A stretch of 64,000 bases of DNA from Adineta ricciae (taxonomy: Eukaryota > Rotifera > Eurotatoria > Adinetida > Adinetidae). The notes beneath the pieces are model-generated. The model saw nothing but the letters and a program-made list of their open reading frames with translations, did not search any database and was not told the origin of the DNA. The stretch covers positions 124,001 through 188,000 of the forward strand of contig CAJNOJ010000025.1 of NCBI GenBank assembly GCA_905250025.1, written 5' to 3'. The position numbers and the translations under genes are program-made. This document shows, piece by piece, positions 1 to 64,000 of this stretch (positions are counted from its first letter, which is position 1; the number at the start of each line of letters is the position of its first letter).

Positions 1-140
1 ATCTGCTTTTAGAGCTTGTAAAAGATTTTGCCGAACCGAGGCTGAATTCCGCCTATTATCTAGGCCTGTAAACATCTAGAATGGAAAAATTCAATATGCA
101 TCACAGATGTCTAGGTTCTCATTCGCAATACATTCATCTC

Positions 141-148
141 TATAAAAA
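141..148 (+). promoter_or_regulatory. TATA box of the chlorophyllase-like gene
   Basis: A TATAAAAA motif lies about 52 bases upstream of the ATG at 193. The distance suits a TATA box followed by a short 5' leader. Assignment is by position and motif only. Confidence 0.5.
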
Positions 149-192
149 GCAAAACACCTCATGATAAGAATCTCATTCTATGAGATAATACT

Positions 193-1274
193 ATGTCTAT
201 TATACTGCTTATTTTACTTATTGGCCTACATTTGACGTCGGCAGGGCCAATTGACCATTGGTCTGTTGGAAATATTATTATTTCCAAGCCGGATATACGT
301 TTTCGTGTAGATATTTATTCTCCTACCACGCCTGGCTCATATCCGGTATTGATTTTTCTCCCAGGTTTAGCTGGTCTAGTACCATCAACATTTTACACAT
401 CACTGGTAACAGCGATCGCTGAACAGAATGTTATTCTCGTTGGCATATCGAAAATCGAAAACATTAAACCAGAAAAAATGTCAGTTCACATTGATAATTT
501 TCTCGCATGGGCGATTAAACCAAAAGATGGGATTACTCGTCTATTCGCCGAACATAAACAAGTTCGAGAAGTACACGCAAATCTGGAACGGCTCGCTTTT
601 CTTACGCACTCATCGGCTGCGCATTCGCTCGGTCAATATATGAATAGCACGTGTGGTCCTATTAAATTGATTATCATGATGAATCCTGTCGATGGAATTG
701 ATCCATTCGGTATCGTACAAGATTTCATCACACGTATGACAAGAACGTGTACCTCATCTAGCAAACACTAAATGTTTCATTCAGATCCTCCGACACCTCT
801 TCCATTCCGAACACCAGCTTTGATCATTTCAGCTGGCTTAGGTAAACTAACTAATTCGCTTTCTATTCTCATCGTCTAATCTTAGACAGTGTCTCAATCG
901 GCCAGAAATCTCCTGCCTGTGCACCAAATAATATTAGTAACGATCGATGGTATCGGTCCCTATATGGACCAACATTTCTCATCAATATCACCGACTATGG
1001 TCATGCTGACAACCTCGACGAACCGTATCACGAAGCAAGCAAGATAATGTGTAAACCATGCACAGGCTCTCTGTGTCATTTCGCTCAATATAAACTCGAC
1101 GAAGCCACATTAATCACATCGTTCATTCGTGCTATATTCGATCGTGATCTTCGACAACTAAACATTATCCAAAATCCTCAAAGTGCTGTTCAAAGTCATG
1201 TTTCAAATAAATACGATTTGCATGGTTATGATTACACATCTGGAGGACCTGGTGGTTTTTGCACGCGTGATTAA
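193..1274 (+). CDS. Secreted chlorophyllase-like alpha/beta hydrolase
   Basis: Three exons (193-733, 785-841, 886-1274) give 328 residues, close to plant chlorophyllases. The first intron is 51 bases, a multiple of three, and holds an in-frame stop; removing it restores a continuous D-F-I-T-H-P-P-T-P-L-P-F segment typical of the family. The N-terminus (MSIILLILLIG...TSAG) is a clear signal peptide, so the product is probably secreted or lysosomal. Family landmarks are the early LIFLPGL strand, the N-P-V-D-G-I-D-P segment with the acidic residue, and a late D-Y-G-H-A-D-N-L-D segment with the histidine. The nucleophile elbow reads T-H-S-S-A where the family has G-H-S-R-G, so both usual glycines are missing and activity is uncertain. 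Known plant enzymes cleave phytol from chlorophyll; here the substrate is unknown. It converges with the GFA gene, the stop codons lying 47 bases apart. Confidence 0.85.
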
Positions 1275-1321
1275 CATAAAAATCTTAAAGATAACAGAAA
1301 CATTGAAAACTTTATCCTAGC

Positions 1322-1925
1322 TTATTTTTCGATTGTATAAGTCCCATAAACGCCATGTTTTTTGTGCCATTCTTCAATGCTTCCTTGTGGATAACGTGGA
1401 TAACTGTGAATAAAACTTCCAGTTGGAATTTCGACATGATTAAGTTTAAAATCGGTCATTATATGAATATATTCTTCCGGTTTTGGCAGGGGTGTGTCTA
1501 TGGCAGATGCAAATGGATAAACCCATTGAGCATACCGATCGTCATAAGCCCATAGATACGAAGCACATTCACTGCAAAAATGTCGTTTGTGATTGCTTAA
1601 TTTTACAGTTGATTTTTCATCAGCACCACTTTCCGTTTCTGTTAATTTTGCTTGATAAATTTTGATAAATTCTTGACCTTGTTTAACTTTCAATGTTGAA
1701 TATTCGCCCATGATATTACAGTTAAAGACACCTGCTGTTTTCGTGTCTGCATGGCAATGACAGATCATGTACGGATACGGTGTGTCTACAATAAATGAAG
1801 AAAGAAGTTCGAATCAATTACAGGTCTTGGGGGAAGAAATACACACATGAATCGACTGAAAATTTCACACGTTGGCAGTGGCAACTTCCTTCCAATGTCA
1901 CTGGTTTTGGCGTCGACGAACTCAT
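1322..1925 (-). CDS. CENP-V/GFA domain protein (Mss4-like fold)
   Basis: Two exons (1925-1847 and 1785-1322) joined over a 61-base intron give 180 residues. The first exon, starting MSSSTPKPVT, is short but supplies the first zinc-binding C-H-C at about residues 15-17. The second exon carries C-H-C-H at 35-38 and F-C-S-E-C near residue 110. This C-x-C / C-x-C / C-x-x-C layout is that of the GFA family (glutathione-dependent formaldehyde-activating enzyme-like; CENP-V). The position that is usually a further Cys after C-H-C-H-A is Asp, so one metal site may be altered. GFA proteins often act as small-molecule thiol enzymes, but the reaction here cannot be told from sequence. The next gene on this strand (AGBL2-like) ends 270 bases upstream of this start. 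Confidence 0.85.
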
Positions 1926-2195
1926 TCCAGCAAAAAATCAATACTTTTCTAAAAAATACATATAAGCTCGAACCAGTGTTTTTTTTTATTAAAATCAAAA
2001 AGAAAATAGAAAATATTCTATTGACATCAGAGAGATTTCGTTCTTTTTTTTATAAAAATAGAATGATCGCTTTAAAAAAATAAGAAGACGAGCTCGGATG
2101 ATAGGAGAAGTGTATAAGAATCATTTCAAGGACGGAATTAAAATCGACTAGTTTACACGACCCATTTGCAACGGATGAAGAAGATATTCGAAAGT

Positions 2196-5100
2196 TCATT
2201 TCGAAGATTTTTTCACACTTGATGATCTCTGAAAGAGAAAGGCAAACCAATGTTGATTGATCGTTAGACTTTCTTTCTTACGGTCAACTGTGGTCGATTC
2301 AAAGACATTTCGTCGACTTGGAAAGGAATTTGCTTGGACACTGAAGATAAATTGTCGTCATTGTTTAACGAATCTCGTGATCTTCGTTCATCTGTACAAG
2401 AGAAATGAAAAGCAAAGTTCGCCTCAGCGGGGAAGCCATACCTTGTCTGTTGAATAGCAATGTTGCTCGTTGTTTCTGTTGCTGCTGGAGATCAGTGAAA
2501 CGTTTCGGATTCTACATATTCCAAAAGAGAAAATAAGCTTTTAGGTTAGATCTTATTTATACTGGTGCAGGAGCGTCGACAGGCGATCGATTTTGCAAGA
2601 AACTTGTTGTTGATCTTGAACGTCGCGATGAGCCAATCAGTCGTTCTTGTACTGAAATGTATCAGTTCACATTCAAAAGCACATACTAGACTTGAGAAAA
2701 CATACACTGTGAAGATACACGATTTGTGACGAAAGCACTACTAATTTGTCCTGTATCATCATTGTGAGTCAATACTGTAGTTCGACTTCTATCCAAATCT
2801 GTTTCATTGTCTGTTGTTAATGGATAACTAGCATCCTAGTCAAAAGAAAACGACATCATAAGTATACCGAACAGTTAAACGAAGATTTTACTTCATCAGC
2901 AAATGACGATGGTATTCGCGGCGGTTGGGTTGTTGGAGAGACATTTGTTCCATTAAGTGAATCACGTTCAGGATCTAAATTGAATGAAATTTGAAGAGAA
3001 ACAGTCAAGAGTACGTTGATGAGGTTATTTTCTACTCTCAAACTCAATTCGGATTATGATTGTTTGATTTATGAAAGACAACAAAATGTTATTTCAGTCA
3101 AAACTAGTGTAAAGAAACAAAAGAATAATGCCTATGCACACCTCGGTTATATTGGAGCGGAAATAACGCTGAAATGTACGGATATTTCAAAATAAAAAAT
3201 TCTCCTTTCTGCTTGACTTACTATTCAATCGTCGAAGTAAATAAGTTGTTGTGAATGCGTTCCGAGATTCATTAATCAAGGTTAACTCATGAAGATCAGC
3301 TGTTTGACAAGCTGAATAACGAACTGGATCACCTGAAAATAATCATAAATGACAGAATAATTAGGCGAGCGCAAAGAATCAAACGATTTTGCTCTTTTGT
3401 TTTTACGCAAATATCAAAATAAATAAACGAGGACATGTCAAAAATAGAGTGGCGCCACATACATTATTCGCGAATCATATCTGGTATCTAGTGACCTCCT
3501 TATCTTTACCTTTCTCGGAAGATGTTTTCTGAGTTCGTAAGAAAGAAGATGTTAGTAGAAGATCATTTAAAAGTTGTTGATGTACAGCTTGTTTTTCTCG
3601 ATCGTTAGTCGTTTCATATCGGGTTATGACTTTATAAACTTCAGTCTAGAAGAAGAAGAACAAGCACACTACACACAAATCAAAGAAAGAAAGAAAAGGG
3701 TATTCAGAGAGTTAGCATAGAACTCTTTCATACCGTGATTAGCTTTGAATATTTGCTAAAAATGAGAGTTGACGAAAAGAATTCTCTTCGTTGTCTCGTT
3801 CATACCTGAGATCGTCGCGCTTTTTCGTCGGCCGTCGCTACACGATTGCTTGGAATTGAGGTTGGAGTTAATGTTGGACAACGAGTAGATCGAGGCATTG
3901 CTGCAGTACTACTTGAACCTTCCAATCGAACGGGCTCAGTATTACACGTATGTAGTCGACGAGCGGACATCGCTGTTCGCGGTTTGACGACCTCAGTGAT
4001 CTAAGGAAAGAAACGAGACATTGGGAAATCTACCACAAAGAAAAAATAACGGAATTTGATAATGAAGAAGGAGAAGAAGAGCGTTAAAGCAATGAGTAAA
4101 GCGTAGTCCTTAGCAGAATATATTAGGCGCATGTTTAATATATTAAGATAAGGCGTAAGTAGGAGAGCAAAAGGTATTATCAATGATTTGAGCGTATATC
4201 TAATACAAATAATCTATACCAATGGTATTTCAGTGCGTGGTAGTCGTGCATTTAGACAGGCAACGCATTTGCAAACGCGATAATTTTGATAGCCACGCTT
4301 TCGTCGCCTTTTCCGTTGTGTAGTATCACCTTCCGTCTAGAATTTGTTTTCGAGTTCAGAATCAGTTTTTCATTTCATTCAAATCATCAACGGCAAAGAG
4401 AACACGAAGAAGGCGAATGAGGTACTACACTTACCTCCTGTATGGATGAGAGATTATTCGTAGTTTCTAACAAATCCTTGAAAATACGAAAAAACAAAAA
4501 AAAAAAGAATGCACAACGTCATGTTTGCAAAGTTAAAGTTAGGTGTTTTCTGTTGAAGATCATGTGTAAAGATTAAGGAGAATCATAGGAAAAGAAAAAT
4601 CAGAAGGAAAATAAAACGAAATGAAGGACTTACGATGTTCGGAAATTGAGATGCACGAGGTTTGGGCACAGGTAAACCAGTGGATTTAGTCTAATAACAA
4701 ACACATGATTAAACAGCATTAGGAAACACGAGACGTACTTTAGCAGAACTTTCTTTGTCAATTTCGTCTTTTTTCTTTATTTCTTTAATTGGTTTCGTCG
4801 GCGTGACTTTCTTCCCGGACTTTTTCAATCGAAGCTAAAACGAAAGGCAATTTTGAGAAAAGCTCAGCCGGAGAAATCTACTTTGGCTGCAGCGATAACT
4901 TCTAGATGCTTTGGTAAACCATCGTCGGCTGATGAATCCGAACCATCATCATCACTAAAAGTTTTCAATGAAAAAATTTTCTTGAAACAAATTTCAGCTT
5001 CCTCTCTCTTACCTGGAATCACCATCGGATGAGAATTGATCGAGATCAATATCTCCTAATGATGATGGATTTATCCCACGTGCTAAAAGTTTCATTTGTA

Positions 5101-8100
5101 TTGATTGTCGTAGATTATCTTCTAGCTCATGCAACATTCGATTGCGCTAGAAGAAGGACAAAACAAACATATTTGAGTTCGATAATCGAGAGCAAGATTT
5201 CAGGTAAATTTGACGCACAACATTAGTTAGGGTCAGAAGAGGTACAATACGAAATGATAGGGAAATATACATAGATAGATAATATCGAAATTACTGATGA
5301 AATAGACTGAGAAGTATTCGTATTTAGTTCTTTTCGTTTTGTAGTTACAATTAATTGAGATTTCGAACGACGAACGGTCGGCGCACTTTTAATAGTACGT
5401 GATTTCTCTATTGTTCGAACTCTTGTACGTTTATCATCAATAGCTATTGATATTTCTCGTTTTATATCAATGCGAGTTTTACTTCGTTGGATTGAATCAT
5501 CATTTAACGCACAAATATCTAATAGATCTTCTTGTGTTCTGAGATTTCCGTTTAATAGTTCATTGCAAATATTTTGACGATATTGTTCCTATTGGTTAGA
5601 ATTGAAGTCGAGAGAAAAAGTTTCAATTTATTATGGACAGAAATCAAACTGAGCATAGGCAAACCTCTACACTTACTTTTGTTTCATCTGGATCACAATA
5701 ATCTAACAACGAATCGAGAAAATGATAACCAATCGATTCTAAATCCTTCGTAGTGAAATGTTGACCGACACGATCACCTTGAGTAGACCCGCAAAACGTC
5801 GCCTAATTCAAATTTACACTATCTTCTACATTTCGAAAAGGGATTAACTCCTACTTCTAATGTATAACTATTCATAACACCCATTGACCACATGACGATT
5901 CTTCCGGTTCCTTCTTTAGCTTTCTGTACTTTGAATTTACACGAATCGTACGAGAACTAAAACATACAAATATATGCAAGTCAATAATAAAAAATTGATA
6001 CTTAATGAATATTTAATGTGTCTTACACAAATAAAAACAAACTTTCATGACTTTCTCAAAGGCATTTTAAATCGAGAAAGAAAACCATATTTCAAGAACA
6101 ATGACAACTCGGCTTTTACTTGTATTAAGTGATTGTTTCGCCTCGAGGAGAATACAATATACTCATGTTCGACTTTTTTACCTCAAGAATTCAAGTCAAA
6201 AGGTAATACAAACTTTGGAAGGATCATTCTTTGCTAACATTGCTGGAAAGATTCTTTCTTTCAATCTTTCATTTGGTAGATGTTTGTTTTCACAACCATA
6301 AACGAAAACATTTTGTTTTCTTGAATGACCATGAAAATCACAATAGAGAACAAGCTCAGTTTCAGTCATAAATCTAAACAATGAATGTTTAAGAATGTAA
6401 AGAACAGATATCGAAAACTACCGTTTAATCATTTCTCTCGTGTGCCAGATCGATGGATAAGCATCTTTGAGAACAGTTTTATAGTTTCGATTTAGATCAC
6501 GACCAGCTAATGAACAACGATAATTTCCAACAATAACACCGTCGGGATTGAGCATAGGAATGATTTTAAATATAAAATTATCACGTAAAAGCTACAAGAA
6601 TTTCCCATTGAGATGATCAATTTTCTGAGAAAATGTTTTTACTTTGGCATCAGCCGAATCTCCAAGTAGAAAATCTAATAAACCTTTCATCATCCATGAT
6701 CCATTGGTTTCACCTGGATGAACACGTGCAGTAACAACAACGCCTTTCTTAACTTGATGTTCACTAGGTGTGCTCGTGTTTGTGGGATTGGTCTGGAGTG
6801 GTACTGGATTGGTTATTGTTAACATGTAGATGAAATTCCCAGCTAATGTTCGACAAAGAACTTTTTGTTTACAATAATCACTCTTAGACCGATCGTTTTG
6901 AATTTCATTTAAATAATCCTATGAAATACGTAGAAGTTCAGTTTGAAATAGATTTCGACTAAAGAATTTACTTGTAAATCAGAATAGGTGTATGGATAAC
7001 AATGAGCAAAGTAATATGTGTCGTTATTATTTGGAAATTTACATGTCCAAGTAAGTGAATACATGTTCGTCGCATTGTCCGGCGCGCTAGAAAAGAAGTT
7101 TATCGAAAATCAAATCGAAATCTATTCTTCCTTACAGCAAATTATTTTTATAGTAAACAATCTCTTCACCCCATCGTCGCCAACCGATACCTTTCGTCTC
7201 GGCATCTTGCACACTATACATCAATGGTCTCATACCAGCACTATACAAGCTTGTCGACTAAACAACGTCATGTCAACATATTCACATTAATATTTAAGTG
7301 ATAATTACTTTAAAAAAGTTAACAATAGTAAAACGATATCTTTGATCGACTTGAACATTTTGTAATCGAAAATAATACCATTGAGTATTTCGTTTTGTGT
7401 AAAGATCGTATCGAAGATAGAGCTCATAATCAAATTCACCACTACGTAACAAAGAATCAATAGAAAAGCACTTCTTAACTTTGATATACGTACACTTGCA
7501 CAGCTTTCATTAAATTTCCACTTTCGAAACGTGATTCAAACAGAACAGTTGTATCAACATCACCCTGTAGTGGAACAGCAGCTGATCGACAGCCTTCTCG
7601 ATTACCACCAATTCGAGATCGTACAAACTAGAAAACATCGTTTTATTATATTCCCATTTATATGTCTCCACTTACATAACCACATGTCTCAGGATTATAA
7701 TTAAAAACAGTACGTCCATTGTTCTCATCGAAACTTCGTACGTATGGTCCGTGATCAGTAGCTGAAAAAATGTCGCTATGAAATCGTATTGACAAAAATG
7801 GAAAAGCTACAAACTTGGTTTATAAAAGAGTTCTGGGTGGATTGGTGGAACGTTAATATGTCGAATTCGTGGTTCATTCAAGACTTCAATCTCGATCGGC
7901 CATCGAGGTTCAAATGACGAGTCATCATTCGATGCACCTCGAGGATTCAATCCGAACGGAATTCGAGCTTGTCGAAGAGGCTAATCAAAATTCAACATAT
8001 CAATAATTAATATCACTTTCTCCTCTCTTCACTCACTAATTTCACATCGGATATAAACGGTCTAGGTCTAAGTTCTAAATCACAAAACAAATAATCAGTG

Positions 8101-8605
8101 AATCTATCAGCAAGACGAAAATCTAATCATGCAACAATCAAGAAGCTCTCCTAGTTTACCAGTTCGAATTAAGCGATTTAATGAAGTACGATATCTGATT
8201 CGAGTATAAACTAAAGATGAATTGATTTTAAGGACATGAGAAATGAAAAAATCATCAGTATTTTATTGGTTTTTTTTGCGTACTAAATAAACAAATTACA
8301 TACTTTCTTGTTCTTCTTCACTGCTACTTGATTCTGAATCACCTGACGATGAAAGAAGTTCTGATTTCGATGGAAGAAAACCGTATTTTTTTATTATTTC
8401 AGCACGACCTGCGAATAGAAGACGTCAATTTCCATCTCTTCTTCACAAAACTCACGAACCAGTAAAATAACCATAATGTTGAAGATGTTTTCTCATAAAA
8501 CTATCATACGGACTCTAGAAAACAGTCATCATCATCATCGTTGACATCGCTATCAAAGAAGAACCTTACCGATAATAATGAATAATCGACTTCACTTAGT
8601 TCCAT
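2196..8605 (-). CDS. AGBL2: Cytosolic carboxypeptidase 2/3-like (AGBL2/AGBL3 type)
   Basis: This long gene has about twenty short exons. It starts at the ATG at 8605 (M-E-L-S-E-V-D-Y) and a second exon near 8515-8462 encodes [10 protein letters not shown], an N-terminal signature of CCP2/CCP3. The M14 zinc carboxypeptidase core lies at about 6900-5800. It shows H-P-G-E (zinc His and Glu) near 6710, N-P-D-G and R-D-L-N-R-N near 6540-6500, D-F-H-G-H-S-R-K (third zinc His) near 6330, and K-E-G-T-G-R (catalytic Glu) near 5915. Such enzymes trim glutamates from tubulin tails, mostly on cilia, in the cytosol. After the core comes a long, low-complexity basic and Ser-rich tail. I followed its last exons (3635 down to 2196) codon by codon to [10 protein letters not shown]-stop at 2196. 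One intron near 2990-3225 is longer than the rest. AGBL2 versus AGBL3 is not settled. Confidence 0.85.
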
Positions 8606-9607
8606 GTTGAGGTATCAATCAAGTTTGAGTGGTTTTTAAGCTGACATAAACATCATTGTTGAGATTCGACTGTGATAAACTAAAATCGAAAGAATTTTTC
8701 CAGGATAGACTTGCATTTACGAAACGCAAATGAGAAAAAAAAGAGAAAAAGCGTTTGTTGTCAGACAAATCTTGTTTTTTTCTTCCCTTTGAAAACATTT
8801 TTATGTTCGTCTTTTGGACAATATTTTCTTTCTTGAAAAAACACGATCATTTTAGTTTTAATGACTATTTCAAGGACAATACACATTCGAGTAAAACGCT
8901 TTGTTGTTTTAAAAACAAAAATATATATTGATTGTTCTAACAAACGAAGGAATCAGTCAAACAAGAAAGAGAAAAAACTCACATGCTCTTCGATCTAATT
9001 TGTTCGATAGAACTTTCAAATTGAATACGATACACATTCTCTTCTTCTCTCCCTGTTCTCGTTTCTTTTTCTCTCGCTATAGCAACGATCCGGCCAATCA
9101 ACACTAGTATGATTATAATATTATTATTATTGTATTAAATCAAAATTAGCGACATCGTTCTGCTTGTTTTTCTTTTCAACGCATTGAAATTTCATGTCAA
9201 GCTTCCAACCTTGATGCACGCAGGCAATCCATTGACATAGAATGGCAAATTCATTTTGCATGCGTCATATCAGTTGACATTAATCGATCAGAGTCAATCA
9301 CAACCGATGAGAAAATTACACAATGCTTTTCTATTTTGTTCTTTTGAATACTCGAACTCGGGTTGATAAGTTGACTTCAGATGTAACTAATCAATCAAGA
9401 GACAAAAAAAAAATAATCAGCATTTTTTTCTTTTTTGTGCAAAAAAATATATATTTCGCTTCACACATGAATGCACACGTTGCGGCTTTTTCGTATATGT
9501 TTTTGTACACCTGAGAAACATAGGGGACGACCATCAAACTGATCAGTATACAATTATAACTAACGTTGTCAACACAATCAAATCAAAACGTTTCTATTGC
9601 GTCGCAA
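8606..9607. other. Intergenic region between divergent genes
   Basis: This 1-kb spacer separates the head-to-head starts of the AGBL2-like gene (-) and the proline-rich gene (+). It is AT-rich with short homopolymer tracts. I see no convincing exon or RNA gene; it should hold both promoters. Confidence 0.6.
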
Positions 9608-10670
9608 ATGGCACAAAAAGAAGAAGAAAACAAGGCTCCCGTGCGTTCGTCAATCATAAACTACGTGGAGAATTTTCTCGATAAACGTAATCTTGAATTA
9701 CGCACGTCAACAGGTGATGAGAGTGATTCATCGGCTACACAAGAAATCAACAAAGATTCAATTGTGATAAGAGCTGCTGGTGATGATGGCTATCGACGTG
9801 ATCTTCTCGTAAGTATATTTGTGAAATCATGGCCTACTAGATAATCAGCGATGTGTTATCTTGTTTTCTAGGACAGTCAACAATCGGCATCGACAGATAT
9901 CGATGCTGATGATTTGAATTTAGATTCAGATCCAATTGTCGAAACACATGAAGGCGGAGAACAAGTGTACAAACAACAAGTTTTCCTACGGCAATATCAA
10001 CCACCAACACCAGAACCTATTGATATTCAAGTACAAGAAGTTGCTGTTAAACCACAGATTCAACGGCCACCTATTCATGTTCATGTCGGACCAGCAGCGA
10101 ATAGAGAAACACAACGTACTCCATCGCCTATTCTTATCAAAAGTGCACCTCCGCCACCACCACCCGCAACGGAAGAAACCGTTTTCTATAACAAATATGT
10201 TCCATTAGAAACGAAACCATTACCACAACAAGTGCGTATGTGAATTTCTCGAGAAGGAAAAACATCGTTTCGTGTCTTTCAGATTGTTATACATCGTTAT
10301 CCAGAATTGCCACCAAAACCTCGTGAGTCTTCTTTTCCTTTCCTATACCAAATTGATTATTGAAGATTTTTTTCGATGATAAAAAGGTCCTATTGTGGTT
10401 GAGCAGTGGTTACCGAACAAACCTGCACCTAAACGTATTACTTATCGTCATATCAATCCTGAAGAATATGCTCAAAATGAAATTCGTCGATCACGCAATC
10501 GTTTTATTGAATACAAAAAGCCACACACAACCATTGAAGTCGAAATCATTCGTTTACCAATTGTTAAATTAAAACCTGAGGAATACGGAAATCGCTCACC
10601 TCAATTGACACGACTTGATCAAGTTCGCTCGATGACTCAAGATCCCAATACATTGAATTGGCGAATTTAA
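9608..10670 (+). CDS. Proline-rich protein of unknown function
   Basis: Four exons (9608-9808, 9872-10231, 10283-10322, 10387-10670) give 294 residues. I start at the ATG at 9608 (M-A-Q-K-E-E-E-N), because the frame upstream holds only a TTG. The N-terminal third is acidic and Ser-rich. The middle is rich in Pro, Gln and Val (P-P-T-P-E-P-I-D-I, then a run of eight prolines with I-L-I-K-S-A before it). The C-terminal part has short I-V-I-H-R-Y-P-E-L-P and I-V-V-E-Q-W-L-P-N-K-P segments that look like loose repeats of a cytoskeletal or coat-like protein. There is no signal peptide, membrane helix or catalytic motif. I do not recognise the family and infer an intracellular, mostly disordered structural protein. 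A polyadenylation signal follows within seven bases. Confidence 0.75.
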
Positions 10671-10676
10671 TTCTCA

Positions 10677-10682
10677 AATAAA
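10677..10682 (+). terminator. Polyadenylation signal AATAAA
   Basis: An AATAAA hexamer begins seven bases after the stop codon of the proline-rich gene, so its 3' UTR is expected to be very short. Confidence 0.55.
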
Positions 10683-13600
10683 AAAATCAGTTCCTTAGAA
10701 CATCCCATACATATACATATATGTTTTTCTCGATCATAATTAATTTCAAATAAAAAAACAACAGCACACCTGCATCGAGTAACTCAGTTTTTTTTCCTTC
10801 TTCATACAATTGATCAAATATCGTACTTGATTTGTCATCATTAATCCTGATCATATGAAAGAAATACAAAGAGTAATTGTATTCACTTTGTGATATGTCT
10901 GTAAATAGTGATCGAATGACTTTCAAGTGACTTGAATTACAGTTATCGATAGATACAACGTGTGTGTGTGTCACGATTAATCGGGCAAAACAATTTTGAA
11001 CTGTGATCGATTAGCGAATGTTTAAGGCAACGAGAAAGAGAGAGAGAATAGCGGCGCGTCAATCGATTGAGATACGTATAGACAGTCTGATAAATATCCG
11101 ACAGCAATTGTCTTTTTGTTTCTTATCTACCTTGTTAAATGTTTCAAATTTGCGGTAAATGTATTGTTCTCTTTAGAAAGATATCTGTTAAACATTTTCA
11201 AATAGAACAGTGAAGCGCATTTGCTCTTGAATATCAAGGATTCTTATCGAATATCATCATCATTTGAAGTGTGTCATATCCAGAATGAACGGAGGCTATA
11301 TATAATCACTAGCTGAACACAAATAAATCAAATGCATACATCTGTTATCAATATCGATTTTCTTTTTTCATTTGATAAACTGTTTATTATAAACAGAAGA
11401 AATCATTTGATACAGATTGAGATCAATGAACATGATGCAATGAAAAGCGACAACTTCGCTCTCTGTACTATTTCCACACGATTTCGTTTTCACGTCTGTG
11501 ATTAGCTGAAATTGAAGACAATCGGTCATTTTCATTCTTGAATTGTTCCATTCTTTGTGTTTTATAAGGTGACAATGACAATCTGCTTTTGTCTTGTCGC
11601 TTGGGAATGTTGTTCGCTTCTTTGTAGTTCTAATGCGATAAAAAATCAAATGAGAGAAGCAAGTGTTTAATCGCATAAACACACACACCCATTTCGATCC
11701 TTAGTTGAATTTTTTTAACAGTAAAATTGAAATTTGTATGAAGGTTACCAAGTAAGAGAAAATTGAACGTGTTTAATCGACTAATCTGATTGTTTGCATA
11801 CACATTGACAAAATATCATTTCAATCTCTCTTTCGCGAACGGAGGGTAATTGTGTGTATCAAACAACATATTCATTTACAGAACTGTATCGTATGTCATT
11901 CTCTTCATCGACTGTTAAAGATAAGGTAAGATCTTTCTTTCAAGACATAGCCGCTAGAAAACAGAATGATCAGTGAAATGGGACATCACTTCACCTTGAT
12001 AGTCACCATTCATTAATTCAATAGCGTTATCTTTGTTTCAGATTTCTTTCTTTTTTTTTTTCATAAGATGTATATTCTTCTTTACATTGATGTGCAATAT
12101 GAGCCTTTCGAAGGTCATTCTTTCAATGAAGATATTTCTTTCTCTTACATATACACATGTATTTATATCTATATTGTATAATAATGTTCATCCCTCTTCC
12201 TGAGACTTTGCATTAACATACGAGAGATTTCCGTTAACCTTCGAGTTCAATTCGTGTATAAAATGTCTGTGTGTACATGTTATACCAGTCTTTGTACGTT
12301 TGTCATCTAAGTAAGTGAAGATGAGCCCTTGGTTTGGTTCGAATAGAAAACGATGAGTCTCACACCCAAGCGAAAAGAAAAGAAAAAAAGACGTGGAGAG
12401 TGATTTAACATGAAATTGACATTCGTTTTTCAAGGTTCAATTGAGTCTAAGCTGCGTTGAAATGGATATGAATTAAACTTGCTGAAGAAGAAAGAATAAA
12501 GTGAACGTGTATTCTAATGATATGTTTCTGCGATGGTATGTTAAATGATACATATAATTTCATGTCTCGTCCTGCTGCCAGCGCAGTATATATTGCCAGT
12601 GAGTATGAAGAAAAAGAAAAGAATATGAACATGAGTCTTCATTGCTCGTTCAGGGTAAGAATTAATCACTAAGCAGAAAATCTCTCGGATCAAATTAGTC
12701 GTTTCGATATGTAGACGATTGGGGAGAAAATGAATGATTTCGAAAGGAGATGAGATATTGAAAAATGAAGAGTTGATTGAAAAAAAAGTAAATCTCACTT
12801 GTCTTTGTCAATATCAAATATATATATATATCTCTTTCGCTTTATTTGTTTTCTTTCTTGAATGTACTTCTTGAGTTTGTTTAATCAAATATTAATTACA
12901 CTCTCCTCTCCATCACTTGACGTCATCTGTTCATACATATCCGCAGAATTTGACAATTCGACACCACCAGACTCTCGTATCATATCAAACAAACTAATTN
13001 NNNNNNNNNNNNNNNNNNNNNNNNNNNNNNNNNNNNNNNNNNNNNNNNNNNNNNNNNNNNNNNNNNNNNNNNNNNNNNNNNNNNNNNNNNNNNNNNNNNA
13101 CAATCCATTAAGAGTTACCAACAACAATACAATGAATAGCTTACATATATGTATGATTGAACAGGTTCAGAGAAGAGAACAGGCTTCTTGCAATTGGTTA
13201 TACTGTGCAATCAAACTAGGCAATCAGAATATGTTTGCTTGAGTTCATGTGACAGCAAGCAGAACTGTTACGTCGATATCTCTTCTCCGCGTTTTTCGGT
13301 ATGCGTGTGTGTTTATTTATGCACATTGTTCAGAATCAGTGAATATGTATATGCGATAAGCAAGAACCTTCAACCGTTCAACTGTTGCAGCATAAAATAT
13401 GCACTGACCTCTTTCTCTGTTGTTCTTGAGATCTTTCTCTTCCGCTTGATGCAATGAATTCTTTTCAAACTGACCGTTTATTCTTTCTCTTTTTTGACTT
13501 CATTGAACACAAAAGAGTTGGAGTTACGATGTCCTTCTTTGGACAAACATTATCGATGAAGAAAGAGAAGAAAAAAAATCAACTTTTAAAGAATCCATTA

Positions 13601-14814
13601 TATAAGTTATATTCATTACGCTGACTCATCATCCTTCACTTTTTATTGAGTTATTCGTCATCTCAAACTACTCATGATTCTCTCTCTCTCTGTCTCCTTT
13701 TCAATTCTACGTGTTATTTTTTTTCTTTTTTTTAATGTTTGCTTGCTCTTAAAGTGGGTTTGTGTATACGTCTTTCTTTCTTGATATGTATATATATATA
13801 TATATCTTCAGGAATGACAAGCTGACGAAAATCTTGACGGTGAGCCGTAGGCGTTTTTAAACAAAGAGAAAGCGAAAGAAAAAAAAGAAGCAAACGATAC
13901 GAAGTTTTAGTCAACTATTACCAAACTCGTCTTATAATCTCTTAACAAAGTGTATCAATCAAACATGTAGGCGTTTATTCCTATTTGAAAAGGAATATGA
14001 GTCAGCGAATTATACAAGTACGTATAAGAATTTTCGTTTTTCAACCATTCATTTTGAATGACTCTCTCTTTTGCCATGTTGCTTCTAGTTATGCTAGTAG
14101 TGTTATGATATAAAGGTGTATTGATCGTTGTTTTTCATCTAAATATATGCAAAGAATATATGTATAGTGTAGCAGACATGTACGTTGAACAACGATGAAT
14201 ACGAAATGAAGTGGTGCTAGGAATAGGTTAGTGTCTGAGCAATTTTGATTTAACACATCGATTTGTTTTGTTTTCTCTTTATTGATTGTGTAATGAATAT
14301 GTGAATAGGACTCGTCTCATATCCATCTTCTCGATTTGTATATTGCCAAGTGGGTGTAAGAAGAATTCATTTTTGTGTTGTATTCTTCATCTACTTCGTT
14401 TTTTTTTTCAATTTTGAAGAGCACGACGCGTCGAGAATAACAACATAATAACAACATCGGATCGATTGCATGATCGATAGAAAGAAAAGAAGATGAGAAT
14501 ATAAAAGTATTATTCAAAACGTGACCTGTTCAAAAAAAAGCGAAAGAACGACATCATTGCATAAAGAAATGATGATCAGATTTCGTTCAAATGATTTTCT
14601 CTCTTTCGAATTCGAATTTGTCTCGACGCATGTGTCCTTGTTCTATTTATCGATACTTTCTTTTCTCTCTTTCTGGCCATATATACATAGATCTAGGCAC
14701 CACACTACTATATGACTATGTATCCTCTAAAAATATGCTTTTCTTCGTTTCAGATGGCCATAAGTAGATTTCACTAAGTTTATTATACACACAAACACAC
14801 GTACAAATACAGTC
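10683..14814. other. Long gene-free region with an assembly gap
   Basis: About 4.1 kb in which I find no supported exon on either strand. It has many stop codons, poly-T and poly-A tracts, short TA repeats (near 12,817 and 13,790) and no family-like peptide. It may hold the promoter or a 5' untranslated exon of the lectin-STRA6 gene. Confidence 0.5.
13000..13099. other. 100-base run of N (scaffold gap)
   Basis: Exactly 100 unknown bases, a usual placeholder for a gap of unestimated length. Sequence on either side shows no obvious exon being interrupted. Confidence 0.95.
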
Positions 14815-17800
14815 ATGGTTAACAGATCAATAATCTTTTCTTTATTTCTCCTATGTATTCTCACTTTCGATCAGAATGTCACAGCATCAAGTAAGTTCAA
14901 AACAAATCGATTTACTTCTACTTACCTGCTGGCACTGTTTACTTCTCATTCGCTAGTAACAAATCGAGGCAACGAAGTATTTCAATTATTGAAAGAAACA
15001 CGAGATCGAGTCAAACATGGTACACGTACGTAACGATGATTCACGCAAATGTTTTGTACACAAAGTTTACTTTTTAGAATGTCTTCCACCATCAAAGTAT
15101 TTTGCCGGGTCATGCTATACTTACATGCGATTGTTACCAGCCACATCATGGGAACGAGCATATAATAATTGTCAAACATTGTCCATGGGAAGAGATGCTC
15201 GATTGTTAGTGATCGATTCTATTGCGGAATATGAATTTGTTGAACGGGAACTCATCGGACCGAAATCAGGATCTGATAGTGTTTCAGTTTATGTTGGATT
15301 ACGTAAAATCAATGGTGAGTCATCGAATGTTTTCGTTTTTCAACGAGTGTTTGTGTTTGTTCAGATACATGGCTATGGTCGAACGATGTGCCATTGAAAG
15401 AAACTCCGATATATCGATTTTGGGTCGATAATAACAAGGATATTCTTGCCTATGATTGTGGTGTTCTCTGGCTGGCTCGAAATCGAAGTGTATTAACAGC
15501 AGCTGCTTGTGCTGAACAAGCTCTACGACCGTATGTTTGTAAACATAGTAAGTTATACAATTTGTAGGATAAAAAATGAAACAGCGATAACATTCGATTG
15601 TTTTTACCTTCTTTAGCAATCGATCGTTGTTATAATAATAGTGGGGGTTGTGGAAAATACGGAACATGTATAAATTTACCATTGATCAATTCTCATAAAT
15701 GTCAATGTCGATTTCTATACAGCGGAGCGCGATGTGAAAAATGTAAGTGATCTTAGTTTATATTGAAAAATATTTCATTTCTGAAAAATCATTCAGGGAG
15801 TAGTCAAGGTTTACAAGCAATCATTGGTGGTTTTATCATTGTTGTAGCGTTGATTGCTTCGTACATTATCAATCTAGATCGATCAGGTGATCAATGGTCT
15901 TTTCATAAATCAACTGCTGAACATTACCAGGCGTATGTTCCCCATTATTGATAAATTTTCAATGGACATTTTCGTCTTTCAGTGCAACTTTCTATGGTCA
16001 AAGTCGTCCGACATCGTATATGCCGCGATCTCCAGACGCAATCGATCGTGTTATCTTCAATCCATGTTTGCCTCCTCACGACGATTTTTTCGATGCATCA
16101 ACTCCGAATGAAAAACGTCATCGACGAACTTCTTCTTCCTCAACTCCTCCGCCAATTCCTCCACCAATTGGCCGCTCAATTGAACGTAAACATCGCTATT
16201 CCTTTCGTCGTAGCGTTCAAGAACTTCAAGTCACATCTCACATACGTAATATATTCATTAAACCAAAACGTTTGATTTTCATTATTCTACCCATCGTTCT
16301 CACAATTATTATTTCGGTGATCATTGTTCATGCAAAACATTATATCAAAGAAAACATCCTCCAAGCATCTTATACGAATACAACACGATTATTTCAATTT
16401 TGTGCTTTATATGATAATAATTATTATGTCAATTTGGTAACATTACCAATTGCTCTGGCTATTATTGGATTCATTATCGTGAATGAAACTCGTACGAGGT
16501 GCTGTCGGTGTGTAAAAGGGAAAGGCTCTATTTATACACCTATACCATACAATCCATTTTCGAAAGTCAATCGTTTGGATACGATGATTCTCTGTGGAAT
16601 CGTTAGTCATGAAATTCTTCAGATCATCGAAGAAATTTTTCTCAAAGCTTCGCAAATGAAATTGTTAACAATGCGTGGGCCTTTATTCGATCTTATTCGA
16701 CAAATCGGTCTCGTAATCATTATTGGTATGCGTTACTATCCCGTCTATTCAGTTGTTGAAATGACCGATGCAAATATTCTGTATTATGGTCTCTGCGCAT
16801 TATATATGTGGATTGATTTAATCCTACGAACCATTGAACAATCATATTGTGCGAATATCGGACCATTGATTAAGACATGGCATCGATTTCAACAATTTCG
16901 AAAGGAAGTTACATCACAATTTGTAACAAGTTCACTGATGACAACAACTGTGGGAACGAATGTGGAGCATGACGGGTTGAGAGGACATTTTCAGAAGTAT
17001 CGAGAACGATTTGCGAACAGAAAACATCGAACTTCGTCTTCGACAATGTTTCCGGTAATCATTAGACTGAAAATTCTTGTTTTTCTTTATAATGGTATTC
17101 GTTTTTCGTTTTAGCCATTACCAGTAAATGTCAATCCGAGTTCATCATTGAATTGGTCATCAATTTATTTGAATTTTTCTTCTCTTCATGATCGCAATGA
17201 ATCTCAATCAACGTTTGAACAATTCAATATTGATTCGTCAATTATCGGTGTTCTTAAATACGCTCCATATTACATATGTTTAACATATATCTGTATTCGT
17301 TTAACTTATTTATTTCTTTTCAAACTCTTTGCTTTACTTCGTTATTGTAATCAAGAGAAAAATTCCTCTCCGAAACATTCATCCAAACATATCTATCACG
17401 AACCAGATCTCAACAATTCTCTACCTTCACCATCCTCTGAAACGTTATCTGTAGAGTATCGTTATGTTCGTCATTTACTACAAAAAACTCAACGTACATT
17501 AGTTAAAACCAATGAGAAAATCTCATTTGTCAAATCTATATTATACAAAATCTATCGTCCAAACAAATATTTCAATTATTCGAAACAAATTTTGAACATG
17601 TATATGATTGCTTTTATGTTAACTTATTATTTAACATTCAACATTCTTCAAGCTGGCTTTTACATCATTGAGAAACTCTACAGTATATTCGCAATTCCAT
17701 TGATTGTACTCTCTGACGAACTTGACTTGCCACAACCACAACCGTTCAATTTAAAATACGAAATCATGGTTGCTTGTTTTCTAACTGCTGGAATTTATTA

Positions 17801-18913
17801 TTTGCAATTGTTATGGGGAATGAAGAGTTATCAAAAACATATGTTGGATAGTTATAAAGGTAAGGAAAGTTGATTTCGGATATCGGAAAGATTAATTTCG
17901 ATTGATGTTTTAGGAATTTTCATTGATATTCCACCGAGATCTGCGTTTAAAAGCGCAAGATTGATATCGAAACATGCGCATTACCCAGGATACTGTTTAG
18001 CTTATCTGGGCTTCGCGTACATATCGATGGGAAACGTGATTTTTGTGACAATTGTTGTTCTACGTGTAATTTTCAAACATCTTTATTTCGTTGAACAAAT
18101 CGCGAAAGTTCTCATACCGATCATGGTGATTTATTTATCGAAATTTATATTAATGTGGTTTCTCTCACGAACATTCTTTATCCAAAAGTAAGTTTTGATC
18201 TTCTTGCTTTGCGCAAATTGAATATCTTGGGAAATTTTAGACATGGGAAAACGATGGCGCTGAAGAATCTTCGAGCATTTTTTGTCTTTTCATATTTCAA
18301 TTTCTTCTTCGACTGTTTTCTCGGTTTTGTTTCCTGCAGTCTTCGTGTAACAAAAGCATCCATCGCTGCAATAATCTTCCTTCCACGACTGGATTACTGT
18401 ATCTTCGGACGAACATTAGAAAAACTGGATTCGGGCTTTATCTCTTACGTCACGTTTATTCACATGGAATGTCTTCACACACATCCTGTCCTCATCTATT
18501 ATTGTTCATTGGTGAGCGAAAAGATCCTTCAACGTCAACGAGTCAGTCAATTAAGCAAACGGGAAATTCGTCAGTCTGATCTGTGTACATATACACGTCG
18601 ACAACGAGTAATCTTTCGTTGGTATTTGGTATATACATTGATACGAAACAGTCAATTAGCACGGCTGAGAAAGCACGAAGTGTCTCGTTTTCAATTACAA
18701 TCTGCCGAGAGTTTTAATGAGTTTTTAGAACGCAAATTTTTCAATCGTTTTCAGTTACCGACAACAAAATTTAATTTAACGACGAATAGTCAAACAAATT
18801 TACATCAAAATGGAACAACGAATTCGAATACAATCATTCGAAATCAAACAACAGCATGTACAACTTTACTATTAGATGGCTATGAACATGATGATCGCAA
18901 ACCATCCTATTAA
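14815..18913 (+). CDS. C-type lectin/EGF ectodomain fused to a STRA6-like multispan receptor
   Basis: Nine exons (14815-14890, 15078-15314, 15365-15547, 15617-15742, 15797-15932, 15983-17054, 17115-17859, 17914-18187, 18241-18913) join without a break into 1,173 residues. Residues 1-25 are a signal peptide. Residues 26-165 are a C-type lectin domain with the C-Y-T-Y start and C-G-V-L-W ... Y-V-C-K-H end. Residues 166-208 are a six-cysteine EGF domain, followed by a membrane helix (about 214-236) and a Pro/Ser-rich cytosolic stretch. From about residue 345 onward there are many membrane spans. Hallmarks of STRA6, the retinol-binding-protein receptor, follow: Y-R-Y-V-R-H-L-L, L-D-S-G-F-I-S-Y, T-H-P-V-L-I-Y-Y-C-S-L near the end, and Y-T-L-I-R-N-S-Q. 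The core could move retinoid or another lipid ligand across the plasma membrane; the lectin/EGF head could capture a glycosylated carrier. That role is inferred. Confidence 0.82.
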
Positions 18914-19213
18914 TAAGCAGTCTTTCACTCAAATTGACAAGAATTTGCTCAATTTGAACAATTCCATCTAATATATGAACGGAGAGAAAGAGAGAAGAAT
19001 CTGTGCGTGTGTGTTTTTCAACTTTTGCTTTTGTTCGACAGTATTATGATGATAATATCTCTACAAAACCATATGTGTTTTGTAGCAGTTTTGTTTTTTG
19101 TACATAGAATGTTTCTGTTTTTCGTTTCATAACATTTTCCAAATCATTGTGCGAGAATGTATATGTATGAATTCTTTTCAATTTAGTCTATTTTTTGACA
19201 AAGAACAGATTTC

Positions 19214-19219
19214 AATAAA
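19214..19219 (+). terminator. Polyadenylation signal AATAAA
   Basis: The hexamer lies 300 bases after the stop of the lectin-STRA6 gene and is the first clear one downstream on this strand. Confidence 0.45.
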
Positions 19220-19390
19220 ATACTTTGGTATATTCTTTATATACCAGATGTGATTTCCATAGGCAGATGTTAATCTTTACAAAAATCAAAGTACACATCG
19301 GATTGTAAACCCTCCCAAGCATAGAGTTTCGCACAAGAGTCTATTCAAATATCCGCAATGAGTCATGGCAAATATGTACTTGCATATTAG

Positions 19391-20050
19391 ATGAAATCGT
19401 CTGAAAAAAGGTCCTATTTATGTATGCGATACCTGGAAGATATTGTTCGAGCAAAACCTCTTGGTAATCGAATATATTTTCATGAATTAAAATCGCAAAT
19501 TCTATTTGACGACGTCAAGGTGATAAATGTCTACTCTTTCTTCATTTGCGCTTGTCAGATCATTCGGCTTTATTGGCTCTCTAAAACCACATCAAGCCTT
19601 TCGAATGCAAATATTCCTAAAGAGTAAATAGGTGGAATAAATAATTTGCAAAAAAAAAACGTAAGAAAATTACCATAATCAAGTTGTTTTTACTCGGTTC
19701 AATCCTTTCGCATTACGCGAAGCTTTTAATCTTTCTAGTCAAGTTCTTTTCCCTAAAGAACTCGATGTAGCTATTATTGAATATCTCCTTACTTTTTTCG
19801 TGAATATTACACATTGTTTCCATTTCTACTTATTCCTCGAAACAGACATCCGACTGCGAAGGAGAGGCGACGAAAAAAAGTTACACGAAATCCACCCAGT
19901 CTTACTCAATATAGTCAGATCGATGCGACTATTAAAAAAACTGAAAGAAAAGTAAAAACGAAAGGAAGAACTATTAGTTCAAGTACCATACGACGAACGA
20001 TTCAAGCTTCCTCTTCAGTCAGTATGGCTTCCAAAAACGAAATCGAATAA
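19391..20050 (+). pseudogene. Gene-like patch, probably broken or only partly read
   Basis: Several short stretches look coding but do not join cleanly. One runs from 19391 (directly after a TATTAG acceptor-like site) through R-Y-L-E-D-I-V-R-A-K-P-L-G-N-R to a possible donor at 19519. A second, near 19,700-19,800, reads R-F-N-P-F-A-L-R-E-A-F-N-L-S-S-Q then K-E-L-D-V-A-I-I-E-Y. A third, 19,850-20,050, is strongly basic (K-E-R-R-R-K-K-V-T-R) and ends at a TAA at 20,050. Joining them in one frame needs unsupported splice sites or meets stops. It may be a decayed gene or a fast-evolving real gene with small exons. I recognise no family. Confidence 0.3.
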
Positions 20051-20910
20051 AAGAAAGACAGAACCGAAACAGCCGGTCGATATTCTAACCGAACAAAAAA
20101 ATAACAAGTAAGATACCATCAGTTAAATATGCATGAATCGATATATAAATAATCGAATGTTAAAAAAAAAACGAAGAAAACTGCTGAAATAACAAGACAA
20201 AGGCCGCAAGCATTAATGACGATGTTAATTTTTTCTTGTACTAAAATTGAAAGAGAATGTGTAAGTAGATGTAATTTTCTGTTTCTGTCGTAGAAAAAAA
20301 TTCGAAAGTACAAGCAATTCAAGTCAATAACTATTTGACGTTTTAACTTTAAGAATACATGCAACAACAACAACAAGACGCTTGATGAGAATAACTGTTG
20401 TGATTATGCAAAAAACAATGGTTGGTATCGTTTAACGAGCGAACGCATATTCAGAGCAGAGTTTTTCGAGACAGCAGTTCTTCTGATGTGTACATATGAG
20501 ATGAAAAGCATAGATATAGTTAGTCGATGAGAATGGCATCTGTGTGTGACACAATAAACATTTAGCTTTACACACACAGTAGACGATTGCAAATAGAGAT
20601 TCCTCGGGGCCTTGATATAGACGATATTCTATTTGTTCGAAGGAGTCTTACAGAAGGAGAGAATAAAAGAGAAAAAGAAACGAGTATAGAGGCCCATTTC
20701 AGAAGCAATTACAAGTGTGAAATGGATTAGACAGTCAACGAATAGCCTTCTACAGTTCGAGCGTACATAGATAGATACAGAACCGTATCGTTGTGGTATG
20801 TATATATCATTGTTTGCTCTTTCTCGATATTCATACGTAACGATGATGACTCGACTCATTTCTTTCAAATAAGATTGTCTAACAATATTTCCTTTCTCTT
20901 TCTTTGTCTC
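20051..20910. other. Gene-free spacer
   Basis: I see no coding signal here on either strand. It precedes the TATA box of the B-box gene. Confidence 0.5.
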
Positions 20911-20918
20911 TATAAATA
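20911..20918 (+). promoter_or_regulatory. TATA box of the B-box gene
   Basis: TATAAATA lies 65 bases upstream of the ATG at 20976. Its distance supports that ATG as the true start and the short first exon as real. Confidence 0.55.
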
Positions 20919-20975
20919 GTTTGCGGTGATTGAAAGTGCACGTTCATAGCCAGTTCGCCATTAATTTGGGCAAAA

Positions 20976-23379
20976 ATGGCTACACGAAACTATTTCGATC
21001 GTACATTACCAAGAAATAGCTTGGGCGGATTTTATACATCAGCATCGTTAATTGACAACCGGGGTGCATATTCATTACCGTCCAGAAGATTTGTACGTAA
21101 GCTTTTTCATTTTTCACGATCTTTCTCCCGCTGGCGTGTCTGTGGAACACGATAATCACATAAAACCTAAGATGAAAGAGAGTACGATTTGTCTATATAT
21201 ATATATATATATATTGAGGAGTATAATAGTGATATAAAATGAAACCTTTTATTTTGGCAAGTGTGCGTAACAGTAGACATATTGTGAAATTGGAGATGTT
21301 CCTTTTCTCTCTGTTTGAAGTTTATCTCCTTGTCATTTTTCTCTTTTGTTCTCGTTTTTTTCCTATTTTATGGATATAATGATTGACATATTAGACTTCT
21401 GTTTCATTTTCTATATTCAACCGATGTTATTCATAGAGAATATGAAAGGAATATTGTAAAAAAAAGAAGTTTATCAGTTGTAAAAAAAGAATAATACGAG
21501 TTCGGTTTTGATTGATTTGTCTGTTTATTTTAGGGACAGCATTACCTACACGACACGAACCTCTATAGTAGGGGCAAGGTCTTTTCTTCTTCTTCTTCGT
21601 CTTCGTTCTCTGCTACTCAACAACCACCTCAGTCTTCCGTACCTGCAGATTCCTATTCAGGACACGTTCGTGAACGTAGTGTATCCCTAACACGATCACC
21701 CTCATTCTCTCAAATGTCTTCACCACATTATCAATCATCTCTGGACCTTGTTGCCGCATCACTTAAATGTGACGATTGTCGAACCAATGATGGTCTTTTT
21801 CAATGTTGCCATTGTGACCAACGTTTATGCATTCAATGCTGTAACAAACATTACAAAAACATCACTGTTGAACTCGAACGTCTACATGAGTTAAGTGACC
21901 GACTGGTCGCTAAAATCTTAGATGCAAAAAACGATCTTGAACGACAGAAGAACGAAGCACTTGAACAATGTCATAAATGGCGTGTAGATACCATTAATAC
22001 CATTAACAAAGCGCATACACTGATTGTTCAAACTGTTCATGATGAATACGAAACCCTGGGAAAAGAATACGAATCTTTTGTCCAACAAGGTATGGCGCAT
22101 ATTCACGTCGATCAAAACGAATTGATGCGGATGAAGAAAAGTAATTTAGGCTCATTATTATCAACAGCAACCAGTTCGTCGACAAACGATTCGACGAATG
22201 CAATCGATACAATACGAAAACGCATTGAAACATTTGCGAAGACAGTTGATGAAACAGGACGGTTTTCTTTCCAAGTGAGATTACCGACATTCTATATCGA
22301 TGATAGTCTACGAGTTGACTCACGTTTTGGTGATGTGACACGAAGTACAAGTGCAACATGGAAGAACGACGATAATTTACCAACTTCACCATCGACTGAA
22401 CGTTTAGATTTCTCTAAGTTGGAAGAATCAATCATTCCTAACGATATCATAGCAGAAAAAGTTGATAAATCTAACAAATCGTTCGATAACAAACAACACA
22501 AAACATCTGATGTACAGTCCTCACATTCCACCGAAGAGACGCATGAAGAAGAAAAGAAACCATCTGGAAACACTCAATCAAACGACGCGGAAATACTTGT
22601 GACAGATGAGAAATCCGATCTCATACCAACCTCGAATCCACAAATTATCGAAATTTCGGATAGAGCTGATATGCAAGTAAGTGAATTTCATTCCCTGTAC
22701 ATCTCGACTTATCTGCTTTGATTAGGAATCCGATGGCGACGAACAACCAACGAAACCGTGCTCTCTATCTTCTTCCTCGGAAAAAGTTGAATTAGACGAT
22801 AATGATGACGCATCACGTCAATCATCACGTTATGCACTTTCTGTTGAAAATAATCCTGAACTTCAACAACAACAATTCTATTCACCGACATCTCGCAGCG
22901 AAAATCTAAACAACTCAACTGGAACAACTTCATCATCACCAAACCGTACATCGCCCACTTCTTTAGATCGCACCTTAACAGTCGCACTTCACGATCCATC
23001 ATTTCGAAAACGCTCCTGTCCTATCAACAACGGCTCGGGTGCGTTTCACAACCATCGTCATCAAACCTATTCATTTCCGCGTGCTCCATCACCAAGTTTT
23101 CCAGCAAATGACAATGAAGATGCTTTTCGTAGTATATCCTACGTTCAATTAAAACGTGAACAAGATGGTTCACTCGAAGGTATTGCTATTCAAATCGAAC
23201 AAAGTCATCAAACGAATGGTAAAATTCAACGACGTCGCACATGTATGGAGTCATGTGGTGTACGACGACGTGCAACAATTTTACCACCTCGTTGCCCATC
23301 ATCAACTCGCGATCGGTCATCAAATGACCAACCCGGACTTTGTTATCGAACCAATTCCACTCCAGCTTCACTTAACTAA
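20976..23379 (+). CDS. B-box zinc-finger, coiled-coil protein
   Basis: Three exons (20976-21092, 21534-22676, 22726-23379) give 637 residues. The first exon encodes 39 residues (M-A-T-R-N-Y-F-D-R-T) and is separated by a 441-base intron; the second exon is open in the same frame well upstream of an internal ATG at 21714. At about residues 115-150 there is a C-D-D-C ... C-C-H-C ... C-I-Q-C-C-N-K-H pattern of a B-box-type zinc finger, then a helical, charged stretch (L-H-E-L-S-D-R-L-V-A-K-I-L-D-A) likely to form a coiled coil. The rest is a long Ser/Asn/Asp-rich tail with basic patches. No RING finger precedes the B-box and no PRY-SPRY, NHL or other domain follows, so it is not a full TRIM ligase. 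It is probably a cytosolic scaffold; partners are unknown. Confidence 0.8.
21193..21214. repeat. TA dinucleotide microsatellite
   Basis: About eleven TA units in the first intron of the B-box gene. Similar shorter TA runs occur near 12,817, 13,790 and 38,938. Confidence 0.8.
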
Positions 23380-26300
23380 AAAATCTTTCGATTTTTTTCT
23401 ACTTCCTCTCTGTTCTTCAATCAAGCATCAATGTTTGTGAGCATCTCTAATAACACTTTCTAAAACCGATGTTGTTAGTTTAATACAATGGTTTGCTTTC
23501 TATACATGTATTCTTTGTTTTTTTTTCTAATCACTAGAAGAAAATTCAATTTGACTCTATACTATCGTTCGAATTCTCGACATACCTCCACATTTAATGT
23601 ACTTTTTCTCACGGACGATCTTATGTCATATTCCAACATCGAACTTCTCCTTTTTCTCAATGTCTTTAATTAATTTATAACAAAACAATTATATTTTCTT
23701 GTCAAATCTATTCGTTATTATAATTTTGATATATTGTTATGTATCAGTTTTTAAATTATATGAATATGATCAATAGTTTTTGATAAGAATAAATGATTTT
23801 TTTCTAAAACGGTAACCATACTTGATTGAAGGGCATTGAAAGCGAGTTTCAATCAAAAAGAAATATGTTGTAACTCGATAGGAATTTCGAGAACGAAAAT
23901 ATGTTTACTATCAGCATTGATTTTGCATCAAGATGACAAACAGCATCACTCAATTGTCACTCTCACTCTACTATTTCTTTGTATGGTAATCAACTTTTCG
24001 CTGGAAGTGCAACATGAACGTTGAAGGAAGACTTCTGCATCTTTGTTTACGTTATGCTATTGTAGGATTTAATTGCTGGAGATTATTTGTTGATGCTTTG
24101 ATTGATATATGAGATAAAATTCCTGAGAGAATAATGTAACAATTATCTCCAGTCGTGATCTATGTTTAATTGTTATTACTTGTAATCAACGTGAATGAGA
24201 AATTCTATTGAACATCAAGAGATTTAGCTTGTTACAACATGAAATGTTCGTCATGATAAGCTTTTCTCTGATGATAAATAGACCGGAAGTAATGTGTCAA
24301 TCGAACAATCATATCTTTTTTGTTGTGTGCGTGAATGAAAAAAAGACAAATCTTTTTTTTCTTTCAATCAAACAATAATTCTTCATCATTATTATTATTA
24401 AATGAACATATGGAAGATTTGACAATGCTAGAATAATAAGCAACGGATAATAGCTGATTGAAAGATGACAAAAATGATCGTAATTGAGTATTACATCATC
24501 AGACATGATTTTTCTCATGATCGATCGAATCAATCGAAGAGAAAATACATTGTCCATCATCAAGTATTAACACTTTTAATCTGATTATAGACGAAAGTTC
24601 CTGATGATTTCATTCCATCAATAACTAAACGATTTTTTTCCCTTCGAGTAAATTTCATCAAGTGAAAGTATAAACATCTTCTACGTTTCATGACTATATA
24701 AAACGTACTTGAAAGAATAGCACATTTACTGTTTCTTGTTGTAAGTTATTTGGTGAGATTAATCTCACTGCTCATTAATAGAACATCAGAACTCTATGAT
24801 CGGAAATGAGTTGGCATTGTATTTGTTACAAGTTGAATTCAAGGTTAAAATCCAGATATGTCTTTCTCTTGCATCGACCTTTGTCGAATCCGTGTTAGTT
24901 TCAATCAATTTACATAGAAAATATGCAAATCAATTCGAGTTTCAATCCTCTACATATCTGCACGCAGAAGGTGTGCAAGACTTAGTCGGACTACTATCAT
25001 CAATTATTGACATGCTTATCGTCTGAATGATTGAAGAATACATAAATGTCGATTGAAAAGAAAAAAAGATTTATCAATCTTGGCTTGTAGCAGTTTTGCT
25101 TTCTTAGTTAATAAAGATACCTTTTACTTTCTTCCTATTTTCCTTTCGCATTTTCTTTTCTACACATCATACACGCGCGCACTATGCCAGCATCCGTCGG
25201 TTTTTTTTACAACAGAACAAAATTTATTGTATGTGAAGGACGTTCGTCGCTTCTCCAAGCCAATACGTGTAGGCATATAGAAAAAACATCCCAGTTTCTT
25301 CATCCGTCAGTCGATGTTCTTCAGCGCGGTTGCACACATAAAGAGAGACGCATGCGCACAACGAGGGAGAGCGAGAGAAGAAAAAAATGTCTTTGTTTTT
25401 GTTCTTGTGGCTTTGTTGCCACTACGAGCTCTTCAGATGCTATTTGACAAATAGGATGATATACAGACAAGAATTGTCTAGTTTAGTGTCTTTGATGACG
25501 GAAATCGCTCATGTTGTAGGTTTTTATAGGAGAATTAATTGGTAAGTTAATAAATGAGAGCGTATCTCATCTAGTTTTGTCCTTCTAAGTGGGAGAATTT
25601 GAAAAACAATTTGTTGTTTTCAATGAGGCAATAGACGAGAAAGAAGACGAATTATTTTATCGGTTGAGTCAGTGTTATGACATATATTTACAAATGTATT
25701 TTCTATGTAGATACGCGTGTCTGTACATCCCAAAGTATTATTATTATTATTTGTCTTCGTTGATTTCCGTATGTCGACAAAAGTATCTAGAGATCGATCA
25801 ACAGATGCATCAATGAAAACAGACTACTATAAATAACTAACTATTTTTCATGAATAAGCGTTTGTTTTCGACCGGAGGACAAAATTGTTTCTTTTTCCAC
25901 TACGTATTTAATAGAACGAATTCAGGTGCATTTTACGCTATTATACGATTTGCATGATAGATACTATTGGCAAACCATTTAATTTCTGTCATACGACCTT
26001 TTCCTTTAGTAACATATATGTAAGGCGTATATGAAAAAGAACAGAATGTTGTATTTGCAATCCTTCATGTCGAGGTGATGTAATAGCCATCAGCATCATA
26101 CTACATCTGACACATAAATTAGTCAATTTCTTTTCCCAAAATCTCATCAGAAGTACAAGTGAGAGAGGGAATGATAGTGACAGTAAAAGCAACACTCATT
26201 TATATATAGCTGTATGTGTGTGTGTGTATGAATGCATGTGTAATGGTGTCTCGTGTCGCAGAATATTATATTTATTGACGAATGCCTAAATAGCGTCCGT

Positions 26301-27008
26301 CCTTGATTTGCAACTGTGTTATTCTTTTCCTGCTGGTGCGTGTGCCAGTGCGTTCTTATACAGTGTCTTAGACACACAGTAAGATACCTCATCCTATCTA
26401 ATATTTCTTGTATAGTATCTGTGATTATCAGAAGGGTATGTCTATTATACTAAGAGAGTGCGCTTGATCTTTCGTCAAAGAAATAAAGGAAGGGCATTAT
26501 TGCGGATGTTCTTCATTTGAAGAGATTAATTCATCTGTTGACATGACAAGCGTTAAATTCCTTGTTTTAAATCATAGGCATACAAGACCCACCAGTTATT
26601 TGTGTATCGATAAGTCTAGAATGGAAACTACTGACGAATAGTATTTGATTTCAATCTTGTTCATATGATTGCACAAGTGTTCGTTAGCCTTTCGTATGAT
26701 GGTGAGAATTGAGTGAAACTCGATCAACTTAGGATCAGTCCATTTTGTACTCGTTGCCAATATTTGCCACAAGTAAACTATTCACACATATTAGACGTGA
26801 TAGAGAGAGAGAGAGCGCAACCGGCGCTTATTTTCTTGTTCTTTTCTATTCTCATGCACATTCTCTTCTTTTCTTACGTTGATCCATCGATTTTTTGGAT
26901 GCTATTTTGCCACAGTTCATTACATGAGGAACCAGTCGTGTTATGTTCGTCTGCATGGCATACGGAACATGAGTATTTAATGGTGTCATTGAAGGTTGTC
27001 TGACTACT
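23380..27008. other. Gene-free region
   Basis: About 3.6 kb without a supported exon. A probable polyadenylation signal of the B-box gene (AATAAA at 23,788) lies at its left end. Open stretches such as those near 24,800, 25,200 and 26,713 lack family resemblance or splice context. Confidence 0.5.
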
Positions 27009-27062
27009 ATGGAAGGTAATACATTTCTCTATTACTTTAGATATAAAAAGAAAGGAAGCAAA

Positions 27063-29661
27063 ATGTATAACTATGAGAACTTACCATCGGAATGGTTTTC
27101 ATCACGTAAACGACCGCGTTCGTATCATTATCTGCCACCAATGTCTCGACCTGTTTCCAAAAGTTTCAATCGAATATCGGACTTTATCTTTCCCGATACC
27201 GTTCATATTCGTCTTCAGCAGCAGCAACAGCAGCAACAACCTTTCTATCGAAGATATCAGCGGACGGAAAACTACAGTTTGCCCGTCTTAAATCATCGAA
27301 ACCGTAACCAGCATGATTTGATTGTTGTCGAACGTTTACCATTCGAAGAACTTGATAATGTCGACTTTCTCTATCGAGAACAATATCAAAAACAACAGCA
27401 ACAACAAACATGTCAACCAGTTCGACCTGTTCGACGTCGTTATACATCTATTACAAATGATCAACGTGCAAATTTCAACGATAGAATGATCTCAGGTTTA
27501 CCGTCTCGATCCGATGCTCATCGAGAGCGTGTACGTGATCGACGGAAACGTCATACAACCGATAATGCTTATCATTCAATGATGAAATCAATGCTGGAAG
27601 AAGAAGAAGCTCAATATTTGAATGAAGAAATAGGCGATCCTAATTATATTATTTCATACACCACTACACTAGATCCCATTACTGATTCGGAATCAATCAA
27701 TTCTGTGCAACAGCAGCAACAAAACAATAATATTTCATTAGAAGAATGGAAAAGACAATCGCATGGTCGTGTACCAGTCAACGGTACTGTACCTATTATA
27801 ATTGATCGAGAACGTCAACGGCAACGACAACATAGTTCATCATTAAGTAGCCGAGATTCATCAAGTGACACAGACATCACTGAGCGACATCCGACTACAA
27901 CGAATTTTATTCAATATCAACAAGATACTACCGTAAGAAATACTTTTCTCCTCCATATATTCGACTATTAATATCATCTGTGTATATATTTTGTGTCTAG
28001 TTCATCACGCCATCAACAGAGCTTCCGGGTGTATCAACTTCTCGTCCAGCCGTGTGGGAACAACTTCGGTCTGAGCCTGTTCGTCTTCGCCATCAACCTG
28101 ACATATTCATTCCCATTCAAGCAGTAACTGAAGCAGACAGAAACAATCAGGAAACATCGTCCTATACGAATAATCGGATCACTACAACGCCATTTGATAA
28201 TGTTACCGATTATCAGATAAACAATAAAACATCATCTCAACTAGTCGATAAATCAACACATCATGTTTCTTTATGTGTAAATGATTTACACACAACTCTG
28301 TTTATAGAAGAAGACGCTCTCAACAATACCAAGACGACGACAAATAGTAATAATAGCAGTAGCAAAGGTATCGACTCGAAGGAAAACTGCCTGTAGAAAT
28401 TAATTAGAAAGTTTCGACATATTTACGCAGTAGACAAGAAAGACAAACAACTAATTTGTTTTTTTTTCTCTTCTTCTCTTCTGTTTAGTAATCATAAAAA
28501 CATTTATCGATCGAATTATCAAACGTTTACAACATTTCAAACGATCACTCGATGCTGGACTAAGTACGTGTTATTCTATTTGTTCCTTGAACTTTCAACA
28601 AAATGACAATTTCAATTACGCTAATTCTTCCTTCTACTTGCTAGTTCACGTCCGGAAAAGAAATACATTAGTCAATGGTCCTATTGTTAATGTTGAATAT
28701 CATCCACAAAGCGAAATCTCTCGACGAAAGAATGAATCAGATCAGTCTAGTGATTGTATTCCTAAACAGCAACATCCTCTTCGTTCACCATCATTTGATA
28801 CAAGTGAAGAAACTAAACACGTTCGACCATATTTTTTAATTAGACCACAAACAGTTCTTGTGTTACCCAATGAAATCGGTATATGATTAAAGAAGAACGT
28901 TTAAAGTCAATTAAAAACATGTGTTTCTCTCATTTAGCGAAGTTCAAATGTTGTTTTGGTGGTGATCCACTTCCGACACTTGTCTGGTCTCATAATGATT
29001 CGCGTGTGTCAGAACTCATAGCCACGGGCGGTGCAACAGCATCACAATATCGTGTACATAAACTTCATGATATACATTACTTGGATATTGGACCTGTCAA
29101 TGTTCGGGATAGTGGTCAATTAAAATGTATACTGATGAATCGTTACGGTCGAGAAGAAGCTGTGGTTCATTTGATTGTTGCTCGTAAGAAAAAAAAGCAA
29201 ACTACAATCGTACAGAGAACCTCTCTTTTTCTCTTCTTTGTTAAGCGTCAGCAGCAGATGCGACACCTTCGATTCCTCAGCCATTGAGTGATATCACAAT
29301 AATCGAAAGTCGACCTTTGAAACTGTCATGTGGTATCGTTGGCTGTCAAGTAACGGTGAACTGGTATCATAATGGCAAAGTATAATCCTATATTGTCATT
29401 TGATTTTGTATTTTGAAAGTTATATCGTTTAGTTAATATCACCAATGACGCAATCAAAAACGGATTATAATGGTGAAAATGCCATTTTTTCCCTTTCGAG
29501 AGTAAGAATGGAAATGTGAGATGCAATTGTCTCGAATTGAGTTTGTTTAGTGTATGAGAACGGATGCTGGTACAGTTGATTGTGTTGTTAAAAATCGTTT
29601 TGGTGAAGTAAGAACAAGTTGCCGTATCGAAGTGGTCAATGATCCTGAATTTGACCGGTGA
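27063..29661 (+). CDS. PolyQ protein with two C-terminal Ig (I-set-like) domains
   Basis: Eight exons (27063-27932, 28001-28367, 28489-28563, 28645-28878, 28938-29183, 29246-29379, 29433-29501, 29551-29661) give 701 residues from the ATG at 27063; an in-frame ATG at 27009 would add 18. The first 400 residues are hydrophilic and low in complexity, with glutamine runs coded by mixed CAA/CAG. The C-terminus has two Ig domains. The first shows F-K-C-C-F-G-G-D-P-L-P-T-L-V-W and D-S-G-Q-L-K-C; the second shows L-K-L-S-C-G-I, V-N-W-Y-H-N-G-K and D-A-G-T-V-D-C. With no signal peptide, such Ig domains resemble those of intracellular muscle proteins (myopalladin/palladin, titin-like), so a sarcomere or actin-scaffold role is inferred. 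Reading through the intron at 28,368 would give a shorter form ending at 28,396. Confidence 0.8.
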
Positions 29662-32509
29662 ATAACGATGTTTTCTCATCAGATTTTATGAAGATCGCTT
29701 TCTTCATGTTTTTTTTTATCTCGCAAAGAAATACTATTTACTCATTTCCTCACTATGTATCTCAAACAATGTCTTTTCTTTTGTGTCTATTTTCCTACTA
29801 GTCTCATTATGTTGATTAGAATCTTTTCTTTCTTTTTTTTCTTATTGTTGTTGTTGTATTGTAGCATTCTAGTGCTTTCTCATTGTCAATGTGAATGGAT
29901 GAATGAATTTCGAGAATTAACAAAAGGAAGAGAGAAACAAAAAGAGAATCAACAATTAAAGATAATTACTCGACTTCGAAGAATTTCAACTTTCGCACTT
30001 TTTCCATCAAGAATAGAATTGATTTAGTATATGTGAATAATAAGATTTAATCTGAAGTTAAACTTGATAATCAATTTCCCAGATTGCAATTGTCAATAGT
30101 ACCCATTGTACAATCAATGTTTAACACAATTTTCTATTGTATTGATATAAGAGGATGGAAAATCGATAATTCATCCTTGTCTGCGGAATATCAGACAAGT
30201 TAAGTAGAATAAGCTCATCTGTTGGATGAAGCGGTTTTGTCTAGCATTCCTAATATTTTATGACATCATCGTATTTGAAGGTCATGTGCTGTGCGTGCTC
30301 GTATATAACATCGATAAGTAGATGCTTTATCTCTTGATCTTATCGTGTATTGAGTCATGATAATCGAAATCCAGGATTATGGGGAATCTTTAAAGGAAGA
30401 GAAATATTTCTTTTTGTTGACGTATTTGGGAGAAGTTTTTAATATAGAATGTATGTAGTCTGAGTATTTAAGCGATTTTATTGATCTAGCCGAGCGAAAA
30501 ATGGGAATGCATTAAACTTTAGTGATGATTTGCTTTGAAAATAAAGGTAGGAACAAAGTTTTTGGTTATCTCGGGAAAAAAAACAGATTGAAAGTATTCA
30601 GTTCGGTAGGTTTCTTTTAATCAGAACCCTTGATATGCTTATTCATCTTGGTGATAAGTCAAGTGTTTTGTTTATTTTTAAGCAACAAGATGATAAGCAA
30701 TCTCTATTGTTTATCATGTGATATATGGAAATTTACGCGATAGAAAGATGACAATACTCGTTTATTAAAGTTCTAAATTTGCATCTGCTATCACTTACAC
30801 AAAACGTAGACCATAGTCCGCGAAATGTTAAGTTTCGCATCGGCTGACGCCCTTATGTGCCCGGGCTTTTTCAAATAATTAGTATTTCGCTACGCAGAAA
30901 AAATCCTGTTCGATCGTCCAATCAAAGAATATTTCATTTCGCAATATATCGTGAGTCATAACTGAAGACAAGTTCGGTGAAACCAGATGTACACTACGGA
31001 GAAAAGGCAGCCCATTTCACATTTAGTTTGCCCCATGCGTCATGAAACAAATTATGGATAAGGGTTATTTTCTTTGCAGGGATCGAAATGCATCACTAGA
31101 GAATGCAATTGTGTCTGTACGAGTATGATTTCACCGAAGCACATTCGTGTAGACCGGATTGTATGACCAATAGGAAGGTTATGTTCGATACTGATTAAAA
31201 TTTTCCAGATATTTCGCGCTTAGACAACTGTTTTAGTTCGAGAACTTCACGTAGAACAAAGTATTTTTATTGTGTACCCAAGGGGACGTTGCCATTTGTA
31301 TATATTTCTCCGTCTATTATTTAAAATGCTGATACCATGGCATCATCTATTTCAGTAGACAGCAAGCGTCATAACTAATTATCATATATAGACTATGTTT
31401 AGCAAAGGTAGCCAGATGCGGTGGTTCGATTTGGAAGAACAATACAAGTCTAGCGTTGTCATGATGCGTTGATGTTTTTCTTTCCCTGTGAAAAAATAAG
31501 TTCTCATCAACTAGCACTTAAACTCTGCTGTTTCTTAGCAACCTGTGAGTCAAGAGTATTTTGGTCGAGAACAGAATTCCATGTCTGCTCGATTTTCTGT
31601 TGCAAAGCGCCACCTACTCAAATCAGCGTGTTCTCGAATGCACACGCACAATGCGTCATTTCTGTTACATATCATTAGTTCATCAAACTTCCAATGATAA
31701 ATTGAGAAAGAAAAACAAAAAAAAACATTACAGATAGATTGACATAACATTGATTACTAATTGTAGATTAGCTAACTAAAAGATCGAAAAACGATTGAAT
31801 CATACAAACATTTCCTATTTACCTTTTTCTTGTATATGATATATTTCAACGGTCTGTTTTACAAAAAAAGAATAACCTATAAACTGTGTTACATTGCATT
31901 GATGTAAATTTGAAGAAGACGGTCGTGTAGTTTCAATTTCAATATTGTTTTGGTGTCTTGACAGGTATGATATTTCTACATTTTCAATTTTTTTTTCTTC
32001 AGTTTTGTTACAATCGATTTCACTCTAATCCCGGTCACATGCTGTTTTTTGTTTGACATGAGTAATAATACACCAATGATTGCCTGCGAGATTTTTATCT
32101 CATTCTTTCTTGTACAATTTTGGTAATGGAAAAATCATTAGTTGTCAGGTGTGAGGTATGTGAAAAATCAGCAAAATGCATTACCAAAAACAAAAGTAAT
32201 TAGAGTAAATGACGACATCGATGTATTCGATTTCGTTGACTGAAAGATTAATATTGACATATAAAAGAAAGTGGTAAACTGACGAAAGAATGGCAGTTTC
32301 CTTGACGAACAATCTTTAACCTTATGACACATAAACGAATTTCAACTATTTTTTCTCTTTCGGATCATAACGAGTCATGCGCAAATACTGATAAGATCTT
32401 TCTCTTTTATCATACTCACCTTTCTTTTATACTAAAGTATTTCGAATTCAGTTTTTAGATTGCTTTGCAATGATTTTGTCAATCGTTTATATAAAAATCC
32501 TATAAACAC
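29662..32509. other. Gene-free region
   Basis: About 2.8 kb with no supported exon. The part 30,780-31,450 differs in texture from other spacers, with fewer T tracts and more CG-containing words. No terminal repeats or coding remnant could be recognised. Confidence 0.45.
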
Positions 32510-34510
32510 ATGGCCTGTCTCAGCGAATGTCGATTCCTGAATCGAGCATTAACAATTGACGATATATCCAAGAAGCCCCATTGTAAGAATCTGAAATTCA
32601 AACGTGCGTTCCAGTTTCTTCAGTTGCTGTTACTACAACGTGTCTATTGCATTGATGTCATGTCATGTACAAAATTTCGGCGGCCAATGAAACTTTGTCA
32701 ACAACGACGAGAAGAAGATCATAACTATGAGGTATTTCTAGGTGGCTCATGTAATCCAACAACGTGGCGGCATGATCAGGCAATACCATACTTTCAATCT
32801 CGGTCCGTATCGTTTTATAATCCGCAAGTGTCCGAGTGGACACCCGAACTTGTTGAAATTGAGCATCGCGCAAAAGAATTAGCGCCGCTATTGTTCTTCG
32901 TTATCGATTATGATACGAGGGCGTTAGCATCTATTATTGAGGTATCGTATCTAGCTGCGCGCGGGCGAAGTATAATTGTTGTTATGACTCCTATGCCGGA
33001 GAGAAAGTATACGAAATTCATTCAAGAAAAAAACAGTGCCAACGAAAAAGACGATGAAGATGATTATGAAAATGCGTATGAAGGTCGAAGAACATTACGA
33101 ACATTGTTACGAAGTTTGAATATTCCATTCTTTGATAACGTACAATTAGCTCTTGAATGCGCTGCTTTCATACTTGAGTCAACTAAACGAACAGTATATA
33201 CTCAGAGTGTTTTTAATGAAAACAATGAAGAGGATGGCAATGAACGAGGTAACCAATCTCATCTGATCTTATTTGAAATGAATGTATTCTTCTGCTTTTA
33301 GATGTCCTAACGCCTTTGCCCATGTCACCCGGTGAATATGATGATAAAAGACCGTCATCCGTAGTTGTCATTCGTTCCCTCTCGAATAAAACATCGTTCG
33401 ATTCACCCGATGAATTCTATAAGCAAATGCATCAATCAGAAATGATGACATCGATGTCACCGTTCCGTCGACGACGCAGTTCAACTCCAGAGCCAAGTAT
33501 TATTCAAATCTGATTCTTTGCTTTGTCCAATTAATATTCTTGTTTCAACTATTCATTAGATATGACGCAATTTCGATCAACAACTGCTTGTACAAAATCC
33601 CAAATATCATGTTCAACAAATGAAAGTGATGATGATGGGTATGGCTCACTTTCATCAAGTAATCGCACACTCTCTTCATCATCGCTGTCCGTTTCTTCGG
33701 AATTATTCGAAGCTACAAGCGATCAACAGCGTGAAGATAATGTTACAGGGCAAGTCTATTTCTCCACAATGATAAACGATATATGAGCAAATGTTTTCTA
33801 TTAGATCTGATAAAAACGTATCGAACTCCACAATTAACAATTTGATTTCAAGATTTTATTCTTATATTCCATTTGTGGGTTCAGCCCAACCATCAGATTC
33901 ATCAGTAACACAATCGCTCTTCGTATTATTTACTCTTCCATTTCGTTTTATCAAACAATCATTGCTTTCTCCTACTTCATCAACACCATCCATCTCCTCA
34001 TTTCCAACATTCACACAAACAACTCCCTCGAGTCCATCTCCATGCCATGCTTTGTTTCAACCACCTACGCATATGTTTGATCTTTACATAGCATCAGGTA
34101 CTAGTGATGAATGTTGGTTGAACACTTTTGCTCTTCCAATGCTGGAGCAAATCAATGTAACATTCATCAAACGACAATCATGTCATGAAAACGATCAAAC
34201 CGACGCACTTGATGACATACATATACGTAAACAATCACGTGTTTTGTTCTATATGATTAATGGCCGTGAACGTTTGTCACCTTTAACCAGTGAACTAGCA
34301 TTTCACATCGGTCAACGTAAACATAAGATCGTAGTTTATCTGCTACCAAATATCGATGACGATGCTGACCAGATTTGTTCGGCAACTGAACGCCGAGATA
34401 TTCAACGTTCAAGAAAATATCTCGAAGACTTAGTTCGAAAAGAGAACATCACATTATGCCATTCCCGAGAGCAGAGCTGGGAGCATGTTTTAGCGCTTTT
34501 CAAGATATAA
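32510..34510 (+). CDS. Raw/OLRN-1-like protein with two nucleoside-deoxyribosyltransferase-like domains
   Basis: Four exons (32510-33248, 33302-33496, 33560-33749, 33805-34510) give 609 residues. Residues 72-165 (Y-E-V-F-L-G-G-S-C-N-P-T-T-W-R onward) match the nucleoside 2-deoxyribosyltransferase-like domain of Drosophila Raw and nematode OLRN-1, including F-F-V-I-D-Y-D-T-R-A and E-V-S-Y-L-A-A-R-G-R. A second, divergent copy fills the C-terminus (F-D-L-Y-I-A-S-G-T-S-D-E-C-W, then V-L-F-Y-M-I-N-G-R-E-R-L, E-L-A-F-H-I-G-Q-R). The linker is Ser-rich. Raw damps JNK signalling and OLRN-1 acts in neuron fate; neither is known as an enzyme, so a signalling role is likely. The third intron uses a GC donor. 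A TATATAAAA sits only about 20 bases before the ATG, so the true start may be a downstream Met (for example at 32,660). Confidence 0.78.
33750..33804 (+). other. GC-AG intron
   Basis: The donor reads AGG then GCAAGT, and the acceptor TTAG. Only this choice keeps frame (phase 2, giving Gly-Ser-Asp-Lys). The nearby GT four bases downstream would put TGA in frame at once. Confidence 0.75.
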
Positions 34511-35116
34511 TCGATCATCGATATAAAAAAAATGTTTTTCTTTTCATTGATTTCGTTTTTCTCTTCTTGATTGTTATTATTCTTCTTCGAATTAGCATTC
34601 ATCCTTGTAATGATGATCAGTTTTTCAGTATCATCATATGATTTGCACGGTGTTTGTTAACTGAAAAACCTTTCCTATCAACGAATGTCTGGACAATGAG
34701 CAGAACAAAACTTCATTTATCTTAGTCACGACTTTTGATTCTTAAGAAACTACAGCAAAAAATATATTTTTCTAAAAATACATTTGCGTGCATGTATGTC
34801 TGTGTAACTTCTGCTTATTTTTTCTATTAAAATTAAATGATTCTATAAAAACCCAAAAAAAAAATCATTCCTTGCAAGACTCATTCTTTTCGTAGATCTA
34901 CGTACGTTTGACAAAGTTTGTTCTTGTTTTTCTTTTGCATTGCATATTCTCTTTTGTAGATTTGCTGCCAGACGTCAGATAGAAGTGAAAGAAAAATAAA
35001 ACACATTGATAGAAAGAAAAAAAAATGCTCTGTCTGTGTCAATACAGAAGTATGTATAATGGAATTAAAAAACGTTTTACCTGCCTCATTAATATTCAGA
35101 TAACTGATTGATTAGT
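34511..35116. other. Spacer between the Raw-like and KLHL genes
   Basis: AT-rich with long A and T runs; no exon seen. It must hold the 3' end of the Raw-like gene and the KLHL promoter. Confidence 0.5.
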
Positions 35117-37598
35117 ATGACATTCGCTGTTAGTTCGAATGATTATCATTCAGCATTAACAACGGTAATGTCCGGTGAACAACAAGTGACGAGCTTGGAT
35201 CATGCGGCAAGGACAGTGTCGAAAATATCATCGTACCTTCGACAAGGATTCTTGTGTGATGTGGTTTTTATTTGCGGACACGGACAAGTTAAACAACGAA
35301 TTAGTGCGCATCGACTCGTAGTCGCAACTCTATCTGATTATTTTCGAGCGATGTTTGAGAGTAATATGCTTGAAACAAAACAACGTGAAATCATGATTAA
35401 TGATATTGATCCGGATGCATTAGAGAAATTAATTTTATATGCATATGAAGGTAAACGAATGTTCTCTCGTCTGTTTTACTGGAAATACTTTTTTGGCAGG
35501 TCGTCTGGAACTTCATCAGGATAATGTTACCAATATTCTCGTTGCTGCACATATGTTTAATATTACTGAAATTATCGATGCTTGTTGCAAATATATCGAA
35601 AAACAACTTCACCCGTCGAATTGCCTTGGAATTTATAAATTCGCTCTTCAACATGATTTACACGACTTGACTCAAACTGCTTGGAATTATGTTTTAGTAT
35701 GATGAAGAAATCATTTGATTCGTCAAAGTTTTTTCTTGGAATTTTTTAAGGAACATTTCACAAATGTTATTCAAAATAACCATGAATTTCTGGAGTTGTC
35801 GTTCGATGAAATGAAACAAATTTTAGCATCAGGTGAGTTCCATCATAAAATCAAACGACCTCTCAGACTCTACCTCCCTTGGCTTTAAGCAATATGAGCA
35901 AGTAATCCTGACTGTTGGGCAAACTTTATTGAAATTCGATCTTTTTCTTAATGATCAAATATTTGAATAATAAACAAAGTTTTTCTATCGTTCATTAGGT
36001 GATATCAATGTGCAATCAGAAGAAACTGTATTCGAAGCATTCCTTTCTTGGATTGATCACGATTCGAAACGGCAAAACGATCGACTGCCACAACTCTTTG
36101 GTTTAATTCGATTGCCATTAATTGATAAAAAAGTAAACTTGTTACTAAGAAGATCTTTTCCGACAAAATCGAATGATATTTTCGTTTTTCTATTGATTTA
36201 GTATTTAACAGATCATATTGATACAGATTCACGATTTAAAAATGATACTTCATGTCAGATGTTGATTATTGAAACAATGCGTTACCATTTAGCGCCAGAA
36301 AAACGATCGAGTATGCAATCGATACGAACAAAACCGAGAAAAGCAACATTAGGTGCTCTCTATTGTCTTGGCGGAATGGACAGTGCGAAAGGTATTGAAT
36401 GTATTTAAACGCACATTTTAAATTTATTTGAAACAATCGATTGTTTTCTGAAATTAGGTCCACAAACGATTGAACGATATGATTTTCGAACACGTTCGTG
36501 GCAGCCAAATGGTACTTTGAATACACGTCGTTGGCAATTTGCGTGTGTCATTTTAGAGAAAAAGCTATACGTATGTGGAGGACGCGACGGATTGAAAACG
36601 TTAGTGTATCTGAAAAAATATCTGGAAACATGTCAACGCTATTCCTTTATAGATTAAATAGTATAGAAATATTTGATTTTCAAAAGAAAGTTTGGAACAT
36701 TGGACAACCAATGTTAACCAACCGACACGGATTAGGCGTTGGATGTATTGGTGGTCCATTGTATGCAATTGGTGGCCATGATGGTTGGAGCTTTCTCAAT
36801 ACAGTAGAACGTTTTGATCCAGAAACATGTGTTTGGTCATATGTTGCACCGATGACTAATGCTCGATGTACACTTGGTGTTGCTGTTCTTGAAAATCGGT
36901 AAGAGATCGATTTGAATGATGATAAACTAATGATTACTATTGATATTTTAGCATATATGCAGTGGGCGGTCGAGATGGTGCTGCAGGTCTGCGAGAAACT
37001 GAATCATACGATCCGCATACGAATCGTTGGTCATCATGTGCACCAATGCAGAAACGTCGTGGGGGTGTAGCTGTAGCAGCTTGTAACGGATTTTTATTTG
37101 CGATTGGCGGTCATGAATCATCTGCAACAAATAAATGTGCTGTGAGACACGACGACGGGGAACGTTATGATCCAAGATGCGATCAATGGACATTAATTAC
37201 GTCGTTGACTCGTCCAAAAGAAGCTCTAGCAATTGCTGCTGTTGGTGATAAATTATATATTGTTGGTGGATTTGATGGAAAAGTACTTGATGAAGTCGAA
37301 AAATACGAACCAGTAACAGATAAATGGACTAAAGTAAGCAGATTCATTTGCGAAGTAAAAAGCAACGAAATCATTGTTTTCTACATTCTAGTGTTCACCA
37401 TTAGGAACTAAGAGAGCTGGTGCTTGTCTGATTCATGTTCCGAATTATATTTATCAATCATCATTACCAACATCCCCATCGTCATTATCTTCATTAACTA
37501 CAAGTTCTTACACATTACCATCATCACCATCTTTAACTAAACGAAATAAAGATGTATCAGCTAGTTGTCACCAATTGAGTCGTCTTGTTTTTTCTTAG
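35117..37598 (+). CDS. Kelch-like protein of the KLHL1/4/5 group (BTB-BACK-Kelch)
   Basis: Nine exons (35117-35450, 35500-35696, 35751-35832, 35999-36132, 36202-36391, 36458-36599, 36653-36898, 36952-37333, 37392-37598) give 637 residues. The BTB domain covers about residues 35-150 (C-D-V-V-F-I-C-G ... S-A-H-R-L-V-V-A). BACK follows with K-Q-L-H-P-S-N-C-L-G-I, a near-exact match to KLHL5. Six kelch repeats with G-G blades (A-I-G-G-H-D-G-W-S, A-V-G-G-R-D-G, I-V-G-G-F-D-G) fill residues 330-590. T-K-P-R-K-A-T and G-G-M-D-S-A-K are also shared with KLHL1/4/5. Such proteins are Cullin-3 substrate adaptors or actin-linked cytosolic factors. The start is the first ATG, at 35117. One donor is GTTAGT. 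A Ser-rich tail follows the last blade. Rab33 begins 294 bases downstream on the same strand. Confidence 0.92.
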
Positions 37599-37865
37599 AA
37601 GATTTCTACCGGCTCAACTTATTCGTCCTTCTCTTTTTCTATTTAACATGTCGTGATTTCTATTTGATAGACAGGGATCTAATCTTCTCTTCCTGTTTTT
37701 TATAAACTCACTTATATCTCTCCAAGACTATCACATTTCTTTTTATACATCATATCATTTCTACACATGTGAACTGACTATCATAGATTATTGTTCTTTT
37801 TTTAATATAAATTAGTGCTAATCAATCTAATTTAGATATTTGTTTGAATATAACAATGATCTTTA

Positions 37866-37892
37866 TCTTTTTTTTTTCTTATCTTAGATCGT
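37866..37892 (+). promoter_or_regulatory. Acceptor-like site just upstream of Rab33
   Basis: A T-rich tract ending in TTCTTATCTTAG stops five bases before the Rab33 ATG. No donor is apparent in the 294-base gap after the KLHL stop. It could accept a spliced leader or a 5' UTR exon. Confidence 0.4.
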
Positions 37893-38824
37893 ATGACAGA
37901 ATCGATTGCCCCACCTGATACAGGCGTTTTTACAGATCAAGAACGACCGAAACGAATTTTTAAGATTATTGTTATCGGTGATTCGCATGTTGGTACGATG
38001 TGTACGGAATACATAGCATCTATTTTGATTGATTTCTTTTTAGGAAAGACATGTTTAACATATAGGTTTTGTTCGGGAAAGTTTCCGGAAAAAAGTGAAG
38101 CGACTATTGGTAAGATTGAATTGAAACTAATCGTATCTTATTCGTAATGTTTATTTATAGGTGTAGATTTTCGTGAAAAAACACTCGACATTGATGGTGA
38201 AATATTCAAAGTACGTGTCTTGTGATTAAATATACTTAACTAGAATTTCTCTTCCTCAGCTTCAAATTTGGGATACAGCTGGACAAGGTATGTTGTGTCA
38301 AATCTGTAAATAAACATCTCAAAATAATTTTTCTAGAACGTTTTCGTCGTTCGATGATCAATCATTACTATAGAAACGTTCACGCAATTGTTTATGTCTA
38401 TGATGTAACCAATCTAGCTTCGTTCGAAAATCTTCCTGGATGGATCAATGAATGTGATAAACATGTTCTCGATCAAGATCTACCACGTGTTCTTGTTGGC
38501 AATAAATGTGACGTGTCCAATGATCAAATTGTTGTTCCAAATTCTGTAGCACAACGATTTGCTGTCAGTGAACATTTCTCTCCTATTCTTAACTAAACAT
38601 TTCAATTCGTTTTACCATTTTAGGACGCACACAATATCCCATTATTTGAGACGTCAGCGAAAGCCGATGAACATCAAGATCATGTCAATTCAATATTCAT
38701 GTTACTTGCACATAAACTCAAACATTCAAAACCACTGATGTCTCAACCGAAACTCTACGCACACCGTGATATTTCAGTATCATCACCGACAACAGCAAAT
38801 GAACCTGGCTATTGCTCATGCTAA
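37893..38824 (+). CDS. RAB33: Rab33-like small GTPase
   Basis: Six exons (37893-37992, 38044-38109, 38161-38210, 38260-38287, 38337-38563, 38624-38824) give 223 residues. G-box motifs are complete: G-D-S-H-V-G-K-T (P-loop), T-I-G-V-D-F-R-E (switch I, Rab33-like), W-D-T-A-G-Q-E-R-F-R, G-N-K-C-D and [24 protein letters not shown] and A-H-K-L-K close to the end are distinctive of Rab33A/B. The C-terminus C-S-C is a double-geranylgeranylation site. Rab33 works on Golgi membranes and, via Atg16L1, in autophagy. The 34-residue N-terminal extension before the P-loop is usual for the group. Confidence 0.95.
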
Positions 38825-39250
38825 GATCTCAACTTCCTTATTTATTAAGCGTTTAAACAAATCATAAAACTTACACGCACATTTTAGCAGCTATATCCCT
38901 TCTTCTTCTCTATTATTTTCTTCTTATATTTATATTTATATATATATATAGATATGTAATAATAACGTTCTTTTTCTATGGCATTCCCAGTATTTATTTT
39001 TCTTTTAATCTTCAATTTTTGCTTCTGTTCTTCTTACTATGGCTAATTATAAGCTTCTTTTTATGTTGAATTGCTTACGATATGCGAAACGTTTTTGCCA
39101 TGAATCAGTCAAATTTCAGTTTAAATTCTGTTCATTCACCAAAATGACAGACAAAGTAAATATAAATATATTCAGACATGAAAGAGAGGGCTCTAAATGA
39201 ACAAACCGTTCACCAAATATATCTTTCAAAATAAAAATCCAACTTTTGAA
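38825..39250. other. Convergent 3' spacer
   Basis: AT-rich sequence between the Rab33 stop and the stop of the multispan protein on the other strand, with a short TA run near 38,938. No gene seen. Confidence 0.5.
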
Positions 39251-39877
39251 TCATTTGACAACTAATCGCGTTTCTTCACCTTGTGGCAAAGCTGACTGAC
39301 GATCAGAGAACCAACAGGTCATATACAAAAATGCATCAATCAAATAAACAATATCACCAACGATAACGATAATTTGTGTAACGGGCACAAGTGTGAGAAA
39401 TGCAGCCAAGAGATATAATAAAGAACCCAACAAATTCAGAATATTTGCCAACGAATAGAACATACTGCTTCCACGAACCATCATGTTAACTACAGCTCCA
39501 ATGACAAATGCACCGACACCAACTGTGTTACATGTCCACACCGTTTTCGAATCTGTAAAAGCAGTTGCCGCCAATAACGCACCAAGAAAATAAGCATCAC
39601 TGCCGATCTTATCAAAGACACACGATAAAACCATGATGTAATATCGATGAGTACTACTATGAACATGATAAAGTGAAAGCATTTGAAAGAAAGCATTGAA
39701 AACAAAGATAGCTGCAAGAATAACATAAATAGCAAATGTTAATGTTGAGTTGATTAGATTTGGACGCATGTAATCAAGTCCGTCCATCAATAAATAGCCA
39801 ATCATACCAATTATAAATATAAAATTAGCCCAAAATGACCAAAAAAGTGCGCGAGTGCGGAAAAAGCTGCCCTCCAT
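39251..39877 (-). CDS. Small multispan membrane protein, unknown function
   Basis: A single exon gives 208 residues from an ATG at 39877. There are about six hydrophobic segments: F-W-S-F-W-A-N-F-I-F-I-I-G-M-I-G, the I-Y-V-I-L-A-A-I-F-V-F segment, F-L-G-A-L-L-A-A-T-A-F, V-G-A-F-V-I-G-A-V-V-N-M, L-L-G-S-L-L-Y-L-L-A-A-F, and a last one ending I-D-A-F-L-Y-M. The end pair of helices (A-N-I-L-N-L-L-G-S-L-L then I-V-G-D-I-V-Y-L-I-D) recalls YrhK-like domains, a weak suggestion only. The tail is short and charged. It is one of only two intron-free genes I found in the window. The protein probably sits in an intracellular or plasma membrane; partners are unknown. Confidence 0.7.
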   Translation of the reverse strand: MEGSFFRTRALFWSFWANFIFIIGMIGYLLMDGLDYMRPNLINSTLTFAIYVILAAIFVFNAFFQMLSLYHVHSSTHRYYIMVLSCVFDKIGSDAYFLGALLAATAFTDSKTVWTCNTVGVGAFVIGAVVNMMVRGSSMFYSLANILNLLGSLLYLLAAFLTLVPVTQIIVIVGDIVYLIDAFLYMTCWFSDRQSALPQGEETRLVVK

Positions 39878-40241
39878 GTCCGATTATCTGATGGCAATGA
39901 TTTAATGATTTCTTTCTTTCGTTTTCCATACAAAAACACGGTCACAGCTGGTGACACACTTAGATACCATTATCAAAAGCCTAACTATTCTTTTATTTCT
40001 ATTGTATTATTATACATCAGCAGCCATAAAATAATATTTCCATTATTTCAAGCGAACTTCATTAACTGAGTGGTTTATGAATCACTTTTGTTTCGTTGGA
40101 CAAAACTTGGCGACGAAAGGTATAGTTCAGAGGTTGTGGGTACTTAAAAGTTAAATATACGAATAAATTCTCACAATCAGATTTTAGAACAATACAACAA
40201 AACAAACGGACGAGTTACAACAGAATGTCGATAAATATAAA

Positions 40242-40800
40242 CTAAATTTGGATTGATCGAATAAATTCATTGATGTAACCGATCACACAAATCTGATCTT
40301 CTTCATTGGCAACGCGATGATCAGATTTGTTCCGTAAGATAACTATTGAATTACGTTTATTTGTCACTTTGTTTTTGATAAAACTTTCTACTTCTCTTTT
40401 CATTTCAGCTGGAACATATTCATCTTCATTTGACCATATCATCATGTATTTTCTTCATTTCTTCTTTCGATAAGCCACCTGAAGAATGATTCCGTTAATC
40501 AATGCGTGTTTGTTACCATTCGATAAATACTCGATAATAATTCGATAACCAGTAGAATGACCCATGAGAACAATCGACATCATATTGAATCGAACGGCAT
40601 CTGCATGGAAAATTTGATGAACGGAACAATAGTCGGATCAATGAACACGACATATTCAGAAGCGATTCGCGAAGTCGTGGAAGAGCTAGAACAGATAAAA
40701 TACCATTCGTAGGTGCACCACGAAAAATAACACATTGTGTTGTTTCCAGTGACACACACGATTCAAATGCAACTAGTTCGCGCTTTGTGTCATAAATGTA
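40242..40800 (-). pseudogene. Decayed UPF0613/DUF1749-type alpha/beta hydrolase
   Basis: Three family-like blocks lie in order but in different frames. First, at about 40,790-40,640, V-A-F-E-S-C-V-S-L-E-T-T-Q then T-N-G-I-L-S-V-L-A-L-P-R-L. Second, at about 40,585-40,515, the nucleophile block I-V-L-M-G-H-S-T-G followed by I-I-E-Y-L-S. Third, at 40,440-40,242, W-S-N-E-D-E-Y-V-P then a short C-terminus. Between blocks one and two the frame shifts and about thirty expected residues are missing. A 39-base intron may join block two to the next part, but the frame then meets a TGA before block three. Known members are serine hydrolases of plants, fungi and some animals. The copy looks inactivated by deletion and frameshift. 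Confidence 0.65.
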
Positions 40801-41412
40801 TACATTGCCATATATCTACGAAATACAAACAAAAAATGATATGTTTACTAAATCGAGAAAGTTGCACATCACGTGTGAATCGAAGTTACTTCGAAATAAC
40901 AAAACTTCAATATCTATCTGCATTCCTCGAGATGGATCATTATCATATGGTGAATAGCTAAGTAAAGGTGTTAATAACGATAGTTTAGAACGATTACATT
41001 TTTTTGTTATTGACTCAATGATCTTTTTTCCAATAAACGAAAATGAGAACTATGATAGTAGAACATCAAACTCGGGATTTCCATAGGATTTGAATGTAGC
41101 AAGTTTATAAGTTATCAAATGATCAAGATATCACTTACCTATATCTAGATTTAATCTTTAAGGCAATTAAAACCCATTCAAAAAATTTATTCGTATAACA
41201 TTTGTGGTGAACAGTGACATCTGTACGTCTAAAAACTTATTTTCAAGTTGGTCTCATTGGTTTCTTAGTTCATTTCAACAATAATCTTTATATTAATTTT
41301 CCCAATTTCTTCTACAAATTCATTTATTCACTTTTGCATACTTTTTTTCTTTGTCTTTAGCAAGAAACTAAAGATATATACGGTCTGAGATTTGTTTTTT
41401 TCCCCTTAAAGA
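40801..41412. other. Spacer upstream of the cap methyltransferase
   Basis: AT-rich, no exon supported. It may contain the unseen 5' end of the decayed hydrolase and the promoter of the methyltransferase gene. Confidence 0.45.
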
Positions 41413-42985
41413 ATGACTTCTGCACCATCCGATGTTCCTGACGCTCACACATTTTACAATAATCCGCAACAGCAAGGCTTAAAGGAACGTGATGAAAGTA
41501 GAATTTTGTATATGCGCAATTTCAACAATTGGATCAAAAGTACATTAATAAGTAAGTACCATGTTGCACATTTTCTCGTGTCATTTCGCCATGATTTGCA
41601 TCCTAGATGAATATTTACAACGACTTAAAAATGAACAACCGGAACGGAGTAATGAAATACACGTATTTGATATGGGTTGCGGTAAAGGTATGAATACTGA
41701 ACCGATCTGAAATGGTTCTTATCAGTTTATTCTAGGTGGAGATCAATTAAAATGGCAAAGTGCTCGTGTACGTTTCGTTACTTTTGCTGGTCAGTAGGAT
41801 CCTCAAATGATCTCGATATGACTATGTTTAGTTATTCATCTATAGATCTGACTGAGAACTCAGTTGAAGTTTGTAAACAGCGTTACAACGAAAGAAAGAA
41901 CCATAGCAGTTATAAAGCAGATTTCTATACATTGGATTGTACTAAAGTGAGTTTACGATTTGATTCCATTTGTTATATGTGATTATGTATAACCTATTAG
42001 GAACTGATCCAAGAAAAACTGGGAAGTAGTAAACCATGTTTCGATCTCGTTAGTAGTCAATTTGTTCTTCATTATTCATTCGATAAAATCGAATCAGCTG
42101 ATCGATTTTTACGCAATGCTGCTGAATTATTACGTGTAGGAGGATATTTCATTGGCACAACGGTGAATTCATGTCAGTTAGTGTATGTTTTCTTGTTTCC
42201 ATATAACAAATACTGAGAGAACCTTTTTTCAGTCAACAATGTCGTGCCGCGGAGAGTCAACAAATTTCCAACGATGTATACAGTATACATTTTGATCCTT
42301 CTGTCGATCTGAGTGAAAAAACTGGTGAAGGTATTCCTTTGTTTGGTGCAAAATATCACTTCAATCTTCATCAAGTTGTTGATTGTCCTGAATATCTTGT
42401 TTACTTCCCTTTACTCGAAAAGTAAACTCAAACTATTTCACTCATCCTATACAAATATTTTCAATAGATTGGCACATAAACATGGTTTAGAACTAGTTGA
42501 TCGCCAGACGTTCAAAGATTATTTTGACAATAACAAATATTCTGGAGAAGCTCGTAACCTGCTTGCAAGAATGAAAGCTTTAGAAGTATGTATTGTTTGT
42601 AACTAAGAAGTTATTACGAAGAAATATGGATAATTTAGTACTATGAACTTCCATCAGACAGGCCGGATAATAACCGAGGACTGCCAATTAATCATAATCA
42701 ATACAGACATGCTGCGAAGTATATCAACGAAAGAAATAGAGAAAATCGACATCCTATTCGATCTTGCGTATGTGTTCTCTATTTCTTTTTATTTTTACTT
42801 CATTTTCTACTATTTCAGCGAACTCTATCTGAACAAGAGTGGGAAATTACAAGTAAGATCAGATTCTTTTTCGAACATAAGTAATTTTGTCATGTAATAA
42901 TTGTGTTTTAGGACTTTACATCATATTTGCCTTCAAAAAGACACGTTATATCAAATATGACGATGACAAACTTCCAAGTCAATAA
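41413..42985 (+). CDS. RNMT: mRNA cap guanine-N7 methyltransferase
   Basis: Ten exons (41413-41551, 41607-41687, 41736-41789, 41846-41946, 42001-42182, 42233-42421, 42468-42585, 42639-42767, 42819-42852, 42912-42985) give 366 residues. Family landmarks in order are F-Y-N (cap contact region), R-N-F-N-N-W-I-K, the SAM motif [25 protein letters not shown] (cap/SAM pocket), G-G-Y-F-I-G-T-T, and F-G-A-K-Y-H-F-N-L. The C-terminus has L-S-E-Q-E-W-E then F-A-F-K-K. It methylates the N7 of the cap guanine in the nucleus. The segment between exons 3 and 4 is shorter than in human RNMT, which has extra residues before the second SAM motif. There is no long N-terminal regulatory domain. The RCC1-repeat gene starts 312 bases downstream. 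Confidence 0.93.
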
Positions 42986-43297
42986 CTAACTTATATTTTT
43001 TGTATACAGATCAGATGTAGTCGCGAATATTTTTGTTCATTGTTAAACTTATAACTTTTCTGTTAATGTCAAAAATAGAAATCAAATGTACAAAGCTAAA
43101 ATATAATCCATCTATCGTCTAGCTCACCGAATCTTCTAGAATATATACAAAAGAAAGTGAACAATCCATAAGAATGATGTCGCACTTAGACATTTATATA
43201 TCGAAATCTTGTTTTTTTGTCTAATTCTTTCTCGTCTAGTCTTTCTTCTCTTTCTATTTATATAAGTACATGTTTTCTTCAGTTGAAAGACAGAACA

Positions 43298-45063
43298 ATG
43301 AAAGGTGAATCTCGTATAACCACAACACCTGTTACAGCGAAAAATATTCGTCATCGATCAATATCACCAGCTAGTGCAGCTCCAACTCGGAATAAGAAGA
43401 GCACTGTTTCAACGAAAACAACAACTGCGAATCGAAAAACAGTTAAAAGTGATGATGGTTCGTTTCTTTATTTGTCATTCTCTTAATCAATAGATTGAAA
43501 TTGATTTTCAGCTCAACCGTCACGTTCAAAATCATCGGTGACTCGTTCGACGCGTCTGCCAAATCTAACACGTCGAACGATTCGTCGACAAACCACTTAT
43601 TTATCTGTACCATCTCTTGTGAATGGTAATCCAAAAGGTGGTCAAGTCTTAGCTGTTGGTGAAAACGGCATGACACAATTAGGTCTTAAAAGTTCCATTG
43701 ATCAACGAAAAAATCCTCAACCTGTACTTATTCCTGAACCGATTGTACAAATCGCTGCCGGTCCTTTACATTCTGTTTGTCTCACAAATCAAAATAACAT
43801 TTACACATTCGGTTGTAACGATGAACATGCTTTGGGTCGACCAGATAATAATGATGATGATGACGATGAAGATAGTGATCCATTCGGAGAAGTTGATTTA
43901 AATAAAATCATGAATTCTGAAGAGGAACATATTGTGCAAATCGTTGCCGGTGATAGTCATACAATTGTCTTGTCAAATCTTGGTAAAGTTTATGGTAGGA
44001 TTTATCGACTTTCTTGTAAATGACATGTACTATTTCATATTGTTTTTCGAATGTTTCACGCTGGGGCACATTTCGTTCGAGTACAAACGGCATCTATGGA
44101 CTTGTGCGTAAGAAGAAAATGGCAAAGAAACCAGTAGAAATCTCCTTACCAGAGAAGATCGTCAAATTAGCTAGCGGAAATGATTTTGTTCTGTTTCTCA
44201 GTGAAACAGGTCAAGTTTATTCATGTGGTAACGGAGAAACGGGTCAGTTGGGACGACTTAGTCGTTATGCATCAGAAGATGGTCGTCGAGGAGGCATTGG
44301 TATGATATTTAACATCTAAGAAAATTATTTCACTACTAATCAAATCTTCTATTGGCAAATTTAGATCGATTGATAACACCAGCACCTATTCTTTACAATC
44401 GATCGTCGATTAAGGAGAAGAATTTAACATTCGAAGACATTTTCACTGGTGCTCATCATTATTTTTTGAAAGTACGCGATCAACCTTATATACTTGCTGG
44501 TGGTTTAAATAATTTTCATCAAATTGGTAAAATTCATGTTGCAAATCTCTTCTAAAGCAACTCTCTTTTAAATCTAACTAATAGGCTTAACATCGGCCGA
44601 TTCTGTCTTCTTTCCAGTGCATATCCCTTCGCTCGATGGTTACGAATGGAAAAAGTTTACTGGTGGCCTACATCATACTCTTGGACTTACAACTGATGGT
44701 AAATTACAACTATATCCTTAATAACATTCGTCAATTCGGAGTGTTTTAGGTAAAGTATATGCAATGGGTCGTTGTCATGAAGGTCAACTAGGTGTTGATG
44801 ACTTGACTACTCATGTTGATAAACCAATGCTTATTCGAAATATTCCCAAAGCTGTCGATGTAGCCTGCGGAAATCATGTTTCATTTATAATCGATGAAAA
44901 TGGCAAAGTTCATTCATTCGGTGCTGGTACATCTCTTCAACATGGACATGGCGAAGAAGATATCAAACTTCCACGTTTGATGTCATCGAAATTTATGGAT
45001 ATTAAAAGAATAATCAATGTTGCTGTTGGTGCTCAGCATACAATTTTTCTGACTAAAGAGTAA
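43298..45063 (+). CDS. RCC1-repeat protein (RCC1-like)
   Basis: Six exons (43298-43457, 43512-43994, about 44060-44299, 44365-44526, 44585-44698, 44750-45063) give about 490 residues from the ATG at 43298. A basic, Ser/Thr-rich N-terminus (R-S-K-S-S-V-T-R) suits chromatin binding or nuclear import. Then come seven-bladed propeller repeats: V-L-A-V-G-E-N-G-M-T-Q-L-G-L, V-Q-I-A-A-G-P-L-H-S-V-C-L, I-V-A-G-D-S-H-T-I-V-L, Y-S-C-G-N-G-E-T-G-Q-L-G, Y-A-M-G-R-C-H-E-G-Q-L-G and V-A-V-G-A-Q-H-T-I-F-L. RCC1 is the Ran exchange factor on chromatin, and overall length and layout fit it. An acidic insert (D-D-D-D-D-E-D) interrupts one blade. The acceptor before exon 3 has no AG. A T-rich acceptor-like site (TTTTCTTCAG) ends 15 bases before the ATG. 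Confidence 0.85.
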
Positions 45064-45304
45064 TAATTTTTTTTCTTTCTCTCCTCCTTTCTGCTGCTGC
45101 TTCCTTTTTTTTACAATAAACCAAAAAAACAAAGAATATAAAAAAGATGAACTTTTGTTATTTTGCATATGATCAACGAATTGATGCTTGGCTGCAAGAC
45201 TACATATACAAACACACACACACCGATGTAGTTGACACCGAGAAAACAAAACATGTACAAAAAAAGAAGAAAAAAGATTATGCATTTGTTTTTGTGCTTC
45301 AAGT

Positions 45305-47070
<1,766 letters not shown>

Positions 47071-48621
47071 CTAAATGATTACAATGAGAAAAAAAGAAGG
47101 AAATATAGATGAATATATCTGTTCCAGGAAATATTTTTCTTTCGTTCGATAAGGAAGCATATGGAACAGCAAAAAACCCGGTTCTCTAGAAGACGAACAA
47201 AAATACAAACAAATTCCAGTGAAGCGTACTATCTCTCTCTCATTCGTCACTCGTTACGCATTGCTTATATTGAAAATATAACTATTGACACATACGCGGA
47301 GGCGCTTACACTTTTTTTTTTCTTCGATCGTGCGTTATGCACCTTCGTCTGACAAAAATCGATTGCCGTTTGAGTAATAGCAACACGAACTTTTTCTGTT
47401 CTCCGCATATACACGAAAAAACGACACATACTCCGTCGAGTGTTTTCTTTTGCTTTTACTTTGTCTTTCTCTTGTTCACCTTCTCGAGTATTACCATGTG
47501 CCAGTAAGAGCAAGGCTACAAATCCTCATCGATGTGATTCATCTTGAGTATGATTTAAGTGAATCCGATCTATCTGCTTGACACTATTTGCTTTTGTATC
47601 TGGGGTTTTGCCACAACGATATTTTTCTCGGTTTACGTAAACATTGAGAAAGAAACCTTTGAAATAGAGCCACTCTGGAGGGTACGTTTTTCTTTTTGAT
47701 TTTGCATAAAAAGTTTCATTTTTTTTGTTGTGTTGTTGTTTTTTCCTTTAAGCTTCAGTTTCATTCATTGTCATGAAAATTCAATTTTCGTTTCTTTTCC
47801 TTTTTCTCTCTTTGACCCGATGGTTAAAAAGAGCAAAGAAGAGATTTTCTTCGCAAGGCACGTTCGCGAGTTAAGAGGTGAAACAAAATCGAATCAAAAT
47901 GCAACGTATTTAAGCTTTTGTTAGTCTATCTTCACCAGCGTGTTGGTTATCTAATGAGATTGAAGATCAACATCCTGAGTATACATCCATGACACACCCA
48001 ACGATTAACTCATCGGACTCTCGTTTGGCCACGTGTCAATACGATTGATACATTGAACGGAAAGATGCATGTCGAAAGACATCATCAAATTAAATAAGCA
48101 AGACATCATTGTATAGCTTTCGTACGTAGGTACGAAACGAAGACGATAGATAAACATATCATTTAATCATGTTCAATATTAGATGTTGTTTTCTTCTTCT
48201 TCTTCTTCTTCTTCTGCTGGAAAATCGAATTGATTTTTGTTCACAATTATCCTGTCGGCACCGGAAATCGAACAATATTTAGATAATTGAAAGAAAATTA
48301 TATCGCAGATTGTTGTCGTGCACATCAATTGATAAAAAGAATGTCTCTGTGTATATTGACGTAAAGATGAACTGACCAAATACTAATAAAAGTCTTTTAT
48401 TTTGTTTTCAATTCGATTTGATTTACTTGTATGAATGCCGCACTGTCGATTTGTTGACAAACGGAAATCGCTCATCAATAATAGTCAACACCATCAACAA
48501 CCCATCGCTTCGTACTGATCAAACAGCGTATGATAAAAGAAACCAAAAGCAATCATGCAGAACACGAAAAAAGTGCATGTACGAGAGCTGAAAAGTGAAA
48601 CGAAAAAGAAAAATCAAAACG
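47071..48621. other. Upstream region of KLF and DHHC genes
   Basis: About 1.5 kb between two divergent genes. It should hold the missing 5' exon of the KLF gene. A search for an ATG-bearing exon with a GT donor on the minus strand found no clear candidate. A TTC repeat lies inside it. Confidence 0.45.
48189..48215. repeat. TTC trinucleotide microsatellite
   Basis: About eight TTC units in the spacer between the KLF and DHHC genes; no coding context. Confidence 0.75.
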
Positions 48622-49607
48622 ATGAAACTTGTTCGATTGATTGTTGAAAAATTATGTGTTGTAATAACAATCATTCTTGTCTATGAGAATGCACTTGTTT
48701 TTTATCAACATCTTTTTCCATACTGGTGGTCTCATGGACTGTACAAGCGATTTTTCTTTTGTTTTATCGTCGGACATTGGCTCTTAATCAACACAGTCAA
48801 ACATTATTACTTAGCGATATCGAAATCGCCAGGTTTTGTTGCGGATTTGAAGAAAGATTTGTCTCCGGAAGATGAGTTAAATTACACGAAATGTTTAAAA
48901 TGTGATGCTATGAGACCACCTCGAGCACATCATTGTAAAATATGTGACAAATGTGTTCTTCGTTTTGATCATCATTGTAAGTAATAACCAGCGTCATTAT
49001 GAGAAAAGAACTCCAATACACACCTTAAATATAAATAGAAATATGCTCATCGTTCGTATATGATTGTTCATATTTAGGTCCTTGGATTAACAACTGTGTT
49101 GGATATCGAAATCATGCGCATTTCGTTCTATTCTGTATTTATATGACAATGATTGCTGCTTTTTCTACGATAGCCGGACAGCAACAGTTTCAATTAGTTA
49201 TCTTTCATGACCAAATACTTTTTCGTTTGTTCGATCCATTAATTAAGCCGTACAATTTAACTATCGCTGTTATCGAACATAATACGATAGGACCAATCAC
49301 TGGTGTATTGACACTCTTTCTTTTTATTATTAATCTCGTTGCAATGGGTCTTGTCTTAAGTTTAACTGTATGGCAAATGAGTCTTATTACGAAAGGTCAG
49401 ACATGTGTGGAAGAAAAGATTGATAAATCCATTATGAATAATACGAAACAACAACGTCAACGATTGTATGATTGTGGTTGGAGAGAAAACTGGAAGAGAT
49501 TTTTTGAAGTCGAAACTGGTTTTCAATTGTTGATACGAATCTTAGTCCCGTATACATTTCAACCTAAATACGATGGAACTCAATGGGTAACGAAAGATAA
49601 CAAGTGA
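48622..49607 (+). CDS. DHHC-type protein S-acyltransferase (ZDHHC16-like)
   Basis: Two exons (48622-48976, 49078-49607) give 294 residues. I start at the ATG at 48622 (M-K-L-V-R-L-I); upstream in this frame there is only a GTG. The cysteine-rich domain reads [15 protein letters not shown] then [20 protein letters not shown], with the catalytic D-H-H-C intact across the exon junction. Two membrane helices precede it and two follow, the usual four-span layout. It transfers palmitate to cysteines of target proteins, probably in the ER or Golgi. Length and the [11 protein letters not shown] segment near the C-terminus agree best with the ZDHHC16 group, but the subgroup is a guess. Confidence 0.88.
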
Positions 49608-50064
49608 CTTCGTAATCAGCATATTTCCTTCATGAACTTTCGAAATTAAAATTCAAGCGAAGATGTATCAATACAGATGAAAATTGCAAAAAAAAAGAAC
49701 TCTAGTTCGAATTGATACTAGATACGAGAAACACAAGTTGTGTTGAGCGTGATTTTTTCATGTGAATTTTAATGAAATTTTTCAAAAGCCAGATTATCAG
49801 TTTTAATTAATAAAATTGACATCAAAGAGTTTCGTAATAAAGAAAAACTCATTAAAGGAAGACTTTAGACTATGCATGACTACGCTCTTAAATAATAATG
49901 ATGGCAAATGTCACTCAAATCGCAGCAATTCTACTTTAGAGACCTAAATACGAATATTACCGTCTACTCTATTAGAAAATCATCACTATATCCACAACGA
50001 TCAAAGCATATTTTTATTTAGATGACATTCTGAAAAAGTCTGTGAATCAATATGCATGGTTTTT
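49608..50064. other. Convergent 3' spacer with polyadenylation signals
   Basis: Contains AATAAA at 49,836-49,841 and another near 49,808 for the DHHC gene. No gene seen. Confidence 0.5.
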
Positions 50065-50613
50065 TCAACGACCAAACATGAATTGGAATATAGATGGTAG
50101 TTGTTGTGCTTGAGCATCAGTATCTGAGATGGTTTTTTTACCAAATGTCACTGAGTCAGTTGTTTGTGATCTTGGTCGGACACTATTGTTGAGACGTTGA
50201 TCAATTGGGTGTCGTTCGTGTGAACTACTAGTCTTGTGCGAATGTGATGTTGTTGTTTCGGATCGTCCACGTGCGGCATTGTGTTTACCTGAATGTGATG
50301 ATATTGTTTTAGATCGTCTACGTGTATGAGGCTCATCGTGATGTCTAGGAGATGATGTAATGGTATTGAATACTTCCTTCGCTTTTTCGAAAAGTGTTGG
50401 ACTACGTTTTTTTAGTTGATCCTTAAAATAAACAATCAAAGTTAAGCAACAACAAAGATTTTATATTACATCTTCATGTGTTGATAAGCTACGAGCAGTG
50501 TGGCGTTTATCCGGTTGGATTAATAATCCCGATAAATGTTCGGTGGTCGAATTGTCTGTTGTACTCGATGAGTACTCGGTATCCATATTGCTTTGCATCT
50601 TTTCGTATGACAT
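50065..50613 (-). CDS. Small Ser/Thr/His-rich protein, unknown
   Basis: Two exons (50613-50470, 50421-50065) with a 48-base intron give 166 residues starting M-S-Y-E-K-M-Q-S-N-M-D. The composition is polar and basic. Repeated H-S-H / S-S-H motifs and R-R-S-K-T-I-S-S-H-S and R-S-E-T-T-T-S-H-S make loose repeats of about 17 residues (near 50,200-50,330). The C-terminus is hydrophobic (S-I-F-Q-F-M-F-G-R). There is no signal peptide, membrane span or known domain; it is probably disordered, and R-x-x-S sites could be phosphorylated. The gene is head to head with a methyltransferase gene whose start is 317 bases away, so the two may share a promoter region. I do not recognise the family. Confidence 0.65.
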
Positions 50614-50930
50614 GTTGTTTAGAAAAATAAAAAATAACTCGCAAAAGTTTATCTTGTTATCTCAATAGAGAAAAAAGAGAATAAAAAAAAGATGAGAGGA
50701 TGCATACGGTGAAATATTTAAGTATCTATGGGTTCTGCTGAAAAACTAGGCTATTTTTATCTGATAAGAGCATTATTTATTCAAGCAGGTAATGAGGAGA
50801 GATTGTCCGGAAAGGATATTAACTCTTTCCCTATGACAGCGATATCTGTTGGACAGCGTTTTATGTGCGTAGGGACATTCGCGATTTGTGCGAAATAGTG
50901 ATTTGTTTGTTGATTATTGCGAGAAGTGAA

Positions 50931-51713
50931 ATGACCAAAAGGAGAAAATCTTCGTTGTTAAAATCACAACGAGAATATGATGAACAAATCTACTGGAATG
51001 ATCGATATGAAGCGAAATTGAAAAGAAAATTTAGTAAAAAAGATGAGGATGATCATACCGATGAATGGTATTTCTCCTATGCCGATATTTCAGATCTGTT
51101 GAAATCGTACCTGAAAAGCTTTCATCGTCAATCTCCTGTATTAGATATTGGCTGTGGTCTATCGAACATTTTCGATGAGTTAGCCGATAATTCTTTCTCC
51201 GGTCCATTTATTGGTACTGATTACTCTCAAATTGTCATCAGTCATTGCAAAAAGATGAAGAAACCGTCGAATTTTCATTATTTAAAATTAGACATGATGC
51301 AAAAATCGAAACCATCGTTACCGTATCAATCTTTCGGTTTGATTATCGACAAAGCAACAACCGATGGCATTCTATGTAATCAAACGAATCTCTCAAAGAT
51401 CGCGCATTTATATGAACATGTATCCAAACTTCTCGCATCGAATGGTTTATTCATTCTTATAACGATAAAAACAGTTGACGATGAACAGTGGTTCGAAGAT
51501 TGTCTGATTCCATCGCTGATTCGAGGAAGTGAACACGAGCATACAAAGTTTATTATTCATTTTCATCGTTGTATGACTTACACAGATGAAAGTGAAAATG
51601 GTCCGAATGTTTTTGTTATTGTTAAATATGTTTGTAAAACGTATTCGTTACGTTCAACAACAAAATGTACGAAGCGTGATTTGTCACAACTAGTAACAGT
51701 CAAATGTTACTAG
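50931..51713 (+). CDS. Class I SAM methyltransferase, METTL13/EEF1AKMT4-like
   Basis: One exon, 260 residues, from the ATG at 50931. Motifs are W-N-D-R-Y-E and E-W-Y-F-S-Y (N-terminal signature of this group), L-D-I-G-C-G-L-S (SAM loop; the family has L-x-x-G-C-G-N-S), G-T-D-Y-S-Q (ribose-binding acidic residue after strand 2), and I-D-K-A-T-T-D-G (K-G/A-T-x-D signature). N-G-L-F-I-L-I-T-I follows. Relatives methylate lysines or the N-terminus of elongation factor eEF1A; this is the most likely target but is not shown by sequence. The protein has only one methyltransferase domain, like EEF1AKMT4 and unlike the two-domain METTL13. There is no targeting peptide, so it is probably cytosolic. An AATAAA lies at 51,736, soon after the stop. 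Confidence 0.8.
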   Translation: MTKRRKSSLLKSQREYDEQIYWNDRYEAKLKRKFSKKDEDDHTDEWYFSYADISDLLKSYLKSFHRQSPVLDIGCGLSNIFDELADNSFSGPFIGTDYSQIVISHCKKMKKPSNFHYLKLDMMQKSKPSLPYQSFGLIIDKATTDGILCNQTNLSKIAHLYEHVSKLLASNGLFILITIKTVDDEQWFEDCLIPSLIRGSEHEHTKFIIHFHRCMTYTDESENGPNVFVIVKYVCKTYSLRSTTKCTKRDLSQLVTVKCY

Positions 51714-51735
51714 TAGATTTATTTAACAAAAATAG

Positions 51736-51741
51736 AATAAA
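51736..51741 (+). terminator. Polyadenylation signal AATAAA
   Basis: The hexamer starts 23 bases after the methyltransferase stop codon. Confidence 0.5.
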
Positions 51742-52324
51742 AGCTATGGATGATAAGAAAATTATCTTATCTTTGAGATTGGATAAACTACAAGATGTAA
51801 GTAATGAGTCCGTTTTCGTCATGTGACGTCGAGTTTCTTGCCACTGTTTCAAAATCTATTGAGAATCTGATTGTGTCTAGTGATACAGAGAAACTTTCTC
51901 TAGTAGTCTGGCAGTGCATGGCCATGATTACGCCAATAAATGCGATCAAGGACAGAGTATCATTCATCCGAAAATTCAATATTAAAGAAAATGTGTAACC
52001 TAGAACGTTTGTATTTATTATCAGATTATTGACAAATAAAAGAAATATTGCATAAAAACAAAGAAATACACGCACATATACATAAAAGCAAATTGGTGAG
52101 ATGTATAACAAGATAATATTCTTTTGTTTTGATCATCACTGTTTTTTTGAAGAACTCCAAACTGAAAGACACGATCAATCAGAGCAAAAAGAACGTTTTA
52201 GTAAAAATTATGAATAGATAAGACGATGAATAAATGTACATCGAGAATGAAAAAATGAAAAAAGATAGGAATGTATAAAAAGACAAAAAAAAATGAAAAA
52301 TGAACCTTCTTTTCTATCGATGAT
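51742..52324. other. Convergent 3' spacer
   Basis: Lies between the methyltransferase and FAK stop codons. An open stretch on the minus strand (52,111-51,788) is not family-like and lacks a promoter or splice context; I do not call it. Confidence 0.5.
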
Positions 52325-55974
<3,650 letters not shown>

Positions 55975-56218
55975 ATCTATATCAGCATTACCAATGCCGA
56001 TAAATAACAATATACACGTGAAACGATTGAAGGATCAATTTATCTCACATTTCTATTCGTTCTGCACTTGTACCATTAAAATACATAAACTCGTTCGTAT
56101 CATGACCTCTATCGACTAATTATATTATACGTGCTTCTCTTTTCTCTTCGAAGTGATGATAGAATCAATCGTACTGATGATAAATGTATGTATTCATTTT
56201 ATAGAATCTGGTAAATAG

Positions 56219-58606
56219 ATGAGCGGAGGTCGAATTCTTCTTCGAATTTTCTCACATGGAAAATCTCATGTAAGCGAATGGTTTCATTAAGAAATTTAAA
56301 AGCAGAATCTTTTCCTTTTGTATAGATTTCCCGATCGTTCAGTTCAGTTCAGACCAAAAGCAAACTAAAAACTAATCCGATTTCAGGTGCAAGAACGGTA
56401 TTCAATGGCGTTGATTCCAAAACAATGTTCGCTGCTCAAAATATTCCTTTACCTGAACTTGCTCCAGGAGAAATTCTTGCTAAAGTAGATCAATACGAAT
56501 TTCGTTCAACAAAAAACTCGAATCTTTCTATCTCTGTTAATTCTCAAGGTTCGTCTAGCATCGATCTGTATGAGTGATGTGCATACAATAACCGGTCATC
56601 GTATTGAACCAACACCAAGGTATTTTATCCATTGTGGAGCTCAGCACTTCGAAAATTGTGTTGTTTATTTTAAGTGTCCTTGGTCATGAAGCTGTTGTTG
56701 AAGTGATTGATCATCGACGACCGGAGAGTAACTTGGCTATAGGCGATCGATTAACTTTTTCTGTTGCCGATTGTTGTGGCAATTGCGAATTCTGTTTGAA
56801 AGGACTCAATCAAAAATGTGTTAAACTATTCAAAGTACAGTTTATCTCTCTTCATTTTCATTTCGCTAAACGAACTTGTTTTTCATCTGAATTGTAGTAT
56901 GGTCATGCTAAACTGAGTGATGGCTCTGGATACAATGGTTGCTATGCAACACATATTATCCTTCGTCGTGGTACTCACGTCGTGAAAATTCCTGATGTTA
57001 TCTCAGATCGATGCGCAGCACCGATTAATTGTTCATTGGCAACTACGATGGCTGCTATGGAACATGTGCCGAAAATAAAAAACGGAAGAGCTTTTGTTCA
57101 GGTATGAATAACTGTAGTGAAGATTACTTACGTATAATCTTCTCGAGTTAATATGTCTGCTGACTATGCAATCAATTTCTATTCAAGTTTTAGAAACAAA
57201 ACCGTACACGACCCACAGGTCTTTCTTTGCTTTTATAGCTACAGTCGATATTACATGCATGTTGACCTTGATAATTGACAGTGCGGACATATATTATCTT
57301 TGAATGAATCAGAATTGTGTGAATTGCGAAGTTGTAAAACATCCTATATGGTGGCATTTTCGAAAAAGAAACTACCTATATTTCTTAATTAATATTGCTA
57401 AGACGATCCGAATAAATTCTTTTCATCAAACTCTTTGTTTCACAACGAATGACGACGTACTAAGTTATTTTAAAAATAGGTATTAGTATTCGAACTTCTT
57501 AGCCTTGAGAAGATTATTCTAAATCTCTCGAATAAAAATACATCTGATTTTATAAACAAACAAATTTAAATTTAGGGTGATGGAATTCTCGGATTGTATA
57601 CATCAGCTGCACTTCGTGAGCATGGTTTTGAAAAAGTTTATTGCTCCGGAACGCGTCTACAACGTTCAAAATTTATCGATCGGTTCGGTGCCATTCCACT
57701 CTACAATGGTAAATAAAACTCCTTTTTTGTGTGTCCATCCGATATTCACAAGCTTTCAGGGAGTAATTGATTTGCATGTTTTCACCTTTTCGTGCTTTCT
57801 CTTTTGTTTATTATTTTCTATTTAGAAAGACAAAGTACGCTACAAAAGTTTCCTTCTAGGAATTATAGATTTCTGATGCAAATCTGTTTCTCGCATGCCT
57901 TGCCATACAAAAAAATCAAGATGAATGCTTGCTAGTCGAAATTTTATTCTAACAGAGGCTTACATTTATATTAATAGCATCCACTGACGTCATGCGTACA
58001 CTTATTTTTGTGCATGCTAGCAATTTTTTCCAAGTATATGTTTGATTTCGATGATTTATTTAGACGAAGTTCTTCACGAAGAAACAAACAAGATTGATGT
58101 CGTTGTTGAAGTAAGTGTTTAATTCGTATTTACATCGATTGAAGTATACTTGCTTGACATTTCGACTATTAACAAAAAGAGCTCTTGATGACGTGAATAA
58201 ATAGATGAATGTCAATTGTAGGTATGTGGAGTTGCCAGTGTTGTGAATGATGGTTTTCGAATGTTAAAACCTGGTGGGATCTATCTGTTCCTTGGTATGG
58301 TTCATCCACATTCGCAATTGAATATAACTGGCGAACAGATCATTCGGAAATGTTTGACAATTCAAGGTAGGAAACAGTAGAATTTCAATCGAAATTCTTA
58401 CTTGTTAGTTTCCATTAGGTATTCATAACTATGCCCCACGTCATCTGGATCAAGCTGTTCAATTTCTCGCCAAAACAATCCGACGATATCCATATGAAGA
58501 AGTCATGGGGCCCACTTATGATCTTCCGGATTTGCCAGCGGCAATGAAACTTGCTACTGGAAAACAATATAGTCGCGTTTTAGTCAAACCAAACATGGTC
58601 AACTGA
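56219..58606 (+). CDS. Zinc-dependent alcohol dehydrogenase family protein with likely mitochondrial presequence
   Basis: Nine exons: 56219-56269, 56326-56484, 56549-56619, 56675-56834, 56898-57102, 57576-57708, 58064-58110, 58222-58366, 58419-58606. The N-terminus (M-S-G-G-R-I-L-L-R-I-F, later R-S-F-S-S-V) is basic and lacks acids, like a mitochondrial presequence; it spans the first intron. The catalytic zinc segment reads C-M-S-D-V-H, then G-H-E-A-V, and D-C-C-G-N-C-E-F-C-L-K-G-L-N-Q-K-C supplies the four structural-zinc cysteines. K-Y-G-H-A-K and A-P-I-N-C-S-L-A-T resemble bacterial dehydrogenases annotated as phosphonate-associated (TIGR03366 type). The Rossmann loop reads G-D-G-I-L-G-L. 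The substrate is unknown. Introns of 355-473 bases (57,103-57,575 and 57,709-58,063) are long for this window. Confidence 0.85.
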
Positions 58607-58834
58607 CTTACACGTATTTTCATTTCTTCATTTTTTTTTCAACATATTTATTCAATTTTTGAATGACTTTATTTTAACTGTTAGTGTGACGAGAATATTT
58701 ATTCGTTAAAATAATAATCAAACATGGTTTTTCTCTTATTCATGTCTTTATATGCATACTTATATTGAAATCAAGAAAAGAAACGGAAAGAAAAAAATTT
58801 GCCGAGTGAAGACAGGCTCAACTCAGCTGTATTT

Positions 58835-59327
58835 CTAACGTTTCTTTTCATTATTTATAGCTGGATAGGAATTGAATTGTTGTAAGATGTGAGCAACTTT
58901 CGACCAATTGGCTTCAGCAATGCGACCTGTTCGTTTGTCGGATAAACAATTTGTTTGGCATTGCTTTGATAAATTTTCACAAAAATCAAGTGAACCGCTT
59001 ACTACTTGATTCATTTGTGCTAGAAGACAAGCAGCGAATTGTTGTTGACATTTAGCAAAACAATAACCTTCATATTTAGATCAAAATGAACCGAGGAAAT
59101 GAAATGAAAGTAATCCTACCGCAGATCTTTCCTTCTAATGAGGGATTTTCATTGTGAAATTCAACATCACAATCAGCTTGAGAGTTGTCATGACGTCGAC
59201 TCCACCAAACTGCAAAAGACAAATGAGTTCGCCTTCGGTTATGTCATCAACACTTACTGTTGCTTCGTGTGGATAAACAATGAATAAGTTGGATAAGTGA
59301 AAGAAGTACAATCAACTGTTTGAACAT
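58835..59327 (-). CDS. Small secreted cysteine-rich protein
   Basis: Three exons (59327-59258, 59209-59120, 59067-58835) join in frame to 130 residues. The start M-F-K-Q-L-I-V-L-L-S-L-I-Q-L-I-H-C is a clear signal peptide. The mature part has eight cysteines (D-C-D; K-I-C; Y-C-F-A-K-C; A-A-C; D-F-C; Q-C-Q-T-N-C), suggesting four disulfides, then a cysteine-free C-terminal tail with A-N-W-S-K-V-A-H-I-L-Q-Q-F. Introns are 48 and 52 bases with GT-AG ends. I recognise no family, and cannot tell whether it is an enzyme inhibitor, antimicrobial or structural peptide. It converges with the dehydrogenase gene. Confidence 0.7.
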
Positions 59328-62227
59328 TTTTTGGGTTGAAAATGAAAACAACGACAAAGATTCTCTATGCTCTGAAAAAAGAAACAAGATTGACAATCGA
59401 AACTGAACTCATCACAGATATGATCTCATGCCTTTAAAACGATAGACTGATTTGATTCCACAAAAAAGATAGGACACTACTTTAGAATGCGAGACTAAAT
59501 GTATGTAGAAGAAAGAGAAAAGGAACTAGAGTTTTTCTTATCCAAATTGATATGAAAGAGAAAACATCGTCTATCTATGAATAATAAGCATCGAACTATT
59601 ATATAAATAAAAGAAAAAAAATGACGTCTTTTTCGCTTAGATTCATCGTTTCGAGACAACATCAAATCATCTATTCATTTCAAACTAAATTAGATCATTC
59701 TCTTCATGTTATTCTTGTAAATATAAGGAAAAAAATGCATTCAGCAAACAATGAGTCCTAGATTAACCCTTTTTTCAATTAAAATCCGTCGAAATAATCT
59801 TTATTTCATTACATTTCTTTGCTCATCTTATGCTAATCTGTGTACAAAGAAACAACATTTTTTTCTTTTATTCTTGAAAAAAAACAAGAAAAACCAACTT
59901 ATTTCCCATCGGAATGAAGAGAAATAAATTGAAACGCAATGATGTCTGTAAGTGAAATTGAAAGAGAAGATTCCGACGGACTCTTTCATTAATTAAATGT
60001 CGCAAGGTACTTTCGCCAGTCAAAGATATAATTGTCATTATCAAGCAGTTTTGACTATATCATATAGACTTTTAAAAAAAGTTTTGTATCTAATAGAGAG
60101 GTACTACTGAATAACACGTCTTGAACAGTCATCATTAACACAAAATTGTGATGAACGATTCCGTCGGTTACTTCCTTGCTATTTCGAATATTTTCTTCAA
60201 ATAGCTGGCTGGAAGATGACAGGAAACATAACAAAACGAACAACGTGTAGCAATTATTGTGCTTAGCAAATTGCCGAGAAGTGTTTGGGATCAGCACTAG
60301 AGTATCACTTATCCATATTTGATTATCTACACATGGAATAAGGAAATACTATCATCTTAAATGATCCTTTAAATGAATGCATTACAAATTTGGATACTTC
60401 AGTTGGTAGCTCGTTCGTTTAATATGTTCAAATCATTGTTTTTTTTTTACAATGACATTACGTCGAAGAGGGAAAGCAATCGTTTATTTATTGACATTTC
60501 ATTGCAGACTTCATGTTTATTTTCAGCCCATTATAGCGTACTCATATACACTCGTATCTGTGTCCTCATCCAGAATTAATAATTATCATTGTATACAAAT
60601 TAAGAATGTAGTAGTGGCAATATGACATTGGCAAGAGTATTGATGGATTCCTTTTGTAATCCTTGTGATAATAGATTTTAAGATGTAGACAACTTTTCAC
60701 ACTCCGCAACATAAATAATTAAGATAATACAATTATTAATGTTTTCTCGTAATAACAATTTGACTACGTTCGGTAGAGGAATTCTAGTGCCGTCTGTTAT
60801 TTTTGAGGTCACAATTGTCGATCTTACGTGAACTACCGTACAATGCTCGAAGAAAAAGTGCAACTAACATCGACAAGAGTGATGTACACAAAATACATCT
60901 CAAACCGCTATTTCTCAGCACAGGCTGATATTTACTTCTGGAAGAAAAATATACGAATTGAATTCTCATTAGAAGTATTTCATATACTCTTCAGGATATT
61001 TGAACAAACAACAGTTGTGTTTAAAGAAAAGACATATTCGATTATTAATTATTAAACTAATTTGCATTAAATCTTTCATTCTGAATAACGTTCGTTTCAT
61101 TGTCAATGTGGTTTGTGAGTACGTCTTGAATAAGACAAATTGTGCTAAAAGCGAAAGAAAACAAAACAATTAACTTTGGACTTATCTATAAATCATAATT
61201 CCTCACTCTACGCACTTTTGTCCCTCAAGATTCATTGTCGTTATATATGAAGTGAACAATATCACCTGGAATGTGTACATTTTCGGATCATTTTAGTAAG
61301 GAGAAAAGAAAACACTTCGGATCATTGGAGTTTTTTATCGATTCACTCTTGAATTTTTCTGAATTATAGTGTCGATCAGTTTCAGTTTGTGAAAGACTTT
61401 CTTCGTTAAACATGTGAAACAATCTGAATTCGACTGATCCTGAGAGATTGTTTTCATTGAAAATGTTATGATTGAACAAAAGCAAACTGTTTGTTGTACT
61501 GCTGTCAAAATTTGTCCATTTTCTGTCCAGTTTGTTGTTGCATTGATACGATTATGAGTACCAACTTGAATCGATGAAAACAAGATATTTCATGCAGAGT
61601 TCATGAATGAAAAATTATGAAAATTCTTTCAATCATTAAAAAAGTTTCGATCAAACTCGGTGAAGACTTGAAACTTTCACGTAAATACCGAAAACAAAAG
61701 GAGTCTGAATTGGAAAGAAGCTTCCGTATCGATATTGTGCATCGATAGAAGCCGATAAAAATTTGAATCAAAATAAAATTTGCTTTTATTTTCTCCGAAA
61801 AAACTCGATATCAGTGTCGGTATTGTTTGTGAATATCTCTTGTTTCGATATTAACGAAGAGAACTTTTCTCTGGAAACATGAAACAAGCCGATTTTAAAA
61901 CAATTTTCAGGTAATCTGAGAAAATTATATTTTCACGAGGTGATTTATGCTTCTACATACAAAAAAATACTCTTTACTTCGTGTACATTTGAGCCATCTG
62001 TACGATTGATTTTGATTCGTTGAACTGAATAATTGTATAGTAAAACTTATAGAACAATTCTCATTCGTTGACTATCGAGCCAATCAGAAACAAACTTTCG
62101 ACATCTAAACAAAGAATGTTGTATATAGTTATATCAAATTAACTCTTTAAGATCCGAAACAGTTCTCTTCGCATTATATAAACCAAACATTTCATCTTTC
62201 AGATTGCCAACAAAATCTTTACCAATA
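59328..62227. other. Gene-free region
   Basis: About 2.9 kb without a supported exon on either strand. It is AT-rich; several 60-80-codon open stretches lack splice context and family likeness. The PLRG1 promoter must lie at its right end. Confidence 0.5.
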
Positions 62228-64000
62228 ATGGCTGATACTGTAAATAACGATATTTATCGTTAATGCTCTGAAAAATCCATTGTTTTCTTTTTGTAGACTA
62301 GTGCAGACAAACCAACATCGGTACATTCACTCGTGTTCCGTTCATTGAAACGAACACATGATTTATTTCTTGCTAATCAAAATGCACCTGTATCACCCGA
62401 TGAAAATGCGTATGTACTCGCTAATTAAGTGTCCAATTCCTTTATTGCCTTTCTTTTGTATGTAGCGATAGTATTTCCAGAAAAATTAAAGCCAAGGATC
62501 AGTATGGAACTGTACTTACTTTACCGAAAGGTATGAAACCACATGTGAAAGGCGCAGCAGAAGCAACTAATGCAGCATCTGAAGCAACAAGTATGTCTCA
62601 TTTGTATATATGATATTTCATGAATAATGTGTTATATAATTCATTTCAGATGATGGTAAGAGATTCGATGTTTTTTTTGTTATGTCGATTATCGCATGAT
62701 ACTGAATTTATAGAAATAACTTCGAGTGATAATGAACCAATCGGTGAAAACATTCCAAAGTAAGGCTATAATCTTAAATCTAGGTTATTTCACTGTTTCT
62801 TTCTGCTTTAGTACAATTGCAAATCCTGACACAACAGCAGCAGCAGCTAATGCGCCAATGAGCAATGTAAGAATTCATATGTACAGTTCATAATGTTGAT
62901 CGAATACTTTTCGTCAATATAGGCACTCGTTTTGGTAAATAAACCGCAACAACAGCCATCTAATCAATTACAAGCACTAGTATCGAAGAAACCTGCATCA
63001 GTTATGCCTAAACCACAATGGCATGCTCCATGGAAATTAATGAGAGTAAATTAAAACGAAAAGAGTCATCGTCCTATCGCTGCTACTTCGAACTATGTTT
63101 TAGGTGATCAGTGGACATTTAGGTTGGGTTCGTTGTGTTGATGTAGAACCAGCGAATGAATGGTTTGCAACTGGTGCAGCTGATCGAGTTATCAAAGTAT
63201 ACGAGAAGAAGCATGATTACATTTTATTCAAGATATTGTTCATTTAGATCTGGGATTTAGCCAGTGGCACATTGAAATTATCACTCACTGGTCACGTTTC
63301 TACTGTCCGTGGTGTTGCTATTAGTACTCGACAACCTTACTTGTTTTCATGTGGTGAAGATAAACAAGTCAAATGTTGGGATTTAGAATGCAATAAAGTA
63401 GTTTTTTTCAAAACGATATCATCATCTATTTCTTATTTGTATCCTTAGGTCATTCGTCATTACCATGGACATTTAAGCGCTGTTTATGCACTTTCATTGC
63501 ATCCTACTCTGGACATACTTGTCACTTGCGGTCGAGATTCCGTTGCACGTGTATGTTTTGTATAAATTCTTTTATTTGTATTTTCGAAACGAGCGTGTTT
63601 ATTTAGGTATGGGACATGCGTACTAAAGCTCAAGTTCACTGTTTAACAGGACATACAAATACTGTTAGTGACGTTAAAACACAAGCTGGAGATCCTCAAG
63701 TAAAATCTCAGATTGTATTTTATCCTCTGAAGAGTGAGTGTTCTTTGTTATAGGTTGTTACCGGTAGTCATGATAGTACAATTCGCTTTTGGGATCTTAT
63801 CGCTGGACGAACGACATGTACATTAACACATCATAAGAAGAGTGTACGTTCTCTTGCTATTCATCCCAAATGGTAAAGAACAATATTAAATCAATTATCG
63901 TAATTGCCGCTTTATTCAATTATAGGTACACTATGGCGTCTGCTTCCCCAGACAATATCAAGGAATGGAAATTTCCCAATGGTGAATTTATTCAAAATTT
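62228..64000 (+). CDS. PLRG1: Pleiotropic regulator 1 (PLRG1/Prp46), cut by the window edge
   Basis: The gene starts at the ATG at 62228 with a four-codon first exon, then [14 protein letters not shown], the PLRG1 N-terminal signature. A short variable linker coded by several small exons follows, then [12 protein letters not shown] and WD40 repeats: [62 protein letters not shown] and [10 protein letters not shown]. The match to human PLRG1 is close to residue-for-residue in the repeats. It is a core member of the Prp19/CDC5L complex of the spliceosome, in the nucleus. The frame is open at base 64,000, so about one or two repeats and the C-terminus are outside. Confidence 0.95.

Follow-up and report, generated by a model that had tools for sequence, protein, structure and literature searches.

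Gene structure and surroundings

The window, a 64-kb stretch of Adineta ricciae DNA, carries on its forward strand a predicted gene (14815-18913) in which exons for a C-type-lectin-like domain (CTLD) and an EGF-like module are followed in frame by exons for a multispan core of the family of STRA6, the vitamin A (RBP4) receptor of vertebrates. Splicing the nine exons in silico yielded 1173 codons with no internal stop, confirming the intact nine-exon, 1173-residue frame of the original prediction. All eight introns of the gene are bounded by GT and AG. Its features are as follows:

14815..14890 (+): exon 1; start codon and signal-peptide-like stretch, residues 1-25
15078..15314 (+): exon 2; first part of the CTLD; phase 1-1
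15365..15547 (+): exon 3; second part of the CTLD; phase 1-1
15617..15742 (+): exon 4; EGF-like module with six cysteines; phase 1-1
15797..15932 (+): exon 5; TM0, the first hydrophobic stretch past the head, and a short stub; phase 1-2
15933..15982 (+): joining intron, 50 bases; weak donor, good acceptor; in-frame TGA TAA and a GATAAA inside
15983..17054 (+): exon 6; Pro/Ser/Arg-rich linker, TMa, presumed STRA6 helix I and more hydrophobic stretches
17115..17859 (+): exon 7; STRA6-family core, with the profile match starting at 17451 (residue 723)
17914..18187 (+): exon 8; STRA6-family core
18241..18913 (+): exon 9; end of the STRA6 core, calmodulin-site-like stretch (18590-18676), C-terminal tail and stop
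19214..19219 (+): AATAAA, the sole one within 14815-19400, about 300 bases past the stop

An alternative gene model places a tenth small exon between the signal peptide and the CTLD (14957-15019 or 14957-15025, from two donors six bases apart). Both variants stay in frame and give proteins of 1194 or 1196 residues; residues are numbered throughout on the 1173-residue model. With a codon-bias model trained on the STRA6-like core of the same gene, exons 2-5 scored 0.14-0.25 bits per codon in their own frame and negative values in the other two. A tblastn search of the 64-kb window for a second copy returned the gene itself and otherwise nothing below E 0.45.

Among ten frames scanned elsewhere in the window, we identified animal-type genes with Ig I-set, kelch, DHHC palmitoyltransferase and C2H2 zinc finger domains. 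A forward-strand frame at 184-768 matched Chlorophyllase (PF07224; 3.5e-07, 29.8 bits against 26), which is unusual in animals and possibly acquired, and the frame at 855-1271 may extend it. On the reverse strand, 1325-1813 carries a GFA domain (PF04828; 7.6e-06, 26.4 bits against 24.3), a family that is mainly bacterial and fungal. A nucleoside 2-deoxyribosyltransferase-like domain (PF15891; 2.8e-18) lies at 32495-33298 on the forward strand. An assembly gap of 100 N (13000-13099) precedes the gene by 1.7 kb. A search for further introns at seven other gene boundaries of the window gave one clear case (36899-36951) and one possible GTATAT donor (28879).

The C-type-lectin-like and EGF-like head

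Scanned alone, residues 26-165 matched the Pfam Lectin_C profile (PF00059) at E 1.8e-10 (42.0 bits, cut-off 22.6), a match that the Pfam scan (E up to 1) did not report for the whole protein or for residues 1-252. The same residues matched 41 PDB sequences at E up to 10, all of which we take, from their names, to be C-type-lectin-like proteins. The top match was the PLA2 receptor (6.7e-10, with several domains summed), and langerin was matched at 2.3e-4. The domain shares the Lectin_C fold with these two proteins and has six cysteines and a VYVGL motif; unlike in these C-type lectin-like receptors, an in-frame multispan core follows it. The usual calcium and sugar motifs of C-type lectins are EPN or QPD, plus WND, and a pattern search found none of the three types in residues 26-165. 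Because these patterns are absent, we make no claim to a calcium-dependent lectin: judged from its sequence, the region is a CTLD fold for which that status is not supported. The capture of a glycosylated carrier by the lectin head, as first suggested for this gene, loses its support for the same reason.

The module encoded by exon 4 has six cysteines with EGF-like spacing. Alone, it reached 3.7e-05 and 24.3 bits with EGF_3, below the curated cut-off of 28.5, and it also fell below the Pfam cut-offs for EGF (18.4 against 21.5) and EGF_2 (17.1 against 22.1). The hydropathy scan further identified a hydrophobic, signal-peptide-like N-terminus. Thus, the head first proposed for this protein stands as to its CTLD, its hydrophobic stretch at about residues 208-238 and its signal-peptide-like start, and its EGF domain becomes a module that is EGF-like by its six cysteines and scores below the Pfam cut-off.

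The STRA6-family core

The whole protein matched the Pfam RBP_receptor profile (PF14752) at E 6.8e-33 (114.7 bits, cut-off 25), over residues 723-1095 and profile positions 201-605 of 605. A phmmer search of the PDB with residues 253-1173 returned zebrafish STRA6 (5SY1; E 4.9e-19) as the sole sequence at E up to 1, with the chain aligned to the core from 208 to 638. STRA6 similarity does therefore exist within residues 345-1173, on which the original prediction had staked its receptor core. It is confined to residues 723-1095 of that region, however: up to E 10, exon 6 (residues 253-610) failed to match RBP_receptor and residues 253-696 failed to match any PDB sequence. Given these two negative results, the first half of the core resembles STRA6 in hydropathy only, and the stretch that would hold the first five helices showed no sequence similarity to STRA6 in these searches. 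A model of exon 6 folded from its sequence alone had a mean pLDDT of 44.9, too low to use. The protein encoded by exon 7 had no relative in bacterial, archaeal or viral contig collections, nor that of exon 6 in viral contigs, results that say little because the collections hold bacteria, archaea and viruses.

Two functional parts of STRA6 could be compared with the core. Residues 1067-1095 (18590-18676) align without gaps to the calmodulin-binding stretch CaMBP2 of zebrafish STRA6, whose peptide letters are given in a passage of PMC7154012; 11 of 29 residues are identical in this phmmer alignment, which carries no control. The RBP-binding part of STRA6 is described as sitting between helices VI and VII (in a passage of PMC4584289), and the stretch aligned to it here is weakly matched and gapped. 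For this reason, the core cannot be said to bind an RBP4-like lipocalin. In sum, the predicted product shares with STRA6 (5SY1) the profile match over 723-1095, may keep part of a CaMBP2-like helix, and would add to it the putative signal peptide, the CTLD, the EGF-like module, TM0, the linker and TMa.

Predicted topology

Helices were inferred from the hydropathy scan. Two stretches precede the core, TM0 (about residues 208-238, with the best 19 residues at 15820-15876) and TMa (about residues 342-375; 16272-16328). Eleven more lie beyond TMa:

residues ~401-419, 455-473, 493-511, 516-534 and 653-682: the first five hydrophobic stretches after TMa
residues ~769-792, 791-809, 827-845, 900-918, 924-948 and 962-997: the other six hydrophobic stretches after TMa

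The N-terminus of STRA6 lies outside, and the stretch at 16425-16481 was taken as STRA6 helix I. If 791-809 is assigned to the VI-VII part and 962-997 to the intramembrane helix, the nine stretches left can, by our assignment, be read as helices I-IX. The passages cited here give STRA6 nine transmembrane domains (PMC4584289, PMC3546623), with either five extracellular and four intracellular parts (PMC4584289) or five of each (PMC3546623).

In a fused protein, TM0 would enter the cytosol after cleavage of the signal peptide, TMa would return the chain to the outside, and the next helix would then cross from the outside inward, like STRA6 helix I. TMa would be needed because TM0 would end in the cytosol and STRA6 helix I starts outside. 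Counts of K/R in the 15 residues before and after TMa (4/2) and the next helix (1/5) agree with this arrangement, because they are those expected with a cytosolic linker; the counts beside TM0 are equal (2/2) and its direction is not fixed by charge. The two extra stretches ahead of the core can in this way restore the orientation of STRA6. TMa is explained by fusion only, and the lack of any reason for an extra helix on a separate STRA6 core counts against two genes. We rejected the stronger argument that topology excludes two genes, because an independent core using TMa as an N-in first helix would also have the correct orientation, a point in favor of the two-gene model.

The putative joining intron

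The head and the core would be joined in frame across intron 15933-15982, which we scored with a matrix built from the other seven introns of the gene. Its donor (GGC/GTATGT) scores -0.9, the lowest of the eight donors and a value that 44% of the 3276 GTs in the window outside the gene equal or exceed; the donor at 17055 in the same gene is nearly as low (-0.2). The acceptor scores 5.8, which is reached by 3.8% of 2885 AGs. Twelve joins keep the frame when donors from 15830 to 15989 and intron lengths of 36-260 bases are allowed. A GTCTTT donor at 15897 used with the same acceptor at 15982 gives a sum of 7.1 against 4.9 for 15933-15982, and a 44-base join at 15887-15930 scores 4.6. The exact donor is not certain, because the one at 15897 outscores 15933 in sum. 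We also searched dinucleotide-preserving shuffles of 15900-16019 for joins with donors at 15900 or later and lengths of 44-90 bases, a range that leaves out the 15897 donor. Some in-frame join appeared in 828 of 2000 shuffles and one scoring as well as 15933-15982 in 100 of 2000, so the join beats chance at about one in twenty only.

In length and T content, 15933-15982 is intron-like. It has 50 bases, compared with 50-69 in six of the other introns and 187 in one, and its T content of 44% falls among the 36-52% of six other introns, against 33% in two intergenic stretches. Left unspliced, the chain would end in AYVPHY at an in-frame double stop inside the intron (TGA TAA, 15949-15954), which is overlapped by a GATAAA at 15950. 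These results qualify the earlier description of the join. The frame is intact across 15932/15983, as had been proposed. The ends called normal are indeed GT-AG with a good acceptor, but the donor is the lowest of eight; likewise, the reported lack of a polyadenylation signal holds for AATAAA but has to be set against the GATAAA.

One protein or two

We favor one fused protein that carries the CTLD/EGF-like head on the STRA6-family core, with a probability of about 0.6. The order of CTLD, EGF-like module, helix and STRA6-family core that had been predicted holds in the DNA, and its expression as a single transcript is favored only. The product would be a single receptor of about 1173 residues with a signal peptide, a long-form CTLD, the EGF-like module and TM0, then a cytosolic linker, the second extra helix TMa and a nine-helix core of the STRA6 family with its intramembrane helix and a C-terminal helix of calmodulin type. 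Such a receptor would be of unusual design. Two genes or alternative ends jointly hold a substantial minority of the odds.

The better of these two alternatives, which we consider unlikely, is a pair of genes that may form an operon. The first would encode a type I lectin-EGF membrane protein ending at the TGA TAA (15949-15954), and the second a separate STRA6-like protein starting at the ATG at 16020, with a spliced leader joined at 15983 and TMa as an N-in first helix. The double stop and GATAAA just beyond exon 5 support such a pair, as does a weak cis donor next to a good acceptor. In two bdelloid species, an identical 23-base spliced leader is found on over half of the transcripts (in a passage of PMC1925144), so the AG at 15982 could serve as a trans-splice acceptor. 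Furthermore, a STRA6-like gene of A. vaga, FUN_025721-T1 ("stimulated by retinoic acid 6-like"), appears in a published table with PF14752 alone (PMC12220480), which favors a separate core, with the limit that the table may omit domains and the gene may be a paralogue. This gene is expressed and was under-expressed in the flight condition, with a log2 fold change of -1.28 (PMC12220480).

The sequence past the acceptor argues the other way. The first AUG there (15994) lies in another frame than the core and begins an open frame of 93 codons; the sole in-frame AUG before the hydrophobic stretches is the one at 16020, and the next is at 16584. Codon bias does not decide the frame over 15983-16019 (0.43 in frame against 0.50 in the next frame) and barely decides it over 16020-16260 (0.29 against 0.20). 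Moreover, just 31 bases separate the end of the first stop (15951) from the end of the acceptor (15982), and AATAAA is absent near the join, both of which weigh against two genes.

One gene could also make two products, a short membrane lectin with the tail AYVPHY, if the 50-base intron is retained or the transcript ends early, and the long spliced fusion. Both forms would be possible given the weak donor and the stop that follows it by 16 bases, but we regard this as a distinctly improbable outcome.

Returning to the single fused protein, the exon phases bear on how it could have arisen. Exons 2-4, which encode the CTLD and the EGF-like module, begin and end in phase 1, and the TM0 exon is in phase 1-2. 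Phase 1 at both ends is typical of exons shuffled between genes. The head was probably added by joining the exons of a lectin-EGF membrane gene to a STRA6-like gene, and the splicing of the one gene onto the other is the simplest history that we infer. Among the matches listed in a search of open-licence literature, we found no report of a lectin-STRA6 fusion. In that literature no paper named both STRA6 and bdelloid rotifers, and in the single paper naming STRA6 and rotifers, STRA6 appears only in the reference list.

Proposed function and significance

The head of a fused receptor would most likely dock a partner, whether protein or particle, close to the mouth of the core, and the core would let a lipophilic ligand (a retinoid or a sterol-like compound) into the cell in the manner of STRA6. 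Lipid passage is suggested here by homology of the core. We tentatively propose, at somewhat less than even odds, a receptor of eleven helices: two added ones would tether the C-type-lectin-like and EGF-like head, which would hand a carrier or food particle over to a lipid passage of the STRA6 type. If true, this would be a STRA6 with its own capture arm and no dependence on RBP4.

A somewhat unlikely alternative, applicable under either gene model, is that the core is a STRA6-derived signaling or sterol receptor and not a retinoid carrier, and that the head, if joined, is a cell-contact or immune sensor. The weak and gapped alignment of the RBP-binding region between helices VI and VII would fit such a role, as would the partly kept calmodulin-type helix and the suggestion, in a passage of PMC5954442, that cholesterol fills sites in zebrafish STRA6. 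Yet the divergence may mean merely another carrier.

Should head and core turn out to belong to different genes, the locus would hold an ordinary STRA6-like gene beside a membrane lectin. STRA6-like genes beyond vertebrates raise the question of the first role of the family. A built-in binding head, if true, would point to another carrier and would make docking and passage separable for study.
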